A stretch of DNA of 64,000 nt from Clostridia bacterium (GTDB lineage: Bacteria; Bacillota; Clostridia; Christensenellales; Borkfalkiaceae), in assembly GCA_017625565.1 (NCBI GenBank), contig JAGAKN010000017.1, positions 1-64,000 on the forward strand, read 5' to 3'. Every line of letters starts with the position of its first letter. Position 1 is the first letter of the stretch. Below the pieces are notes generated by a model. That model worked only from the letters and a program-made list of their open reading frames with translations, made no database searches and was not told the origin of the DNA. A program made the translations under genes and the position numbers. Shown here one piece after another: positions 1-64,000 of the stretch.

Positions 1-84
1 TTCCCATTCCGAACACAGAAGTTAAGCTCTTTTACGCCGAAAGTACTTGCAGGGTACTGCTGGGAGGATAGGTAATTGCCGCTT
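1..84 (+). rRNA. rrf: 5S ribosomal RNA, 3' part
   Basis: The window opens inside a 5S rRNA gene. The loop around positions 1-25 (CCATTCCGAACACAGAAGTT) matches the conserved CCCATTCCGAACACGGAAGTTAAG-type segment, and the GGGAGGATAGGTAATTGCCGC end is the usual closing helix. The 5' third lies outside the window. It is probably the last gene of an rRNA operon, and it is followed directly by a rho-independent terminator. The exact 3' end could be a few bases either way. Confidence 0.93.
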
Positions 85-95
85 TTCAACCAAAA

Positions 96-124
96 AAGAC
101 CTTACTTGACGTAAGGTCTTTTTT
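96..124 (+). terminator. Terminator of the rRNA operon
   Basis: A 10-bp perfect stem (AAGACCTTAC at 96-105 with GTAAGGTCTT at 111-120, 5-base loop) runs straight into a T tract. It sits about 12 bases after the 5S gene. Confidence 0.9.
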
Positions 125-125
125 C

Positions 126-480
126 TATGCAACAAACTACCCCGTAGAACTTCCATGTCTTAGTTTGTTTAGAAAAATAAGCGATAGTCGCGTGGTTCGG
201 TAGCGATTTACCGACGCGTGCCAAAATAAAAAATCCGCTTGTGTATTCGTTTGCTAAAACGGCGATTGTAAAAGACAAGGTCAATAGGATTTTTCTCGCT
301 GTTTAGAGCGTAATCGTCGCGAGCGCAAAAATCAGGGATTTTTTCATAAAAGTACGCCTTTTTATCCGTATACCATTATTTTTTGGATGGCCGATAGCGC
401 TTTTTTCGCATAATTATACGGATATTTGTTTTCGCGAGGGAGTGGTGTTTTGTCGTTTGTGAAAAAACGAATACAAAAAC
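126..480. other. Gene-free stretch with a decayed coding trace
   Basis: No intact gene is supported. On the minus strand an open stretch at about 213-360 reads KIPDFCARDDYALN and then PIDLVFYNRRF. The second part resembles the IDLLFYHRRL core of PDDEXK nucleases of the DUF1016 type, but the frame is cut by stops on both sides and no start with a ribosome binding site is present. Other minus-strand open frames (102-284 and 362-691) are short and resemble nothing I know. It may be a relic of a lost gene. Confidence 0.3.
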
Positions 481-491
481 GGTTGAAAAAG

Positions 492-521
492 GTATAAATA
501 CACGAAAAAGTGGGAATATCT
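492..521 (+). promoter_or_regulatory. Sigma-F-type promoter of spoIIR
   Basis: GTATA at 492-496, a 15-base spacer, then GGGAATATCT at 512-521. This fits the forespore sigma-F consensus (GYATA, 15-16 bases, GGNRANANTW) at all but one position. A start site near 528 leaves the GGAG ribosome binding site at 542-545 and the ATG at 552 correctly placed. Bacillus subtilis spoIIR is sigma-F dependent, so gene identity and promoter agree. Confidence 0.7.
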
Positions 522-551
522 TTCGTAGAAAAAACAAAAACGGAGAGTTTT

Positions 552-1082
552 ATGAGAAAGTTTTGTATATTTTTTTTATTGTCAATCATAATAAGTTTAA
601 CGGCAGTCGGTTTTATGCGCGATGCAAAACCCGACGGGCAGGACGTTGCAACGACAAAGTATTTGCGAATGCACGTCCGCGCGGATTCCAACGAAACGGA
701 CGCTCAAGCGGTGAAATACTACGTACGCGATCGGCTGGTGGAGTATTTGACTCCGCTGGTTGCAAGCTATGAAACGAAGGAAAAAGCAATGCAAGGCGTT
801 AAAGCGCATTTGGGGGAGATCGCGGAAATTGCGACGCGGGCATTAAGGAATAAGGGCTTTTCATACGGCGCTACGGCAAGCGTGGAAAAAGAGTACTTCC
901 CCACTCGAGTTTACGACGAATATACTCTGCCTGCAGGGGAATACGACGCGCTGATCGTGCGGTTGGGCAGGGGCGCTGGCGAGAATTGGTGGTGCGTAGT
1001 CTATCCACCGTTGTGTTTCGTCGCTACGTGTGAGAACGTCGTGTACAAAAGCAAAATTAAGGAGATTATCGATCGGTTTTGA
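552..1082 (+). CDS. spoIIR: Stage II sporulation protein R
   Basis: SpoIIR is secreted by the forespore and activates the SpoIIGA protease in the mother cell, which then releases active sigma-E. The 176-residue product has one N-terminal membrane or signal segment (about 4-21), the family block [10 protein letters not shown] (about 38-47), the FPTRVY segment, the [10 protein letters not shown] segment and the diagnostic [12 protein letters not shown] near 145-156. Length matches the family core. I chose ATG 552 because it has GGAG ten bases upstream; an in-frame codon at 510 would add an unlikely tail ahead of the signal segment. sleB follows after 25 bases, so the three sporulation genes probably share transcription. 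Confidence 0.93.
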
Positions 1083-1107
1083 GCCCTTACATACAGGAGG
1101 GAAGAGT

Positions 1108-1872
1108 ATGAAAAAGTCAATTAAGAAAGGCGTAGCGGTTGCGCTCGTTGCTTGTGCGTTGGGGATTCCGACGGCAGTAGTGGCGCACCGTAGCGGAAAA
1201 ATAGACGGCGAAAGACCGCAAATCGTTGCTACGATCGACGGCGAAACGATAATGGTTGCCGTATTAAAACAAGGCTCTAAAGGTAGCGAAGTGCGCGAAG
1301 TGCAACGTCGGTTAAAACTTTGGGGATATTATAACGGGAGTGTCGACGGAGAGTTTGGCGCAGGCACAAAAAAAGCGGTAATCGCGTTCCAAAAAAAGAA
1401 CGGATTGAAAGCGGACGGCGTCGTTGGATCGTCGACGTATAAAGCGCTGGGGATGACGAAATCGTATGAAATACTCGCAGGGCAAAATTCCGGTGGGCAA
1501 AGCGGTACGAACGGGTATTCTAGCGCAGACGTGTATTTGTTGGCGCGGACGATTCACGCGGAAGGTCGCGGAGAGCCGTATACGGGACAGGTTGCGATCG
1601 GTGCAGTCATTTTAAACCGTGTCCGTAGCGAAGAATTCCCGAACACCATTTCGGGGGTTGTCTATCAAAAGCATGCGTTCACGGCGGTTTCGGACGGACA
1701 AATCAACTTGACTCCCAACGAAACGGCGATGAAAGCGGCAAGAGATGCGATAAACGGCTGGGATCCGACGGGTGGAGCGTTGTATTATTACAACCCTGCC
1801 GTCGCGACGAGCGCTTGGATTTTTGATCGGCAAACGGTGACGGTGATCGGAAAACACGTATTTGCGATTTAA
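1108..1872 (+). CDS. sleB: Spore cortex-lytic enzyme SleB
   Basis: SleB is a lytic transglycosylase that breaks spore cortex peptidoglycan during germination. The 254-residue protein starts with a signal peptide (about 1-26), then a peptidoglycan-binding type 1 domain (about 50-110, with [17 protein letters not shown] and [13 protein letters not shown]), then a cell-wall hydrolase domain (about 140-254) with [16 protein letters not shown], which carries the expected catalytic Glu, and [10 protein letters not shown]. The start is fixed by AGGAGGG nine bases upstream. The next gene encodes YpeB, its known partner for assembly and stability in the spore. Confidence 0.95.
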
Positions 1873-1890
1873 CGGAATAAGGGGGAAAAT

Positions 1891-3726
1891 ATGGATAAGA
1901 AAGAAAAAGAAATAGAAATTGCCGCTAACGTATCGTCCGGGGCGGAAAAAGTAGAACGCGTAGAACAAGAAATGAAAAACTCCACGCCGTCCAAAAAGGT
2001 CGTCAAGACCAAAACGACGGTGAAAAAGGGTGGGAATACGACGCTCGGTGGAGCAACGGAGAAAGTGAGCGCGAAGAAAAAGAACACGGAATTAAAGGGA
2101 AGTAAAGCGGAAAAGGAGAGCGCGGCGGCGAAAGCGCGCGTTGAGAAGGCGTTAAAGAAGAAGGAGTTAAAGGAAAAACGCAAAGCTGAACGGGAAAAAC
2201 GCGCGAAAGAACGCGCTGAAAAGCGAAAAGAAATGCTTGCAAAATGGAAAGCAAAACATCAAGAAGAAGCGGAAAAACGTCGCGCGAAAAAGGAAGAAAA
2301 AATTCGCGAGCGCGCGCACGCGAAAGCAAATAAGAAGCAGGAACGCTCGAAAAAGCAAGCGCAACGTAAGAAAAACAGCGGAGAGAAACATCGTGAAAAC
2401 CGCAACAAAGGCTACGGTGGTTGGATTGCGGCGGTGGTCACGCTTGGGGTGACGACGCTTGCTTTAGCGACGACGGTGACGGTGGGCGCGATTGAAATGA
2501 AAAACACGAAATCAGCGATGCTTTTAGGGCATCGGGAAATGATGGGGGAATTGACGGGGATTATTGAAAACGTCGACAGCGATTTGGATCGCGTGCGCGT
2601 TTCCGATTCGTCCGTACAACAGAGCCGTATTTTAACTGATTTGTTGGTGCAAGCGCGTCTTGCGGAGTTGGATTTGGAAAAATTGCCGATTCCAGCGGAA
2701 GCGGATAGAAATTTGACGACCTTTCTCAACCGTACTGCAAAGGAGTGCGAAAGAATGCTTTCTAAGCTCCGCAACGGTGAAAAACTGTCGGAAAACGATC
2801 GGAAAACGTTGCAACGACTCTACGAAGCCAACCATTCCATCCGTATGGAATTAGACCGTATGAACGCGGAAACGACGGACAAGGATTTGAAGGAATATCT
2901 CAAAGAAGGTAAGGGGAAAATTGCCGATGGATTGCGTGGAATTGAAGAGAAAACGTTGGCGGAAAATCGCGCAATGATGGAAGACGCACTTGCGAAAAAG
3001 GCAGGGGCAGGTATGGAAGGAAATGAAAAAAGTGCCACGGAAAAGCCCCAACCGAAAGTGGATCCTGCGCGTGCGGAAGAGTTGTGTTTGAGTTATTTTT
3101 CCGAGTATCCGATTGACGGGTATCAATGCGTAGGAGAAACGGTTTCGAGAAGTTATTCGGCGTATAACGTGCAAGGCTACGATACGAACGGGACGTTGTT
3201 GTTTGCGGAAATCGATCAACAAACGGGCGCGCTGTTGCGGTTTGATTACTATGAAGATTGCACGGCGGAAACGTTCGATTTAAAGAACGCGGAAATGCTC
3301 GCGGAGAACTTTTTGGAAAAGCTCGGATACGACGATATGGAAGTTGTGCGGTTTCGGAACAACGGTACGACGACGGACTTTACGTTTGTGTATGAAGACG
3401 ACGGAGTAGCGTACTATCCCGACGAAGTACGGGTGAAAGTTTGTCGTACGCGCGGTTTGGTGACGGGCTTGGACGCGACGAAATATTTCAACAATCATAA
3501 GGATCGGAAAGAACCGACTTCTCAATTAACGCTTGCCGAAGCGTACGGGAAGTTGTACGACGGCTTGGAAGTGGAAAGCTCCCGCTTTGCCGTAGTAGCG
3601 ACGATGCGTGGGGAACGTACCGCTTACGAATTCCTTTGCAGGTATGGGGAAGAACGGTATTTCGTGTATTTGGACGCGAATACGGGTGAGGAAATTTCTA
3701 TCGTCAATGTAAGAGTTGTCGAATAA
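1891..3726 (+). CDS. ypeB: Germination protein YpeB with a long charged N-terminal extension
   Basis: YpeB is needed to deposit and hold SleB in the spore. Here residues 1-176 are almost wholly Lys, Glu, Arg and Ala with long helical coiled-coil character. They are followed by one membrane segment (about 177-199, WIAAVVTLGVTTLALATT), a YpeB helical domain (about 200-370) and C-terminal PepSY-like repeats (about 390-611, such as IDQQTGALLRFDYYEDC and LDANTGEEISIV). Total length is 611 residues against roughly 450 for Bacillus YpeB, and the extra length is the basic tail. The tail should lie on the inner side of the membrane and could bind nucleic acid, which is inference. The gene starts 18 bases after sleB and ends before a terminator. 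Confidence 0.88.
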   Translation: MDKKEKEIEIAANVSSGAEKVERVEQEMKNSTPSKKVVKTKTTVKKGGNTTLGGATEKVSAKKKNTELKGSKAEKESAAAKARVEKALKKKELKEKRKAEREKRAKERAEKRKEMLAKWKAKHQEEAEKRRAKKEEKIRERAHAKANKKQERSKKQAQRKKNSGEKHRENRNKGYGGWIAAVVTLGVTTLALATTVTVGAIEMKNTKSAMLLGHREMMGELTGIIENVDSDLDRVRVSDSSVQQSRILTDLLVQARLAELDLEKLPIPAEADRNLTTFLNRTAKECERMLSKLRNGEKLSENDRKTLQRLYEANHSIRMELDRMNAETTDKDLKEYLKEGKGKIADGLRGIEEKTLAENRAMMEDALAKKAGAGMEGNEKSATEKPQPKVDPARAEELCLSYFSEYPIDGYQCVGETVSRSYSAYNVQGYDTNGTLLFAEIDQQTGALLRFDYYEDCTAETFDLKNAEMLAENFLEKLGYDDMEVVRFRNNGTTTDFTFVYEDDGVAYYPDEVRVKVCRTRGLVTGLDATKYFNNHKDRKEPTSQLTLAEAYGKLYDGLEVESSRFAVVATMRGERTAYEFLCRYGEERYFVYLDANTGEEISIVNVRVVE

Positions 3727-3730
3727 ACGT

Positions 3731-3768
3731 GAAAAATCCCGTCGGGTAAAATTGCCCGACGGGGTTTT
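3731..3768 (+). terminator. Terminator after ypeB
   Basis: CCCGTCGGG pairs with CCCGACGGG across a short loop (about 3738-3763), followed by TTTT. It closes the spoIIR-sleB-ypeB unit. Confidence 0.82.
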
Positions 3769-3813
3769 GCTATAAAAAACCAAGAATTCCACATTCTATA
3801 AAGGGGGTGGAGT

Positions 3814-5220
3814 ATGGAACGCGAGAAAAAAAGCAAAAGCGGATTTTTAAAAGGCGCGCTTTGGATTGCGATCGGTGGATTTACAGCGAAAGTCGTAGGG
3901 GCATTATATCGGATTCCGTTGACAAATTTAATCGGCGGTCGGGGGTTGGGGCTGTATCAGCTAGTTTACCCCGTCTATTGTTTGCTATTGACGGTTTCGG
4001 CAACGGGGATTCCGTCGTCGATCGCCAAACTCACGGCGGAACGCATCGAAAAAGACGAAGGGAAATCGGTGTTCAAGACGGCGATGAAACTTTTTTTATG
4101 GATCGGAGCGTTTGGCGCGGGATTGATGGCGTTATTCGCGCCGATTTTGGCGAAAGCGCAGGGGAGTAAAGAAGTGTTAGGCGGATATTTCGCGCTTGCG
4201 CCGTCGGTGTTTTTGGTGTCCGCAATTTCCGTATTCCGCGGTTGGTTTCAAGGTAAGAACAATATGTTCCCGACTGCTGCGTCCGAAGTCGTGGAACAGG
4301 TTGTGAAAGTTGTGTTCGGGCTATTTTTTGCGTACGTTTTCCGTGACAACGTCGCCAAAGCCGTTGTGTTTTTGTTGTTGTCCGTTTCCCTTTCAGAATT
4401 GGTGACGGTGTTTTTAATGCTCTTCTTTTATCGTCGTGAAAAGCGCAAGGGGAAATCGGAAAACGACGGGGGCAGGGTTGCGATGAAAAGTATTTTAAGA
4501 CTGAGTATTCCCGTCACGTTTAGCTCGATTTTATTGCCTGCATCGGGGCTTTTGGATAGTGTGCTTGCGCCGAGATTGCTCGGGGTGTATGCAACGGATG
4601 CAGTCACGCTGTTCGGGTTGTTTTCGGGCGGAGCGGTGACGGTTATCAACCTGCCCGTTTCCATTTGCTACGGGATTGCCGCGGCGAGTGTGCCGAGCGT
4701 CGCGTCGGTGGCAAGCGTGGCGCAGGAGAAAAAAGGGGTGCGTCGCAGGATTTTTTTCGCGCTAGGGATTACGATACTCGTGAGCGCGCCTTGCGCGTTA
4801 GGGCTGTACTTTTTCGCCGAGCCCGTCGCAAAAATCGTCTTTCGGAATTTGAGCGGAGCAGAATTATCTACGTTGACGGCGCTTATCAAAGCGTTTTCGG
4901 TTAGCGCGTTGACGCTCTCGTGCGTGCAGACGTTGTCGGCGTGTTTGACGGCACAGGGCAAACCGCAGTATTCGGCGCTTTCCATGTTGATTGCGATCAC
5001 GGTGAAAACGGCGACGTATGCGGTGATACTCCGCGATCCAAAAATTTCCGTTTTGGGGCTTGCATACGCGACGAACGTTTGTTATTTGGTTGCATTTGTT
5101 TTGGATTTGGTGTATAATTTATACGTATCGAGAAAACCGAAAACAAAAGGAGAACGGACGGATTATGATTACCATCATCGGCTTGGGCGTGGAGAAAGGG
5201 GATTTGACGGAGCGCGGTAA
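3814..5220 (+). CDS. SpoVB/YabM-type flippase of the MATE/MurJ superfamily
   Basis: This 468-residue polytopic membrane protein is of the family that flips lipid-linked cell-wall or polysaccharide precursors. SpoVB acts in spore cortex synthesis. The N-terminal motif GGFTAKVVGALYRIPLTNLIGGRGLGLYQ (broken in two here: GGFTAKVVGALYRIP, then LTNLIGGRGLGLYQ) is typical. About 12-14 hydrophobic segments are visible. The RBS AAAGGGGG precedes ATG 3814. The next gene is a YabN-type MazG, and the order yabM-yabN is found in Bacillus, so this may be YabM rather than SpoVB itself. The last 56 bases overlap mazG in another frame, giving a short charged tail (GRGERGFDGAR) without family likeness. Confidence 0.85.
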   Translation: MEREKKSKSGFLKGALWIAIGGFTAKVVGALYRIPLTNLIGGRGLGLYQLVYPVYCLLLTVSATGIPSSIAKLTAERIEKDEGKSVFKTAMKLFLWIGAFGAGLMALFAPILAKAQGSKEVLGGYFALAPSVFLVSAISVFRGWFQGKNNMFPTAASEVVEQVVKVVFGLFFAYVFRDNVAKAVVFLLLSVSLSELVTVFLMLFFYRREKRKGKSENDGGRVAMKSILRLSIPVTFSSILLPASGLLDSVLAPRLLGVYATDAVTLFGLFSGGAVTVINLPVSICYGIAAASVPSVASVASVAQEKKGVRRRIFFALGITILVSAPCALGLYFFAEPVAKIVFRNLSGAELSTLTALIKAFSVSALTLSCVQTLSACLTAQGKPQYSALSMLIAITVKTATYAVILRDPKISVLGLAYATNVCYLVAFVLDLVYNLYVSRKPKTKGERTDYDYHHRLGRGERGFDGAR

Positions 5221-6592
5221 ACGGGAGATTTTACGCGCGGTAGAAGAAAGGCGGAAAATTGTCGTGCGCACGGCGAAAACGGCGTCCTATCAGACGGTTG
5301 CCGAAATGCAAATTCCGCACGTTGTTTTGGACGACGTGTACGAAAAGAGTAGAAGTTTTACGACGCTGACGAAAAATCTTGCCAAAGCGGTTGTGGAGAA
5401 CGGTGCAGACAGCGTCTACCTTATCGACGGTTCGATTGGGGAAGACAATTCCGCAAAGGCGTTGATAAAGCGTTTCCGTGGCAAGGTAAACGTCATTGAC
5501 GGGATTTCCAAAGCGAGTGTTTTGTCGCGTGTTGCAGGGTTTCAAAGCTGTTCGTATACGGCGGTTTCCGCGTACGAGTTGGCTGAAAAGGCAAATTCGG
5601 GAAATCTGGGTTTACCACTCATTGTTTATGATTTAGACGACGGGGGATTGGCGAACGACGTGAAATTATTGCTGGGGGAGCTCTACGGCGAAGAAACTTT
5701 AGTTTTGTACTTGCAGGGCGGAAAAGCCAAGAAAATACCGCTGTTTGCGCTCGATCGGCAAAAAAATTACGATTATACTTCGGCGGTGGCGATTGACGAG
5801 CAGGCGTTGTTGCAAAAAGAACGGTTTACGATGGAAGACTTAAAAGAGATTGTCGTGCGTTTGAGAAAGCCCGACGGCTGTCCTTGGGATCGGGTGCAAA
5901 CACCGCAAAGCATTAAAATGTCGGCGGTGGAAGAAGCGTACGAGCTGGTGGACGCGATCGATTGTGACGACGACGAAAAGATCTTGGAAGAAGCGGGGGA
6001 TATTTTGTTGCAAACGGTATTCCACGCGGTAATGAAAGAAGAAACGGGCGCTTTTACGCTCACCGACGTATTGACGGGGATTTGCAAGAAATTGATTACT
6101 CGGCATACCCATGTATTTGGTGAAGACAAAGCGAAAGACGAAAACGGCGCGTTGGGGGTTTGGGAAGCGAACAAGCGCAAGGAAAAGGGACAGGACACGT
6201 TTGCGAAGTCGGTGAACGACGTACCCAAGTGTTTTCCCGCGGTGATGCGCGCGCAAAAAGTAGGCAAACGCGCGTCGAAAGCGGGTATGGATTTTAAAGA
6301 CGTGGAATCGGCAAAAGCCCGTTTGATAGAAGAGTTGACAGAGTTTACGGAAGCCTACGCTACGGGAGATATCGACGCGACGGAAAAGGAACTCGGCGAC
6401 GTGTTATTCTCGGCGGTGAACGTTGGACGGAAAGCCGGTTGCGATTGCGAAAAGGCATTGAAAGAGAGCGTTGATCGGTTTGCGGAACGGTTTACCAAAG
6501 CGGAAGCTTTCGCGTTAGCGGACGGGAAAACGGTTGAAGATCTTTCGCCTGACGAGTGGGATCAATATTATAATACCGCGAAAAACAGATAG
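5165..6592 (+). CDS. mazG: MazG nucleoside triphosphate pyrophosphohydrolase with N-terminal tetrapyrrole-methylase domain (YabN type)
   Basis: The 475-residue protein has two parts. Residues 1-220 form a tetrapyrrole methylase-like domain (start MITIIGLGVEKGDLTERG). Residues 230-475 hold two MazG units: the first with LRKPDGCPWDRVQTPQS and EEAYELVDAI then EEAGDILLQTVFH, the second with IEELTEFTEAY and EKELGDVLFSAVNVGR. The EExxE and ExxD patterns bind magnesium and NTP. Such enzymes remove aberrant or surplus NTPs. ATG 5165 has AAAGGAGAAC upstream, so translation starts inside the end of the flippase gene and is probably coupled to it. Confidence 0.93.
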   Translation: MITIIGLGVEKGDLTERGKREILRAVEERRKIVVRTAKTASYQTVAEMQIPHVVLDDVYEKSRSFTTLTKNLAKAVVENGADSVYLIDGSIGEDNSAKALIKRFRGKVNVIDGISKASVLSRVAGFQSCSYTAVSAYELAEKANSGNLGLPLIVYDLDDGGLANDVKLLLGELYGEETLVLYLQGGKAKKIPLFALDRQKNYDYTSAVAIDEQALLQKERFTMEDLKEIVVRLRKPDGCPWDRVQTPQSIKMSAVEEAYELVDAIDCDDDEKILEEAGDILLQTVFHAVMKEETGAFTLTDVLTGICKKLITRHTHVFGEDKAKDENGALGVWEANKRKEKGQDTFAKSVNDVPKCFPAVMRAQKVGKRASKAGMDFKDVESAKARLIEELTEFTEAYATGDIDATEKELGDVLFSAVNVGRKAGCDCEKALKESVDRFAERFTKAEAFALADGKTVEDLSPDEWDQYYNTAKNR

Positions 6593-6593
6593 A

Positions 6594-6626
6594 AAAAATC
6601 GGCTGAAAAAATCAGCCGATTTTTGT
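6594..6626. terminator. Bidirectional terminator between mazG and proC
   Basis: A stem AAAATCGGCTGA / TCAGCCGATTTT with a five-base loop has A and T tracts on both sides, so it can end both the plus-strand mazG transcript and the minus-strand pro operon. Confidence 0.85.
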
Positions 6627-6638
6627 TATAACCAAAAC

Positions 6639-7439
6639 TTATTTTTGTAATTCCAAAGCGCGGTGATAGGCGGCGGTCACGCCTGCAACGGTTGCGTCCG
6701 AAAAACCGTTTTCTTCCATCGCTTTCAAGCCTGCAAGCGTCGTTCCGCCCGGGGAACAAACCGCCGTTTTCAAATCGGCAGGGTTTTTGTATTCCATTAG
6801 CATTTTTGCCGCGCCGAGTAGAATTTGCGCTGCGTAAAAATCGGCTTTGTCTTGGGGTACGCCCTGCTCGTAAGCGCCTTTCGCCAACGCTTGAGCAAAG
6901 TGGTACGCAAACGCGGGCCCGCAACCGGACAAAGCGCTTGCCGCGTCCAAAATACTCTCGTCAATTTCGTCGAATTGCCCTGCTTTAGAGAATGCGCGCA
7001 AAAAATCTTGTTCGTTGCGTTCGTCCACTTCGGAAAGGGTGTATAAAATCATGCCTTCGCCAAGCGCTACGGGGGTATTCGGCATAATCCGAATGATCGG
7101 GAAATGCTCCGCATTCAACAATTTCCGTATATTCGCAATCGGCGTGCCTGCCGCCATCGTAATGATGACTGCGTCCGTCCTAGCGCGTAAAAAATCCGCA
7201 ATCGGGGCGAGTGTTTGCGCAAGCGCTTGCGGTTTCACGCCGAGCACAACGAAACGACAAGTTTTTACGATTTCTTCCGCCGAAAGTACGGCAACCCCGT
7301 AGTTTTTTGCATAGTTTTCCGTTTTCGTTTGGTCGTAGTCGCATACGGCGATTTCGCTTGCCGGCAAGGATTTTACCGCCGAAGCCACCAACGCTCCGCC
7401 CATGTTTCCACAACCGATAAATCCGAGGGTATATTGCAT
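6639..7439 (-). CDS. proC: Pyrroline-5-carboxylate reductase
   Basis: ProC makes proline from 1-pyrroline-5-carboxylate with NAD(P)H, the last step of the pathway. The 266-residue product has the N-terminal Rossmann loop LGFIGCGNMGGALV, the MPNTPVALGEGM block in the middle (about 119-130) and the C-terminal dimer domain with SPGGTTLAGLKAMEENGF (about 229-246). Length is normal. An AAGGAGC ribosome binding site lies just upstream on the minus strand. It is the last gene of proB-proA-proC and begins 12 bases after proA. Confidence 0.95.
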   Translation of the reverse strand: MQYTLGFIGCGNMGGALVASAVKSLPASEIAVCDYDQTKTENYAKNYGVAVLSAEEIVKTCRFVVLGVKPQALAQTLAPIADFLRARTDAVIITMAAGTPIANIRKLLNAEHFPIIRIMPNTPVALGEGMILYTLSEVDERNEQDFLRAFSKAGQFDEIDESILDAASALSGCGPAFAYHFAQALAKGAYEQGVPQDKADFYAAQILLGAAKMLMEYKNPADLKTAVCSPGGTTLAGLKAMEENGFSDATVAGVTAAYHRALELQK

Positions 7440-7451
7440 AGTTTTGCTCCT

Positions 7452-8711
7452 TTAACGAATTTGTCCGTCGCCTACGACGACGTATTTATAGGAAGTGAGT
7501 TCTTCCAAGCCCATCGGTCCGCGCGCATGTAGTTTTTGCGTGGAAATCCCGATTTCGCAACCTTTGCCGAACTCACCCCCGTCGGTAAAACGGGTAGAAG
7601 CGTTGACGTATACCGCCGAACTATCCACCGCGCGGGTAAACAGGGAAATATTTTCGGGGGATTGCGATAAAATACAATCGCTGTGTTTTGTCGAGTGTTT
7701 TGCGATATGTTCTATCCCTTCGTTTACGTCCGAAACTACCTTGACGGCAAGGATATAATCCAAAAATTCCGTGTCGAAATCCTTTTCCGTGGCGGAAGTT
7801 CCGTCGATGATCGTTTTCGCGCGCTCGTCTAAGCGAAGTTCGACGGGCGGTAAGCCTTTTTTGCTACGTTCTTCGCAAAGCCGATTGCGTAATTTCGGCA
7901 GGAAAGATTGCGCAATTTTTTCATGTACCAAGCATACTTCCAAGGCGTTGCAAACGGATGGACGGCTGGTTTTCGCATTTTCAATAATGCGAAGCGCTTT
8001 TTCTTCATCCGCCGTTTCGTCCACGAAGATATGGCAAATACCCGTACCCGTTTGAATACAGGGGACTTTCGCGTTCTCTACGCAAGCGCGGATTAGCCCT
8101 GCTCCACCACGGGGAATTAACGCGTCGATATAGCCCACCGCCGTCATAAGCTGGGTAGCGCTTTGCCGAGAAACGTCTTCGCACATGTTGATAAAGTTTT
8201 CATTCAAGCCCGAATTTTTCAAGCTTTTCCGTAGTGTTTTTACGATTTCTAAGGAAGAGTAGAAGGCGTCTTTTCCGCCACGCAAAATGCAGACGTTTCC
8301 GCTTTTGAAACACAGCGCGCCAGCATCCGAAGTCACGTTGGGACGGCTTTCGTAAATAATCCCGATTACACCGAGCGGTACGCGGATTTTGCGCACTTGT
8401 AAGCCGTTGTAAAGGGTGGAGGTTTCCAAAGTCGCGCCGATCGGATCGGGCAAAGTAGCGACGTCGCGAATGCCTTGCGCCATTGCGCGTATCCGTTTTT
8501 CGTCTAATCGCAATCGATCGATCATGACTTCAGGGAGTGTGCCCTTAGCATTTTCTACGTCCTTGGCGTTTGCCGATAAAATCCCTAGAATATTTTCTTC
8601 AAGCGCGTCCGCCATTGCAAGGAGCGCGCTATTTTTTTGCTCGGTAGAGAGCAGGGAAAGGGCGGAGCTCGCCGATTTCGCGTCCTGTAAAATTTCTTGT
8701 GTCGTTCTCAT
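7452..8711 (-). CDS. proA: Gamma-glutamyl phosphate reductase
   Basis: ProA reduces gamma-glutamyl phosphate to glutamate semialdehyde, the second step of proline synthesis. The 419-residue protein is an aldehyde dehydrogenase relative. It carries IYESRPNVTSDAGALCFKSG near 120-140, ILRGGKDA, and RPSVCNALEVCLVH with the catalytic Cys near 240-255. ATG 8711 is chosen because it overlaps the proB stop by four bases (ATGA), gives the normal length, and has AAGGAG upstream. A longer open frame reading back into proB has no support. Confidence 0.95.
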   Translation of the reverse strand: MRTTQEILQDAKSASSALSLLSTEQKNSALLAMADALEENILGILSANAKDVENAKGTLPEVMIDRLRLDEKRIRAMAQGIRDVATLPDPIGATLETSTLYNGLQVRKIRVPLGVIGIIYESRPNVTSDAGALCFKSGNVCILRGGKDAFYSSLEIVKTLRKSLKNSGLNENFINMCEDVSRQSATQLMTAVGYIDALIPRGGAGLIRACVENAKVPCIQTGTGICHIFVDETADEEKALRIIENAKTSRPSVCNALEVCLVHEKIAQSFLPKLRNRLCEERSKKGLPPVELRLDERAKTIIDGTSATEKDFDTEFLDYILAVKVVSDVNEGIEHIAKHSTKHSDCILSQSPENISLFTRAVDSSAVYVNASTRFTDGGEFGKGCEIGISTQKLHARGPMGLEELTSYKYVVVGDGQIR

Positions 8712-9490
8712 AAACTTTCTCCTTTGCCTGCAAAAAACCGCGTGTATTCCGCAGGGTTTTTCGCTACGATATCGTAGAGAATTTCGGGGGATTTGCCGTT
8801 GCAAATGACCATATCTAAGCCTGCGTCGTTGCAAATTTCCGCGGCGTGGAGTTTGGTTTTCATGCCGCCCGTGCCCAGCGTCGAACCAGCGTCGCCGGCT
8901 AAGGCTTTCATACGTTCGTCAATGCCATGGACTTCGCGAATGAGCGTCGCGTTTTCATTTTTACGGGGATCGGCGGAATATAAACCGTCTACGTCGGACA
9001 AAATAACAAGTAGGCTTGCCTGTACGCTAACCGCAACGAGCGCGGAAAGCGTGTCGTTGTCACCGACTTTAATCTCATCGGTAGCGATCGTGTCGTTTTC
9101 GTTGATAATAGGTAGCGCGCCGAGTTCCAAAAGCCTGCGAATGGTGTTATTAAAATTCTCGTGTCGATCGCTTGCGGAAAAATCCGCGCCCGTCAACAGG
9201 ATTTGCGCGACGGTGTGGTTATATTCGGTGAAGAGCCGATCGTAAGTGTACATCAATTCGCATTGACCGATGGCTGCGGCGGCTTGTTTTGTGGGGATAT
9301 CTTTGGGTTTTACGCTTAAACCGAGTTTTCCAACCCCCATTCCGATTGCGCCCGAAGAAACGAGCAGGACTTCGTGCCCTGCATTCTTCAAATCGCTGAC
9401 CACACGGCAAAGCTCGTTGGTGCGACGGATATTCAAGCGTCCCGTTGCGTGCGCAAGCGTGGACGTGCCGACTTTGATGACGATCCGCAT
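8708..9490 (-). CDS. proB: Glutamate 5-kinase, short form without PUA domain
   Basis: ProB phosphorylates glutamate at the gamma position, the first and proline-inhibited step. The 260-residue protein is one amino acid kinase domain: IKVGTSTLA at the start, LVSSGAIGMG near 40-50, ALPIINENDT near 130, VGDNDTLSALVA near 145 and LGTGGMKTKLHAAEI near 205-220. The C-terminal PUA domain of the longer enterobacterial form is absent, as in several Firmicutes. ATG 9490 follows GGGGAGAA. The first gene of the operon, it has a strong promoter about 65 bases upstream. Confidence 0.94.
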   Translation of the reverse strand: MRIVIKVGTSTLAHATGRLNIRRTNELCRVVSDLKNAGHEVLLVSSGAIGMGVGKLGLSVKPKDIPTKQAAAAIGQCELMYTYDRLFTEYNHTVAQILLTGADFSASDRHENFNNTIRRLLELGALPIINENDTIATDEIKVGDNDTLSALVAVSVQASLLVILSDVDGLYSADPRKNENATLIREVHGIDERMKALAGDAGSTLGTGGMKTKLHAAEICNDAGLDMVICNGKSPEILYDIVAKNPAEYTRFFAGKGESL

Positions 9491-9554
9491 AATGTTCTCC
9501 CCGTCCTTTTTCGAAAAGTAGCTCTCAAAAAGACTGTTTGCTTGATATACTTTA

Positions 9555-9583
9555 AGTATAGCGAAAACGCAACAAAAAGTCAA
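9555..9583 (-). promoter_or_regulatory. Sigma-A promoter of proBAC
   Basis: On the minus strand TTGACT (9583-9578), a 17-base spacer and TATACT (9560-9555) predict a start near 9548, about 58 bases before proB. The rest of the 9491-9798 gap holds only this and the divergent pckG promoter. Confidence 0.8.
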
Positions 9584-9675
9584 GCGTGAGGGCAAGTGCC
9601 TTGTAAGGATTTTCTCGATTGCTACAATCGAAAAAAGAAATTTTCCGTATTCTGACAAAATTTTCGTCAAAACCG

Positions 9676-9704
9676 TTTACATTTCGGTTTTTTTGTGTTA
9701 TAAT
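9676..9704 (+). promoter_or_regulatory. Sigma-A promoter of pckG
   Basis: TTTACA (9676-9681), 17 bases, TATAAT (9699-9704). The leader to the ATG is about 88 bases. I see no clear operator or riboswitch fold in it. Confidence 0.75.
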
Positions 9705-9798
9705 GATAATCGGTGGAAAAAGGTACTTTCTTCCAAGGCGGAAAAAGCAATGCAACCACCATAAAACGAGAAAAAATAAAATTTTAGGAGATAGAAAA

Positions 9799-11577
9799 AT
9801 GACTAACAACAAGAAAGTGTTGCAATTCGTTGCAGATTGTCAGGCGTTTGCTACGCCCGACGAAGTGGTTTGGATCGACGGTAGCGACGCGCAAAGAGAC
9901 GCGCTCCGCGCGGAAGCTTGCGCTACGGGTGAAATGATCAAATTGAACCAAGAATTGCTCCCCGACTGCTATTATCATAGAACGGCGGAAAACGACGTTG
10001 CTCGTGTAGAAGACAGAACGTTTATCTGCTGTGAAAACGAAGAAGACGCGCTTCCCCATTCCATCGTAAAATGGAAATCCCCCAAAGAAGCGTACGCGAT
10101 GGTGAACGAAATCGCAAAGGGCGCTTACAAGGGCAGAAAGATGTACGTTATTCCCTATTCGATGGGCGTCGTAGGTTCGCCTTTCTCGAAAATCGGTATC
10201 GAAATTACCGACTCGATTTACGTTGTGCTCAACATGATGATTATGACGCGCGTAGGTAAAATGTGCTTGGATCAACTTGGTGAAAACGGCGATTTCGTAA
10301 AAGGTTTCCACGCAAAATGCAACGTAGATCCCGAAAAGAGATACATTATGCATTTCCCCGAAGATAACACGATTATTTCCGTAAACTCGGCTTACGGTGG
10401 AAACGTATTGCTTGGGAAGAAGTGCTTTGCGCTCCGTATCGCAACCAACCTTGGTAAGAAGGAAGGCTGGATGGCGGAACACATGCTTATCCTTGGCGTT
10501 AAGCGTCCCCAAGATAAAGAAATCAAATACGTTGCGGCGGCGTTCCCGTCGGCTTGCGGTAAGACCAACCTTGCAATGTTGATCCCGCCCAAGCAATACC
10601 TTGACGCAGGCTACGAAGTACAATGCGTCGGCGACGATATCGCATGGATTCGCGTAGGCGAAGACGGCAGACTTTGGGCTTGCAACCCCGAAAACGGTTT
10701 CTTCGGCGTTGCGCCTGGTACGAACGAAAAATCCAACCCCAACGCGTTGGCGGCTACCATGAAAGGCACGATCTTTACCAACGTAGCGCTGAACCCTGCT
10801 AACAACACCGTTTGGTGGGAAAAATTGACCAAACAAGCTCCTGCAGAACTTATCGACTGGACGGGGAAACCTTGGACGCCTGATTGCGGTCGCAACGCAG
10901 CGCATCCCAACTCCCGTTTCACCGCTCCTGCAGAAAACTGCCCTTGCATTTCCCCGGAATTCAACTCCAAGGCAGGCGTACCTTTGTCCGCGATTATCTT
11001 CGGCGGTAGAAGAGCAACGACGACTCCGCTCGTATATCAATCGAGAGATTGGAACCACGGTACGTTCGTCGGTACGATCATGTCGTCGGAAACGACGGCG
11101 GCTGCAACGGGTGCGGTTGGCGTACTCCGTCACGATCCGATGGCAATGAAACCGTTCATGGGTTATTCGGTTGATCAATATTTCCAACACTGGATCAACA
11201 TGGGTGCGAAAGTCGAAGAAGACAAACAACCCAAGATCTTCAACGTAAACTGGTTCCGTCAAGACGAAAACGGCAACTTCATGTGGCCTGGTTTCGGCGA
11301 CAATATGCGCGTACTTGACTGGATTTTGGATCGTTGCGAAGGCAAAGTTGATGCGCAAGAAACGGCAATCGGCTACCTTCCTTACGCGAAAGATATCAAC
11401 ATTGAAAACTGCGATATCGACGCGGAAACGCTTGATAAGCTCTTGGAAGTAGACAAGAAGCGTTGGGCGGCGGAAGCGGAAGAAATCACCAACTACTATG
11501 CGGAAAACTTCGGCGACAAGATGCCCAAGGAAATTATGGAAAACCTTGAAATCTTGAAGAAGAACTGCGCAAACTAA
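9799..11577 (+). CDS. pckG: Phosphoenolpyruvate carboxykinase (GTP)
   Basis: This enzyme interconverts oxaloacetate and phosphoenolpyruvate using GTP/GDP, linking the C4 acids to gluconeogenesis or, in fermenters, fixing CO2 onto PEP. The 592-residue length and motifs are of the GTP class: AAFPSACGKTNLAMLIPP (about 245-262, with the P-loop and the reactive Cys), GDDIAWIRVGEDGRL, NPENGFFGVAPGT and GRRATTTPLVYQS. ATG 9799 follows TTAGGAG by the usual distance. It is a single-gene unit between its own promoter and terminator. Its codon choice (AAC, GGT, CGT) is more biased than its neighbours, as expected for a highly expressed gene. Confidence 0.96.
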   Translation: MTNNKKVLQFVADCQAFATPDEVVWIDGSDAQRDALRAEACATGEMIKLNQELLPDCYYHRTAENDVARVEDRTFICCENEEDALPHSIVKWKSPKEAYAMVNEIAKGAYKGRKMYVIPYSMGVVGSPFSKIGIEITDSIYVVLNMMIMTRVGKMCLDQLGENGDFVKGFHAKCNVDPEKRYIMHFPEDNTIISVNSAYGGNVLLGKKCFALRIATNLGKKEGWMAEHMLILGVKRPQDKEIKYVAAAFPSACGKTNLAMLIPPKQYLDAGYEVQCVGDDIAWIRVGEDGRLWACNPENGFFGVAPGTNEKSNPNALAATMKGTIFTNVALNPANNTVWWEKLTKQAPAELIDWTGKPWTPDCGRNAAHPNSRFTAPAENCPCISPEFNSKAGVPLSAIIFGGRRATTTPLVYQSRDWNHGTFVGTIMSSETTAAATGAVGVLRHDPMAMKPFMGYSVDQYFQHWINMGAKVEEDKQPKIFNVNWFRQDENGNFMWPGFGDNMRVLDWILDRCEGKVDAQETAIGYLPYAKDINIENCDIDAETLDKLLEVDKKRWAAEAEEITNYYAENFGDKMPKEIMENLEILKKNCAN

Positions 11578-11589
11578 CGAAAACGTTAA

Positions 11590-11619
11590 CCCCTGCCGAT
11601 TTCGGCAGGGGTATTTTTT
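11590..11619 (+). terminator. Terminator after pckG
   Basis: CCCCTGCCGA / TCGGCAGGGG hairpin followed by a broken T tract (TATTTTTT), 13 bases after the stop codon. Confidence 0.88.
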
Positions 11620-11630
11620 AAGGAGTACGT

Positions 11631-12170
11631 ATGAAAAAGGTCTTGATCTTATCTGGTAGCCCTAGAAAGGGTGGAAATTCCGATACTTTATGCGACGAAT
11701 TCGCTCGCGGAGCAAAGAATGCAGGCAACCAAGTCGAAAAAATCCGTTTGCAGGAAAAGAAAATTGCCAACTGTTTGGGGTGTTATTACTGCGCGGAACA
11801 CGGCGGAAAATGCGTGATGCAAGACGATATGTCGAAAATTTTGGAGAAGATGCTCGCTTGCGACGTGCTAGTGCTCGCGAGTCCGGTGTATTTTTATTCC
11901 GTTTGCGCGCAAATGAAAGCCGTTATCGATAGGACGGTGGCGCGTTGGACGGAAATTAAGTATAAGGATTTGTATTATATTATGACGTCCGCGGAAGATA
12001 GCGCGACGGTTATGGACGGGACGTTGGCGTGTTTCCGTGGTTTCCGCGATTGTTTGGACGGTTGCGGAGAAAAGGGCGTTTTGTACGGCAAGGGCTTGGA
12101 AAACAAAACGGACGTTTTGGCTCGGAAAGAGCTTATGACCATCGCTTACGAAATGGGCGAGCAAGTATAA
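11631..12170 (+). CDS. NADPH-dependent FMN reductase-like flavoprotein
   Basis: This 179-residue flavodoxin-fold protein belongs to the NADPH-dependent FMN reductase / iron-sulfur flavoprotein group. The N-terminal VLILSGSPRKGGNSDTL binds FMN phosphate. CLGCYYCAEHGGKCVMQDDM (about 49-68) holds a Cys-rich stretch of the kind that carries a cluster or a redox-active pair in this group. ASPVYFYSVCAQMKAVIDR (about 84-102) is the second FMN loop. The substrate cannot be told from sequence. AAGGAG precedes the ATG. It follows the pckG terminator with no obvious promoter of its own, so it may depend on read-through. Confidence 0.85.
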   Translation: MKKVLILSGSPRKGGNSDTLCDEFARGAKNAGNQVEKIRLQEKKIANCLGCYYCAEHGGKCVMQDDMSKILEKMLACDVLVLASPVYFYSVCAQMKAVIDRTVARWTEIKYKDLYYIMTSAEDSATVMDGTLACFRGFRDCLDGCGEKGVLYGKGLENKTDVLARKELMTIAYEMGEQV

Positions 12171-12187
12171 TCCATAAAATTAGCGTT

Positions 12188-12218
12188 GGAGCGCAACGAA
12201 AGTTGCGCTCCTTTTTTT
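12188..12218 (+). terminator. Terminator after the flavoprotein gene
   Basis: Perfect 10-bp stem GGAGCGCAAC / GTTGCGCTCC with a GAAA tetraloop and seven Ts. Confidence 0.93.
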
Positions 12219-12258
12219 GGCAAATTTTCTTGGAGCGACAAACGGAAAGGGCGCATAC

Positions 12259-12355
12259 TATAATAAAAAGAAGAAAAAAGGAGCGGATATGTATACAAAA
12301 CAATCCGTTGACTAAAAAAATTCCCGCATGAGTAAAACGTACATGCGGATTTTTA
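12259..12355 (+). other. Possible tiny transcript encoding an 8-residue peptide
   Basis: This lies in a gap of 333 bases (12171-12503). A TATAAT box at 12259-12264 (with only a poor -35, GCGACA) is followed by AAGGAG at 12278-12283, five bases, then ATG TAT ACA AAA CAA TCC GTT GAC TAA at 12289-12315 (MYTKQSVD), and a terminator-like hairpin CCGCATG/CATGCGG with ATTTTTAT at 12324-12355. The parts are in the right order and spacing for an independent short mRNA, but the reading frame is so short that chance is a real option. Confidence 0.35.
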
Positions 12356-12438
12356 TATAAACGTTAGTGAAAGAATACGATAAAAAAGTGAAAGAAAATC
12401 ACATAATTTCAAAAAAAATAAAAAAATAAGGCCTGCTG

Positions 12439-12468
12439 TTGACAAATAAAGAAGGAATTGCTTATAAT
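12439..12468 (+). promoter_or_regulatory. Sigma-A promoter of the acyltransferase-glmM pair
   Basis: TTGACA (12439-12444), 18 bases, TATAAT (12463-12468). The start codon of the next gene is 36 bases downstream, leaving room for a short leader with AAAGGAGAG. Confidence 0.85.
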
Positions 12469-12503
12469 AAGGAAGATACAGAAAAAAGTAAAAGGAGAGA
12501 AAG

Positions 12504-13163
12504 ATGTTTACGATAAAAGAACTTTTTGATTTAGCGCATACGAAAGCAAAAGAATATCTATCGGCATTCACTTATCCGTGGGAAGCGTTGCCGGGGATCA
12601 AGGCGTTTATACGAGAAACGGGAAAACGTCTAGGCGCGGAATATGAAGAAATTGCCCCCGAAGTCTGGGTGCACCGTTCGGCGAGTATCGCTAAGACGGC
12701 GTGTTTAGAATCGCCCTGCATTATCGGCGCAGGAACACAGGTGCGGACGGGCGCGTTTATTCGGGGGAGCGTGCTCATCGGGGAAAATTGCGTAGTTGGG
12801 AATTCTACGGAGCTCAAAAACGCGATCTTGTTCGACGGCGTGCAAGTTCCGCATTATAACTACGTAGGGGATAGCATTTTGGGCTACAAAGCGCATTTTG
12901 GCGCAGGTGCGATTACGTCGAACGTGAAATCGGATAAACTGCCCGTGATTGTGCGTGACGGGGAGCAGGAGATACAAACGGGCTTGAAGAAAGTGGGTGC
13001 GTTCGTAGGTGATTTTGTGGAGATCGGTTGTAATAGCGTGCTCAATCCCGGCACGGTGATCGGGAAAGAGAGCAACGTGTATCCACTTTCGTGCGTACGT
13101 GGAACGGTGCTTGCAAAGTGTATTTATAAAACGAAAGGCGAAATTGTCGCAAAAAAGGAGTAA
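12504..13163 (+). CDS. Left-handed beta-helix (hexapeptide repeat) sugar nucleotide acyltransferase-like protein
   Basis: The 219-residue protein has a short helical N-terminus (about 1-55) and then imperfect hexapeptide turns from about 60 to 205 (VWVHRSASIAKTACLESPCIIGAGTQ, here cut: VWVHRSASIAKTA, then CIIGAGTQVRTGAFI, VLIGENCVVGNSTELKN, FGAGAITSNVK, VGDFVEIGCNSVLNPGTVIG). It resembles the acetyltransferase half of GlmU and is often labelled UDP-N-acetylglucosamine pyrophosphorylase-related, but it has no nucleotidyltransferase domain. Its position three bases ahead of glmM suggests a part in the UDP-GlcNAc pathway, which is inference from context. GGAGAG precedes ATG 12504. Confidence 0.82.
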   Translation: MFTIKELFDLAHTKAKEYLSAFTYPWEALPGIKAFIRETGKRLGAEYEEIAPEVWVHRSASIAKTACLESPCIIGAGTQVRTGAFIRGSVLIGENCVVGNSTELKNAILFDGVQVPHYNYVGDSILGYKAHFGAGAITSNVKSDKLPVIVRDGEQEIQTGLKKVGAFVGDFVEIGCNSVLNPGTVIGKESNVYPLSCVRGTVLAKCIYKTKGEIVAKKE

Positions 13164-13166
13164 ACT

Positions 13167-14546
13167 ATGGGAAAATATTTCGGAACGGACGGGTTTCGGG
13201 GAGAAGCAAACGAACAGCTGACGGCGGAACACGCGTTTAAAATCGGTCGTTTTTTGGGGTGGTATTATCAGGAAAAGAAGAAGTATGCCGGCGAGAATTC
13301 GCCTGCGAGAATTGTAATCGGGAAAGACACTCGGCGGTCGGGATATATGTTCGAATACGCGTTATCGGGTGGGATCGTTGCATCGGGCGCGGACGCGTAT
13401 TTGTTGCACGTGACGACGACTCCGTCTGTGGCGCACGTAGTCCGCGCGGACGGATTCGATTGCGGAGTGATGATTTCCGCAAGCCATAACCCGTTTTCGG
13501 ACAACGGGATCAAGTTGTTCAATTCGCAGGGAGAAAAGATGGACGAAGAAACCATCGGTTTTATCGAAGCGTATTTAGACGGGGAAGTTTCCGTTTACGG
13601 GCAAACGTTTTCAGAAGTTCCGTATGCAAAAGGAGAGCATATCGGTAGGACGGTGGATTACGTCGCTGGTAGAAATCGCTACGTTGGGTATTTGATCTCG
13701 CTTGGGGTTTACAGTTTTAAGGGCTATAAAATCGCGTTGGATTGCGCCAACGGTAGCGCTTGGCTGATCGCGAAAAACGTATTCGACGCGTTGGGCGCAA
13801 CGACGTATACGCTCCACGCCGAACCGAACGGCACGAATATCAACGACAAGGCAGGCTCGACGCATATACAAAGTTTGCAAAAGTTTGTGGTGGAAAACGG
13901 TTTGGATTTGGGATTTGCATACGACGGCGACGCGGATCGTTGCTTGTGCGTAGATGAAAAGGGGAACGTTGTGGACGGCGATCATATTCTCTATATTTAC
14001 GCAAAGTATATGCAGGAACGGGATAAACTGCTCGGGAATACGATCGTAGCGACGGTAATGTCGAATTTCGGGCTGTTTAAGGCGTTGGACGACGCAGGGA
14101 TTGCCTATGAAAAGACGGCGGTCGGGGATAAATACGTATACGAGCGTATGTCGGAAAAAGGCTATCTTCTCGGCGGAGAGCAATCTGGGCATATTATTTT
14201 TGCAAAGTACGCGTGTACGGGCGACGGGATTTTGACGAGTTTGAAAATTATGCAAGCAATGATCGCCAAAAAATCGACGCTTGGGAAACTTGCAGGAGAA
14301 ATGAAAAAATACCCGCAAGTTTTGGAAAACGAACGGGTAGCCGATAAAGAGAAAGTATTAAAGGACGAGGCTGTGCAAAACGCAATACGGCAAGCGGAAG
14401 AAAGGTTGGGTGCGAGCGGTAGAGTTTTGGTGCGCCCGTCAGGAACAGAACCCGTGATCCGTGTGATGGCGGAAGCAGAAAGCGAACAGCTTTGTCGGGA
14501 ATGCGTCGACGGGATTTTGTCGGAGATGCGAAAAATTAAAAATTAA
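13167..14546 (+). CDS. glmM: Phosphoglucosamine mutase
   Basis: GlmM converts glucosamine-6-phosphate to glucosamine-1-phosphate for UDP-GlcNAc and cell-wall synthesis. The 459-residue alpha-D-phosphohexomutase has GKYFGTDGFRGEAN at the start, GVMISASHNPFSDNGIK with the phosphoserine near residue 105, FAYDGDADRCL near 250 (metal site), LGGEQSGHIIF near 330 and LVRPSGTEPVIRVMAEAE near 420-440 (phosphate loop). Length and order fit GlmM rather than phosphomannomutase. It follows the acyltransferase by three bases. No terminator serves the plus strand well; a hairpin begins 15 bases after the stop but lacks a T tract in this direction. Confidence 0.92.
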   Translation: MGKYFGTDGFRGEANEQLTAEHAFKIGRFLGWYYQEKKKYAGENSPARIVIGKDTRRSGYMFEYALSGGIVASGADAYLLHVTTTPSVAHVVRADGFDCGVMISASHNPFSDNGIKLFNSQGEKMDEETIGFIEAYLDGEVSVYGQTFSEVPYAKGEHIGRTVDYVAGRNRYVGYLISLGVYSFKGYKIALDCANGSAWLIAKNVFDALGATTYTLHAEPNGTNINDKAGSTHIQSLQKFVVENGLDLGFAYDGDADRCLCVDEKGNVVDGDHILYIYAKYMQERDKLLGNTIVATVMSNFGLFKALDDAGIAYEKTAVGDKYVYERMSEKGYLLGGEQSGHIIFAKYACTGDGILTSLKIMQAMIAKKSTLGKLAGEMKKYPQVLENERVADKEKVLKDEAVQNAIRQAEERLGASGRVLVRPSGTEPVIRVMAEAESEQLCRECVDGILSEMRKIKN

Positions 14547-14552
14547 AAAATG

Positions 14553-14659
14553 CAAAAAAGATAACCGCCCTGGAGCTTGACGCTTCAGGGCGATTACCTA
14601 TATGATAAGGGGGAAAATGATGAGCTAGTTTACGTTTCGGTTGTTCCCAACCGATTTAC
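14553..14659 (-). ncRNA. Candidate small RNA of about 107 nt
   Basis: On the minus strand TTTACT (14694-14689), 17 bases and TAAAAT (14671-14666) form a promoter. The predicted RNA starts near 14659, folds a 6-bp hairpin (CGGTTG with CAACCG, 14638-14653) and ends in a strong 15-bp hairpin (14562-14596) with a T tract copied from 14553-14559. On the opposite strand an AAGGGGGAAA ribosome binding site precedes ATG ATG AGC TAG (14617-14628), a reading frame that stops after three codons. The layout recalls the antisense RNA and shared terminator of type I toxin-antitoxin loci, but no toxin is present. The same terminator could end spmAB read-through. The 14700-14820 remainder is plain AT-rich DNA. 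Confidence 0.45.
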
Positions 14660-14823
14660 AAATATATTTTAACACGGATTGAAAAAAAAGTAAAGAAAAA
14701 AATTAAAAAATTTTTATTTGTCGAAAAAGTATATAATATAAGCAAAAACTGTTATTTTTTCACATAAATTTAAATAAAAACTAATAAATTGAAACTTTTT
14801 GTTAAAAAATCACTTTTTAGGCA

Positions 14824-15339
14824 CTATAGAATTCGACAAAGAAAACAAGAAAAAACGACGGCAGAAAGAAAAGAAAAAATGGAGATGCAAGTGGCGACGG
14901 TCAATTTTTTGCGTTTGACGTTTGCAAAGTATACCGCTCCGATATAGAATACGGTGTCGGACGTGCCGTAAGCGACGCACGCGCAACGCCCGATATAGCT
15001 ATCGACGCCGTATTTAGAAAGAATTTCTGCAAGGGTTGCAATCGATCCGCTACCCGAAAGGGGTTTGACCAAAACGAGTGGCGCAATTTCTTCGGGAATT
15101 CCCAAAAAAGAGAACACGGGGGAAATCTTTTTGGCGATGAGCGTATCTAATCCGCTAACTTGTAATAATTTGGATAAAATCATCACGGCGACGATATAGG
15201 GAAAAATGGACGTGACCAAAGGGATAGCCCCTTTAACGCCGTCCGTGAAACTGTCGTAGACCTTTACTTTGCGGAAGAGCGCAAAGAGAATGGAAAGGAA
15301 AAAGATCGTAGGTACGGTTAGTGCAAAAACGTATTTCAT
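14824..15339 (-). CDS. spmB: Spore maturation protein B
   Basis: SpmB and SpmA are membrane proteins needed for full dehydration of the spore core. The 171-residue product has four to five hydrophobic segments and the nucleoside-recognition (Gate) domain pattern VKGAIPLVTSIFPYIVAVMI near 34-53 and LVKPLSGSGSIATLAEIL near 89-106. The start overlaps the end of spmA by four bases, so translation is coupled. Confidence 0.94.
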   Translation of the reverse strand: MKYVFALTVPTIFFLSILFALFRKVKVYDSFTDGVKGAIPLVTSIFPYIVAVMILSKLLQVSGLDTLIAKKISPVFSFLGIPEEIAPLVLVKPLSGSGSIATLAEILSKYGVDSYIGRCACVAYGTSDTVFYIGAVYFANVKRKKLTVATCISIFSFLSAVVFSCFLCRIL

Positions 15340-15944
15340 CCAATACCTGCCCCCTGTATTTTTTGTTGTGCGATGCCGAATTTGTGTCGTGTAGGGGCGC
15401 GTTTTATCAACAATTTCGTCAAAAATACCCCCAACAGGGTAGAGAATAACGAGGCAAGCACGGTAGGGAGTAGGATATCCGTCGGCGCGACGCTACCTAG
15501 CGAAGTCCGCACGGCGATAATCGACGTGGGGACGAGTTGCAATGAAGTGGCGTTCAGCACGAAAAAGAGCGCGGAAGAATACTCTGCGTCCTGGGTTTGA
15601 TCCAAGAGCGCTACGGCACGAATTCCGTAGGGGGTTGCCGCGCCGGAAATCCCCAAAAGATTGACGGATAAATTCATGCAAACGGTTTGCAGAGTTTGTT
15701 CGTCGTTGGTGTGGAATAACCGCTTGGCGACGGGCTTTAGGAATTTGCAAACGGCGCGGGTGATTCCGCTGTCTTCCCAAACGCGCATAAGCCCTAACCA
15801 TACGGCGTAGGTGGCGAGTAGGGACAAGCAAAGGCTTGCCGAAGCGCTTGCGCCGTCTAAAAGGGTGGGCAAAAACGCGTTCGGCTCGACGGCGAGTAAA
15901 ATTGCGCAAGCAAAGAGAAAAATCAGCGTAAACAGGATATTCAT
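15336..15944 (-). CDS. spmA: Spore maturation protein A
   Basis: This 202-residue membrane protein of the nucleoside-recognition domain family is the partner of SpmB. The family core is visible as DGASASASLCLSLL, then YAVWLGLMRVWEDSGIT (about 46-62), then VNLLGISGAATPYG and LNATSLQLVPTSIIAVR (about 131-147). The N-terminus aligns with other SpmA proteins at ATG 15944, although no Shine-Dalgarno sequence precedes it. The C-terminal 30 residues are basic and poorly conserved. The upstream box matches a mother-cell promoter. Confidence 0.93.
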   Translation of the reverse strand: MNILFTLIFLFACAILLAVEPNAFLPTLLDGASASASLCLSLLATYAVWLGLMRVWEDSGITRAVCKFLKPVAKRLFHTNDEQTLQTVCMNLSVNLLGISGAATPYGIRAVALLDQTQDAEYSSALFFVLNATSLQLVPTSIIAVRTSLGSVAPTDILLPTVLASLFSTLLGVFLTKLLIKRAPTRHKFGIAQQKIQGAGIG

Positions 15945-15948
15945 ACGC

Positions 15949-15980
15949 TACTATATGCCGTTGGCAGGCAGGAAAATGCC
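15949..15980 (-). promoter_or_regulatory. Possible sigma-E-type promoter of spmA
   Basis: On the minus strand GGCATTTT (15980-15973), 15 bases, CATATAGTA (15957-15949). This is close to the mother-cell sigma-E pattern (GTCATATT, CATACAAT). B. subtilis spmAB is sigma-E dependent. Transcription would begin at or within a base or two of the spmA ATG, so the message would have no leader, in line with the missing Shine-Dalgarno sequence. Confidence 0.45.
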
Positions 15981-16031
15981 GAAAAAGATAAGGAAAATTC
16001 GCGGAAAGGAAGTTCGGTGGGGATAAAACGT

Positions 16032-16060
16032 TTTACTTTTCAAGTAAAATGCGGTATAAT
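16032..16060 (+). promoter_or_regulatory. Sigma-A promoter of metG
   Basis: TTTACT (16032-16037), 17 bases, TATAAT (16055-16060), with the ATG 31 bases further on. No T-box or S-box leader is present, as there is no room for one. Confidence 0.75.
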
Positions 16061-16091
16061 ACAAAGGAAAACAAATAGGGAGTAGTGGATT

Positions 16092-18095
16092 ATGGCAAAA
16101 AAACCTTATTACATTACCACGGCAATCGCTTACACTTCGGGGAAACCGCATATCGGCAACACCTACGAAGCGATTTTGGCGGACGCGATTGCGCGGTTTA
16201 AGAGAAAGCAGGGCTACGACGTATTCTTCCAAACGGGTACGGACGAGCACGGTCAAAAAATTCAAGAAAAAGCGGAATTGGCGGGGATTACTCCGCAAAA
16301 ATTCGTGGACGGCGTAGCGGGGGAAATCCAGGGGATTTGGGATCTCGTCGGCACGTCGTATGATAAATTTATGCGCACGACGGACGCGGATCACGTTCGG
16401 CAAGTGTCGAAAATTTTCAAAAAATTCTACGATCAAGGGGATATTTACAAGGGCTACTACGAAGGCATGTATTGCACGCCTTGCGAATCCTTTTGGACGG
16501 AGAGTCAATTAAAAGACGGGAAATGCCCCGATTGCGGTAGGGACGTCAAGCCTGCGAAAGAAGAAGCATATTTCTTTAAAATGGGGAAATATGCCGACCG
16601 TTTGATCGAGCATATCAACAAGCATCCCGAATTTATTCAACCCGTATCCCGCAAAAACGAGATGATGAACAACTTTCTTTTGAAAGGGTTGCAGGATCTT
16701 TGCGTGTCGCGTACGTCGTTTACTTGGGGTGTACCCGTAGAATTCGACGAAAAGCACGTCGTTTACGTTTGGTTGGACGCGTTGACGAATTATATCACGG
16801 GGATTGGATTTGACGCGGACGGAAATCACGGCGAAAACTACAAAAAATATTGGCCGGCGGATTTACATTTGATCGGGAAAGACATCTTGCGTTTCCATAC
16901 CATTTATTGGCCGATTTTCTTAATGGCGCTCGGCGAGCCTTTGCCCAAGCAAATTTTCGGACACCCTTGGCTTTTGCAAGGGGACGGCAAGATGAGCAAA
17001 TCCAAGGGCAACGTTATGTATGCGGACGATTTGGCGAAGCTCTTCGGGGTGGACGCCGTACGCTATTTCGTATTGCACGAAATGCCGTTCGACAACGACG
17101 GGCAAATCACTTGGGAATTGTTCGCGGAACGCTTTAACACCGAACTTGCCAACGTTTTGGGCAACCTTGTCAACCGCACGGTAGCAATGATCGAGAAATA
17201 TTTCGGCGGTAGCGTAAAACGTTCCGACAAACAAAACGAAATGGATACGGACGCGGAATTTAAAGCGACGGTGACGGGCGCGGTGAGCAAGGTCTGCGCG
17301 AAAGCGGACGCGTTGCGGATCGCAGACGCGATTTCCGAAACGTTTGCGGTATTCCGTCGGGCAAATAAATACATCGACGAAACCATGCCTTGGGCACTCG
17401 CGAAAGACGAAATGAAACAGGCGCGTTTGAACGACGTACTCTACAACCTTGCGGAAGCCATTCAAATCGGCGCGTCGCTTTTAGAAAGTTTTATGCCCGA
17501 AACGTCGCAAAAGATCCTTTCGGCGTTCGGCGGAGCTTGTAGGGGGTTGGATGACTGCGCGAAATTTGGCATTCGCGAAACGGTACAAGTGACGGCAATT
17601 CCGCCGTTGTTCGCGAGAGTGGATTTTGCAAAAATGCAACCTGAAATTGAAAAGATTCGCGCTTTGCAGGCGGAAGAGTTCGCCAAAGAACAGGCAAAAT
17701 TAAACGGTGAAAACAAAACGGCTACGGCAGAATCCGCCAAAACGGAAGAATCCGAAACGGAAAAAGTGCCGGAAATCAGCTTTGACGATTTTGTCAAGGT
17801 GGAACTCCGCGTTGGGGAAATTATCGCCTGCGAGCCCGTACCAAAATCGAACAAACTCCTGAAAGAAACGGTAAAATTTGGAAACGAAACGCGGACGATC
17901 GTTTCGGGGATTGCGAAACATTACTCCCCCGAAGAAATGGTGGGGAAAAAGGTGGTATTCGTCACCAACCTTGCGCCGAGAAAGGTTTGCGGAGTCGTAT
18001 CGGAAGGTATGATTTTGGCCGGCGAAGACGAAAGCGGTAAGCTGACGTTATTCGTGCCTGAAAAAGATATCGAAAGCGGTACTCGTCTTGGATAA
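16092..18095 (+). CDS. metG: Methionyl-tRNA synthetase
   Basis: MetG charges tRNA-Met. The 667-residue class I synthetase shows PHIGNTYEAILADA (HIGH motif, about 20-33), a zinc knuckle CTPCES...CPDCG (about 127-149), GKMSKSKGN with KMSKS near 299-303, an anticodon-binding helical domain (about 360-510) and a C-terminal EMAP/Trbp111 tRNA-binding domain (about 565-667, DFVKVELRVGEIIACEPVP and TNLAPRKVCGVVSEGMILA). A Lys/Glu/Ala-rich linker (about 515-560) joins the last two. The start follows a weak GGGAG site. tatD follows at once. Confidence 0.96.
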   Translation: MAKKPYYITTAIAYTSGKPHIGNTYEAILADAIARFKRKQGYDVFFQTGTDEHGQKIQEKAELAGITPQKFVDGVAGEIQGIWDLVGTSYDKFMRTTDADHVRQVSKIFKKFYDQGDIYKGYYEGMYCTPCESFWTESQLKDGKCPDCGRDVKPAKEEAYFFKMGKYADRLIEHINKHPEFIQPVSRKNEMMNNFLLKGLQDLCVSRTSFTWGVPVEFDEKHVVYVWLDALTNYITGIGFDADGNHGENYKKYWPADLHLIGKDILRFHTIYWPIFLMALGEPLPKQIFGHPWLLQGDGKMSKSKGNVMYADDLAKLFGVDAVRYFVLHEMPFDNDGQITWELFAERFNTELANVLGNLVNRTVAMIEKYFGGSVKRSDKQNEMDTDAEFKATVTGAVSKVCAKADALRIADAISETFAVFRRANKYIDETMPWALAKDEMKQARLNDVLYNLAEAIQIGASLLESFMPETSQKILSAFGGACRGLDDCAKFGIRETVQVTAIPPLFARVDFAKMQPEIEKIRALQAEEFAKEQAKLNGENKTATAESAKTEESETEKVPEISFDDFVKVELRVGEIIACEPVPKSNKLLKETVKFGNETRTIVSGIAKHYSPEEMVGKKVVFVTNLAPRKVCGVVSEGMILAGEDESGKLTLFVPEKDIESGTRLG

Positions 18096-18099
18096 GCGT

Positions 18100-18885
18100 A
18101 TGTTCATCGACGTGCATTGTCATTTGACGGGCGAAGAATACGACGCCGTCGGCGGAATAGAACAGGTACTCCAACGAGCCAAAGACGTCGGCGTTTGTAG
18201 AATGATTTGTTCGGGGTTTGATCTCCCGTCGTCTAAGCAGGCGAAAACGCTTGCTGAACGCTACGACGCGGTGTATTTTTGCGCAGGATTTCATCCGAGC
18301 GAATTGGACGGCGTTCAAGAGCAGGATTGGGACGAATTACGCGCGTTATGCGGACATGAAAAGTGCGTTGCCGTGGGCGAAATCGGGCTGGATTACCATT
18401 ATGAGAACAACCCTGCCAAGGAAAAACAAAAAGCGTTTTTTATCCGACAGCTTGCGCTTGCAGACGAATTGGACTTGCCCGTCGTATTGCACAGTCGTGA
18501 TTCCGCGCAAGACACGTTGGAAATATTATGGGAAAACCGCGCTTTGCTTCGTCGAGGCGGGTTGATGCATTGTTATTCCTATTCCTTAGAAATGACGGCG
18601 GATTTTATGGAGCTCGGGCTTAGTTTTTCCTTTGGCGGAGCGTCGACGTTCAAGAACGGAAAAAAGGCGAAAGAATGTGTTTGTCTAATACCTGCCGACC
18701 ACATTTTATCGGAAACCGATTGCCCGTATCTCACGCCAGAACCCTTGCGTGGAACGTTCCCGAACGAGCCGAAAAACGTCAAGTACGTCGTCGAAAACTT
18801 CGGGACGATTAGAAACGAAAAAATGGAGGTGCTTGAAAAACAGCTGTTTGAAAATGCAAAGCGGTTGTTTCCTAAGCTGAAATAA
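18100..18885 (+). CDS. tatD: TatD family metal-dependent hydrolase (YabD type)
   Basis: TatD-type enzymes are metal-dependent DNases of the amidohydrolase superfamily. The 261-residue product begins MFIDVHCHLTGEEYD (HxH metal pair), then VAVGEIGLDYHYEN (about 87-100), LPVVLHSRDSAQDT (about 126-139), GGLMHCYSYS and LSETDCPYLTPEPLRG (about 202-217), the complete active-site set. I prefer ATG 18100 because it fits the family N-terminus; an in-frame TTG at 18088, overlapping the end of metG, is possible. The metG-tatD order is common in Firmicutes. The next gene encodes the radical SAM protein typically linked to TatD. Confidence 0.92.
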   Translation: MFIDVHCHLTGEEYDAVGGIEQVLQRAKDVGVCRMICSGFDLPSSKQAKTLAERYDAVYFCAGFHPSELDGVQEQDWDELRALCGHEKCVAVGEIGLDYHYENNPAKEKQKAFFIRQLALADELDLPVVLHSRDSAQDTLEILWENRALLRRGGLMHCYSYSLEMTADFMELGLSFSFGGASTFKNGKKAKECVCLIPADHILSETDCPYLTPEPLRGTFPNEPKNVKYVVENFGTIRNEKMEVLEKQLFENAKRLFPKLK

Positions 18886-18889
18886 AATT

Positions 18890-19846
18890 ATGGACGAAAT
18901 CAAAGAAAAAAACCAACAAAACAACGGCAATCCCACTCCGCAAAACGGCGGAAACGGTGGGGCTGGCGGTCGTCGTAGACGTCGTAAAAAGCGCGGTGGA
19001 AATCACGGACAAAACAACCAAAACCAAAACGCGCAACCAGCACAACAAAGCAAGCAAGCTACGCAAAGCAATTCCAATCAACCGCAAAAGCAATCCGTTC
19101 CCAACAACCAAAACAACGGGAATACGAATGCAGGCGGTAAAAAGAACAAGAATAAGCACGCGCAAAAGCAAAACCAAGCCGGTGGAAACAAGCCCACTCC
19201 GCAAAAACAGGACGCGGAGAAAAAGGACGAAAACCGCAAAGATACGTACGTGTATACGTTGGATGGGAATTTGTATATCAACTTGACCAACAAATGCTCC
19301 AACGGATGCGATTTTTGCGTACGCAACGAACGGGCGAGTTATTATGGCAACTATCTTTGGTTGCGCCACGGCGATCCGACGGTGGACAAGGTGATTTCGG
19401 CGTTGAAAGGCATGGGGGATCTCGGACGTTTTAAAGAAGCCGTTTTTTGTGGCTTTGGTGAGCCGACGTATAAAGTAGCGGAAATGGTTGCGCTTTGCGA
19501 TTATTTCCACGAAAAGGGAATTTCCACCCGTTTAAACACCAACGGGCAGGGGAATTTAATCAACAAACGGGACATCGTCCCCGACTTAAAGGGCAAGATC
19601 GATCTCGTCAACGTTTCCTTGAACGCGTCGTGCGTAGAAAAATACCAACCTATTTGCCGTTCGCAATTCGGCGAAAGCGGATTTAACGGCATGATCGAGT
19701 TTGCAAAACTCTGCCATAAGAACGAGATAAACTGTCGGTTTTCCATTGTCGATTGTATCGGCGAAGAAGAAGTGGAAGCGTGTAAACGGCTTGCGGAAAG
19801 CGTGAAAATTCCGCTGTATATCCGTAAATACATTACTGATTCCTAA
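18890..19846 (+). CDS. TatD-associated radical SAM protein with an Asn/Gln/Arg-rich N-terminal tail
   Basis: Residues 119-318 are a compact radical SAM domain: LYINLTNKCSNGCDFCVRN with Cys at 136, 140 and 143 (CxxxCxxC), VFCGFGEPTYK (GGE-like) and RLNTNGQGN. This matches the small TatD-linked radical SAM family whose substrate is unknown. Residues 1-118 are low-complexity: Asn, Gln, Gly and Lys with a run of RRRRRKKR near 28-35. The tail is predicted disordered and RNA-binding in character, and I do not know it in this family. The gene starts 4 bases after tatD and sits where rnmV lies in Bacillus (tatD-rnmV-rsmA order). A 20-base gap separates it from rsmA. Confidence 0.85.
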   Translation: MDEIKEKNQQNNGNPTPQNGGNGGAGGRRRRRKKRGGNHGQNNQNQNAQPAQQSKQATQSNSNQPQKQSVPNNQNNGNTNAGGKKNKNKHAQKQNQAGGNKPTPQKQDAEKKDENRKDTYVYTLDGNLYINLTNKCSNGCDFCVRNERASYYGNYLWLRHGDPTVDKVISALKGMGDLGRFKEAVFCGFGEPTYKVAEMVALCDYFHEKGISTRLNTNGQGNLINKRDIVPDLKGKIDLVNVSLNASCVEKYQPICRSQFGESGFNGMIEFAKLCHKNEINCRFSIVDCIGEEEVEACKRLAESVKIPLYIRKYITDS

Positions 19847-19866
19847 TCGGCGAAAAGGGCAGGGCT

Positions 19867-20706
19867 ATGAGTGAATTAAAAGAAGTTTTGCAAAAGCACG
19901 GGTTTCGTTTTAAGAAACAATTTGGGCAGAATTTCCTTTCGGACGGGAATTTGTTGCGTTCGATCGTGGAATCGAGCGGGGTGACCAAGGACACGACGGT
20001 GGTGGAAATCGGTTGCGGAGCAGGTACGCTGACGCGAGTGCTTGCGGAAAGCGCCAAAAAAGTGTATGCGTTCGATATTGACAGAGATTTACAACCCGTA
20101 CTTGCGGAAACGTTGGCGGGTTTAGACAACGTCGAAGTCCTTTTCCGAGATTTCAACAAAATGGATTTGTCCGCGTTCGAAGCGGAGATTGACGACTACG
20201 TCGTCGTGGCAAACTTGCCTTACTATATCACGACACCGCTCGTCACCAAACTCTTGGAAGAGAGCGAGAAAGCGCAGGGCTTGGCGATTATGGTACAGGA
20301 AGAAGTTGCGGAACGTTTTTGCGCCAAGGAAAACACGCCGGAGTACGGCTCGATCACGGCAGGGATTGCGTTAAAGGGTAGCGCGAAAATCGTCAAACGG
20401 GTGTCTAGGAATTTGTTTTATCCGCGCCCGAACGTCGATTCGGCGGTGGTAAAGATTGATTTTGAAAAGGATAGAATTCCCGTTAAATCCACGCTCGCGT
20501 ATCGGCAAACGGTGAAATGTGCCTTTTTAAATCGTCGGAAAACGCTAGAAAACAACTTAGTCAACGTTTTTTCTTTGACGAGAGAACAGGCGAAAGGGAT
20601 TTTGGCACAAGCGAACATCGACGAAAAAGCGCGCGGAGAAACACTCTCGCCAGAACGCCTTGCTTATCTTTCGGACGTGTTGGTAGAACACGGCGTACTG
20701 CAATAA
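19867..20706 (+). CDS. rsmA: 16S rRNA dimethyladenosine transferase
   Basis: RsmA (KsgA) dimethylates two adjacent adenosines in helix 45 of 16S rRNA late in 30S assembly. The 279-residue SAM methyltransferase has KKQFGQNFLSD at about 17-27, VVEIGCGAGTLTRVLAE (motif I, about 45-61), DYVVVANLPYYITTPLV (motif IV NLPY, about 115-131), MVQEEVAERF and the C-terminal helical domain with FLNRRKTLENNL near 220-231. It ends the metG-tatD-rSAM-rsmA run before a strong terminator. Confidence 0.96.
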   Translation: MSELKEVLQKHGFRFKKQFGQNFLSDGNLLRSIVESSGVTKDTTVVEIGCGAGTLTRVLAESAKKVYAFDIDRDLQPVLAETLAGLDNVEVLFRDFNKMDLSAFEAEIDDYVVVANLPYYITTPLVTKLLEESEKAQGLAIMVQEEVAERFCAKENTPEYGSITAGIALKGSAKIVKRVSRNLFYPRPNVDSAVVKIDFEKDRIPVKSTLAYRQTVKCAFLNRRKTLENNLVNVFSLTREQAKGILAQANIDEKARGETLSPERLAYLSDVLVEHGVLQ

Positions 20707-20739
20707 TGGATAAGAACTTTTGAATGGAATAGAGTATAG

Positions 20740-20780
20740 AAAAACCCCGACACGCATGTACGCGTGTCGGGGTTGCTTTT
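20740..20780. terminator. Bidirectional terminator between rsmA and the glycosidase gene
   Basis: Thirteen-base perfect stem AACCCCGACACGC / GCGTGTCGGGGTT (20743-20755, 20762-20774) with T-rich and A-rich flanks. It can serve both convergent units. Confidence 0.92.
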
Positions 20781-20786
20781 ACAAAA

Positions 20787-23700
20787 TTAGCGACGGATAC
20801 TTACGCCGAGTATACCGATAATCACTTCGTTGGCGATTGCTTGGACTTTCACGCAAGCGACCTGTTTTTCGGGATTTAACCGAATACGTTGTACGGTTGC
20901 GTGGTTGTAATCGTTGAAATAGAAGATTTCGTTTTGCGTTTGCAAGGCAGGAACTAACCAGTCGTCCACGTTGATCGGGTACACGAGTTGTACTTCGCTC
21001 GTCGTGCCGTCGTCGTAGCAAACGGTAATCCGCGCGTTTTCCACAAGCGTTTGCATCGAGCTCGTGGTGGAAACGAACAATACAGCGAGCTCCTTGCCCC
21101 TGCCGTTTACGGGAATCGTGAGTTCGGTAGGGAAATTTTCCCAAATGGAAACGCACGCAAGGTTTTCCTTTTCCGTAGGCGTATAAAACGGAATGCCCGA
21201 CGGCGTACGCACCAAACCGTTTGCCGAACGCAACGCACTGTCGTCGACATAGACTTTGTTGTGTCCGCGGTGGTTCCATTCCCAAGCGTACCGACCGTTG
21301 GGGAACGTACCGATGGAATAGCCTTCGGGACGGGGGTGCATATATTCCTGCGTATGCACTTCCGTCATTTTGCAGTTGAAAAGCGGAGTGATATCCAACG
21401 GCTCGAATTCGCCCCCTGCAATCGGCTCGACGGGTATTTCTTTTTTCATAACGGTATAATCGGCAGGCAGGTATGCGTCGAAGTCGTCCTTTTTCACACG
21501 CAAGAATAGGGTGTGCTCGCCTTTTTCGTCTTTGACGGTGGCATACAATTGATTACCGACGACGGAAACGTTTTCCAGGCATTGACAGAGATCGTTGTAT
21601 TCGACGAGTTCTCCGCCTACGACTTCGAAAGCGACTTCGTTGCCACCGAGTACCGCGTCCGCATAACGGAGCGTAGGGAGTTCCCCTTCGCCGTACATAA
21701 CGCGCAATTGCATACGTCCCGTTCTTTCCGTTTCTACCACCAAAAAGCTGTGCCTCGGCGCAGGGATAACGCGATAATCGACGGGAACTCCGTCCAAAAG
21801 CACGGCGTCCACGACCGTGGAGAGCATCGGCAGTTTGAAGGATTTTTGTTCCGTGCGTTCGGTGCAGAAATCGTAGATTTCCGTCAAACCGCGTCTATGG
21901 TATTGCAAGGACAAATCTTGCAAAGTCAAGATAGCGTGTTCCCACTTATCGGGGAAGTTGGGCGCAACCGTAATGCGGTTGTCGAGCGCGTTTATGCCCA
22001 GCCCGAACAACCCTTCGACCATCATGCGAAGGTAGGTGCTGGAAACGTCGGTGAAATCCAAATCCGCAAGGTCTGCAGTACCTCGCGCGGATTGTACGTG
22101 TCCTGCCATACCAGGGTTTTTGCCCGTGAAATAGCAGTCCACAAGCCCGTCCACGATTTGGTTGCCCTGTTCTTTCAGCCCAATCTTGAAATATGCCAAC
22201 GCCAAGTGCGCGTTTTCAGACGGGAAAATCCCGTATGTGGAGTATTTCTTCGGCAACCACGTGGAGCAGTAGGACAAACGCCCGTTCCTGCCCGTAGTAC
22301 GTACGCTGTTGATTTCCGTTTCCGTATAGCGGAGTATGGTATACGCTTGCAGTTGGTCTACGATGTCGCAATCGATCGCAAGGTAAGCGGTGGAAAGTTC
22401 GGGGGACGGGTGAAGTAGACAGTTCCCGATCGTGTCCAAGGATTCGGCGAGAACTCCGCTATTTGCAATCCACAATTTTTCCTGTACGGCGCGACGGATT
22501 TTTTCGGCGCGGTTTTGGAAAACGCGAGCGTCCCGTCCGAGTTGTTGCGCGATTTTCGCCATGGCTACGTTCGCGCGGTAGTTATACGCGCTCGCTTGTG
22601 CGCAACCTGCGCCGTTGTATTCGTGTCCGTCCGAAATCCAAGTATTCAAGAAATTTTGATACAGCCCGTCGTTGTCGTAATCGAAAATGCGTTCTTCCCA
22701 ATCGAGCATGGCGCACAATTCGTCGAAATGCGTTTTTGCGAGTTCGAGATTGCCCGTCCATTCGATATGGTGGAGCATCATATCCGTCGCGCATTCCTGC
22801 ATGTTGTAGTACGCCATCGTTTCGCCGAGCAAGTAGGGGAGATACCCCGTACTGTTTTCAATGTTATGGTATTGTGACGGCCCGTCGCCCTCTCTGGGAT
22901 TACAGCCGTCAAACCAGACGCGCTCCTTGCCGTTTGCCGTTTTTACCATTTGCGCAAGGTGTGTTTTGATGGTTGTTTCCACGCGATCGTTCCAACCGAG
23001 CGTGGTCGGGGCGTACCAATTCCGCCAACCCAAGAAAGGGGAATGATACCCGAACGCGCCGTGATGGAAAGAGTTGGTGTGCCAAGACGAATCCAAAGCG
23101 ATCACCGTCGGCGCAATCGTTAAATCGAGTTCGTTATCCGGCGTTTGTAAGCCGATACACGCGAATTTTGCATAAATTTGTCGTTTGATATACCGTATGG
23201 GATCGGGCATTTTCAGCCAAGAGTTTAGCGTTTTTTCGTCCGCGTTCCGCAATACGAGAATATACCCGTCCAACGTTTTCCCGGGCTCGATTACAGCGGA
23301 AATTTTCACGGCGTTATCGTCGGGATTTACAGGGGAGCTACTCAAAAACGTGCTGGGATATTGTTTTTCTAATTCCTGTGCAGAGCCCGTTTTAAAATCT
23401 GCGTCAAAGCTAGTGGCGATCCGCATACTGCAACCGTTTACGTGGCGTACGCAAGCGCGGTTTTTCCCAAGCTCTACCGTATTATTTACGCAGTCGCTTG
23501 CGTGGAAATAGCGTTTTTTCTCGTCCTTGTATTCAAAACGTCCGATATAATCGGTGATACCGCCGAACCCTGCGACGAAAATCACCCGTTGATCGGTGGT
23601 GATTTTATAGCGAACCAAAAACCCGTCGTCGGGCAATAACGGATACGTTTCGATATGTACGCGCACGTCGGGAAACCAAGGCGACATCTGCGTAAGGTTG

Positions 23701-24041
23701 TATTCCATCCACCCGTTTTTAAATTCCGCGCCGACGTCTTCGGAGTTATGAAACCAACGGGAGCTGATGTCCATATCTTCGGAGTAGAAGAATTCCACCC
23801 GTTGCCCAGGGGTTAAGGCAAGCCCGCTGGTAAGCGTACCGCATTTGGCGTAAAAACTGACGAGATTTTCTTCGAAATCCGTCGTTGCACCCATAAATTG
23901 TGGCGCGTCGCCTGCGAACGTGCAAAATTTCGCGCTCTTATCGTCGTTTTGATGCGAGCCGTAAAGGGTGCGGTTGAAAAGCTCCGCGCTACCGTTAATC
24001 GAATAACCGCTCTTGGTAGGAGTATAACGTGTTTTTGCCAT
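20787..24041 (-). CDS. Large cytoplasmic six-hairpin glycosidase-like protein (DUF4450-type N-terminus)
   Basis: The 1084-residue protein starts TRYTPTKSGYSINGSAELFNRTLYGS, split here as TRYTPTKSGYSING and ELFNRTLYGS, which is the opening pattern I associate with DUF4450 proteins. A beta-sandwich region (about 30-270) leads to an alpha/alpha-barrel of the six-hairpin glycosidase type (about 280-760, with GFWRNW-like FLGWRNWYAPTTLGW, WISDGHEYNGAGCAQASAY and GTADLADLDFTDVSSTYLR). A beta-rich C-terminus (about 780-1084) has a discoidin-like end. No signal peptide is present, so it should be cytoplasmic and act on imported oligosaccharides or their derivatives. The substrate is unknown. It starts 34 bases after the ZIP gene on the same strand. 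Confidence 0.7.
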   Translation of the reverse strand: MAKTRYTPTKSGYSINGSAELFNRTLYGSHQNDDKSAKFCTFAGDAPQFMGATTDFEENLVSFYAKCGTLTSGLALTPGQRVEFFYSEDMDISSRWFHNSEDVGAEFKNGWMEYNLTQMSPWFPDVRVHIETYPLLPDDGFLVRYKITTDQRVIFVAGFGGITDYIGRFEYKDEKKRYFHASDCVNNTVELGKNRACVRHVNGCSMRIATSFDADFKTGSAQELEKQYPSTFLSSSPVNPDDNAVKISAVIEPGKTLDGYILVLRNADEKTLNSWLKMPDPIRYIKRQIYAKFACIGLQTPDNELDLTIAPTVIALDSSWHTNSFHHGAFGYHSPFLGWRNWYAPTTLGWNDRVETTIKTHLAQMVKTANGKERVWFDGCNPREGDGPSQYHNIENSTGYLPYLLGETMAYYNMQECATDMMLHHIEWTGNLELAKTHFDELCAMLDWEERIFDYDNDGLYQNFLNTWISDGHEYNGAGCAQASAYNYRANVAMAKIAQQLGRDARVFQNRAEKIRRAVQEKLWIANSGVLAESLDTIGNCLLHPSPELSTAYLAIDCDIVDQLQAYTILRYTETEINSVRTTGRNGRLSYCSTWLPKKYSTYGIFPSENAHLALAYFKIGLKEQGNQIVDGLVDCYFTGKNPGMAGHVQSARGTADLADLDFTDVSSTYLRMMVEGLFGLGINALDNRITVAPNFPDKWEHAILTLQDLSLQYHRRGLTEIYDFCTERTEQKSFKLPMLSTVVDAVLLDGVPVDYRVIPAPRHSFLVVETERTGRMQLRVMYGEGELPTLRYADAVLGGNEVAFEVVGGELVEYNDLCQCLENVSVVGNQLYATVKDEKGEHTLFLRVKKDDFDAYLPADYTVMKKEIPVEPIAGGEFEPLDITPLFNCKMTEVHTQEYMHPRPEGYSIGTFPNGRYAWEWNHRGHNKVYVDDSALRSANGLVRTPSGIPFYTPTEKENLACVSIWENFPTELTIPVNGRGKELAVLFVSTTSSMQTLVENARITVCYDDGTTSEVQLVYPINVDDWLVPALQTQNEIFYFNDYNHATVQRIRLNPEKQVACVKVQAIANEVIIGILGVSIRR

Positions 24042-24075
24042 AAATCAAAGCTCCTGTAAAAAATTAAAATACTCG

Positions 24076-24837
24076 TTAACCGAGAAAGAAATCGAACGCG
24101 AGCATGACGCAAAATCCTAGTAAAAGGGCGTACGTAGCGCTACGTTCGTTGCCGTGCGCGTGGGTTTCGGGGATCATTTCGTCGCTGACGACGTAGAGCA
24201 TCGTTCCGCCTGCAAATGCAAGCGCGAACGGCAAAATCGCGGTGGAAATGCTTACGGCGAAATAGCCGATTAGCGTACCGATAATTTCTACGATCCCTGT
24301 TGTGAGCGCGATGAAAAAGGTACGACTTTTTTTCATACCCGTTGCGATCATGGGCGCGATAATCACCATGCCTTCGGGGATATTTTGCAAAGCAATCCCA
24401 CCTGCGACGATCAGCGCTTGGGAAGTGTTCTCCGTGCCAAAACTCACCCCAGCTGCAATCCCTTCGGGAAAATTGTGTATAGCGATGGCGATGACAAAGA
24501 GCAACACTTTATTCAGTCGCGCGGTTTTGTCGGGGTGTGTTTCTTGGTCCAAACCCGTGATTTTGTGTAAGTGGGGGACGAGTTTGTCGATTAAATTCAA
24601 ACAAAGCGCTCCGCAAAACAAACCGACGATGGTCACGAAGATCGCACTTTTGCCCTTCCCAAAATCGATGGAAGGGAGTAGTAGTCCAACGATTGCCGCC
24701 GCAAGCATAACGCCTGCCGCGAACGAGAGAATAATATCGCCTGTTTTATGCGACGGATTTTTGAACAAAAAACCCAAGCCTGCGCCAAATACGGTTGCAC
24801 CACCGACGCCGAGCGCCGTTAAAAGAACAAGTTCCAT
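24076..24837 (-). CDS. ZIP family metal transporter (ZupT type)
   Basis: This 253-residue membrane protein with eight hydrophobic segments resembles ZupT-like importers of zinc and other divalent metals. Transmembrane segment 4 holds AIAIHNFPEGIAAGVSFG and segment 5 ALQNIPEGMVIIAPM, the HNxPEG and QNxPEG metal-binding pair. A short His-containing loop (HLHKITGLDQETHPDK) lies between segments 3 and 4. ATG 24837 is the only start that leads directly into the first segment, and it lies 4 bases after the stop of the upstream PII-like gene, implying coupled expression. Confidence 0.9.
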   Translation of the reverse strand: MELVLLTALGVGGATVFGAGLGFLFKNPSHKTGDIILSFAAGVMLAAAIVGLLLPSIDFGKGKSAIFVTIVGLFCGALCLNLIDKLVPHLHKITGLDQETHPDKTARLNKVLLFVIAIAIHNFPEGIAAGVSFGTENTSQALIVAGGIALQNIPEGMVIIAPMIATGMKKSRTFFIALTTGIVEIIGTLIGYFAVSISTAILPFALAFAGGTMLYVVSDEMIPETHAHGNERSATYALLLGFCVMLAFDFFLG

Positions 24838-24841
24838 AATC

Positions 24842-25171
24842 TTAAGCCTTTTCTCCGCCACCCAAGCCGACGACGCTGTCGACGGGCATGGTAAACGCGA
24901 TGCCTTGTCCCGGCGTGTCCAACCCGACTTCTTTATACAGAGCGGACAAAACGTCGTCCTTGATTTTGGTCGGAACAAGGATCATGACGATTTCCTTTTC
25001 AGGATCAACCGTAATATGGAAGAAGGTTTCCGCTTCTTTCGTTGCCGTACCTCGGGCGTTGATGACCGTACCGCCTTTTGCTCCAAATTTTTTCGCCGTG
25101 TCCATGACGACGTCGCTATAACCGCTGTTGACAATACAAAAAATTGCTTCGTGTGAAAATTGCGTAGACAT
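24842..25171 (-). CDS. PII-like signalling protein (second copy)
   Basis: The 109-residue protein has the ferredoxin-like fold pattern of the GlnB/PII superfamily. AIFCIVNSGYSDVVMDTAKKFGAKG corresponds to strand 1 and helix 1 (residues 9-33, read as two runs: AIFCIVNSGYSDVV and MDTAKKFGAKG). GTVINARGT leads to a shortened T-loop, and GQGIAFTMPVDSVVGL (about 89-104) stands for the B-loop and C-terminal strand. The Tyr of the GHTEVYRG T-loop, modified in classical GlnB/GlnK, is absent. In this family a trimer usually binds a nucleotide and regulates a partner; the DUF1538 protein encoded two genes upstream is the obvious candidate. Confidence 0.82.
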   Translation of the reverse strand: MSTQFSHEAIFCIVNSGYSDVVMDTAKKFGAKGGTVINARGTATKEAETFFHITVDPEKEIVMILVPTKIKDDVLSALYKEVGLDTPGQGIAFTMPVDSVVGLGGGEKA

Positions 25172-25183
25172 ATTTGTATACTC

Positions 25184-25564
25184 CTATTTAGAATTGCTTA
25201 AAAACCGATACATGGCAACGCCGATCACGCTGGACATCGGTATGGTAAAGGCGATACCCTTACCCCGTTTCAAAGTGTGAAATTTCTCTTCCAGCGCGTG
25301 CATAGCTTCCGTAGCGACGTCTTCGCGCACGACGCTGAAGATGACGCTCTTTTCCGAATCTTCCAACCCGAGCATATACAAGGTTTCGGAATTTGCCGTG
25401 CCCTGCGCCAAGACGGAAGCTTGGAAATTGATTTCAAATCCGCTTAAAAAATCCATATAGAATTCCGCTTTATTGCGGTTGACGACGGTGATGAGTAATT
25501 TCAATTTGCGGAAATCGGAAACCGCCGTCTTTTTCGATTTTCTCGTTCTTTTCGTTGTTTCCAT
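25184..25564 (-). CDS. PII-like signalling protein (first copy)
   Basis: A 126-residue relative of the next gene, it has a basic N-terminus (TTKRTRKSKKTA) before the fold: KLKLLITVVNRNKAEFYMDF (about 20-39), then a short loop VLAQGTANSE, ENKH-like VIFSVVREDVATEAMHALEEKF, and GKGIAFTIPMSSVIGVAMY (about 101-119). It too lacks the canonical T-loop tyrosine segment. The two copies align best in the G(K/Q)GIAFT(I/M)P segment, so they probably arose by duplication and may form mixed trimers. It lies between DUF1538 and the second copy with gaps of 9 and 12 bases. Confidence 0.82.
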   Translation of the reverse strand: METTKRTRKSKKTAVSDFRKLKLLITVVNRNKAEFYMDFLSGFEINFQASVLAQGTANSETLYMLGLEDSEKSVIFSVVREDVATEAMHALEEKFHTLKRGKGIAFTIPMSSVIGVAMYRFLSNSK

Positions 25565-25573
25565 AACTCTCTC

Positions 25574-27097
25574 CTACATAAACCGAATAATTTGTTCGTC
25601 GTCGGCGTTCAGTATGCGTTTCATGGCGATCTTTTCTTTGACTTTCTTCGTCGCAACCGCTTTAAACCCGAGTGTTTGAATGGTAATCAAGGGTGTCATT
25701 GCAACCATAGCGACCAATCCGAACGCGTCTAAAAGGATTTTGTTTTCGCCCTGCAGTACGGCGCAAACGCCGATAAGGAAAGGTAAAATAAACGTAGACG
25801 TCATCGGTCCGCTGGCTACCCCGCCGGAGTCGAATGCGATCGCCGTGTAGATCTTCGGGACGAAGAAGGACAAGCCGAGCGAAAGGAAGTACCCGGGGAT
25901 TAAATAATATAAAATACTGAAATCCAAAATCGCGCGGAGTACGGAAAGCGCTATGGAAATCCCTACGCCGACGGAGAGCGCGACAAGCATCGCACGCTTG
26001 CTAATTGCTCCGCCCGTAATCGTTTCCACTTGTTTTTTCAAGACGTGGATAGCGGGCTCGGCAAGGACGACTGCAAACCCGAGTGCAAATGCAACGACAA
26101 CCAACACGACGGAGTTTTGCTGGGCGAGTTCCGTACCCATTTTAAAGCCGATGGGCATAAATCCTACGGCGACGGCGGAAAGGAAGATAACCAAGCCGAA
26201 GAAGGTGTAGAAAAGCCCGACGATAATTTGATGAATACGTTTTTTGTGTAATCTCATAAACAGAAATTGTAGGATAAAGAAAAAGATGACAATCGGCGCG
26301 AGTGCGATTACGACTTCTCTTACCGTATGCCCGATCGTCGTACCGAGTTTATCCAAATGAGAACTCATAGAATAATCGGGTAATTGATATAAGACGTCGC
26401 CTTTGGCAAAAATGCCAAGGAACATAACGGCAATGATCGGGCCGATGGAACACAGCGCGATAAACCCGAAACTGTTTTCGCGGTTGCGCTTATCGCCGAT
26501 GGTAGACGCGACGCCGACGCCAAGCGCCATAATAAAGGGCACGGTAATCGGGCCTGTCGTCACTCCGCCCGAATCGAATGCAAGCGGTAAAAACGCCTCG
26601 TTTCCGCGAATGAGTACGAGTGTGACCAACGCGAACATCGTCATATAAAAGAAAGTGAGCAACGCCGAGAGTGGTACGCGGAATACGATACGCACGACGG
26701 AGAGCACCAAAAAGATGCCCACGCCCAAGCCGATGGAAACGGTGAGTAGAGTACCGTTCAAAACGTCTTTCACTTGCGACGCTAATACCGAAAGGTCGGG
26801 CTCGGCAATGGTAATAAACAAGCCCATGACGAAACAAACGAACAGTAGCGTTTTAAACTTGCCCGATTTTGACATACTCGAACCGATTTGTTCGCCCATC
26901 GGAGTCATCGCGATATCCGCGCCGAGATTAAACAGCGCCATACCGACGATTAACGCGACGGCAGAGATAGAGAAGACCAACACTTCTTTTGTAGAGAAAT
27001 CGACGATTGGCGTACAATTTAAAAGTAGCACGATCAGCGTGACGGGCAACACCGACACGACGGACTCCTTGCATTTTGTGATGAGAGCTTTGAGCAT
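25574..27097 (-). CDS. DUF1538 membrane protein, two-repeat transporter-like
   Basis: This 507-residue protein has about 14 hydrophobic segments in two homologous halves. Each half carries the same signature: AFDSGGVTTGPITVPFI near 173-189 and AFDSGGVASGPMTSTFI near 420-436, plus AEPDLSVLA near 99 and AEPAIHVLK in the second half. This is the DUF1538 pattern as I know it; the family is presumed to be a transporter of unknown substrate. I chose ATG 27097, which has AGGATCG upstream; a start at 27163 would add 22 residues that overlap a folded leader and has no ribosome binding site. Two PII-like genes and a ZIP transporter follow. Confidence 0.83.
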   Translation of the reverse strand: MLKALITKCKESVVSVLPVTLIVLLLNCTPIVDFSTKEVLVFSISAVALIVGMALFNLGADIAMTPMGEQIGSSMSKSGKFKTLLFVCFVMGLFITIAEPDLSVLASQVKDVLNGTLLTVSIGLGVGIFLVLSVVRIVFRVPLSALLTFFYMTMFALVTLVLIRGNEAFLPLAFDSGGVTTGPITVPFIMALGVGVASTIGDKRNRENSFGFIALCSIGPIIAVMFLGIFAKGDVLYQLPDYSMSSHLDKLGTTIGHTVREVVIALAPIVIFFFILQFLFMRLHKKRIHQIIVGLFYTFFGLVIFLSAVAVGFMPIGFKMGTELAQQNSVVLVVVAFALGFAVVLAEPAIHVLKKQVETITGGAISKRAMLVALSVGVGISIALSVLRAILDFSILYYLIPGYFLSLGLSFFVPKIYTAIAFDSGGVASGPMTSTFILPFLIGVCAVLQGENKILLDAFGLVAMVAMTPLITIQTLGFKAVATKKVKEKIAMKRILNADDEQIIRFM

Positions 27098-27226
27098 ATT
27101 TTCGATCCTATTCGTTATTTCCGTTAAAACGTTTAGAGGGGACTCCGCCGTTGGGGACGCCATGCAAAGGGTAGACGGCTTTGCGTTCCCGAACGCTTAG
27201 GAGTACAATAATACAAGCATATTATA
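27098..27226 (-). promoter_or_regulatory. Promoter -10 box and structured leader of the DUF1538 operon
   Basis: TATAAT at 27226-27221 (minus strand, weak -35) predicts a start near 27214 and a leader of about 117 nt. The leader holds a hairpin GCGTT-CGGG-AACGC (27196-27183), a longer-range stem GCCGT/ACGGC (27179-27175 with 27151-27147) and a C-rich repeat (GGCGTCCCC, then GGAGTCCCC). No T-run terminator is evident, so any control would act on translation or by another route. It matches no riboswitch class I can name. Confidence 0.4.
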
Positions 27227-27319
27227 ACACGCCCGCGCGAAAAAAGCTAATGATTAGACGGACTTTTTTTGATAATCCATCAAAAATTTAAAAAGAACGT
27301 AAAGGTTTCGCGAAAATTG

Positions 27320-27348
27320 TTGACAATTGTAAAAGAGTATGATAAAAT
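27320..27348 (+). promoter_or_regulatory. Sigma-A promoter of the glycine-riboswitch transcript
   Basis: TTGACA (27320-27325), 17 bases, TAAAAT (27343-27348). The predicted start lies about 25 bases ahead of the first aptamer. Confidence 0.8.
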
Positions 27349-27379
27349 ACTATGCAAGCAAAAGCTATAAGACGATTGT

Positions 27380-27534
27380 AGGAGACGGGCGAACGTCCGA
27401 CCGAAGGAGCGAATCTCTCAGGTGGCCGAAAGGTTGGGAACTGCAATCCGATAGCACTCCGGAGAATCCCGAAAAACGGGTGCCGAAGGGGCAAGGACGA
27501 AAACGTCTAATCTCTCAGGCAAAAGGACAGAGGA
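27380..27534 (+). promoter_or_regulatory. Tandem glycine riboswitch
   Basis: Two glycine (gcvT-type) aptamers lie in a row. The first (about 27380-27450) shows GGAGAC, CCGAAGGAGCGAA and TCTCTCAGGTGGCCGAAAGG. The second (about 27460-27534) shows GGAGAATCCC, GCCGAAGGGGCAAGG and TCTCTCAGGCAAAAGGACAG. A strong terminator hairpin follows 56 bases later, before the symporter gene. In this arrangement glycine usually permits transcription, so the symporter should be induced by glycine; that direction is known for the class, not shown here. Confidence 0.93.
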
Positions 27535-27589
27535 TTGCTTTCACACGCAAGAAAAAGGCGTATTTTGCGCGTGCGAAAAGGAACTGTGT

Positions 27590-27626
27590 ACGGAGTGATT
27601 TTGTGCAAAATCACTCCGTTTTTTCT
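27590..27626 (+). terminator. Riboswitch-controlled terminator
   Basis: A 13-bp perfect stem ACGGAGTGATTTT / AAAATCACTCCGT (27590-27602, 27607-27619) with a T-rich run sits between the glycine aptamers and the coding region. Confidence 0.88.
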
Positions 27627-27689
27627 TTCTCCGTAGCCAAATTCGGTTTTAAATTTTGAAAAGCCCGAAAACGGGCGAAGGAGTTTTTT

Positions 27690-29261
27690 ATGTGGGACAA
27701 GATTATATCTGCTGTAGAAAAGGGTAATGCTTGGCTGAACGAAATCGTTTGGGGTTGGCCGATGATTATTCTCATTCTCGGCACGGGGTTGTTGCTCACC
27801 GTTCGTAGCAGGGTGATGCAGGTTAGAAAGTTTGGTACGTCGCTGAATCAAACGATCGTGCCGACGGTTAAGAGTATTGCCAAAAAGAACAAACACAAGA
27901 GCAACAAAGGTGAAAAATCCATTTCGCAATTTGAAGCGTTTGCGACGGCGATTTCGGGTACGGTCGGTACGGGAAATATCGTCGGCGTGACGTCTGCAAT
28001 CATGACGGGTGGCCCTGGCGCGGTGTTCTGGATGTGGATTTCCGCGTTCTTTGGGATGATCACCAACTATGCCGAAAACGTACTCGGTTTGTTCTTCCGT
28101 AAAAAGGAAAGTGACGGGGACTTTTCGGGCGGGCCTGCGTATTATTTGTCTGAAGGGATGGGTAGAAACGTTCGTGGCAAAGGCGGTACGGCATTGAAAA
28201 CGTTTGGGAAAATTCTCGGCGTGATGGCGGCGGTGTTCTGTACGTTCGCAGCAATCGGTATGAGTGGCGTACAAACCAACAAGATTTCCACAACGTTTCA
28301 AGAAGTCGTTTCGGGCGACAACAAAACGATTGCGTTGATCGTCGGGATCGTCGTAGCCGTCGTCCTTGCGTTGATCGTACTCGGCGGAATTAAGAGTATC
28401 GGTAGAGTAGCGTCTATTCTCGTACCGTTCATGTCTTTATTATTTATTATTATGGCACTCGTGACCATTTTTGCTAACGTGACGGCGATCGGCGGAGCGT
28501 TCGCGATGATTTTTTCGAATATATTCAAATTCAAAGCTGCGGTTGGTGGCGTCGTCGGGTACTCGTTCGCGCAAATTATACAAAAAGGGCTTGCGCGAGG
28601 CGTATTCTCCAACGAAGCCGGGCTCGGTTCGTCGGTAATCGCGCACAGCGCGTCAGAAACGAAAGAGCCTGTAAAACAAGGCTTCTGGGGGATTTTCGAA
28701 GTCTTTTTCGACACGTTTATTATCTGTACGTTGACGGCGCTCGTCATTCTCGTCAGCACGTCCAAAGAAACGTTGTACTTCAGCGGCTTGGCAGATACGA
28801 CTGTTTCCATGCTCGCGTTCAAAGACGTATTCGGCAAAGTTGGGGAAATCGTCTATTCTACGATTATTCCGTTGTTTGCGTTCACGACGATTTTGGCATG
28901 GTCGTATTATGGTGAAAAATCGGTGGACTTCTTGTTCCGTAAAACGGGTATGAAAGGCAGAAAGATTGCAAGGGTCACCTTTAAAATCTTGTACGTGTTG
29001 CTTGTAATCGTGTCTGCGGTGATCGACGGCGAACTCGCTTGGGCGATTTCGGATACCGCAAACGGACTGATGGCGTTGCCAAATTTGATCGGTTTGATGT
29101 TCATGAGCGGTTTGGTCATAAAAATTACCAAGAATTATTTGGATCGGAAAAAGGGCAAGGACGTAGTCCCGATGCTTTCGGCGTACGAAGATTTGAACGC
29201 GGAGTTCGCACAAGAAATTGCGGAAACCGAAGAAACGCAGAAAGAAAGTGTGAACGAATAA
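27690..29261 (+). CDS. Alanine/glycine:cation symporter (AGCS family)
   Basis: The 523-residue membrane protein carries small neutral amino acids with sodium. Family motifs are FEAFATAISGTVGTGNIVGVTSAI (residues about 78-101, given here as FEAFATAISGTVGTGNI), GGPGAVFWMWISAFFGM (about 108-124), GGPAYYLSEGMG and RGVFSNEAGLGSSVIAHS (about 301-318). About eleven segments are visible. AAGGAG precedes ATG 27690. The tandem glycine riboswitch upstream makes glycine the likely physiological substrate. The C-terminal 25 residues are acidic and cytoplasmic. Confidence 0.94.
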   Translation: MWDKIISAVEKGNAWLNEIVWGWPMIILILGTGLLLTVRSRVMQVRKFGTSLNQTIVPTVKSIAKKNKHKSNKGEKSISQFEAFATAISGTVGTGNIVGVTSAIMTGGPGAVFWMWISAFFGMITNYAENVLGLFFRKKESDGDFSGGPAYYLSEGMGRNVRGKGGTALKTFGKILGVMAAVFCTFAAIGMSGVQTNKISTTFQEVVSGDNKTIALIVGIVVAVVLALIVLGGIKSIGRVASILVPFMSLLFIIMALVTIFANVTAIGGAFAMIFSNIFKFKAAVGGVVGYSFAQIIQKGLARGVFSNEAGLGSSVIAHSASETKEPVKQGFWGIFEVFFDTFIICTLTALVILVSTSKETLYFSGLADTTVSMLAFKDVFGKVGEIVYSTIIPLFAFTTILAWSYYGEKSVDFLFRKTGMKGRKIARVTFKILYVLLVIVSAVIDGELAWAISDTANGLMALPNLIGLMFMSGLVIKITKNYLDRKKGKDVVPMLSAYEDLNAEFAQEIAETEETQKESVNE

Positions 29262-29282
29262 AAATCCGAAAAAAATTCAAAA

Positions 29283-29322
29283 AAAGTCAACGTTTCCCTC
29301 GCGAAAGCGTTGACTTTCTTTT
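29283..29322 (+). terminator. Terminator after the symporter gene
   Basis: Ten-bp stem AAAGTCAACG / CGTTGACTTT (ends near 29283 and 29317) followed by CTTTTTTT. The 3' arm also holds the -35 box of the next promoter. Confidence 0.85.
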
Positions 29323-29338
29323 TTTCGTGTGCTATCAT
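29310..29338 (+). promoter_or_regulatory. Sigma-A promoter of ilvE
   Basis: TTGACT (29310-29315), 17 bases, TATCAT (29333-29338), with a second possible -10 (TATAAT) shortly after. The -35 lies inside the terminator stem of the upstream gene. Confidence 0.65.
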
Positions 29339-29421
29339 ATAATATAATCTGCGATCGAAAAGATAGATTGAAAAGGATTTTGCGATTAAAAAAACGCATA
29401 TAAACGAAGGAAAGGAAGAAG

Positions 29422-30483
29422 ATGGAAATCAAGATTGTAAAAACGACGACGCCGGGTGAAATGCCTGCGGAAGAGAAACTCGGGTTTGGGAAAGTATTCA
29501 CCGACCATATGTTTATAATGGATTACGAAGCGGGCAAGGGTTGGTACGACGCGCGCATCGTGCCGTTTGGGAGAATTTCCCTACATCCCGCGTCCACGGT
29601 TTTGCATTACGGCGCGGAGATTTTCGAAGGTTTGAAAGCTTACCGTCGCGCAGATGGTGGCGTGCAACTGTTCCGTCCGATGGAAAACGTAAAACGAATG
29701 AACCGTTCGGCGGAGAGAATGAGTTTGCCTGAAATCGACGAAAAGGATTTGTTGGAGATTTTGACGACGTTTGTAAAGATGGAAGAAAAATGGGTACCGA
29801 AGTCGTTTGGGACGTCGCTGTATTTGCGCCCGTTTTTATTTGGGAACGACGAAACGCTGGGCGTGCACGCCGTTCATCGCGCGACGTTTATGTTGATTGC
29901 ATCTCCTAGCGGTAGTTATTACGCGGAAGGGATCAACCCCGTCGGGATTATGATCGAATCGGAGGACGTGCGTACGGTACGCGGTGGTACGGGGTACGCG
30001 AAGTGCGGTGGAAACTACGCGGCGAGTACTCGCGCAGGCGAACGTGCGGCAAAGAAAGGCTATTCACAAGTTTTGTGGTTAGACGGTGTGGAGCGGAAAT
30101 ACGTTGAAGAAGTGGGCGCGATGAACGTTATGTTCAAGATTGACGGCGAGATTGTCACGCCCAAGCTCACGGGCTCGATTTTGCCGGGGATTACGCGCAA
30201 GAGCTGTATCGAAGTATTGCAATCTTTGGGGTATACCGTTAGCGAACGATTGTTGTCTGTGGACGAGTTGGTGGACGCCATGGAAAGCGGAAGGTTGGAA
30301 GAAGCCTGGGGTTGCGGAACGGCGGCGGTAGTATCGCCGATCGGAAGGCTCGCGTACGGGGACAAGGAATACGTAATAAACGATGGAAAAATCGGGGAAA
30401 TCACCCAAAAACTGTACGACGTACTCACGGGGATACAATGGGGCAAGACGGATGATCCGTTTGGTTGGGTATATACGTTGTAA
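29422..30483 (+). CDS. ilvE: Branched-chain amino acid aminotransferase
   Basis: IlvE transfers the amino group between glutamate and the keto acids of Leu, Ile and Val. The 353-residue fold-type IV PLP enzyme is of the longer BCAT class: ARIVPFGRISLHPASTVLHYG near 44-64 (given as VPFGRISLHPASTVLHYG), EIFEGLKAYRR, ERKYVEEVGAMNVMF near 222-236 with the region C-terminal to the PLP lysine (AKCGGNYAAS holds the Lys, about 194-203), LTGSILPGITRKS near 250 and EAWGCGTAAVVSPI near 290-303. It is transcribed separately from the T-box operon that follows. Confidence 0.94.
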   Translation: MEIKIVKTTTPGEMPAEEKLGFGKVFTDHMFIMDYEAGKGWYDARIVPFGRISLHPASTVLHYGAEIFEGLKAYRRADGGVQLFRPMENVKRMNRSAERMSLPEIDEKDLLEILTTFVKMEEKWVPKSFGTSLYLRPFLFGNDETLGVHAVHRATFMLIASPSGSYYAEGINPVGIMIESEDVRTVRGGTGYAKCGGNYAASTRAGERAAKKGYSQVLWLDGVERKYVEEVGAMNVMFKIDGEIVTPKLTGSILPGITRKSCIEVLQSLGYTVSERLLSVDELVDAMESGRLEEAWGCGTAAVVSPIGRLAYGDKEYVINDGKIGEITQKLYDVLTGIQWGKTDDPFGWVYTL

Positions 30484-30528
30484 AATAAAGGAAAAGGCAG
30501 AATATATTATAAATATTATAGTATACGC

Positions 30529-30557
30529 TTGACAAAACCGTAAAAAAAAGTTAGAAT
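30529..30557 (+). promoter_or_regulatory. Sigma-A promoter of the leu-ilv operon
   Basis: TTGACA (30529-30534), 17 bases, TAGAAT (30552-30557), directly ahead of the T-box leader. Confidence 0.85.
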
Positions 30558-30574
30558 AGAAACAATCATAAAAC

Positions 30575-30880
30575 AACGGCAACCGTTGAAAATAAAAGCA
30601 ATGACGGGAAAAAATCCGTAATACACCTTTTGCAGAGAGTCGGCGCTTTGGTGCGAGCCGATAAGGGATTGCGGAACATACTCCTCCCCGAGCTTCCGAG
30701 AGAACAGCCTAACGCTTAGTAGATTCGGACGGATCCCCCGTTATCGGGAAGCCCTGCAAAAGGGCAAGAGTGGGCGATGTAAATCGTCAAGTAGAGTGGT
30801 ACCGCGGAGAATCCCTTCGTCTCTTTTACATAAATGCGTAGCAGAATAAGCGACGCGTTGGTGTAAAAGGGATTTTTTGT
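30575..30880 (+). promoter_or_regulatory. T-box leader, probably leucine-specific
   Basis: The 430-base gap between ilvE and leuA is a T-box riboswitch. The antiterminator bulge sequence GTGGTACCGCGG is at 30797-30808, and a terminator (CTTTTACA ... TGTAAAAG with TTTTTT) ends near 30880. Stem I contains the AGAGAG bulge near 30635 and GCGGAAC near 30671. CTC occurs twice in tandem at 30681-30686 in the expected specifier position, so uncharged tRNA-Leu is the likely signal. The exact specifier triplet is not certain. Uncharged tRNA would allow transcription of the pathway downstream. Confidence 0.93.
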
Positions 30881-30913
30881 TATTTCAACGGTAAAAAGGC
30901 AAAAGGAAAGCGC

Positions 30914-32578
30914 ATGAAAAACAGTCAAAAATACGTAAAACAATATTTCGAACCGCAGGACGTAGCGATGGATTGGACAAAGAAATCCTACGTCGAAAAA
31001 CCGCCCGTTTGGTGTAGCGTCGATTTGCGCGACGGCAATCAGGCGTTGATCATTCCGATGAGCTTGGAAGAAAAGCTGGAATTTTTCAAACTCCTTTGCA
31101 AAATCGGGTTTAAGGAAATTGAAATCGGGTTTCCTGCGGCAAGTGAAACGGAATACGATTTCTGTCGTACGTTGATCGAACGGGATTTGATCCCCGACGA
31201 CGTGACCATTCAGGTATTGACGCAATCGAGAGAGCATATTATCGCTAAGACGTTCGAAGCCTTAAAGGGCGCGAAACGTGCGATCGTGCATTTGTATAAC
31301 TCGACGTCGGTCGCGCAACGGGAACAGGTGTTTAAGCGGAGCAAGCAAGAGATTGTGGATATTGCCGTATTCGGTGCGAAACTTTGCAAGGAATACCGCG
31401 AAAAAGCTAGCGGACAAATCTTCTTCGAATATTCCCCTGAAAGCTTTACGGGTACAGAACCCGAATTTGCGGTAGAAGTTTGCAACGCGGTGCTGGATAT
31501 TTGGCAGCCGACGGCGACGGACAAGACGATTATCAACTTGCCTGTGACGGTGTCCCATTCCATGCCACACGTGTACGCAAACCAAGTGGAATATATGTGC
31601 AAGAATTTGCGTGGTCGTGAAAACGTCGTCGTTTCCCTGCATCCGCATAACGACCGCGGTTGCGCGGTGGCGGATAGCGAAATGGGCTTGCTAGCTGGCG
31701 GGGAACGGATCGAAGGCACGCTGTTTGGCAACGGCGAGCGTACGGGCAACGTCGATATCATTACGCTGGCTTTGAATATGTATTCCCAAGGCGTCGATCC
31801 GAAACTCGATTTTTCCGACTTGCCGTCGATCACGAAAACGTACGAAAAGGTGACGAGAATGAAAGTGGGCGAACGTCAACCGTACAGCGGGCAACTCGTG
31901 TTCGCGGCGTTTAGCGGATCGCACCAAGACGCGATTGCAAAAGGCATGAAATACCGCATGGAAAAGGATGTGGGAACGTGGACAGTACCCTATTTGCCCA
32001 TCGATCCTGCCGACGTTGGCAGAGTGTACGAAGCGGACGTTATCCGCATCAACTCGCAATCGGGCAAAGGGGGGATTGGATACGTGCTCGAAACGCAGTT
32101 CAAGTTCGTACTGCCCCCGAAGATGCGGGAAGTGTTCGGATATCACGTCAAGAGTATTTCCGATCACGAACATCGGGAGCTATTACCCCAAGAAGTGTAC
32201 GAAATTTTTATGCGTGATTTCGTCAATTTACACAACCGTTTAAGCATTATTAAAGCGGAGTATGAAGAAACGTCCACAGAGCTTGTACAAGCCAAGATCG
32301 ACGTGTACTATAAAGGACGCACGCAAACGGTGGAAGTGGAAGGAAACGGACGGCTCAACTGTATCAGTAGCGCGATCCAAACGGTGACGGGGATCGAGTA
32401 CGTGTTGGAGAGCTACGTCGAACACGCTTTGGAAGAAAAGGCAACGGCGAAGGCTGCGTCGTACGTATGTATTTCCAGCAACGGAAAAACGTATTGGGGA
32501 ACGGGCGTGCATACGGACATTATGACTTCGTCCATACGGGCGCTCGTTTCGGCGGTCAACCGTATGTTGGACGCGTAA
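30914..32578 (+). CDS. leuA: 2-isopropylmalate synthase (long form)
   Basis: LeuA condenses acetyl-CoA with 2-ketoisovalerate, the first committed step to leucine. The 554-residue protein is of the longer type found in Actinobacteria and some Clostridia. The TIM barrel starts WCSVDLRDGNQAL (about 34-46), with IEIGFPAASETEYDF near 73-87, VSLHPHNDRGCAVADSEMG near 238-256 and LFGNGERTGNVDIITLAL near 270-287. The C-terminal LeuA dimer domain (about 420-554) senses leucine in relatives (ISSAIQTVTG). It is the first gene after the T-box. Confidence 0.95.
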   Translation: MKNSQKYVKQYFEPQDVAMDWTKKSYVEKPPVWCSVDLRDGNQALIIPMSLEEKLEFFKLLCKIGFKEIEIGFPAASETEYDFCRTLIERDLIPDDVTIQVLTQSREHIIAKTFEALKGAKRAIVHLYNSTSVAQREQVFKRSKQEIVDIAVFGAKLCKEYREKASGQIFFEYSPESFTGTEPEFAVEVCNAVLDIWQPTATDKTIINLPVTVSHSMPHVYANQVEYMCKNLRGRENVVVSLHPHNDRGCAVADSEMGLLAGGERIEGTLFGNGERTGNVDIITLALNMYSQGVDPKLDFSDLPSITKTYEKVTRMKVGERQPYSGQLVFAAFSGSHQDAIAKGMKYRMEKDVGTWTVPYLPIDPADVGRVYEADVIRINSQSGKGGIGYVLETQFKFVLPPKMREVFGYHVKSISDHEHRELLPQEVYEIFMRDFVNLHNRLSIIKAEYEETSTELVQAKIDVYYKGRTQTVEVEGNGRLNCISSAIQTVTGIEYVLESYVEHALEEKATAKAASYVCISSNGKTYWGTGVHTDIMTSSIRALVSAVNRMLDA

Positions 32579-32599
32579 GACAAAACAAGGAGAAAGACT

Positions 32600-34279
32600 A
32601 TGCAATTAAAAGGCGCGCAAATTTTGGTAAGAACGTTGATCGAGCAGGGTATAACCGACGTGTTCGGATATCCCGGCGGACAAGTGATCAATATCTACGA
32701 CGCATTATACGAATATAAGGACGAAATTCATCACGTATTGACCGCGCACGAACAGGGCGCTGCGCACGCGGCGGACGGGTATTCTCGCGCGACGGGAAAG
32801 GTGGGCGTCTGTATCGCAACGAGTGGCCCTGGCGCTACGAATTTGGTGACGGGGATTGCGACGGCGATGCTCGATTCTATTCCGATGGTCGCGATTACGG
32901 GCAACGTGCCCAACGCGTTGATCGGGAAAGACAGTTTCCAAGAAATCGATATCACGGGCGTCACCCTGCCGATCACTAAGCACAATTATTTCGTCAAACG
33001 GGTGGAAGATTTGGCGGATACGCTCCGCAACGCATTCCGAATTGCGAAATCGGGCAGACCTGGGCCCGTACTTGTCGATATCCCGAAAGACGTGCAAGTG
33101 GCTACCTGCGAATACGAACCGCAAGCGGTGATTGAAAAAGAACCTTTACCCAAGGTAAGAGAAAGCTATATTGACGAAGCGGTGAAATTGATTGCCGAAT
33201 GCAAACGTCCGTACATCTACGTGGGCGGTGGCGCTGCAGGGCTTGGCATGGGCGACGAGATCTTGGCGTTCGCGGAAAAGATCGGCGCGGTAATCGGTTG
33301 CTCGTTTATGGGGCTTTCGGCGATCCCCGAAGGGAACGAACGGTTTTTGGGTATGCAAGGTATGCACGGGCATTACGCGTCGTCTATGGCGCAAAACGAA
33401 GCGGATTTAATTTTGGCAATCGGCGTTCGGTTTAGCGATCGGGCGACAGGGAACGTAGCCAAGTTCGCGAAAAAGAGCAAGATTATTCAATTAGACCCCG
33501 ACTGCGCGGAAATCAATAAAAACGTACGCGTGGATCTCGGTTTGGTGGGCGACGTGGAAGATTCCTTTAAACGGATCGTGGAAAAATGTGACAAGACCGA
33601 CCGCACCGATTGGTTGTATCGCGTTCGGGAATTGAAAGGAGAAGAACTCCGTTTTGAAGAAGAAATCGCGGCGGCGGATACGTCGGCGCTAACCCCGAAA
33701 CAGGTATTTGAAATAATCAACGAAAACAAGCCTGCAAAAACGGTGATTGCAACGGACGTAGGTCAACACCAGATGTGGACGGCGCAATACGTGAAATTCG
33801 ACGGACCGAGAAGATTTGTTTCCAGCGGTGGTTTGGGAACGATGGGGTTCGGTTTGGGCGCGGCGATGGGCGCGTACGTAGCGACGAAAGATCCCGTCGT
33901 ACTCATCACGGGCGACGGCAGTTTCGGGATGAATTTGAACGAGCTGGCTACCGCAGTCACCTACAAACTCCCCGTCGTTATCGTACTCATGAACAACGGA
34001 GTATTAGGTATGGTACGACAATGGCAAACGTTGTTCTTCGGAAAGCGGTATTCGAATACCGTGTTAGATAGAAAAACGGATTTTGTCAAACTCGCGGAAG
34101 CGTTCGGGGCGAAAGGGTATCTTGTAGAAACGCCGATGGAGTTTAAGCGCGCGTTCACGGACGCCTTACAATCGGACGGGCCGACGGTAATCGATACGCG
34201 GATTGACAAAGACGAATTCGTATTGCCGATGTTGCCCCCGGGCGGCGCGATCGATGATATTATCACGAAAGTACGGTAA
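32600..34279 (+). CDS. ilvB: Acetolactate synthase, large subunit
   Basis: This thiamine-diphosphate enzyme joins two pyruvates, or pyruvate and 2-ketobutyrate, as the first common step to Val, Leu and Ile. The 559 residues show GYPGGQVINIYDAL near 19-32, HEQGAAHAADGYSRATGK near 50-67 with the catalytic Glu, GPGATNLVTGIATAMLDSIP, the FAD region near 190-350, and VLITGDGSFGMNLNELATAV near 434-453 (TPP motif GDGSF). A C-terminal end VLPMLPPGGAID is typical. It is followed by its regulatory subunit. Confidence 0.96.
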   Translation: MQLKGAQILVRTLIEQGITDVFGYPGGQVINIYDALYEYKDEIHHVLTAHEQGAAHAADGYSRATGKVGVCIATSGPGATNLVTGIATAMLDSIPMVAITGNVPNALIGKDSFQEIDITGVTLPITKHNYFVKRVEDLADTLRNAFRIAKSGRPGPVLVDIPKDVQVATCEYEPQAVIEKEPLPKVRESYIDEAVKLIAECKRPYIYVGGGAAGLGMGDEILAFAEKIGAVIGCSFMGLSAIPEGNERFLGMQGMHGHYASSMAQNEADLILAIGVRFSDRATGNVAKFAKKSKIIQLDPDCAEINKNVRVDLGLVGDVEDSFKRIVEKCDKTDRTDWLYRVRELKGEELRFEEEIAAADTSALTPKQVFEIINENKPAKTVIATDVGQHQMWTAQYVKFDGPRRFVSSGGLGTMGFGLGAAMGAYVATKDPVVLITGDGSFGMNLNELATAVTYKLPVVIVLMNNGVLGMVRQWQTLFFGKRYSNTVLDRKTDFVKLAEAFGAKGYLVETPMEFKRAFTDALQSDGPTVIDTRIDKDEFVLPMLPPGGAIDDIITKVR

Positions 34280-34291
34280 AGGAGAAAGGCT

Positions 34292-34786
34292 ATGGACGGA
34301 AAGAAAACGATTATCGCAGTATACGTAGAAAACCAAGCCGGCGTATTGACGCGGGTGACGGGTATGTTCACACGTAGGGGATTTAATATCGACGCCCTGA
34401 CGGTAGGCGAAACGGAAAGCAAGGAATATTCCCGTATCACCATTTATATGGACGGCGACGCGAGCGAGCAGATGATCAATCAGTTGTATAAACTCGTCGT
34501 CGTAAAGAAAGTGGAGATCTTGCAAGAAGATTCGATCAAGCGGGAGCTTATGATGATCAAAGTCCGCAACGATTCCAAGAACCGTAGCGAGATTATGACG
34601 GCGGTGGACGTGTTCCGCGCCAACGTAATCGATTATTCCGTAGAGAGTATGTGTATCGAAGTGACGGGCGCGCCGTCTAAAATCGACGCGTTTGTTAAAC
34701 TCATGGAACCGTTCGGGATTTTGGAAATGTGCCGTACGGGGATTGTCGCGCTCGACCGCGGAACGAAAACACTTTTGGCTGAATAA
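34292..34786 (+). CDS. ilvN: Acetolactate synthase, small (regulatory) subunit
   Basis: The 164-residue subunit has an N-terminal ACT domain (IIAVYVENQAGVLTRVTGMF, about 6-25, then RRGFNIDALTVGETE) that binds valine for feedback control, and the C-terminal ALS_ss domain (RELMMIKVRN near 86 and FGILEMCRTGIVALDRG near 140-156). It lies 12 bases after ilvB. Confidence 0.94.
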   Translation: MDGKKTIIAVYVENQAGVLTRVTGMFTRRGFNIDALTVGETESKEYSRITIYMDGDASEQMINQLYKLVVVKKVEILQEDSIKRELMMIKVRNDSKNRSEIMTAVDVFRANVIDYSVESMCIEVTGAPSKIDAFVKLMEPFGILEMCRTGIVALDRGTKTLLAE

Positions 34787-34802
34787 AAAAGAAATAAAAT
34801 AA

Positions 34803-35837
<1,035 letters not shown>

Positions 35838-35858
35838 TTTGCTAAAAAGGGCGAGAGT

Positions 35859-37517
35859 ATGATTAAAGAAAAGATAGTAGACGGATTTCACAACGCTCCG
35901 CACAGATCGTTGTATCACGCGTTGGGGCTGACGGAAGAAGAACAGTCCCGTCCGTTGATCGGCGTCGTTTGTTCGTACAACGAAATCGTACCAGGGCACG
36001 TGAATCTCGATAAAATTGCCGAAGCGGTAAAGCTCGGCGTAGCGATGGCAGGGGGCACACCGATTATGTTCCCTGCGATCACCGTTTGCGACGGAATCGC
36101 TATGGGGCATACGGGAATGAAATACTCGCTCGTCACTCGTGATTTGATCGCCGATTCCACGGAAGCGATGGTGCAGGCGCACGGGTTTGACGGGTTGGTG
36201 ATGATCCCCAACTGCGACAAGAACGTACCCGGGCTTTTGATGGCGGCGGCGCGGTTAAATATCCCGACGATCTTCGTCAGTGGCGGACCGATGCTCGCAG
36301 GACGGGTGAACGGCAAAAAACGCTCCCTTTCGAGTATTTTCGAAGCGGTCGGCGCATACAAAGCAGGCAAAATCGACGAAACACAGCTTTTGGAATTTGA
36401 ACGCAAGGTATGCCCTACCTGCGGTTCTTGTTCGGGAATGTATACGGCGAATTCGATGAACTGTTTGACGGAAGTACTCGGTATGGGCTTGCGTGGGAAC
36501 GGCACGATCCCTGCGGTATACTCGGCGAGAATCGAGCTTGCGAAGCGCGCAGGTATGCAAGTAATGGAACTCGTTAAAAAGAACATCCGTCCACGGGATA
36601 TTATGACGGCGGCGGCGATTAAGAACGCGATTACGGCGGATATGGCGCTCGGTTGTTCGACGAACAGTATGTTGCACTTGCCTGCAATCGCCAACGAGTG
36701 CGGAATTCCGTTTGACTTGGACGAAGTCAACGCGATCAGCGAAAAAACGCCGAATTTGTGTCATCTTGCGCCTGCAGGGGATACGTATATGGAAGATCTC
36801 AACGAAGCAGGTGGCGTGCAAGCGGTTTTAAAAGAATTAGAAGCGCTCGGGTTGCTCGATACGTCGGTGATGACTTGTACGGGCAAGACGATGCAGGAGA
36901 ACTTGCAAGGTGTCATCAATCTCGACGAAGAAGTAATTCGCAAGCCCGAAAACGCGTTTGGGAAAACGGGAGGGATTGCGGTATTGCGCGGAAATCTCGC
37001 CCCCGACGGTTGCGTCGTCAAACGTGCGGCGGTGGCGAATGAAATGCTCGTGCACGAAGGCCGTGCGAAAGTCTACGACAGTGAAGAAGAATGTATCGCG
37101 GCGATTTACGCTGGGAAGATTGAAAAGGGCGACGTCGTCGTCATTCGCTACGAAGGCCCTGCAGGCGGACCAGGTATGAGAGAAATGCTCTCTCCGACGT
37201 CTGCGATTGCAGGTATGGGCTTGGATAAAGACGTAGCGCTGATCACCGACGGGCGGTTTTCGGGCGCGACGCGTGGTGCGTCGATCGGACACGTTTCCCC
37301 CGAAGCGGTTTCTGGCGGACCGATTGCCTACGTGCAAAACGGCGATATCATTGCAATCGATATCCCGAACTATAAAATCGAATGGAAGATTTCCGAAGAA
37401 GAGCTTGCAAAGCGCAAAGCGCAAACGGTTTTGAAGAAGAAAGAAACAACAGGGTATTTGAAACGCTATGCGGCGCAGGTAAGCTCCGCGGACAAAGGCG
37501 CGATTATCAACAAATAA
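35859..37517 (+). CDS. ilvD: Dihydroxy-acid dehydratase
   Basis: IlvD dehydrates the dihydroxy acids to the keto acid precursors of Val, Leu and Ile using an Fe-S cluster. The 552-residue protein has cluster Cys residues in [10 protein letters not shown] near 118-127 and [18 protein letters not shown] near 185-202, the SGGP and [11 protein letters not shown] segments, and the C-terminal [22 protein letters not shown] near 462-483 (given as [20 protein letters not shown]). It follows ilvC by 21 bases. Confidence 0.95.
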
Positions 37518-37597
37518 AAAAGCAATCGACCGTCCTAAGCCGTTTTATCTCGTGAAACGGGTAGGGGGCGACGCTTACAGAGCAAAAGGAAAGAATT

Positions 37598-38860
37598 ATG
37601 GGAATGACTATGACGCAAAAAATCCTGGCAAAACACGCAGGATTGGAAGTTGTCGAGGCAGGGCAACTCATACTCGTCAACGTGGACAGAGTGTTGGGCA
37701 ACGACATTACGTCGCCCGTTGCCATTCGGGAATTTGAACGTCTTGGTGCAAAGACGGTATTTGACAAAGAAAAGGTGACGATGGTAATGGACCATTTCGC
37801 GCCGAACAAGGATATCAAGGCGGCGGTACAATGTAAAATGTGCCGGGATTTTTGTAGCGAACACGCCGTCACACATTTTTACGACGTGGGTAGAATGGGA
37901 ATCGAACACGCATTGCTCCCCGAAAAGGGCTTAGTCGTACCCGGCGACGTCGTTATCGGTGCGGACTCGCATACTTGCACGTACGGGGCGCTCGGCGCGT
38001 TTTCGACGGGGGTAGGCTCTACGGATATGGCGTGTGGAATGGCGACGGGTAAGGCTTGGTTCAAAGTACCGTCTGCGCTCAAATTCGTCTTGAAAGGCAA
38101 ACTGCAGGAATACGTTTCGGGAAAGGACGTCATTTTGCATATTATCGGCAAAATCGGCGTGGACGGCGCGTTGTATAAATCGATGGAGTTCACGGGCGAA
38201 GGCGTAAAATCCTTGACGATATACGATCGGTTGACGATTTCGAATATGGCAATCGAAGCAGGCGCAAAAAACGGGATTTTCGAAGTCGACGAGCAAACGG
38301 AAGCGTACGTAAAAGAACATTCCGACAAAGAATATACCAAATACGTGGCGGATGCGGACGCCGTTTACGAAAAGACGTATGAAATTGATTTGAGCCAAAT
38401 CCGTTCGACGGTAGCCTTTCCGCACTTGCCCGAAAACACGAAAACGTTCGATGAAATCGGGGACGTGGAAATTGACCAAGTCGTGATCGGCTCTTGCACA
38501 AACGGTTTTTATAAGGATTTAGAAGAAGCGGCGAAGATTTTGAAAGGCAAAAAGATCGCAAAGCGCGTCCGCGCGATCATCATTCCTGCGACGCAAGATA
38601 TTTATTTAAAAGCGATGGAAAACGGTCTTTTAAAAATCTTTATTGAAGCAGGTTGCGTGGTATCCACGCCCACGTGCGGACCTTGTCTTGGTGGACATAT
38701 GGGGATTTTGGCTGCTGGGGAACGCGCGGTTGCGACGACCAATCGGAATTTTGTCGGGCGCATGGGCGACGTGAAATCGGAAGTGTATTTGGCTTCGCCT
38801 GCGGTAGCCGCGGCAAGCGCGATTGCAGGCAAGATTGCTCAGCCGTCGCAAGTTTTATAA
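37598..38860 (+). CDS. leuC: 3-isopropylmalate dehydratase, large subunit
   Basis: LeuC, with LeuD, isomerises isopropylmalate. The 420-residue aconitase-family protein is of the prokaryotic/archaeal-type length. [21 protein letters not shown] near 127-147 (read as [18 protein letters not shown]) and [17 protein letters not shown] near 295-311 carry cluster Cys residues, and [13 protein letters not shown] near 354-366 has the other two. An 80-base gap separates it from ilvD, with AAAGGAAAG as its ribosome binding site; I see no terminator or clear promoter in the gap, so it should be in the same transcript. Confidence 0.95.
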
Positions 38861-38873
38861 AGGAGCAATCGGA

Positions 38874-39368
38874 ATGAAATTTAACGGAAAAGCTTTAAAA
38901 TACGGGGACAACGTCGATACGGACGTGATTATTCCTGCAAGATACTTAAACACGATCGACAAAAAAGAACTCGCATCCCATTGTATGCAGGATATCGACG
39001 GGGAGTTTACCAAGAAAGTACGCGCAGGGGATATTATGGTAGCAGGCTATAATTTCGGTTGCGGTTCTTCTCGGGAACACGCGCCGATTGCAATTAAGGA
39101 AAGTGGAATTTCCGTAGTAATCGCGAAAAGTTTTGCGCGGATTTTCTACCGCAACGCCATCAATATCGGGCTTGCGATCGTGGAATGTCCCGAAGCGGTG
39201 GACGGGATTTTAGACGGGGAACAGGTGGAAGCGGATTTGGATGCAGGCGTTATTTACAACAAGACGACGGGCAAACAATATTCTACGCAACCCTTCCCTG
39301 CGTTCATTCAAAAAATTATCGAAAACGGCGGTTTGGTCGCGTCTATTCAAAAGGGCGACGTACGCTAA
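38874..39368 (+). CDS. leuD: 3-isopropylmalate dehydratase, small subunit
   Basis: This 164-residue swivel domain partner of LeuC contains [16 protein letters not shown] near 10-25 and [17 protein letters not shown] near 56-72, the [11 protein letters not shown] hallmark. ATG 38874 follows AAGGAGCAA; a longer frame reading from within leuC is not supported. Confidence 0.95.
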
Positions 39369-39380
39369 AAGGAAAGAATT

Positions 39381-40448
39381 ATGACGTATAAAATCGGGTT
39401 GTTAAAAGGGGACGGGATCGGTCCTGAAATCGTGGATAGCGCGGTGCGCGTTTTACAAGCGGTGGGTAAAAAACGTGGAATTGCGTTTGAATTTACGCCC
39501 TATTTAATCGGCGGTATCGCAATCGACGAAACGGGCGAGCCGTTGCCCCAAGCGACAATAGACGGGTGTTTGGCGAGTGATAGCGTGCTTTTAGGCGCGG
39601 TTGGCGGCCCGAAATGGGATATGCTTTCGGGCAATCAACGCCCTGAAAAAGCTTTGCTTGGGATTCGCGAAAAGATGGGGCTTTTTACCAACCTTCGTCC
39701 TGCAAAGCTCTATTCGGCGTTAAAGGAAGAATGTCCTTTGCGCGCGGATATCGTAGCCAACGGCTTTGATATGATGATCGTTAGAGAACTCACGGGCGGT
39801 ATTTATTTCGGCGAGCGCGGATATCGGCAAGGCAAGTACGGCGAAGAAGCCTATGACACCGAAGCCTACAGCCGTATGGAAATTGAACGGATTGTGCGCG
39901 TAGCCTTTGAAACGGCGAGAAAACGCCGTAAAAAATTGACGAGTATCGACAAGGCGAACGTTTTGGAAACGTCTAGGCTTTGGCGGAAAATCGTCCACGA
40001 ACTCGCGGTGGAATATCCCGACGTGGAAGTCAGCGATATGCTCGTAGACAACGCGGCGATGCAACTCGTCCGCAACCCGTCGCAGTTCGACGTCGTAGTG
40101 ACGAGCAATATGTTTGGGGATATTTTGTCCGACGAAGCGTCGCAAATCACGGGCTCGATTGGGATGTTGCCGTCGGCGTCGCTCGGAAGCGGTACACGGG
40201 GCTTGTACGAGCCGATCCACGGCTCTGCGCCCGATATCGCAGGACAAAACAAAGCCAATCCGATTGCGACGATTTTGTCTGCGTCGATGATGCTCTTGTA
40301 CGCGTTCAATGAAAAATCGGCGTCGGAAGATATCGTCAACGCGGTGGATAGAGTGTTGGAACTTGGGTATCGGACGGCGGACTTGGCGCGTGGGAAAGCA
40401 AGTTTGTCCACAACGGAAATGACGGATAAAATTATTGAAAATTTGTAG
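39381..40448 (+). CDS. leuB: 3-isopropylmalate dehydrogenase
   Basis: LeuB oxidises and decarboxylates 3-isopropylmalate with NAD+. The 355-residue product opens with [19 protein letters not shown], has [13 protein letters not shown] near 133-145 (substrate arginines), [20 protein letters not shown] near 221-240 and [20 protein letters not shown] near 241-260, and [20 protein letters not shown] near 279-298 for NAD binding. It completes leuACDB within the operon. Confidence 0.95.
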
Positions 40449-40455
40449 GCTTAGA

Positions 40456-41640
40456 ATGGATAGAGTGACGGAAATTTATCAAAAACTGTGCTTGACGACG
40501 GTGTTTTACGAGCTCACGGAAAGTCCGCTATTGCAAGCGTTTTTTGAAATCAACGAACGTGCGGACGTCACGCAAAAACGCAAGGCGTACGCGAAATTCG
40601 TTTCACAAATTTACGCGCTTGGCGGAGATTTGACGGAATGCGTCAAAACGGCGGTGTTGGAATCGGAAAACGCTTACGTCAAACGGATTGCGCAAGGCAA
40701 AAGCGTGGATGAAAATTTGACCGCGTCCGTCGAACGGGAGCTGGCGGTATTTTCTTTATTTGCGTCGTTGACGGCGTCCGATTTTACGGGCGTACTTTCG
40801 GTAAAGGAAAGCGAATTGCCTGCGTTCACGTCGAGAAAGGAAGATTTTCAAAAGCTCTACGCCCAAAGAATGCAAAGCGTTAGAAAATGCGGTTATGGGA
40901 TTTTTGCTACGAGCGGTATGTTCCGCTTGTCGGAAGAAAACAAGATAGAAAAAATCCTTTCCGCAGACACCATCGGTTTGGATCGGTTCATCGGCTACGA
41001 ATGGGAACGTCAACAAATTTTGGACAATACCCGCGCGTTCGTAGACGGAAAGCCTGCGGCAAACGTCCTACTGTGCGGAGATGCAGGCGCAGGGAAATCG
41101 TCCACCGTTAAAGCGGTGGCAAACGCCTTTTTTGGCGAAGGTTTACGTCTGATTGAACTTCGGAAGGATCAGCTCCGTTTCTTGCCGTACGTCATGGGCG
41201 CGGTTAGCGGAAATCCCTTGAAATTCCTTGTGTTTATAGACGATTTGTCGTTTGCGCAAAACGACGACAACTTCAGTATGTTAAAAGCGGTGCTGGAAGG
41301 CTCGGCTAGCGCAAAAGCGGACAACGTCGTGATTTATGCGACAAGCAACCGACGGCATATCGTCAAGGAGTCGTTCCAAGACCGCGACGGCGACGACGTG
41401 CATCGGAACGATACCTTGCAAGAAACGTTGTCTTTGTCCGAACGGTTCGGTTTGGTCGTACGTTTTTCCAAGCCCGATAAAACCGCTTATCTTGCGATTG
41501 TTCGTGGCTTGGCGGAGCGCCACGGTCTACAAATTCCACAAACGGACTTGGAAATCCGTGCGGAAGCGTTCGCTTTACGCAAAGGAAACCGTTCTGCCCG
41601 GTGCGCGGAACAATTTGTAGACAGTTTATTAAGAGAGTAA
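40456..41640 (+). CDS. DUF815 AAA+ ATPase
   Basis: The 394-residue protein has a helical N-terminal half (about 1-170) and an AAA+ core: ANVLLCGDAGAGKSSTVKAV near 200-219 (Walker A), FLVFIDDLSFAQNDDNF near 251-267 (Walker B) and VVIYATSNRRHIVKESF near 290-306 (sensor 1). This is the DUF815 pattern, a family of unknown function. I chose ATG 40456, 8 bases after the leuB stop, over an upstream TTG. Why it sits between leuB and ilvA is unclear; transcription with them is likely because gaps are 7 and 13 bases. Confidence 0.88.
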   Translation: MDRVTEIYQKLCLTTVFYELTESPLLQAFFEINERADVTQKRKAYAKFVSQIYALGGDLTECVKTAVLESENAYVKRIAQGKSVDENLTASVERELAVFSLFASLTASDFTGVLSVKESELPAFTSRKEDFQKLYAQRMQSVRKCGYGIFATSGMFRLSEENKIEKILSADTIGLDRFIGYEWERQQILDNTRAFVDGKPAANVLLCGDAGAGKSSTVKAVANAFFGEGLRLIELRKDQLRFLPYVMGAVSGNPLKFLVFIDDLSFAQNDDNFSMLKAVLEGSASAKADNVVIYATSNRRHIVKESFQDRDGDDVHRNDTLQETLSLSERFGLVVRFSKPDKTAYLAIVRGLAERHGLQIPQTDLEIRAEAFALRKGNRSARCAEQFVDSLLRE

Positions 41641-41653
41641 AAAGGAGAAAATT

Positions 41654-42847
41654 ATGTTGACGATCGATAGCGTATATCGCGCAAGTCGGGAATTGAAAAA
41701 CGTTGCGAGAAGAACGGACGTAATTTATGCGCCCAAACTTTGTCCTGGCGCGGAATTGTATTTGAAAACGGAAAACTTGCAAATTACGGGCTCGTTCAAG
41801 GTGCGTGGCGCGTATTATAAAATGACGCGGTTGTCGGAAGAAGAAAAGGCGCGGGGGGTAGTGGCTTGTTCGGCAGGCAACCACGCGCAAGGCGTAGCCT
41901 TGGCTGCGAAAAAGAACGGGATAAAAGCGGTAATTTGTTTGCCTGACGGAGCGCCGATTTCCAAAGTCGAAGCGACGAAAAGCTACGGCGCGGAAGTTTG
42001 TTTGGTGGAAGGCGTGTACGACGACGCGTATCAAAAAGCTCTGCGTTTGAGTGAAGAAAAGGGCTATACGTTCTTGCATCCGTTCAACGACGAAGACGTC
42101 ATTGCAGGGCAGGGGACGATTGCGTTGGAACTCAACGAACAACTTCCCGACGTGGACGCGATACTCGTTCCCGTTGGTGGCGGGGGGTTGATTTCAGGGA
42201 TTGCGTATACGATGAAAACGCTCAATCCCAAGGTCAAGGTTTACGGGGTGCAGGCAACGGGCGCGCCGTCGATGAAGAATGCGGTAGAGCATGGGCAAAT
42301 TGAAACGTTGCCGTCCGTATCGACGATCGCCGACGGGATTGCCGTGAAAAAGCCCGGGGAACTTACGTACGAACTGTGCGGAAAATACGTCGACGAGATC
42401 GTGACGGTCACCGACGACGAAATTTCGGCGGCGATTTTGGCGCTTATGGAACAACACAAACTCGTCACGGAGGGCGCAGGCGCGGTTTCGGTGGCGGCGG
42501 CAATGTTCGGCAAAGTCGACTTAAAAGGCAAAAAAGCGGTATGCTTACTCTCGGGTGGGAATATCGACGTGACTATACTCTCGCGCGTAATCAAACGCGG
42601 TTTGTTGATGTCGGGCAGAACTTGTCAACTAATGATCGAGCTTTTGGATAAACCCGGGCAACTGAAAAACGTGTCGAAAATCATTGCGGACTTAGGCGGA
42701 AACGTCATTTCCGTTCACCACGAGCGTGGCAACGAAGGCACGGACGTCAACGGTTGTTTCTTGCGGATCGAACTCGAAACCCGTAATTATGAACATATCT
42801 CGCAAATCCGTAAAGCATTAACCGATTTCGGGTTTAAATTACTGTAA
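41654..42847 (+). CDS. ilvA: Threonine ammonia-lyase, short form with one ACT domain
   Basis: This PLP enzyme makes 2-ketobutyrate from threonine, the entry to isoleucine. The 397 residues include LKTENLQITGSFKVRGAYYK near 36-55 (PLP Lys in GSFKVRGA), CSAGNHAQGVALAAK near 74-88, PVGGGGLISGIAY near 175-187 (phosphate cup) and LLSGGNIDVTILSRVI near 296-311. A C-terminal ACT-like domain (about 318-397, MIELLDKPGQL) is of the TdcB/short biosynthetic type. Placement in the leu-ilv operon supports the biosynthetic role. It is followed by ridA, which clears its reactive product. Confidence 0.93.
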   Translation: MLTIDSVYRASRELKNVARRTDVIYAPKLCPGAELYLKTENLQITGSFKVRGAYYKMTRLSEEEKARGVVACSAGNHAQGVALAAKKNGIKAVICLPDGAPISKVEATKSYGAEVCLVEGVYDDAYQKALRLSEEKGYTFLHPFNDEDVIAGQGTIALELNEQLPDVDAILVPVGGGGLISGIAYTMKTLNPKVKVYGVQATGAPSMKNAVEHGQIETLPSVSTIADGIAVKKPGELTYELCGKYVDEIVTVTDDEISAAILALMEQHKLVTEGAGAVSVAAAMFGKVDLKGKKAVCLLSGGNIDVTILSRVIKRGLLMSGRTCQLMIELLDKPGQLKNVSKIIADLGGNVISVHHERGNEGTDVNGCFLRIELETRNYEHISQIRKALTDFGFKLL

Positions 42848-42863
42848 AAAGGAGCAAAAAAGC

Positions 42864-43241
42864 ATGGAGATCAAAAAAGTACACACCGACCAAGCCCCCC
42901 AAGCCATCGGGCCGTATTCCCAAGCGGTAATTTGCGGTGGAATGGTGTATACGTCGGGGCAAATTGCCATCAATCCCAAGAGCGGTTTGGTGGAAACGAC
43001 GACGATTGTAGAGCAAACGGAACAAGTGATGCAAAACTTGGGCGCGGTATTAAAGGCGTCGGGTAGTTCGTTTGAAAAAACCGTAAAAACGACTTGTTTT
43101 TTGGCGAACATTTCCGATTTTTCGGCGTTCAACGAAGTCTACGGGAAATATTTCACGGGCAAGCCTGCGCGTAGCTGTGTGGCGGTAAAAGATTTACCAA
43201 AAGGGGTGCTTGTGGAAGTGGAAGTTGTCGCTACACTGTAA
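42864..43241 (+). CDS. ridA: RidA enamine/imine deaminase
   Basis: RidA hydrolyses the reactive enamine/imine released by PLP enzymes such as IlvA and so protects other PLP enzymes like IlvE. The 125-residue YjgF-family protein has AIGPYSQAVICGGMVYTSGQ near 14-33, and ARSCVAVKDLPKGVLVEVEV near 103-122 with the substrate-binding Arg. Placed directly after ilvA, it ends the operon. Confidence 0.95.
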   Translation: MEIKKVHTDQAPQAIGPYSQAVICGGMVYTSGQIAINPKSGLVETTTIVEQTEQVMQNLGAVLKASGSSFEKTVKTTCFLANISDFSAFNEVYGKYFTGKPARSCVAVKDLPKGVLVEVEVVATL

Positions 43242-43273
43242 GACAAATCGAAAAAACGAATAACCGCAATCGA

Positions 43274-43303
43274 AAAAAATCGGAGAAAAACCCCGATTTT
43301 TTA
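43274..43303 (+). terminator. Terminator of the leu-ilv operon
   Basis: AAAAAATCGG / CCGATTTTTT stem with an AGAAAAACC loop, about 35 bases after ridA. Confidence 0.82.
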
Positions 43304-43333
43304 TCTTTTCAGAAGAAAAGGGGAAAAGCCGTA

Positions 43334-43362
43334 TTGACAAATTCCTGTAAATATGGTATAAT
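43334..43362 (+). promoter_or_regulatory. Sigma-A promoter of the leucine-rich lipoprotein gene
   Basis: Consensus TTGACA (43334-43339), 17 bases, TATAAT (43357-43362). Confidence 0.9.
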
Positions 43363-43413
43363 TCGGTAAACGGTGGGTTTTGGCGTCGGCAATTCGGCAA
43401 TGGAGAAAGCATT

Positions 43414-44862
43414 ATGAAAAAGAGAACGATATGGATTACAATATTACTTCTTTGTGTTTGGGCTTGTTTATTAGCAGTGGCTTGCAAAAAAGAGAATAAG
43501 CCTTTGAAAGCTCCGCAAAACGTAAAAATAGAAAACGAAGTTTTGACGTGGGACGAAGTGGAAAATGCCACGGGATATACGGTGGATATCAACGGCAAAC
43601 AGTATGAAACGGAAAGCAATTCCTTGGATATTTTCACATTGGCGAAAAAACCGGATACGGCATATGAACTCAAGGTTGTGGCGAACGATAAACAGGAAAA
43701 ATACCCGCAATCGGAGTGGTCGGAGGCGGTTGCCTATTCTTTCCCTGCAGTGAAATTCACGTACAATTTAAACGAACAAGGTAATGCGTATATCATCACG
43801 GGGATTAACGCGGAAACGGCGAAAGGCAAGGTGGTGTTGCCGTCGAGTATTAACGATTTGCCTGTTATGACGGTTCAAGCGCAAGCTTTTAAAAATTGTA
43901 TGGAAATTGAAGGGATTTTAATTTCCAATTCCGTTTCTACGATAGAAGTCGGTGCTTTTGAAGGTTGCTCCGCGGTAAAACGCGTGCATTTTGGTAAGCG
44001 GGTTGACAAGGTGAACGCACCCATTTTCAACCATAACGGGGCGTTTAAGCTCACCGTTTCGGAAGATAACGAAGTGTATCGCGCGGAAGAAAATTGTTTG
44101 ATTAAAAACGACGGCGACGTTTTGGTAATTGGGCAAAAAACGGGGATCATTCCCGAGTCTGTAAAGATAATAGGGGACTCTTCTTTTCAAAACTGTATTG
44201 GGTTGGAGTCGATTACCATCCCTACAACGGTAAAGGAAATTGGTCGTTTGGCGTTCGCTCGTTGCGAATCTTTGCAATCCGTAAATATATCTAACGGGGT
44301 TAAAAAGATCGGCGATCAAGCTTTTATAAGTTGTGATTCTTTAAAACAAATCGTCATTCCTAGAAGTGTGACGGAGATCGGGATGAGGGTATTTGATGAA
44401 CAGACAACCGTGCTCGTCTACGATACTTTGCTCAAAATTGGTAGTGTTGGTTTTGGGAATGCAATGGTATATACGGTGCTGGACGCTCGGCCGGAGGGTT
44501 GGGATTTTGCCACAAGCGGTTGGCTTGAAGCGGATCAAGATCCACGCGTATTTTACGGTTGCGAATTTGCGACGGAAAACGGCGAAACGTACGTATCTTC
44601 TTGGAAATGGGGTAAAGCAGGAAGGGCTATGGCTAACGGTGCATCTGCGTATATTCAACGTTTGTTGCCACAACGGAAAGGCTATACGTTCGTAGGTTGG
44701 GCTTTGGATAAAGCGGGCGAAAATATCGTCGTAGGCACAACGGAAATTGTCATAGGCGAAGAAGTTTGCCAAATTATGGATTTCCAAGTTAGCGGTGGGC
44801 GTTTAATATCAGATATTCCTAACGACACGGTGGTATACGCGGTTTGGCAACCGAATGCATAA
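43414..44862 (+). CDS. Surface lipoprotein with FN3-like and BspA-type leucine-rich repeat domains
   Basis: The 482-residue protein has a lipoprotein signal peptide with LAVAC and the lipid Cys at 24. A fibronectin-type-like domain (about 34-112, LKAPQNVKIENEVLTWDEV and ATGYTVDING) is followed by BspA-like LRR_5 repeats (about 140-335, AFEGCSAVKRVHFGKRV, SFQNCIGLESITIPTTVKEI, AFARCESLQSVNISNGVKKI, AFISCDSLKQIVIPRSVTEI). The C-terminal region (about 415-482) has GYTFVGWALDKAG and NDTVVYAVW, as in InlB B-type repeats. Such proteins are displayed on the cell surface and often bind host or matrix ligands; the target here is unknown. It is a single-gene unit. Confidence 0.88.
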   Translation: MKKRTIWITILLLCVWACLLAVACKKENKPLKAPQNVKIENEVLTWDEVENATGYTVDINGKQYETESNSLDIFTLAKKPDTAYELKVVANDKQEKYPQSEWSEAVAYSFPAVKFTYNLNEQGNAYIITGINAETAKGKVVLPSSINDLPVMTVQAQAFKNCMEIEGILISNSVSTIEVGAFEGCSAVKRVHFGKRVDKVNAPIFNHNGAFKLTVSEDNEVYRAEENCLIKNDGDVLVIGQKTGIIPESVKIIGDSSFQNCIGLESITIPTTVKEIGRLAFARCESLQSVNISNGVKKIGDQAFISCDSLKQIVIPRSVTEIGMRVFDEQTTVLVYDTLLKIGSVGFGNAMVYTVLDARPEGWDFATSGWLEADQDPRVFYGCEFATENGETYVSSWKWGKAGRAMANGASAYIQRLLPQRKGYTFVGWALDKAGENIVVGTTEIVIGEEVCQIMDFQVSGGRLISDIPNDTVVYAVWQPNA

Positions 44863-44875
44863 ATGGAATGCTAGG

Positions 44876-44905
44876 AAAAATCGGGCAAGTCTGCCCGATT
44901 TTTTT
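44876..44905 (+). terminator. Terminator after the lipoprotein gene
   Basis: AAAATCGGGCA / TGCCCGATTTT hairpin with seven Ts. Confidence 0.9.
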
Positions 44906-44974
44906 GTGGGGGGAGCATGGTGCAAAGTGCATAAGGAAAAGGGAAAAAGGGTATACTGCGCGTAGGGGTGAAAG

Positions 44975-45331
44975 ATGCTAAACAGACGAGAAAGCGACGT
45001 GATGCAAGCCGTGTATTCCCTTTGCCACGAAAAGGGGATTTGTCTTGTCGCGCCGAACGAGCTATTAGAATTGCTCCCCCCACGTAAAAAATTCACGGAA
45101 AGGGAGCTAGACGGGGTGCTAAGTGAACTCGCTTTGGATAACTACTTCGAACTGCTTTTATCCGAGCGCAAGGGTGAGAAAATGTACGTCATTTCGCTCC
45201 GCGCGAACGGGTACGCGTTCAAACGCCAGCATACGCAATTAAAACGGGACGTGGCAGGGCGGTTGTTTTGGGCGATTGCTTCGGCGATCGTCGCCTTTTT
45301 CGTCGGTTGTCTATTGAAACGGCTATTTTAA
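44975..45331 (+). CDS. Small protein: winged-helix-like N-terminus and C-terminal membrane anchor
   Basis: I do not recognise a named family. The 118-residue product starts RRESDVMQAVYSLCHEKGICL and contains ERELDGVLSELALDNYFELL near 48-67, with the helix-helix-strand rhythm of a small winged-helix fold, then MYVISLRANGYAFKR. A basic stretch leads to one membrane segment near 95-114 (FWAIASAIVAFFVGCLL) ending KRLF. That suggests a tail-anchored cytoplasmic domain. GGGGTGAAAG precedes the ATG. No strong promoter or terminator of its own is visible; uvrB begins 101 bases later with its own promoter. Confidence 0.72.
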   Translation: MLNRRESDVMQAVYSLCHEKGICLVAPNELLELLPPRKKFTERELDGVLSELALDNYFELLLSERKGEKMYVISLRANGYAFKRQHTQLKRDVAGRLFWAIASAIVAFFVGCLLKRLF

Positions 45332-45350
45332 AAAATTTACGCCGTTTTTG

Positions 45351-45379
45351 TTTACTTTTGTCGGGAAATATGCTATAAT
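45351..45379 (+). promoter_or_regulatory. Sigma-A promoter of uvrBA
   Basis: TTTACT (45351-45356), 17 bases, TATAAT (45374-45379). The sequence CGAATGTTTG at 45392-45401 is close to the Gram-positive LexA box (CGAACNNNNGTTCG) on one side only, so SOS control is not shown. Confidence 0.72.
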
Positions 45380-45432
45380 ACCAAGAGCAAACGAATGTTT
45401 GCAAACGGGGATTTTGCAAAGGAGCAAGGACA

Positions 45433-47394
<1,962 letters not shown>

Positions 47395-47403
47395 AGGATA
47401 GAT

Positions 47404-50220
47404 ATGCAAGAAGAAATTATCGTAAGGGGAGCGAAAGAAAACAATTTAAAAAACGTGAACGTCGTCATTCCGCGCAATCAATTGACGGTTTTGACGGGCG
47501 TTTCCGGGAGTGGGAAATCCACGCTTGCGTTCGATACGATCTTCGCCGAAGGGCAAAGACGGTACGTGGAAAGTTTATCGTCGTACGCTCGGCAGTTCTT
47601 AGGGCAAATGGAAAAGCCCGACGTCGAGAGCATCGACGGGCTTTCGCCTGCCATTTCTATCGATCAAAAAACGACGTCGAGAAATCCGCGGTCTACGGTA
47701 GGTACGGTCACGGAAATATACGATTATTTCCGTTTGCTGTTCGCGCGGATCGGCGTACCGCATTGTCCGAAATGCGGTCGAGAAATCCGTCGGCAAACGG
47801 TGGATGAAATTTGCGATCGGGTTATGGCACTGCCCGAAGGGACGAAAATCCTTGTCAACGCGCCCGTAGTTCGCGGTAGAAAAGGGGAATACGTCAAGGA
47901 ATTGAACGCCTTTAAAAAGAGCGGTTATGGTCGGGTGAAAATCGACGGGATCGTCTACGATTTACAGGAAGAAATTCACTTAGAAAAGAATATCAAACAC
48001 AACATTTCCGTCGTCGTCGACAGGTTGGTGATCAAACCGACCGTACAAAAGCGATTGACGGACAGTTTGGAAACGGCGTTAAAGCTCGCGGAAGGACTCG
48101 TTGTGATCGATTGCGACGGCAAGGAGGAACTTTTTTCCGTCAATTATGCTTGTCCTGATTGCGGAGTTTCCATTGAAGAAATCGAGCCGAGAATGTTCTC
48201 GTTCAACACCGTTTACGGTGCGTGTCCCGCTTGTTCGGGGTTGGGGTTTAAGCAATTCGTCGATCCCGATTTGATTTGTCCGGATAAGACGAAAACGCTC
48301 CGCGAAGGCGCGATGAAAGTGACGGGTTGGAGTTTGGGCTCTAATTCGATGGCGTTGATGGAATTGTCCGCGCTCGCGCGCGCATACAAATTTTCTTTGG
48401 ACGTGCCTGTGAAAGATTTGCCGAAAGACGTGTATAATATTTTGATGTACGGCAGTTCGGAACGGGTGGATATGCAGTACCAAACCCGTTCGTTCAGCGG
48501 TAGTTTCAAAAAGACTTGGGAAGGCTACGTTAACAATTTACAACGCCGTTATGCAACGTCGACTTCTGACGGAGTCAAGATGGAAATCGAGCGTTTGATG
48601 CGCAACGCGCCCTGTGACGTTTGCGGTGGGAAACGTTTGAAAAAGGAATCGCTTGCCGTATTCGTCGGCGGAAAAAATATTTGGGAGCTTTGCGAAATGT
48701 CCGTGGACGATTTATGCGCGTTTATGGACGGATTGAAACAAACGTTGACGACTACGGAACATTGGATTGCCGACGCGATTATCAAAGAAATCAACAGTCG
48801 CTTGGGATTTTTACACAACGTTGGTTTGAATTATTTGACGTTGGCGCGTACGGCGGTCACGCTCTCGGGTGGCGAAAGCCAGCGAATTCGTTTGGCGACG
48901 CAAATCGGTAGCGCGTTGACGGGCGTGCTCTATATTTTGGACGAGCCGAGCATCGGATTGCACCAACGCGACAACGAAAAGTTGTTGCATTCGTTAAAGG
49001 GCTTACGGGATTTGGGAAATACGCTCATTGTCGTTGAACACGACGAAGACACCATTAAATCGGCGGATTATATCGTGGATATCGGTCCGAAGGCAGGGGT
49101 GCACGGTGGGGAAGTCGTAGCCTGCGGAACGCAGGAAGACATTATGCGCGAACCCCGTTCGGTGACGGGGGATTATCTCGCGGGCAGACGGAAGATCGAA
49201 ACTCCGCTCGTGCGCGCGAAACCGAGCGAGAAATGGCTGGAAATTCGCGGTTGCAAACAAAACAACTTAAAGGACATCACCGTGCGCGTGCCCGTGGGGT
49301 TGATCACGGCGGTCACGGGGGTTTCGGGTAGCGGAAAATCGAGTTTGGTCAACGAAATCGTCTATCCGATGCTCGCCAGCGAACACAACGGCGCAAAATG
49401 CGCGCAAGGGAAATATTCTTCGGCGGACGGGACGGGTTATTTCGACAAAGTGATTGCTATCGATCAATCTCCGATCGGGAGAACGCCGAGAAGTAATCCT
49501 GCCACGTACACGGGGGTATTCAACGCCATTCGCGATTTGTTTGCGATGACGCCCGACGCGAAGGAACGTGGCTACAAAGCAGGGCGTTTTTCCTTTAACG
49601 TTTCAGGGGGCAGGTGCGAACATTGTTTCGGGGATGGGATTATCAAGATCGAAATGCATTTCTTGCCCGACATTTTCGTGCCCTGCGAAGTCTGCGACGG
49701 AAAACGGTATAATCGAGAAACGCTGGAAGTCAAGTACAAAGGTAAGAGCATTTCCGACGTTTTGGATATGACGGTGGAAGAAGCTTGCGAATTTTTCCAA
49801 CCTGTGCCGAGTATTTATAATAAGATTAAAACGCTCCGTGACGTGGGGCTTGGGTATATCAAACTCGGGCAAAGCTCCACGACGCTCTCGGGCGGGGAAG
49901 CGCAACGGGTAAAACTCGCAACCGAGCTTGCAAAACGCTCGACAGGCAAGACGATGTATATTTTGGACGAGCCGACGACGGGCTTGCACAGCTACGACGT
50001 GGATAAACTTGTTAAAATCCTGTTGCAGTTGCGAGAAAACGGGAATACCGTGCTTGTAATCGAACACAATCTCGACGTTATCAAAACGGCAGATTACGTC
50101 ATCGATCTTGGCCCTGAAGGGGGGAGCGGTGGCGGAGAAATCGTTTGCGAAGGCTCGCCCGAAGAAGTGTCGCAAAACGAAAGAAGTTATACGGGACAAT
50201 TCTTGAAAAAGGTACTGTAA
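47404..50220 (+). CDS. uvrA: Excinuclease ABC subunit A
   Basis: UvrA is the damage-sensing dimeric ATPase that loads UvrB. The 938-residue protein has two ABC modules: GVSGSGKSTLAFDTIF near 32-47 and VTGVSGSGKSSLVNEIVYP near 638-656. Signature loops are LSGGESQRIRLATQIGS near 487-503 and LSGGEAQRVKLATELAKRS near 828-846. Zinc modules include CPKCGREI near 120, CPDCGVSIEE ... CPACSG near 250-280, and CEHCFGDG ... CEVCDGKRY near 738-767. All standard parts are present. Confidence 0.97.
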   Translation: MQEEIIVRGAKENNLKNVNVVIPRNQLTVLTGVSGSGKSTLAFDTIFAEGQRRYVESLSSYARQFLGQMEKPDVESIDGLSPAISIDQKTTSRNPRSTVGTVTEIYDYFRLLFARIGVPHCPKCGREIRRQTVDEICDRVMALPEGTKILVNAPVVRGRKGEYVKELNAFKKSGYGRVKIDGIVYDLQEEIHLEKNIKHNISVVVDRLVIKPTVQKRLTDSLETALKLAEGLVVIDCDGKEELFSVNYACPDCGVSIEEIEPRMFSFNTVYGACPACSGLGFKQFVDPDLICPDKTKTLREGAMKVTGWSLGSNSMALMELSALARAYKFSLDVPVKDLPKDVYNILMYGSSERVDMQYQTRSFSGSFKKTWEGYVNNLQRRYATSTSDGVKMEIERLMRNAPCDVCGGKRLKKESLAVFVGGKNIWELCEMSVDDLCAFMDGLKQTLTTTEHWIADAIIKEINSRLGFLHNVGLNYLTLARTAVTLSGGESQRIRLATQIGSALTGVLYILDEPSIGLHQRDNEKLLHSLKGLRDLGNTLIVVEHDEDTIKSADYIVDIGPKAGVHGGEVVACGTQEDIMREPRSVTGDYLAGRRKIETPLVRAKPSEKWLEIRGCKQNNLKDITVRVPVGLITAVTGVSGSGKSSLVNEIVYPMLASEHNGAKCAQGKYSSADGTGYFDKVIAIDQSPIGRTPRSNPATYTGVFNAIRDLFAMTPDAKERGYKAGRFSFNVSGGRCEHCFGDGIIKIEMHFLPDIFVPCEVCDGKRYNRETLEVKYKGKSISDVLDMTVEEACEFFQPVPSIYNKIKTLRDVGLGYIKLGQSSTTLSGGEAQRVKLATELAKRSTGKTMYILDEPTTGLHSYDVDKLVKILLQLRENGNTVLVIEHNLDVIKTADYVIDLGPEGGSGGGEIVCEGSPEEVSQNERSYTGQFLKKVL

Positions 50221-50237
50221 ACACGTAGGAGAAAGAT

Positions 50238-51431
50238 ATGTACAATCAACAAGCGTACGCGTTGGGCAGTAAACGCTCGACGATTAGAGAAATCTTTGAA
50301 TATGCAAAAACGCGTTCTGCGGAAATCGGCGCGGAAAACGTTTTCGATTTTTCCATCGGAAACCCGTCCGTGCCTGCGCCCAAAGAAGTGGACGAGTGCA
50401 TTACGCGGTTGCTCCGAGAAACGCCGTCCGTGGCTTTGCACGGCTACACGTCCGCGCAAGGCGGTCAAGACGTCCGCGCGAAGATCGCGGAGAATTTTTC
50501 ACGCCGGTTCGGCGTGCCCTTGACGGCGGAGCATTTGTATATGACTTGCGGGGCTGCGGCGTCGTTGACGATTACGCTCCGCGCGCTTGCAAACGACGGG
50601 GACGAATTTTTGGTGTTCACGCCCTATTTCCCCGAATACAAAGTGTTTGTGGAGAGTGTCGGGGCGAAATTTACCGCGGTAGCTTGCGATAAAAGGACGA
50701 TGTTGCCCGATTTTCAGGCGTTGGAAAGGGCGCTCAATCCACAAGTAAAAGGGATCATCGTCAATTCCCCCAACAACCCGTCGGGGGTAGTTTACGGCGA
50801 AAAAACGTTGCGCGCGCTCGCGGAACTTTTACGCAAGAAATCCGCGGAGTACGGCAAGCCGATTTTCTGGATTTCCGACGAGCCTTATCGGGAATTAATT
50901 TATGACGATTATACGGCAGTCGGGTGTCCGATGGGGTATTACGACGACGTAATCGTGTGCTATTCCTATTCCAAGTCCCTTTCGATGCCAGGGGAGAGAA
51001 TAGGCTATATTGCGCTTTCTCCGTCAATGAAAAACGTACGGGAACTCTATGCGTCGGTCTGTGGCGCTGGTCGAGCGCTCGGGTACGTGTGTGCGCCGGC
51101 GCTCTTTCAAAGGGTGGTCGCGGAATGCGACGGACTGACGGCGGCTCTCGACGTTTATAAGCGCAATCGGGATTTGTTGTATAACGCCCTGACGGAATAT
51201 GGATTCACTTGCGTTCGTCCCGACGGCGCGTTCTATTTGTTTATGCAGTCCGCGGAAACGTCGGCTACGGCGTTTTGCAATCGGGCAAAATTGCACGAGT
51301 TGTTGTTTGTGCCTGGCGACGATTTCGGTTGCGAAGGCTACGTACGGATTGCTTATTGCGTGCCGACGGAGAAAATCGAACGGGCTCTACCAAAATTCCG
51401 CGCGCTTGCCAAGGAATACGGGCTGATATAA
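50238..51431 (+). CDS. Pyridoxal phosphate-dependent aminotransferase (class I/II)
   Basis: The 397-residue fold-type I aminotransferase carries FDFSIGNPSVPAP near 36-48, HGYTSAQGGQDVRAKIAE near 74-91, IIVNSPNNPSGVVYGEKTL near 173-191, WISDEPYRELIYDD near 213-226 and CYSYSKSLSMPGERIGYIA near 238-256 with the PLP Lys. It resembles aspartate-type aminotransferases found in Clostridia; the substrate cannot be fixed. The gene begins 17 bases after uvrA without a terminator between them, so read-through from uvrBA is likely. No terminator is obvious after it. Confidence 0.88.
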   Translation: MYNQQAYALGSKRSTIREIFEYAKTRSAEIGAENVFDFSIGNPSVPAPKEVDECITRLLRETPSVALHGYTSAQGGQDVRAKIAENFSRRFGVPLTAEHLYMTCGAAASLTITLRALANDGDEFLVFTPYFPEYKVFVESVGAKFTAVACDKRTMLPDFQALERALNPQVKGIIVNSPNNPSGVVYGEKTLRALAELLRKKSAEYGKPIFWISDEPYRELIYDDYTAVGCPMGYYDDVIVCYSYSKSLSMPGERIGYIALSPSMKNVRELYASVCGAGRALGYVCAPALFQRVVAECDGLTAALDVYKRNRDLLYNALTEYGFTCVRPDGAFYLFMQSAETSATAFCNRAKLHELLFVPGDDFGCEGYVRIAYCVPTEKIERALPKFRALAKEYGLI

Positions 51432-51491
51432 AGCCTTAAAAAAATAATTCGAAAAAAATCAAAAAAATATAAAAAAACGTTTCAAAAAAGA

Positions 51492-51520
51492 TTGACAACC
51501 CCTTGAAAGTGTGGTAAACT
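51492..51520 (+). promoter_or_regulatory. Sigma-A promoter of the rpmG-secE-nusG-rplKA unit
   Basis: TTGACA (51492-51497), 17 bases, TAAACT (51515-51520), 50 bases ahead of rpmG. Confidence 0.85.
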
Positions 51521-51570
51521 AAATTCACGCACCCGAAGAGGGGTGTAATTTTTTGTATGGAGTTTTGATT

Positions 51571-51735
51571 ATGGCAACCAAAACGGCAAGAGCCAAAATT
51601 ACATTTGAATGTACCGAATGCAAACGCAGAAACTATGACAGCATTAAGAACAAGAAGAACGATCCCGACAGATTGACGTTGAGCAAATACTGCCCGTTCT
51701 GCAAAAAGCATACGGACCACAAAGAATCCAAATAA
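51571..51735 (+). CDS. rpmG: Ribosomal protein bL33
   Basis: This 54-residue 50S protein has zinc-type Cys pairs: [11 protein letters not shown] near 12-22 and YCPFCKKHT near 40-48. It is therefore the C+ (zinc-binding) paralogue. ATG 51571 follows GGAG; an upstream in-frame ATG at 51553 lies before that site and is rejected. Its place before secE-nusG is the standard one. Confidence 0.95.
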
Positions 51736-51797
51736 GGTAAAAGCGCACGCGAAAGAGGCTTTTGCCTATTTTGCGGTATGCGCGTAAGGGGTACACA

Positions 51798-52025
51798 ATG
51801 GCAAACGCAACAAAGACAAAGAACAAGAAACCGAGTTGGTTTCGTCGTGTCGGCGCGAAGTTCAAAGAAACGTTTTCGGAATTAAAACGCGTATCGTGGC
51901 CGAAATTCACCACCGTATTAAAGACGACGGGGGTCGTACTCGTAGTAGTGACGGCGTTCCTTGCAATCGTGACGGGTATCGATTGGGGTCTTGGTGAAAT
52001 TTTGGATAAGATAACGAAAGCGTAA
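51798..52025 (+). CDS. secE: Preprotein translocase subunit SecE
   Basis: The 75-residue single-span SecE has a basic N-terminus, the amphipathic helix with ELKRVSWPKFTTVLKTTGVV near 27-46 and the membrane span VVLVVVTAFLAIVTGIDWG. ATG 51798 gives the normal short Firmicute length. Unlike many relatives no tRNA-Trp gene lies between rpmG and secE. Confidence 0.95.
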   Translation: MANATKTKNKKPSWFRRVGAKFKETFSELKRVSWPKFTTVLKTTGVVLVVVTAFLAIVTGIDWGLGEILDKITKA

Positions 52026-52043
52026 ATCGGAGGGTAGTGCAGT

Positions 52044-52604
52044 ATGCCGATGAACGAAGAACCGAAATGGTACATTCTTCATACCTATTCCGGCTATGAA
52101 GCAATGGTCAAAGACAGCTTGGAAAAGCTGATCGAGAACAACAATTTGGGCGATTATATCGTCGACTTGAAAATCCCGATGGAGCAAGTCATCGAAGAAA
52201 AGAACGGGAAGCGCAAAGTGGTCGAAAGAAAACTTTTGCCTTGCTACGTTTTCATTAAGATGATTTACACCAATCAAATTTGGTATTACGTGACGAGTAC
52301 GCGTGGCGTGACGGGTTTTTGTGGTCCGCAAGGCAGACCGATCCCTATGAAGGAAGAAGAAATCCGCAAAATGCGATTGGAAGAATTCCGTTCGGAAGAA
52401 ATTTTCAAGGTTGGGGATACCGTTTCCGTAGAAGACGGCCCGTTGAAAGGGTTCTTAGGTACGATCAAGGAGCTCAACGAAACGGCGCAAAAAGCAAAGA
52501 TCGCTACGACTATGTTTGGAAGAAGTACGGAAGTCGAAGTTTTGTACATCCAAATCAAGAAAGTAGACGCGGTGATGCCCGAACCCAGCGCGGACGAGGA
52601 ATAA
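52044..52604 (+). CDS. nusG: Transcription termination/antitermination protein NusG
   Basis: NusG binds RNA polymerase and links it to the ribosome or to pause control. The 186 residues begin with WYILHTYSGYEAMVKDSL (NGN domain, about 8-25), GYVF-like LPCYVFIKMIY near 67-77, TRGVTGFCGPQGRPIPM near 89-105 and the KOW domain FKVGDTVSVEDGPLKGFLGTI near 124-144. The C-terminal end is acidic. Confidence 0.96.
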   Translation: MPMNEEPKWYILHTYSGYEAMVKDSLEKLIENNNLGDYIVDLKIPMEQVIEEKNGKRKVVERKLLPCYVFIKMIYTNQIWYYVTSTRGVTGFCGPQGRPIPMKEEEIRKMRLEEFRSEEIFKVGDTVSVEDGPLKGFLGTIKELNETAQKAKIATTMFGRSTEVEVLYIQIKKVDAVMPEPSADEE

Positions 52605-52709
52605 TCCGTCCGTACGCCGTGAAAACGGCGATTTGAATTTGTTAAAAATGTGGGAAAGACGTCAAATCTTTCAAGGCGTCTTGTTATAACCACAAAGGAG
52701 AAAATATTT

Positions 52710-53135
52710 ATGGCTAAGAAAATTACGGCAGTCGTAAAATTGCAACTTCCCGCAGGTAAAGCTACTCCGGCCCCTCCCGTAGGTTCCACGCTCGGTCCCT
52801 TCGGTATCAACTTGCCCGGCTTTACGAAGGATTTCAACGCAAGAACGGCAGACAAACCCGGTCTCATTATCCCCGTAGTCGTGACGATTTATCAAGATCG
52901 TTCGTTTACGTTCATTTTGAAGACCCCTCCCGCACCCGTTTTGATTAAGAAAGCACTCGGTATCGAAACGGCAAGCGCAAAACCCAACAGCGTAAAGGTT
53001 GGCAAACTCACGAAAGCGCAAGTAGAAGAAATTGCGAAGTTGAAGATGCCCGACTTAAACTGCACGTCGCTTGAAAGCGCGATGAGCATGGTTGCTGGTA
53101 CTGCACGCAGTATGGGCGTGACGGTAGAAGAATAA
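52710..53135 (+). CDS. rplK: Ribosomal protein uL11
   Basis: The 141-residue protein binds the GTPase-associated region of 23S r[22 protein letters not shown] near 22-40 is the conserved N-terminal proline-rich segment, and [21 protein letters not shown] closes the C-terminal domain (given as [13 protein letters not shown]). ATG 52710 has AAAGGAG upstream. A 105-base gap after nusG holds a small inverted repeat (AAGACGTC/GGCGTCTT, about 52655-52682), which may be an attenuator. Confidence 0.96.
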
Positions 53136-53149
53136 GGAGGCGATCGGAT

Positions 53150-53836
53150 ATGAAACACGGAAAGAATTATCAAGCAAGTGTACAAGCATTCGATTTGACG
53201 AAACAATACGAAGCGGCGGAAGCTGTATCGGTTGTATTGGAAACGGCGAAGGCGAAATTCGACGAAACGGTAGAAATGCACGTTCGTTTGGGCGTAGATC
53301 CCCGTCAAGCAGATCAACAAGTACGTGGCGTACTCGTCCTTCCCAACGGTACGGGTAAAACGAAGAGAGTTTTGGTTATCGCAAAAGGCGCGAAAGCGGA
53401 CGCAGCGGCTGCAGCTGGCGCGGATTACGTAGGCGCGGAAGAATTGATCGCGAAGATCCAAAACGAAAACTGGTTCGAATTCGACGTAATGATCACGACG
53501 CCCGACATGATGGGTATGGTAGGTCGTATCGGTCGTGTACTCGGTCCTAAAGGCTTGATGCCCAACCCGAAATCGGGTACGGTGACGATGGACGTAGAAA
53601 AGGCAATCGCAGAAGTGAAAGCAGGTAAAGTAGAATACAGGCTTGACAAAACGGCGATTATCCACTGCCCGATCGGTAAGAAGAGCTTTGGCAAAGAAAA
53701 GCTTGTGGAAAACTTCACGGCGCTTATGGACGCGATTATCAAAGCGAAACCCGCGTCTGCAAAGGGGCAATATATCAAGAGCGTGACGCTCGCATCGACG
53801 ATGGGCCCTGGCGTGAAAGTACTTCCCAAGATCTAA
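53150..53836 (+). CDS. rplA: Ribosomal protein uL1
   Basis: The 228-residue L1 stalk protein contains [20 protein letters not shown] near 44-63, the [14 protein letters not shown] segment, [19 protein letters not shown] near 131-149 (signature) and [20 protein letters not shown] near 199-218. AGGAGG precedes the ATG, 14 bases after rplK. Confidence 0.96.
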
Positions 53837-53894
53837 TAACGGCGATCAAATCGCAAAAAAATCAAAAATTTTCGTCAAAGGCGGTTAAAAACGG

Positions 53895-53923
53895 TTGACT
53901 GCCTTTGACGGAGATGATATAAT
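53895..53923 (+). promoter_or_regulatory. Sigma-A promoter of rplJL
   Basis: TTGACT (53895-53900), 17 bases, TATAAT (53918-53923), between rplA and the L10 leader. Confidence 0.85.
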
Positions 53924-53939
53924 AACAAAGTAAAAAAAA

Positions 53940-54064
53940 TTCAGTAGCCGTAGAAGACGAGCACCGAAAGGTTTGATGGGCGACCGCTCGTTTAGGTTAA
54001 GGAAGCACCAACGAATGTAGTAGAAAGGTAGTCCTTATGCCGTTGCGGCGTAAGGGATTTTTTA
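53940..54064 (+). promoter_or_regulatory. L10 leader (autoregulatory) with attenuator
   Basis: The RNA ahead of rplJ has the ribosomal L10-leader layout: ...CGTAGAAGACGAGCACC..., GGGCGACCGCTCGT, TTAAGGAAGCACCAACG and AGGTAGTCC, which mimic the L10 site on 23S rRNA. It ends in an attenuator CCTTATGCCG/CGGCGTAAGG (54033-54055) with TTTTTT. The L10(L12)4 complex is expected to bind it and lower expression of rplJL. Confidence 0.9.
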
Positions 54065-54095
54065 TGTCAGGCGGAAACGCTTAAAGGAGGTAATT

Positions 54096-54599
54096 ATGTC
54101 GGCGAATATAGAAGCTAAAAAACAAATCGTAGAAGAAATCAAGGCAAAAATCTCTTCCAGCAAATCGATCGTACTTGCAGATTACAACAAGCTTACGGTG
54201 TTGGAAGTGACGGCGTTAAGAAACAAATTCAAGGAAGCAAACTGCGAATACAAGGTATACAAGAATACGCTTGTAAGAAAGGCGTTTAACGAACTCGGGA
54301 TCACCGATTTTGATAACGACTTGAACGGTACGACTGCAACGGTTTTTTGTGCAGATGAAACCAGTGGTGCGGCGGTATTTGCAAGAGAAACGAAAGCAAA
54401 CCCTGCGTTGGTAGAAAAAATCGTTCCCAAGTGCGCTTACGTTGAAAACAAGTATCTTGACAAAGCGGGCGTTAAAGAACTCTCGGCAATTCCTTCCAAG
54501 GAAATCCTTATTGCGAAGATGCTCGGTTGCTTGCAATCTTCCTTGTCCAAGTTCGTATACGTATTGGACAGCATTGCGAAAGCAAAAGAAAGCAACTAA
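54096..54599 (+). CDS. rplJ: Ribosomal protein uL10
   Basis: The 167-residue stalk base protein has IKAKISSSKSIVLADYNKLT near 13-32, YKVYKNTLVRKAFNELG near 53-69 (rRNA-binding) and a C-terminal helix for L7/L12 dimers (MLGCLQSSLSKFVYVLDSIA, about 143-162). AAAGGAGG precedes ATG 54096. Confidence 0.96.
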   Translation: MSANIEAKKQIVEEIKAKISSSKSIVLADYNKLTVLEVTALRNKFKEANCEYKVYKNTLVRKAFNELGITDFDNDLNGTTATVFCADETSGAAVFARETKANPALVEKIVPKCAYVENKYLDKAGVKELSAIPSKEILIAKMLGCLQSSLSKFVYVLDSIAKAKESN

Positions 54600-54646
54600 A
54601 AAAATCTTATTAAAAAATCATTATTAAAAATCGGAGGATTAAAAAA

Positions 54647-55018
54647 ATGGACGCACAAAAACTCATTGAAGAAGTAAAATCTATGACCGTTCTTGAATTG
54701 AACGAACTCGTTAAAGCATTAGAAGAAGAATTCGGCGTAAGCGCAGCAGCTCCCGTAGCAGCAGGCGCAGCAGCAGGTGCAGCAGAAGCAGCTCCCGCAG
54801 CAGAAGAAAAGACGGAATTCGACGTTGTATTGAAGGATATCGGTCCCAACAAGATCGCAATCATCAAAGTTGTTCGCGAAGCTACGGGCCTTGGCCTTGC
54901 AGACGCGAAGAAAGCGGTAGAAGCTATGGGTACGATCAAAGAAAACGCTCCCAAAGCAGACGCAGAAGCTTTGGTTGCAAAACTCAAAGAAAACGGCGCT
55001 ACGGCAGAACTCAAATAA
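54647..55018 (+). CDS. rplL: Ribosomal protein bL12 (L7/L12)
   Basis: The 123-residue factor-binding stalk protein has an N-terminal dimer domain ([19 protein letters not shown], about 13-31), an Ala/Pro/Gly hinge (about 33-52) and the C-terminal domain with [20 protein letters not shown] (about 56-75) and [13 protein letters not shown]. The codon set is strongly biased (GCA, GTA, GAA), as for the most expressed genes. A strong terminator follows, and rpoB, which usually comes next, does not. Confidence 0.96.
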
Positions 55019-55038
55019 GTTTTTTAGCATTCAACGAC

Positions 55039-55076
55039 AAAAAAGCGAACGTCTTACGGCGTTCGCTTTTTCCTTT
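55039..55076 (+). terminator. Terminator after rplL
   Basis: AAAAAGCGAACG / GCGTTCGCTTTTT stem with a TCTTAC-type loop and T-rich 3' flank. Confidence 0.9.
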
Positions 55077-55287
55077 GTTCTTGCGAATGTGCGCTTTCGA
55101 GTGCCACGTTTCACTCGCGATGATGGGATAGACGATACTACAAAAAAACACGCTCGCTTGATTGCTGTTCGGCGCAGACGTCGTGGGATGCTTCTGTTTT
55201 CGTAGCGATCGAGCCCTGCGGTTTGCCAAATTTGACAAACTGAAGCTGAGAAATCGATAAAAATCCCCGAAAAGCCCTTAAAAGTAC
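55077..55287. other. Gene-free stretch after rplL with a decayed minus-strand reading trace
   Basis: No gene is supported. The minus strand stays open for 75 codons from a TTG at 55238 (SNLANRRARSLRKQKHPTTS, later SVFFCSIVYPIIASETWHS), but it has no ribosome binding site, resembles no family I know, and runs through the rplL terminator. The coding-like base composition suggests relic DNA. The gap also holds the promoter of the next gene at its right end. Confidence 0.3.
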
Positions 55288-55316
55288 TTGACGGAAAGGC
55301 AAATAAAAGGTAAAAT
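55288..55316 (+). promoter_or_regulatory. Sigma-A promoter of the cyclophilin-like lipoprotein gene
   Basis: TTGACG (55288-55293), 17 bases, TAAAAT (55311-55316), 52 bases ahead of the ATG. Confidence 0.8.
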
Positions 55317-55367
55317 ATAAAGTGTGGAAAAGTAGGCGGTAAAAACTGCTTTGAAAAGGAGAATTTT

Positions 55368-56252
55368 ATGTTCGGTAAAACCTTAAAAAAATTGACGTGT
55401 TGCGCGTTGGCAACGATCGGGGCGGTAGCTTGCGCAGGAACAATGACCGCGTGCGAATCTTCGCATCCCGAAGTGCAAATTCAAATCGAATTCAACGACA
55501 CGACGTATAAACTCAATTATAAGTTGTATAGAAAAGTAGCTCCGTCCACGGTAGAGCATTTCCTTTGGCTCGCGGACAACGGCTATTACGACGGGCTTTG
55601 TGTACACGATTACGATGCGAAAGACGCGAGATTGTATACGGGCGCGTACACTTATTCCGCAGAAGAATCCTTGTATGGTGGTTTGACGTATAAAAAATAC
55701 TACGACGTCATTCAAACGTATTCCGATTACGACAAATTCCCGACCAGCGTATGGGCAAACAAGAACAAAACGAACGCGTTGTACACGCTCGTAGGAGAAT
55801 TCAAGGACAACGCATTCACGGTAGAAAGCAACGCGTTAAAAGAAGAATTCGGTTCGTTGACGATGTACTATACGGCCAAGACGGTGGACGATAACGTTTA
55901 CGTGCCTTATCAAAAGAAAGATAAGAAGGGCGAAATGCGTCGCGTTGCTTATAAATACAACAGCGCTACGTCCATGTTCTATATTTCCATGACCGAAACG
56001 GAAAAGACGAACAACGCGTATTGCACGTTCGCAACTTTAAAGGGCGGTAGCGTGGACGATTTGGAAGAACTTCAACAAGCGATTAACGATTATATCGCAG
56101 CAAACTACGACGAAACGGAAAACTTTACCGCAAGAGAATCGGTTATCGTAGATAAGGACGACGTGTTTATCGGCGATAGAACTTCTACGGCGTCGTATGA
56201 TATTCCCCAAGAACCGATCATCATTAAATCGGTGAAAGTGAAAAAATACTAA
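55368..56252 (+). CDS. Lipoprotein with a divergent cyclophilin-like domain
   Basis: The 294-residue exported protein has a lipoprotein signal with the lipid Cys at 29 (GTMTAC; Cys 22 is a second possibility). The rest loosely follows a cyclophilin-type peptidyl-prolyl isomerase: LYRKVAPSTVEHFLWLADNG near 53-72 and YYDGLCVHDYDAKDARLYTG near 73-92, which line up with the TVxNFxxLxxxGFYDGLxFHRV core. The catalytic Arg and the GGD glycine pair of active enzymes are not in place, so activity is doubtful. A chaperone or envelope role is only inference. GGAG precedes the ATG. Confidence 0.68.
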   Translation: MFGKTLKKLTCCALATIGAVACAGTMTACESSHPEVQIQIEFNDTTYKLNYKLYRKVAPSTVEHFLWLADNGYYDGLCVHDYDAKDARLYTGAYTYSAEESLYGGLTYKKYYDVIQTYSDYDKFPTSVWANKNKTNALYTLVGEFKDNAFTVESNALKEEFGSLTMYYTAKTVDDNVYVPYQKKDKKGEMRRVAYKYNSATSMFYISMTETEKTNNAYCTFATLKGGSVDDLEELQQAINDYIAANYDETENFTARESVIVDKDDVFIGDRTSTASYDIPQEPIIIKSVKVKKY

Positions 56253-56291
56253 TCGATTGATCCGTACGTATTTTTCCGTTGAAAATTGAGC

Positions 56292-56330
56292 AAAAACAGG
56301 ATTTGGAAGAACCCAAATCCTGTTTTTTGT
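56292..56330. terminator. Bidirectional terminator
   Basis: Fourteen-base stem AAAACAGGATTTGG / CCAAATCCTGTTTT flanked by A and T runs, between convergent genes. Confidence 0.9.
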
Positions 56331-56345
56331 GCAAAGCGATTGTTT

Positions 56346-56579
56346 TTAAGCGTTAGCTTTCAACCAAGCATCTTTTTTCTCTGCGCCCATTCTCGTGATG
56401 TTTTCCACGGGGTATTTGCTTTCCGCTCCGCCGTTGGTGTACAGGAAAAATAAACCGCTTTCCGTTTGATACAAGCTTTCTTCATAACCGTCGGGCGAGC
56501 CGTACGTCCCGTACGTCACCTTTTTGACGAGTGTAGAAGTTTCCGTGTCGTATACTTTTTTACAAATAATTTTTTGCAT
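56346..56579 (-). CDS. Small conserved Firmicute protein of unknown function
   Basis: The 77-residue protein starts MQKIICKKVYDTETSTLVKK and contains EESLYQTESGLFFLYTNGG (about 33-51). I recognise the pattern K-YDTET ... E-LY-K-TGEFFLY-GG from small proteins common in Clostridia, chromosomal and on mobile elements, with no known role. The TET...FFLY layout suggests a small beta-rich fold. It has its own sigma-A promoter, AAGGAGAG as ribosome binding site, and a terminator. Confidence 0.78.
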   Translation of the reverse strand: MQKIICKKVYDTETSTLVKKVTYGTYGSPDGYEESLYQTESGLFFLYTNGGAESKYPVENITRMGAEKKDAWLKANA

Positions 56580-56611
56580 AGATACTCTCCTTAAACTTTT
56601 TTCTATGCGAT

Positions 56612-56641
56612 ATTATACTGTAATCTTTAGGGAGAAGTCAA
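56612..56641 (-). promoter_or_regulatory. Sigma-A promoter of the 77-residue protein gene
   Basis: On the minus strand TTGACT (56641-56636), 18 bases, TATAAT (56617-56612). Confidence 0.82.
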
Positions 56642-56680
56642 CTGTAAGAACGGATAAAATGAAAAATTTTATAGGGAAAT

Positions 56681-57577
56681 TTATCCACGCACGTCGGAGA
56701 TTTTTCCGTCGAGCATTTCCAGCGTATAATACGTAGCTTCGTATAATCGCGCCTGCTTTTTGCGGAGCAATCCGTAAACGGATGGATCGCGCGTCAAAAC
56801 GACGCTTTCAAACTCCCCTAAAAACGCGCGCAACTGCTCTGCGTCGGGACGTAATTCTTCGCAAAGGAATTGCGCGTAATCCGCGCCGATACGTACGCTT
56901 TCTAAAAATACGTAGGGCAAAAGCGTTTGCAAACTCGTCTGTTCGGCGAGCGCTTGTTTGATCGTCGTTTTTTGTAAAACACAACCGTTTTCATTTAAAT
57001 CCCAAACGCATTCCGCCGTCCTGCCCAAACAATCGGACAGGGGCAGGGTTGCGTGTAATTCGTTTTCTGCGAACGCATAGGCGAGCGTTTCTTCTAAGAA
57101 TACGCATTCCGCCGTTTTCGTGTGCGCGGAGAGTATACCCTTGCCTTCCACAAAAAACAATCCTCCGTGTTTGGATAGGCTTGCCGAAGAAAATGCAGGG
57201 GGCAGGGTTGCGTTGAAAAGTTGTTGGTCGTGTTCTATGGAGAGCTGTATCGCGCCCTGACGATAGAGCGTGACTAACGCGTCGTCAAAACGGGTTTGCG
57301 CGATCACGTGCAAAGAGAAATCCTTGGGCGGAAACCCCCACGCGTAGACGGCGATCCCGTCGGCAAGGATATATACGTTGCAGCCGTCGGGCGGGGAAAA
57401 GCGCAGGCTTTCGGTGAGAAAAAATCCGATCGGCAAAGCGTTTTCGGGGGTGAACTCCACAAAAATGCGATCTTGCAAAGATACTTCGACGAAGCGTTCA
57501 AAGCGGTCGGTTGTGCCAAAATAGACGCCGTTGAGTTTCAAGGCGCAGGGTTGTGCGGATAAAAAATAAATTTTCAT
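56681..57577 (-). CDS. Unrecognised protein with a PEGA-like N-terminus
   Basis: I do not recognise a family. The 298-residue product has no signal peptide. Residues 10-60 (CALKLNGVYFGTTDRFERFV, then VSLQDRIFVEFTPENALPIG) recall PEGA-type beta domains that read as a small ligand-binding or stalk-like fold, and residues 60-215 continue as alternating beta strands. The C-terminal 80 residues are helical (EELRPDAEQLRAFLGEF, VYGLLRKKQARLYEATYY). It is divergent from the RsfA-like gene with a 91-base gap. I see no good sigma-A promoter; the gap holds a sigma-F/G box on the other strand only. Confidence 0.65.
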   Translation of the reverse strand: MKIYFLSAQPCALKLNGVYFGTTDRFERFVEVSLQDRIFVEFTPENALPIGFFLTESLRFSPPDGCNVYILADGIAVYAWGFPPKDFSLHVIAQTRFDDALVTLYRQGAIQLSIEHDQQLFNATLPPAFSSASLSKHGGLFFVEGKGILSAHTKTAECVFLEETLAYAFAENELHATLPLSDCLGRTAECVWDLNENGCVLQKTTIKQALAEQTSLQTLLPYVFLESVRIGADYAQFLCEELRPDAEQLRAFLGEFESVVLTRDPSVYGLLRKKQARLYEATYYTLEMLDGKISDVRG

Positions 57578-57608
57578 AATTTACTATATTCTTTTCGGTT
57601 GCAAAAAT

Positions 57609-57638
57609 GTATAAAAGGGAAAAAATACGGAAATAATT
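57609..57638 (+). promoter_or_regulatory. Sigma-F/sigma-G-type promoter
   Basis: GTATA (57609-57613), 15 bases, GGAAATAATT (57629-57638) matches the forespore consensus GYATA-15-GGNRANANTW at every position. The start near 57645 leaves GGAGG at 57658-57662 and ATG at 57669. Confidence 0.72.
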
Positions 57639-57668
57639 TTCCAAAAGCAAAGGCTTGGAGGTAAAATT

Positions 57669-58328
57669 ATGAATAAAATCAACGGTTATACGGAAGAAGA
57701 AGCGAAAACTTTGGTGGATTTTATCAAAGAAGGCAAGCAAAAAGGAAAATCGCTTACTTACTTGTTCGAGTTATACGGCATGCGCCACGGCAGGGCAAAG
57801 GGTAGCGTCCGCAATTATTATTATACGCTGATGAAGAATGAAAAGGGGGACGAACGTATCGTACGACTTTTGGACGGTACGGCGTTGTCGGTGGAAAAGA
57901 TACGGGAGTTTACGGAAGAGGAAACAGACGACGCTTTGCGGAGTATTTTAGCGGAAAAGAGCAAAGGGCTGTCCGTGCGAAAAGCCATTTATAACTTGTC
58001 GGGCGGGGACGATAAATTGACGTTGCGTTTGCAAAATAAATACCGCAACGTCTTGAAAAAACAGCCCGAACGCATCGCGAAAATCGCAAACGAGATGGGC
58101 ATGACGGAAGAAGCGGAACGGATCATGCGCAAACGGGATTTGCGGGCGCGGAATACGGAAAACAAACCGCTTTTGCCCGAACGGGATTTGTTGCGCCGTC
58201 GTTTGGAAAACGAAATCAACGCTTTATACGACAGGCTAGCGCAGGCGTTAAAAGCGGAAAACGAGCGTTTACGTGCGGAAAATACCCGTCTAAAAGCGGA
58301 AAATCAAGAAATGCGCTTTCCGAACTGA
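57669..58328 (+). CDS. RsfA-like Myb/SANT-type DNA-binding regulator, probably forespore-specific
   Basis: The 219-residue protein has two tandem Myb/SANT-like units: GYTEEEAKTLVDFIKEGKQ ... SVRNYYYTLMKN (about 6-57) and EFTEEETDDALRSILAEKSK ... LRLQNKYRNVLKKQ (about 77-129), aligned by (F/Y)TEEE, the G(K/L)S turn and R-N-YR/YY. The end (about 170-214) is a heptad coiled coil with ALKAENERLRAENTRLKAEN. This is the architecture of RsfA/YlbO, a forespore regulator under sigma-F in Bacillus, and the promoter here is a perfect sigma-F/G match. Function assignment rests on these two points, not on close similarity. Confidence 0.72.
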   Translation: MNKINGYTEEEAKTLVDFIKEGKQKGKSLTYLFELYGMRHGRAKGSVRNYYYTLMKNEKGDERIVRLLDGTALSVEKIREFTEEETDDALRSILAEKSKGLSVRKAIYNLSGGDDKLTLRLQNKYRNVLKKQPERIAKIANEMGMTEEAERIMRKRDLRARNTENKPLLPERDLLRRRLENEINALYDRLAQALKAENERLRAENTRLKAENQEMRFPN

Positions 58329-58341
58329 TTACTTGCACACA

Positions 58342-58376
58342 ACGAAAAGCCGAGTGGGTTTGCCACTCGGCTTTCG
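58342..58376. terminator. Hairpin between convergent genes, likely bidirectional terminator
   Basis: AAAGCCGAGTGG / CCACTCGGCTTT with a five-base loop. T runs are short (TTTCG on plus, TTTTCG on minus), so strength is uncertain. Confidence 0.65.
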
Positions 58377-58389
58377 TCCATTCAACCGC

Positions 58390-58617
58390 TTATTTTTTAT
58401 CGGATTTTTTGGATTTTCGATCTTCTTTTACGGTTTCATCTTCGATGGTTTTCGTAGCGCGCTCGCATTTTTGAATTTTTTCGTCGATGATTTGGTCGAG
58501 TTTGGCTTGCGCCTCTTCCTGGCCTTTTCTCACGAGCGTACGCATTTTATAGTTATTCGTCACGAGCAAAGCTCCGCCGATACAACCCAACACCATACCG
58601 ATAGCGAATTTTTCCAT
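58390..58617 (-). CDS. Small single-span membrane protein with charged tail
   Basis: The 75-residue product has one membrane segment at the N-terminus (KFAIGMVLGCIGGALLVT, about 3-20), a basic helix (KMRTLVRKGQEEAQAKLDQI) and a highly charged Lys/Asp end (about 55-75). No family is recognised; the fold recalls YtxH-like general stress proteins in layout only. AGGAGG precedes the ATG. A forespore-type promoter may drive it. Confidence 0.72.
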   Translation of the reverse strand: MEKFAIGMVLGCIGGALLVTNNYKMRTLVRKGQEEAQAKLDQIIDEKIQKCERATKTIEDETVKEDRKSKKSDKK

Positions 58618-58631
58618 TGCTAACCTCCTAC

Positions 58632-58660
58632 GAGTATTTACTCGTTTTCAAACAGTATGC
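58632..58660 (-). promoter_or_regulatory. Possible sigma-G-type promoter of the 75-residue protein gene
   Basis: On the minus strand GCATA (58660-58656), 14 bases, GTAAATACTC (58641-58632): good -35, eight of ten -10 positions. No sigma-A alternative of similar quality is seen. Confidence 0.35.
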
Positions 58661-58727
58661 GCGAAAGTGTAGCTGTTTATACCGTCCGAAAAAAATGCGA
58701 GAAAAACGAAAAAATAATCCAAAACAA

Positions 58728-58756
58728 TGGACAAAGTAGGGTTTTTATTGTATAAT
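58728..58756 (+). promoter_or_regulatory. Sigma-A promoter of ruvX, implying a leaderless message
   Basis: TGGACA (58728-58733), 17 bases, TATAAT (58751-58756). The expected start, seven bases after the -10, falls on the A of the ruvX ATG at 58763. No Shine-Dalgarno sequence precedes that ATG. Confidence 0.65.
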
Positions 58757-58762
58757 AAAACT

Positions 58763-59536
58763 ATGATAGGAAAAAGAATAATTGCATTTGATATAGGCGA
58801 CCGTCGGATCGGCGTCGCCGTTAGCGACCCGTTTAACGAGTACGCAATGCCTTGCGAAACGTATTTCCGTACGCGGAATTTCCAAGCGGACGTGGAAGCG
58901 ATCGCGAAAATCGCCGAGGAGCGTGGGGTGGGCGTAATCGTTTGCGGTATGCCGGTAAACTTCGACGGTAGCGAAAGCATTCAAACGGTAAAAACGCAGG
59001 AGTTTATCGACGCTCTACGTCAAAAGACGGATATCCCCATTGTGTTGGAAGACGAACGGTTTACAACGATGCAAGCGCGTGAAACGCAAATGATCGGTGG
59101 AGTCAAACGGGAGAACAGAAAAAAGACGGTGGATTCGATTGCCGCGTCGTATATATTAGACGGGTATATCGCCCGTATGAAAACAAAAAACAAGGAGAAG
59201 GAAACTATGCAAAAAGAAATGGAAAATGAAATGATGGACGAATACGAAGAAGATCGGATTTTTGAATTGGAAGCCGACGATGGTACGGTGGAAAAGTTGT
59301 ATCATATCGCAACGATTGAATACCGTGGCGGTACGTACTGTTGTTTCCAAAAAGCGGAGCCGGAATCGGAAGAGGAAGAAGACGAAGTAATTATTTTCGC
59401 ATTGCAAGGCGAAGGGGACGATGCGCTTTTAGTGCCCATTGAAGACGAACAGCTTTTGGACGAAGTGTTTGCGGAATTTTGCAACCAATACGAAAAATAC
59501 GAAAATAGCGAAGAAGCAAAAAGCTTGGATATGTAA
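58763..59536 (+). CDS. ruvX: RuvX (YqgF) Holliday junction resolvase-like nuclease fused to a DUF1292 domain
   Basis: The 257-residue frame joins two proteins that are normally separate neighbours (yrrK and yrzB in Bacillus). Residues 1-140 are RuvX: RIIAFDIGDRRIGVAVSD near 5-22 with the catalytic Asp, GVIVCGMPVNFDGSES near 56-71, IVLEDERFTTMQA near 93-105 and KKTVDSIAASYILDGYI near 117-133. RuvX is an RNase H-fold nuclease linked to pre-16S rRNA processing and junction resolution. Residues 155-257 are a DUF1292 domain (DRIFELEADDGTVEKLYHIA, then EEDEVIIFALQGEGDDALLV). The linker is Lys/Glu/Met-rich. A strong internal ribosome binding site at 59192 could also give the second domain alone. Confidence 0.85.
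   Translation: MIGKRIIAFDIGDRRIGVAVSDPFNEYAMPCETYFRTRNFQADVEAIAKIAEERGVGVIVCGMPVNFDGSESIQTVKTQEFIDALRQKTDIPIVLEDERFTTMQARETQMIGGVKRENRKKTVDSIAASYILDGYIARMKTKNKEKETMQKEMENEMMDEYEEDRIFELEADDGTVEKLYHIATIEYRGGTYCCFQKAEPESEEEEDEVIIFALQGEGDDALLVPIEDEQLLDEVFAEFCNQYEKYENSEEAKSLDM
59192..59209 (+). promoter_or_regulatory. Internal ribosome binding site and in-frame start within ruvX-DUF1292
   Basis: AAGGAG at 59192-59197 is followed after nine bases by ATG 59207, in frame with the long product. Translation from here would give a 109-residue DUF1292 protein (MQKEMENEMMDEYEEDRIFE...), the normal size of a free YrzB-type protein. It is a better site than the one at the start of the whole frame. Confidence 0.6.
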
Positions 59537-59552
59537 GGGAAAATAAGGGAAA

Positions 59553-61274
59553 ATGATGAAAAAATCTATAAAAAAACTCATAGCCGGATGCTTGGCGGTA
59601 GCCATGTGTTTCGGCGCGAGCTTTGCCGTTGCTTGCACGAGGCGCAAGGGGGATTTGTTTTCGTCGTCGAGTAGTTCGTCGAGTAGTTCGTCGAGCAGTT
59701 CGTCGAGCAGTTCGTCGAGTAGTTCGTCGTGGGTATACGTGCCGAAAGCGCATTTGTATATCTCTAATTTTAACGGTAGCGTCGGTACGGAGTGGCTTTA
59801 CGCAGCGAAGGCTCGTTTCGAAGAAAAGTACAAGAATACGGTATTCATAGAAGGAACGAAGGGTGTACAAATCTGGGTAGAAACGCACGAGAATGCAGGT
59901 ACGGTAGTTGCAGAAAAGATGCCCACCGAAGACAATGAAATCTACTTTTTAGAAGATGCGAACTACTATGATATGGTGTCCGCAGGAAAATTGCTGGACA
60001 TTACCGATATTGTCACGGAAGATTTAACGGACTTCGGCGAAAATCAATCGATTGAAGATAAGATGGATCGGGAGTACGTCGAGTATTTTAGGGTTTCCGA
60101 TCAAAAATATTACGGGCTTCCACACAACCAAGTGATTTATCCAATAACGTACGATATGGGTCTGTTTGACGATTACCACTTGTATTTTGATCGCTCGGGT
60201 GGTTTGACAAAGACGTCTACAGATACCGATCGGTCGAACGGACCTGACGGAAAAGCGGGTACGTACGACGACGGGTTGCCTGCAACGTATGATCAAATGT
60301 GGACGCTTTGCCAAACGATGAGCACACGCGACGTCGAGCCGTTCGTGTGGTCGGGGGCGCACAGTTTCTACGCAACGAATTTTTTGGCGAATTTAAAAGC
60401 GGACTTTGAAGGCGCGGAAACGAAACTGAACTATACGTTTGACGGTTTGGCGACGAAACTTGTGGACACAATCGCTTCCGACGGAACGATTACGTATAAA
60501 CCGCCGATGCAAATCACGGAAGAAAAGGGTTATGAACTATATAACTCCGCTGGTACGTATTATGCGTTGTCGTTCATGGAAGAAATCGTAAACAATAAAT
60601 GGTACGTAGAAGACTCTTTCAACAAAGAGCAATTTCCTGTCGACGCGCAAGAAAATTTTTTAAACAGCAGATACGGGGTTCAAAACCCGATCGGTATGTT
60701 GATCGACGGGTGTTGGTGGCTTAACGAATCGGAGGAGCATTTTGAAACGTTAGAAACGGTTAACGGGCAAACCGAGCTCTTGAAAAATAGACGCCTTGCG
60801 ATTATGCCCTATCCAAAAGCAACGGCGAGTTTGGTAGGCACGCCCACGACTTTACTGGACACTTCTCTATCGGTTGCTTGTATCAATGCAAATATCGCGG
60901 AAGAGAAAAAAGAGCTTGCGAAAACGTTCTTGCAATTCTTGCACACGGATGCATCGCTTGTCGAATTTTTACAAATAACCAACACGACGCGTAGCTTTCA
61001 CTATGAAATTTCAGACGAAGTGTATAAAAACTTGTGTACGTACGCGCAAAGCGTTGTAAACGTAGTTAAAAACTCTAACGTTGTCATACCTGGGAGTTCG
61101 AAAGGCGTTTTCATGGCTAATTATGCGGATTTCAACGTTTTGCAACCGTTCGATATGGGCTACGGATTTTATCCCCATACGGCATTTCGCGCAGGGAAAA
61201 CGTTAAATCAAGTTTGGGCGGCGGCGCGTACGAAGTATACGCAAGATACTTGGGGAAAATTCATTGGCGCATAA
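59553..61274 (+). CDS. Extracellular solute-binding lipoprotein with a poly-serine linker
   Basis: The 573-residue protein has a lipoprotein signal (FAVAC, lipid Cys at 28), an unbroken run of 23 serines (37-59) as a flexible tether, and a family 1-type ABC solute-binding fold (about 65-573). Typical elements are SNFNGSVGTEWLYAAKARFE near 72-91, DIVTEDLTDFGENQ, YYGLPHNQVIYPITYDMGLF near 185-204, LPATYDQMWTLCQTM and GMLIDGCWWLNESEEHFETL near 385-404. It resembles carbohydrate-binding subunits. No permease or ATPase gene is next to it, so its transporter must be elsewhere or it acts as an orphan. ATG 59553 or 59556 could start; the ribosome binding site is weak (AAGGGAAA). Confidence 0.86.
   Translation: MMKKSIKKLIAGCLAVAMCFGASFAVACTRRKGDLFSSSSSSSSSSSSSSSSSSSSSSSWVYVPKAHLYISNFNGSVGTEWLYAAKARFEEKYKNTVFIEGTKGVQIWVETHENAGTVVAEKMPTEDNEIYFLEDANYYDMVSAGKLLDITDIVTEDLTDFGENQSIEDKMDREYVEYFRVSDQKYYGLPHNQVIYPITYDMGLFDDYHLYFDRSGGLTKTSTDTDRSNGPDGKAGTYDDGLPATYDQMWTLCQTMSTRDVEPFVWSGAHSFYATNFLANLKADFEGAETKLNYTFDGLATKLVDTIASDGTITYKPPMQITEEKGYELYNSAGTYYALSFMEEIVNNKWYVEDSFNKEQFPVDAQENFLNSRYGVQNPIGMLIDGCWWLNESEEHFETLETVNGQTELLKNRRLAIMPYPKATASLVGTPTTLLDTSLSVACINANIAEEKKELAKTFLQFLHTDASLVEFLQITNTTRSFHYEISDEVYKNLCTYAQSVVNVVKNSNVVIPGSSKGVFMANYADFNVLQPFDMGYGFYPHTAFRAGKTLNQVWAAARTKYTQDTWGKFIGA
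59661..59729 (+). repeat. In-frame 12-base tandem repeat encoding poly-serine
   Basis: The unit TCGTCGAGYAGT recurs about five and a half times, each adding four serines. The third base of one AGY codon alternates between T and C among copies, so the array is not freshly expanded, but length change by whole units would keep frame. Confidence 0.88.
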
Positions 61275-61297
61275 AAAAGATATGGGATAGAATGGAC

Positions 61298-61327
61298 AAA
61301 AACGGCGGGATTTCCCGTCGTTTTTTA
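61298..61327 (+). terminator. Terminator after the solute-binding protein gene
   Basis: AACGGCGGGA / TCCCGTCGTT stem (one G-T pair) with a two-base loop and TTTTTT, 24 bases after the stop. Confidence 0.85.
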
Positions 61328-61455
61328 CGGGGTTGTGCCGTTGTGTTGAGTGGGATTGCATTCTTTTTAAGCGTGCGACATAGCTTTATAAACCTGAAAG
61401 AAAGAAGTTTTTTAAAAAAACTGCAAAAAAAAGAGCAAAACGTATGCAAAACGAG

Positions 61456-61484
61456 TTGATTTTGCTTGTCCTTTGTGTTAAAAT
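61456..61484 (+). promoter_or_regulatory. Sigma-A promoter of rpsB-tsf
   Basis: TTGATT (61456-61461), 17 bases, TAAAAT (61479-61484). A leader of about 110 bases lies before rpsB; ribosomal S2 leaders are often autoregulatory, but I cannot draw a convincing conserved fold here. Confidence 0.7.
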
Positions 61485-61602
61485 GATATAGCTAAAAATT
61501 CACACTCGCTCATTGTGCGCAATCCGTGTCCGTAAAATCTTTTAATGCGGATGAAATTGCGGTCATAACGCAAGGCGGGGAGGAAAAACGGAGGTTTGAA
61601 TT

Positions 61603-62385
61603 ATGGCAGTTATTACTATGAAGCAACTTTTGGAAGCAGGGGTACACTTCGGTCATCAAACGAGAAAGTGGAACCCGAAAATGAAGAAGTACATCTTCGC
61701 GGCGAGAAACGACATTCACATCATCGACTTGCAAATCACGGCAAACTTGATTGAAGAAGCGTATTCGTTCGTTTGCGAAAGCGTAAAAGAAGGGAAATCC
61801 GTTCTTTTCGTCGGTACGAAGAAACAAGCGCAAGACGCTATCAAGGAAGAAGCGGAAAGATGCGGTCAATACTACGTCAACGCACGTTGGCTCGGCGGTT
61901 GCTTGACCAACTTCAAAACGATGAGAAGCCGTGTTGAACGCCTTGAAAAGTTGGAAGCAATGGAAGCGAACGGCGAATTTGAAGCGTTGCCCAAGAAAGA
62001 AGTTATGCTCTTGAAGAAAGAAATGGGCAAGTTGCAAACCAACCTTGGCGGTATCAAGACGATGAAATCGATGCCTGGCGTTATGTTCGTCGTAGACCCG
62101 CACAACGAAGAAATTGCAATCAAAGAAGCGAAGAAAATGGGTATTAAGATCGTTGCGATCACGGATACGAACTGCGATCCCGACGAAATCGATTACGTAA
62201 TCCCCGGCAACGACGATGCGATCCGCGCGATCAAGTTGATCTCGTCGGTAATGGCGAACGCGGTTATCGAAGCAAACCAAGGCGAAGAAGCGTTGGTTGC
62301 TCCCGTAGCGGAAGAAGCAGAAACGCAAACGATGGAATCGATCGAAGAAGTAGTTGCGGCTGCGGAAGAAAAAGAAGAAGCGTAA
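61603..62385 (+). CDS. rpsB: Ribosomal protein uS2
   Basis: The 260-residue 30S protein contains [20 protein letters not shown] near 8-27, [35 protein letters not shown] near 67-84, [17 protein letters not shown] near 91-107 and [20 protein letters not shown] near 187-206. The C-terminal 35 residues are acidic. GGAGG precedes ATG 61603. Confidence 0.97.
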
Positions 62386-62422
62386 TCGAAATTTAGAAAA
62401 ATATCAATAAGGAGAAAAAATT

Positions 62423-63313
62423 ATGGCATTTACAGCAAAAGACGTAATGGCGCTCCGTGAAAAGACTGGCGCAGGTGTTATGGATTGTAAAAAGGCATTG
62501 ATCGACGCAGACGGCGATATGTCCAAAGCGGCGGATATTTTGAGAGAACGTGGGATTGCGAAAGCGGAAAAGAAAGCTTCCCGTATCGCTGCGGAAGGGA
62601 TCGTATATTGCTATATCGAAGATAAGACGGGCGTTTTGATCGAATTGAACTGCGAATCCGACTTCGTTGCAAAGAACCCGCAATTCGTAGAAATCGCTAC
62701 GACGGCAGCGAAAGTGGTTGCAAAGGAAAACCCTGCGGACGTGCAAGCGCTTTTGAATTGCACGGTGGACGGTACTACGGTAGAAGACTACTTGAAGGGG
62801 AAAATTGCCGTTATCGGTGAAAAGATCGCGATCAGAAGATTTACGAGATATCAATCGGAAGGTTTCCTTGCAAGTTATATCCACCTTGGTGGAAAACTCG
62901 GCGTAATGTTGGATATGGAAGGCGAAGCTACGGACGCAGCGAAAGAAGTTGCGCACGACGTCACGCTCCAAATCGCGTTCACGAAACCCGCGTACTTGAC
63001 GAAAGAAGAAGTTTCCGCGGAAACGCTTGAAAAGGAAAAGGAAGTATTGAAGCAACAAGCGATCAACGAAGGAAAACCCGAAGCGATCGCTGAAAAGATG
63101 GTTATGGGTAGAATTAAGAAGTTCTACGAAGAAAACTGTCTTTTGGAACAAGCGTTCATTAAAGACGATTCCAAGAAAGTTGCAGAACTTTTGAAAGCAG
63201 GCAATACGTCCATTAAGCAATTCGTATTTTACGTTATGGGCGAAGGCCTTGAAAAGAAGAGCGAAGACTTGAGCGAAGAAGTTGCAAAGCAAGTTGCGGC
63301 GGCTCAAAAATAA
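62423..63313 (+). CDS. tsf: Elongation factor Ts
   Basis: EF-Ts exchanges GDP on EF-Tu. The 296-residue protein has the UBA-like start DVMALREKTGAGVMDCKKAL near 7-26, LRERGIAKAEKKASRIAAEG near 41-60, ELNCESDFVAKNPQF near 74-88 (TDF-like motif) and a long C-terminal domain. It lies 37 bases after rpsB with AAGGAG, ahead of a strong terminator. Confidence 0.97.
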   Translation: MAFTAKDVMALREKTGAGVMDCKKALIDADGDMSKAADILRERGIAKAEKKASRIAAEGIVYCYIEDKTGVLIELNCESDFVAKNPQFVEIATTAAKVVAKENPADVQALLNCTVDGTTVEDYLKGKIAVIGEKIAIRRFTRYQSEGFLASYIHLGGKLGVMLDMEGEATDAAKEVAHDVTLQIAFTKPAYLTKEEVSAETLEKEKEVLKQQAINEGKPEAIAEKMVMGRIKKFYEENCLLEQAFIKDDSKKVAELLKAGNTSIKQFVFYVMGEGLEKKSEDLSEEVAKQVAAAQK

Positions 63314-63326
63314 TTGCAAGAAGGGT

Positions 63327-63365
63327 AAAATCCGTTGCGTAAGCGTTTACGCAACGGATTTTTTG
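63327..63365 (+). terminator. Terminator after tsf
   Basis: Fourteen-base perfect stem AATCCGTTGCGTAA / TTACGCAACGGATT with a four-base loop and a T tract. Confidence 0.93.
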
Positions 63366-63481
63366 TGGAAAAAAGGGTTATAAAAAGCCTGACGCAAAAA
63401 AAATTAAAAAAAAGTTTGTTTTTGACAGATTTTTTTTGTCATTTATATAGCTTTCTTTTCAAAAATATGGTATAATAATGA

Positions 63482-64000
<519 letters not shown>

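Follow-up and report, generated by a model that had tools for sequence, protein, structure and literature searches.

PII proteins are known chiefly as nitrogen and carbon sensors, and their pairing with a membrane transporter encoded by a neighboring gene is an established mode, represented by GlnK-AmtB and SbtB-SbtA. SbtB and CPII are PII-like proteins of bicarbonate transport that are paired with an ion transporter, PotN has a gene neighborhood of polyamine transport, and the nif operon contains two divergent PII genes side by side, which code for NifI1 and NifI2. On PII-transporter pairing, see also PMC3831643.

UmpAB of Halomonas zhaodongensis, described in 2017, consists of two homologous DUF1538 proteins forming a heterodimer that catalyzes Na+(Li+, K+)/H+ antiport, for which both subunits are required (PMC5484666). 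The system was active in E. coli from a 4.2-kb clone on which a PII gene was not reported (PMC5484666), suggesting that PII is dispensable for basal antiport. No published link between DUF1538 and PII was found in the literature (open-licence papers). Here, we describe a locus combining the two families, located in a window of 64,000 nucleotides (the whole stretch analyzed) from a Clostridia bacterium.

Organization of the locus

Five minus-strand open reading frames, coding for DUF1538, PIIa, PIIb, a ZIP transporter and a glycosidase-like protein in this order, are separated by gaps of 9, 12, 4, and 34 bases; re-reading of the coordinates in the window thus confirmed the genes, order, and gaps of the initial annotation. 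A Shine-Dalgarno-like sequence can be read before each of the four downstream genes. The terminator scan indicated no strong terminator between the five genes, the sole strong one being located 3' of the last gene (20743..20774, minus strand), where an intrinsic terminator with a 14-pair stem (9 G-C) and a T run ends the operon. A putative extended -10 promoter element, TGTTATAAT, can be read ahead of the operon (27221..27229, minus strand); its -10 box was spotted by eye, and the promoter scan gave no call there. In this genome, the ZIP and glycosidase genes probably share a transcript with the DUF1538 and PII genes.

No regulatory RNA was recognized by Rfam in the DUF1538 leader, the only matches being the glycine riboswitch of agcS and a more distant T-box. 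The divergent agcS gene (27690-29261, plus strand) codes for a Na+:alanine/glycine symporter and is preceded by the glycine riboswitch aptamer and a terminator (27449-27619, plus strand); this divergent arrangement with DUF1538 is seen in 23 of the 46 loci from the genus. The T-box leader (30592-30827, plus strand) lies behind a branched-chain-type aminotransferase gene (29422-30483). A galactose mutarotase-like gene (galM), assigned from the sequence rather than by a family search, immediately precedes DUF1538, in the same orientation, in 23/46 same-genus loci (L036-L076) and is absent in the window.

The DUF1538 protein is a homolog of UmpAB

The first gene (25574..27163, minus strand) codes for a putative monovalent cation/proton antiporter in which an UmpA-like and an UmpB-like half are fused, and comparison with relatives makes the ATG at 27097 (yielding 507 aa) a likelier start than that at 27163. 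The protein matches Pfam DUF1538 (PF07556) in two stretches with 430.8 bits (cut-off 22.6), which agrees with its initial description as a two-repeat membrane protein. It scores 169 bits with the NCBIfam model for UmpA (NF041627; equivalog cut-off 490) and 155 bits with that for UmpB (NF041628; cut-off 500). As judged from these comparisons, it is a homolog of UmpAB and not an equivalog, and its substrate could differ from that of UmpAB, because the scores fall far under the equivalog cut-offs. The initial statement that DUF1538 has no known substrate was wrong, since the UmpAB antiporter had been published in 2017 (PMC5484666) and NCBIfam models exist for both subunits.

The AlphaFold2 model of the fusion protein has a pLDDT of 89.3 and a pTM of 0.90. 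A known transporter fold can be rejected, as Foldseek returned no match under an E value of 0.02 and TM-scores of at most 0.21 among the 50 matches listed, and a PDB sequence search with DUF1538 was empty. Without a significant match among solved structures, a DUF1538 structure would be informative in itself.

The protein ends with the sequence DDEQIIRFM (25574..25603 including the stop codon, minus strand), in which I526 and F528 show no variation across 69 sequences. The last residues are modeled at low confidence, and the tail is probably disordered, as judged from the model. An acidic-II-x-hydrophobic motif is present in the tail at 146 of the 151 fused loci whose PII proteins are of the window type (26% expected from shuffled tails) and at 3 of 19 loci where they carry a GSGIHE-type loop (8% expected), an association which should be regarded as a lead and not as a test, because both motif and loop classes were set post hoc and largely follow clades. 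The tail is therefore proposed only as a candidate docking peptide for the PII proteins.

A non-canonical, asymmetric pair of PII-like proteins

The two following genes code for divergent PII-like proteins, as had been recognized initially. PIIb, the second and better conserved one (24842..25171, minus strand), reaches 27.5 bits with the Pfam P-II model (cut-off 25), and its family profile matches PII proteins in the PDB. PIIa (25184..25564, minus strand) stays below the cut-off with 20.0 bits, but its predicted structure, modeled as a monomer, adopts the ferredoxin-like PII fold with a beta-alpha-beta-beta-alpha-beta core. Foldseek matched this model to PII structures at a probability of 1.00, including CPII (best match, E value 3e-5), GlnK1, PotN (8.5e-5), PstA, and SbtB, with E values between 3e-5 and 2e-4 for the first four.

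Alignment of 400 PII domains to E. coli GlnB as a reference reveals that the classical residues are almost completely lost: Lys90 and Tyr51 are kept in none of the domains, Arg101 in 2, Gln39 in 7, and Arg103 in 10. The B-loop glycine Gly89 is present in 392 of the 400 domains and an equivalent of Lys58 in 364, and the T-loop measures 14-18 residues vs 22 in classical PII proteins. A canonical nitrogen-sensing PII protein can be rejected on these grounds, as the ATP-site residues Lys90, Arg101, and Arg103 and the uridylylation site Tyr51 are lost and the T-loop is shortened. A c-di-AMP receptor of the PstA/DarA type is not supported either: PstA is still among the fold matches, but the domains lack a B-loop insertion relative to GlnB and thus the long B-loop of these receptors.

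Each PII pair is asymmetric, consisting of one conserved domain and one degenerate domain (PIIa), and the two are often fused as a tandem. In a tree of 120 rows, which is based on only 100 usable columns and arbitrarily rooted, PIIa groups with many N-terminal tandem domains, and PIIb with the C-terminal tandem domains and single copies.

DUF1538 and PII genes form a conserved module

DUF1538 was detected in 72 of 101 relatives, and 70 of these neighborhoods were fetched. Adding 80 named GTDB contigs and, from the wider phylum, 56 loci gives 206 loci, and at 202 of them the gene immediately following DUF1538, in the same orientation, is PII-like. Some loci are counted twice, because five or more of the named contigs probably duplicate contigs of the relatives set. 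Two of the four exceptions lie at a contig edge (L040, L073), and the other two carry DUF1538 and no detectable PII gene (L093, L242); a further locus passed over by the counting script (L214) contains two PII genes. Several architectures occur, namely a fused DUF1538 gene with either two PII genes or one tandem PII gene, and split UmpA-UmpB genes with one PII gene, two PII genes or a tandem PII gene. In records from Paraclostridium, Peptoclostridium, and Vescimonas, the gene behind DUF1538 likewise bears a P-II annotation. One locus (L086:1800-5609) harbors two consecutive DUF1538 genes followed by one PII pair.

The co-occurrence of the two families is equally tight. The PIIb profile (A4) was found in 70 of the 72 DUF1538-bearing relatives, one of the two misses being G049, where the locus lies at a contig edge, and in none of the 29 relatives without DUF1538. 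Among 398 genomes of the phylum, DUF1538 and PII are each present in 135 and jointly in 133, corresponding to 133/135 genomes with DUF1538 vs 2/263 without it; the Fisher p-values are tiny but overstated, because the genomes are related and the counts do not represent independent events. The two genomes with DUF1538 only are G152 and G377, the latter on a contig that breaks off shortly after the gene, while apparently stray PII copies in G483 and G416 turned out to be located behind a second, divergent DUF1538 gene.

The initial annotation had named the co-occurrence of DUF1538 with two PII copies in most genomes as a check, which the locus passed (202/206 loci; 70/72 vs 0/29 relatives). Conserved gene linkage and co-occurrence, as in PII-transporter pairs of the GlnK-AmtB type, are both seen here. 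As judged from gene order and genome content, DUF1538-PII-PII is a real and very old three-gene module. The earlier assignment of the PII pair to the DUF1538 transporter is borne out by linkage and co-occurrence, an action of the PII proteins on this transporter being the likeliest idea.

A further occurrence of the module is known from Alphaproteobacteria, where UmpA, UmpB, and PII genes follow in tight order on plasmids of Methylocystis rosea and Chelativorans. On plasmid pGW6_2 of M. rosea (L268:3309-5100), IS66-type genes are present on both sides, and the nearest annotated neighbors on either side are transposase and hypothetical genes, IS66 types included. This gene content suggests that umpA-umpB-PII may represent a mobile three-gene cassette on pGW6_2.

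The two genomes of the phylum with PII only, G434 and G481, carry the PII gene adjoining a carrier of the CitMHS/ArsB/NhaD type. A PII gene was also found close to the closest orthologs of this carrier in G416, G527, and G556, which had been chosen irrespective of PII, and none occurred within 1.5 kb of 26 more distant carrier homologs. The same PII subfamily is therefore located beside such a carrier in five genomes in all (L279, L280, L285, L286, L287).

The ZIP and glycosidase genes are lineage-specific neighbors

The fourth gene (24076..24837, minus strand) codes for a ZIP family transporter, the initial assignment being confirmed by 104.1 bits with Pfam Zip (cut-off 35.1); the score of 150.5 with the ZupT equivalog model is below the cut-off of 252. 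The last gene (20787..24041, minus strand) codes for a large six-hairpin-glycosidase-like protein of 1084 aa, which scores 26.2 and 23.6 bits with six-hairpin glycosidase models, just under the cut-offs, and for which no relative was found in the PDB.

The window and its nearest relative, G018, are the only cases with these two genes directly 3' of the PII pair, and five further genomes of this genus have a ZIP gene close by in different layouts; outside the genus, neither gene adjoins the module at any of the fetched loci. ZIP orthologs (64-89% identity) occur in 44 of the 101 genomes, the window's own included, and are mostly encoded on other contigs; G028, G040, G054, G056, and G072 possess one and lack DUF1538. 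The ZIP gene has other neighbors elsewhere, since two chromate-transporter genes directly follow it in G054 (L276:2172-4099). The glycosidase is present in 4/101 genomes and is unlinked to DUF1538 in G024 and G030. Neighborhood and co-occurrence thus lead us to reject ZIP and glycosidase as members of the unit, and the earlier inclusion of both genes in it did not hold; the neighborhood analysis indicates that they are placed here by chance, the outcome which the initial annotation had named as refuting its proposal. Both were probably recruited recently and should be regarded as standing outside the mechanism.

Proposed function and alternative explanations

We consider it quite probable that the DUF1538 antiporter is controlled by a dedicated, non-canonical PII pair, a reading in which we infer the gating, the ligand, the stoichiometry, and the complex. 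The core of the system would consist of one cation/proton antiporter with both UmpAB subunits fused, and of two dedicated PII-like proteins. PIIa and PIIb may form a ring-shaped hetero-oligomer that docks to the antiporter from the cytoplasmic side, where the conserved acidic-II-x-hydrophobic tail might retain it, and the shortened T-loops would open or close the antiporter in response to a cytoplasmic ligand. This ligand is unlikely to be MgATP/2-oxoglutarate, because Lys90, Arg101/103, and Gln39 are gone, although the glycine of the B-loop and the Lys58 equivalent remain; a different nucleotide or a small anion may be considered instead. For the wider proposal of a PII subfamily that controls cation/proton antiporters, in which a hetero-ring of conserved and degenerate domains binds a non-classical ligand and sets the Na+/K+/H+ exchange by DUF1538, or in some genomes the activity of an ArsB/NhaD-type carrier, we regard the balance as even.

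The near-obligate linkage to DUF1538 would also be typical of structural subunits of the antiporter, and the loss of Lys90, Arg101, Arg103, Gln39, and Tyr51, each in at least 390 of the 400 domains, together with the degenerate state of PIIa, would suit PII-like proteins that do not act as ligand-driven switches. We nevertheless regard such a role as rather unlikely, since the glycine of the B-loop and the Lys58 equivalent are conserved (392/400 and 364/400, respectively), members of this PII subfamily also occur beside a transporter of an unrelated kind, and the Halomonas UmpAB heterodimer is active without a reported PII protein (PMC5484666). The exclusive co-occurrence with DUF1538, the two exceptions to which are located beside a different ion transporter, and the short plasmid cassette, which holds no further gene, make it improbable that the PII proteins are merely co-expressed with the antiporter and target another enzyme or regulator, even though PII proteins are promiscuous.

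The original proposal, namely that all five genes form one unit linking metal import by ZIP and carbohydrate supply by the glycosidase to a DUF1538-PII switch, would account for the tight gaps and for the lone strong terminator that follows the fifth gene, and it agrees with the same gene order in G018 and with the presence of galM, a sugar enzyme gene, directly upstream of DUF1538 in 23/46 same-genus loci. It appears very improbable in view of the ZIP gene being directly behind PII only in the window and G018, its orthologs in 44/101 genomes (own included) lying for the most part on other contigs, with five of these genomes lacking DUF1538, the glycosidase being confined to 4/101 genomes and unlinked in G024 and G030, and the module having neither neighbor at any fetched locus outside the genus.

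Control of the antiporter by its own PII pair, if true, would apply to a large share of the Firmicutes as well as to some Proteobacteria, and DUF1538 would gain a regulatory partner. Such a PII subfamily, essentially restricted to the neighborhood of a Na+/K+-H+ antiporter, would add ion and pH homeostasis to the processes under PII control. From its distribution in sequenced genomes, DUF1538 plus PII looks like a widespread, hitherto undescribed sensor-plus-transporter pair.

Comparison with known systems

The window protein belongs to the same Pfam family as UmpAB, contains both halves and is expected to form two homologous seven-helix units; however, its halves are fused and followed by two PII genes, whereas the Halomonas system has separate subunits and PII is unmentioned. 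The locus resembles GlnK-AmtB in having a PII gene beside a membrane transporter and in the proposed block from the cytoplasmic side, but AmtB is unrelated to DUF1538, and the present PII proteins occur as two divergent copies with T-loops of 14-18 instead of 22 residues and without Tyr51, Lys90, Arg101, and Arg103. SbtB and CPII likewise combine a PII-like protein with an ion transporter, and PIIa finds its best Foldseek match in CPII (E value 3e-5), yet the identities in structural alignments amount to about 20% or less and the partner transporter is unrelated. PotN (PDB 7o4x) shares the PII-like fold with PIIa (E value 8.5e-5) and also occurs in Firmicutes, but it differs from PIIa and PIIb as a single protein with another gene neighborhood. 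NifI1 and NifI2 correspond to PIIa and PIIb in being two adjacent, different copies, whereas their target is nitrogenase rather than a transporter.
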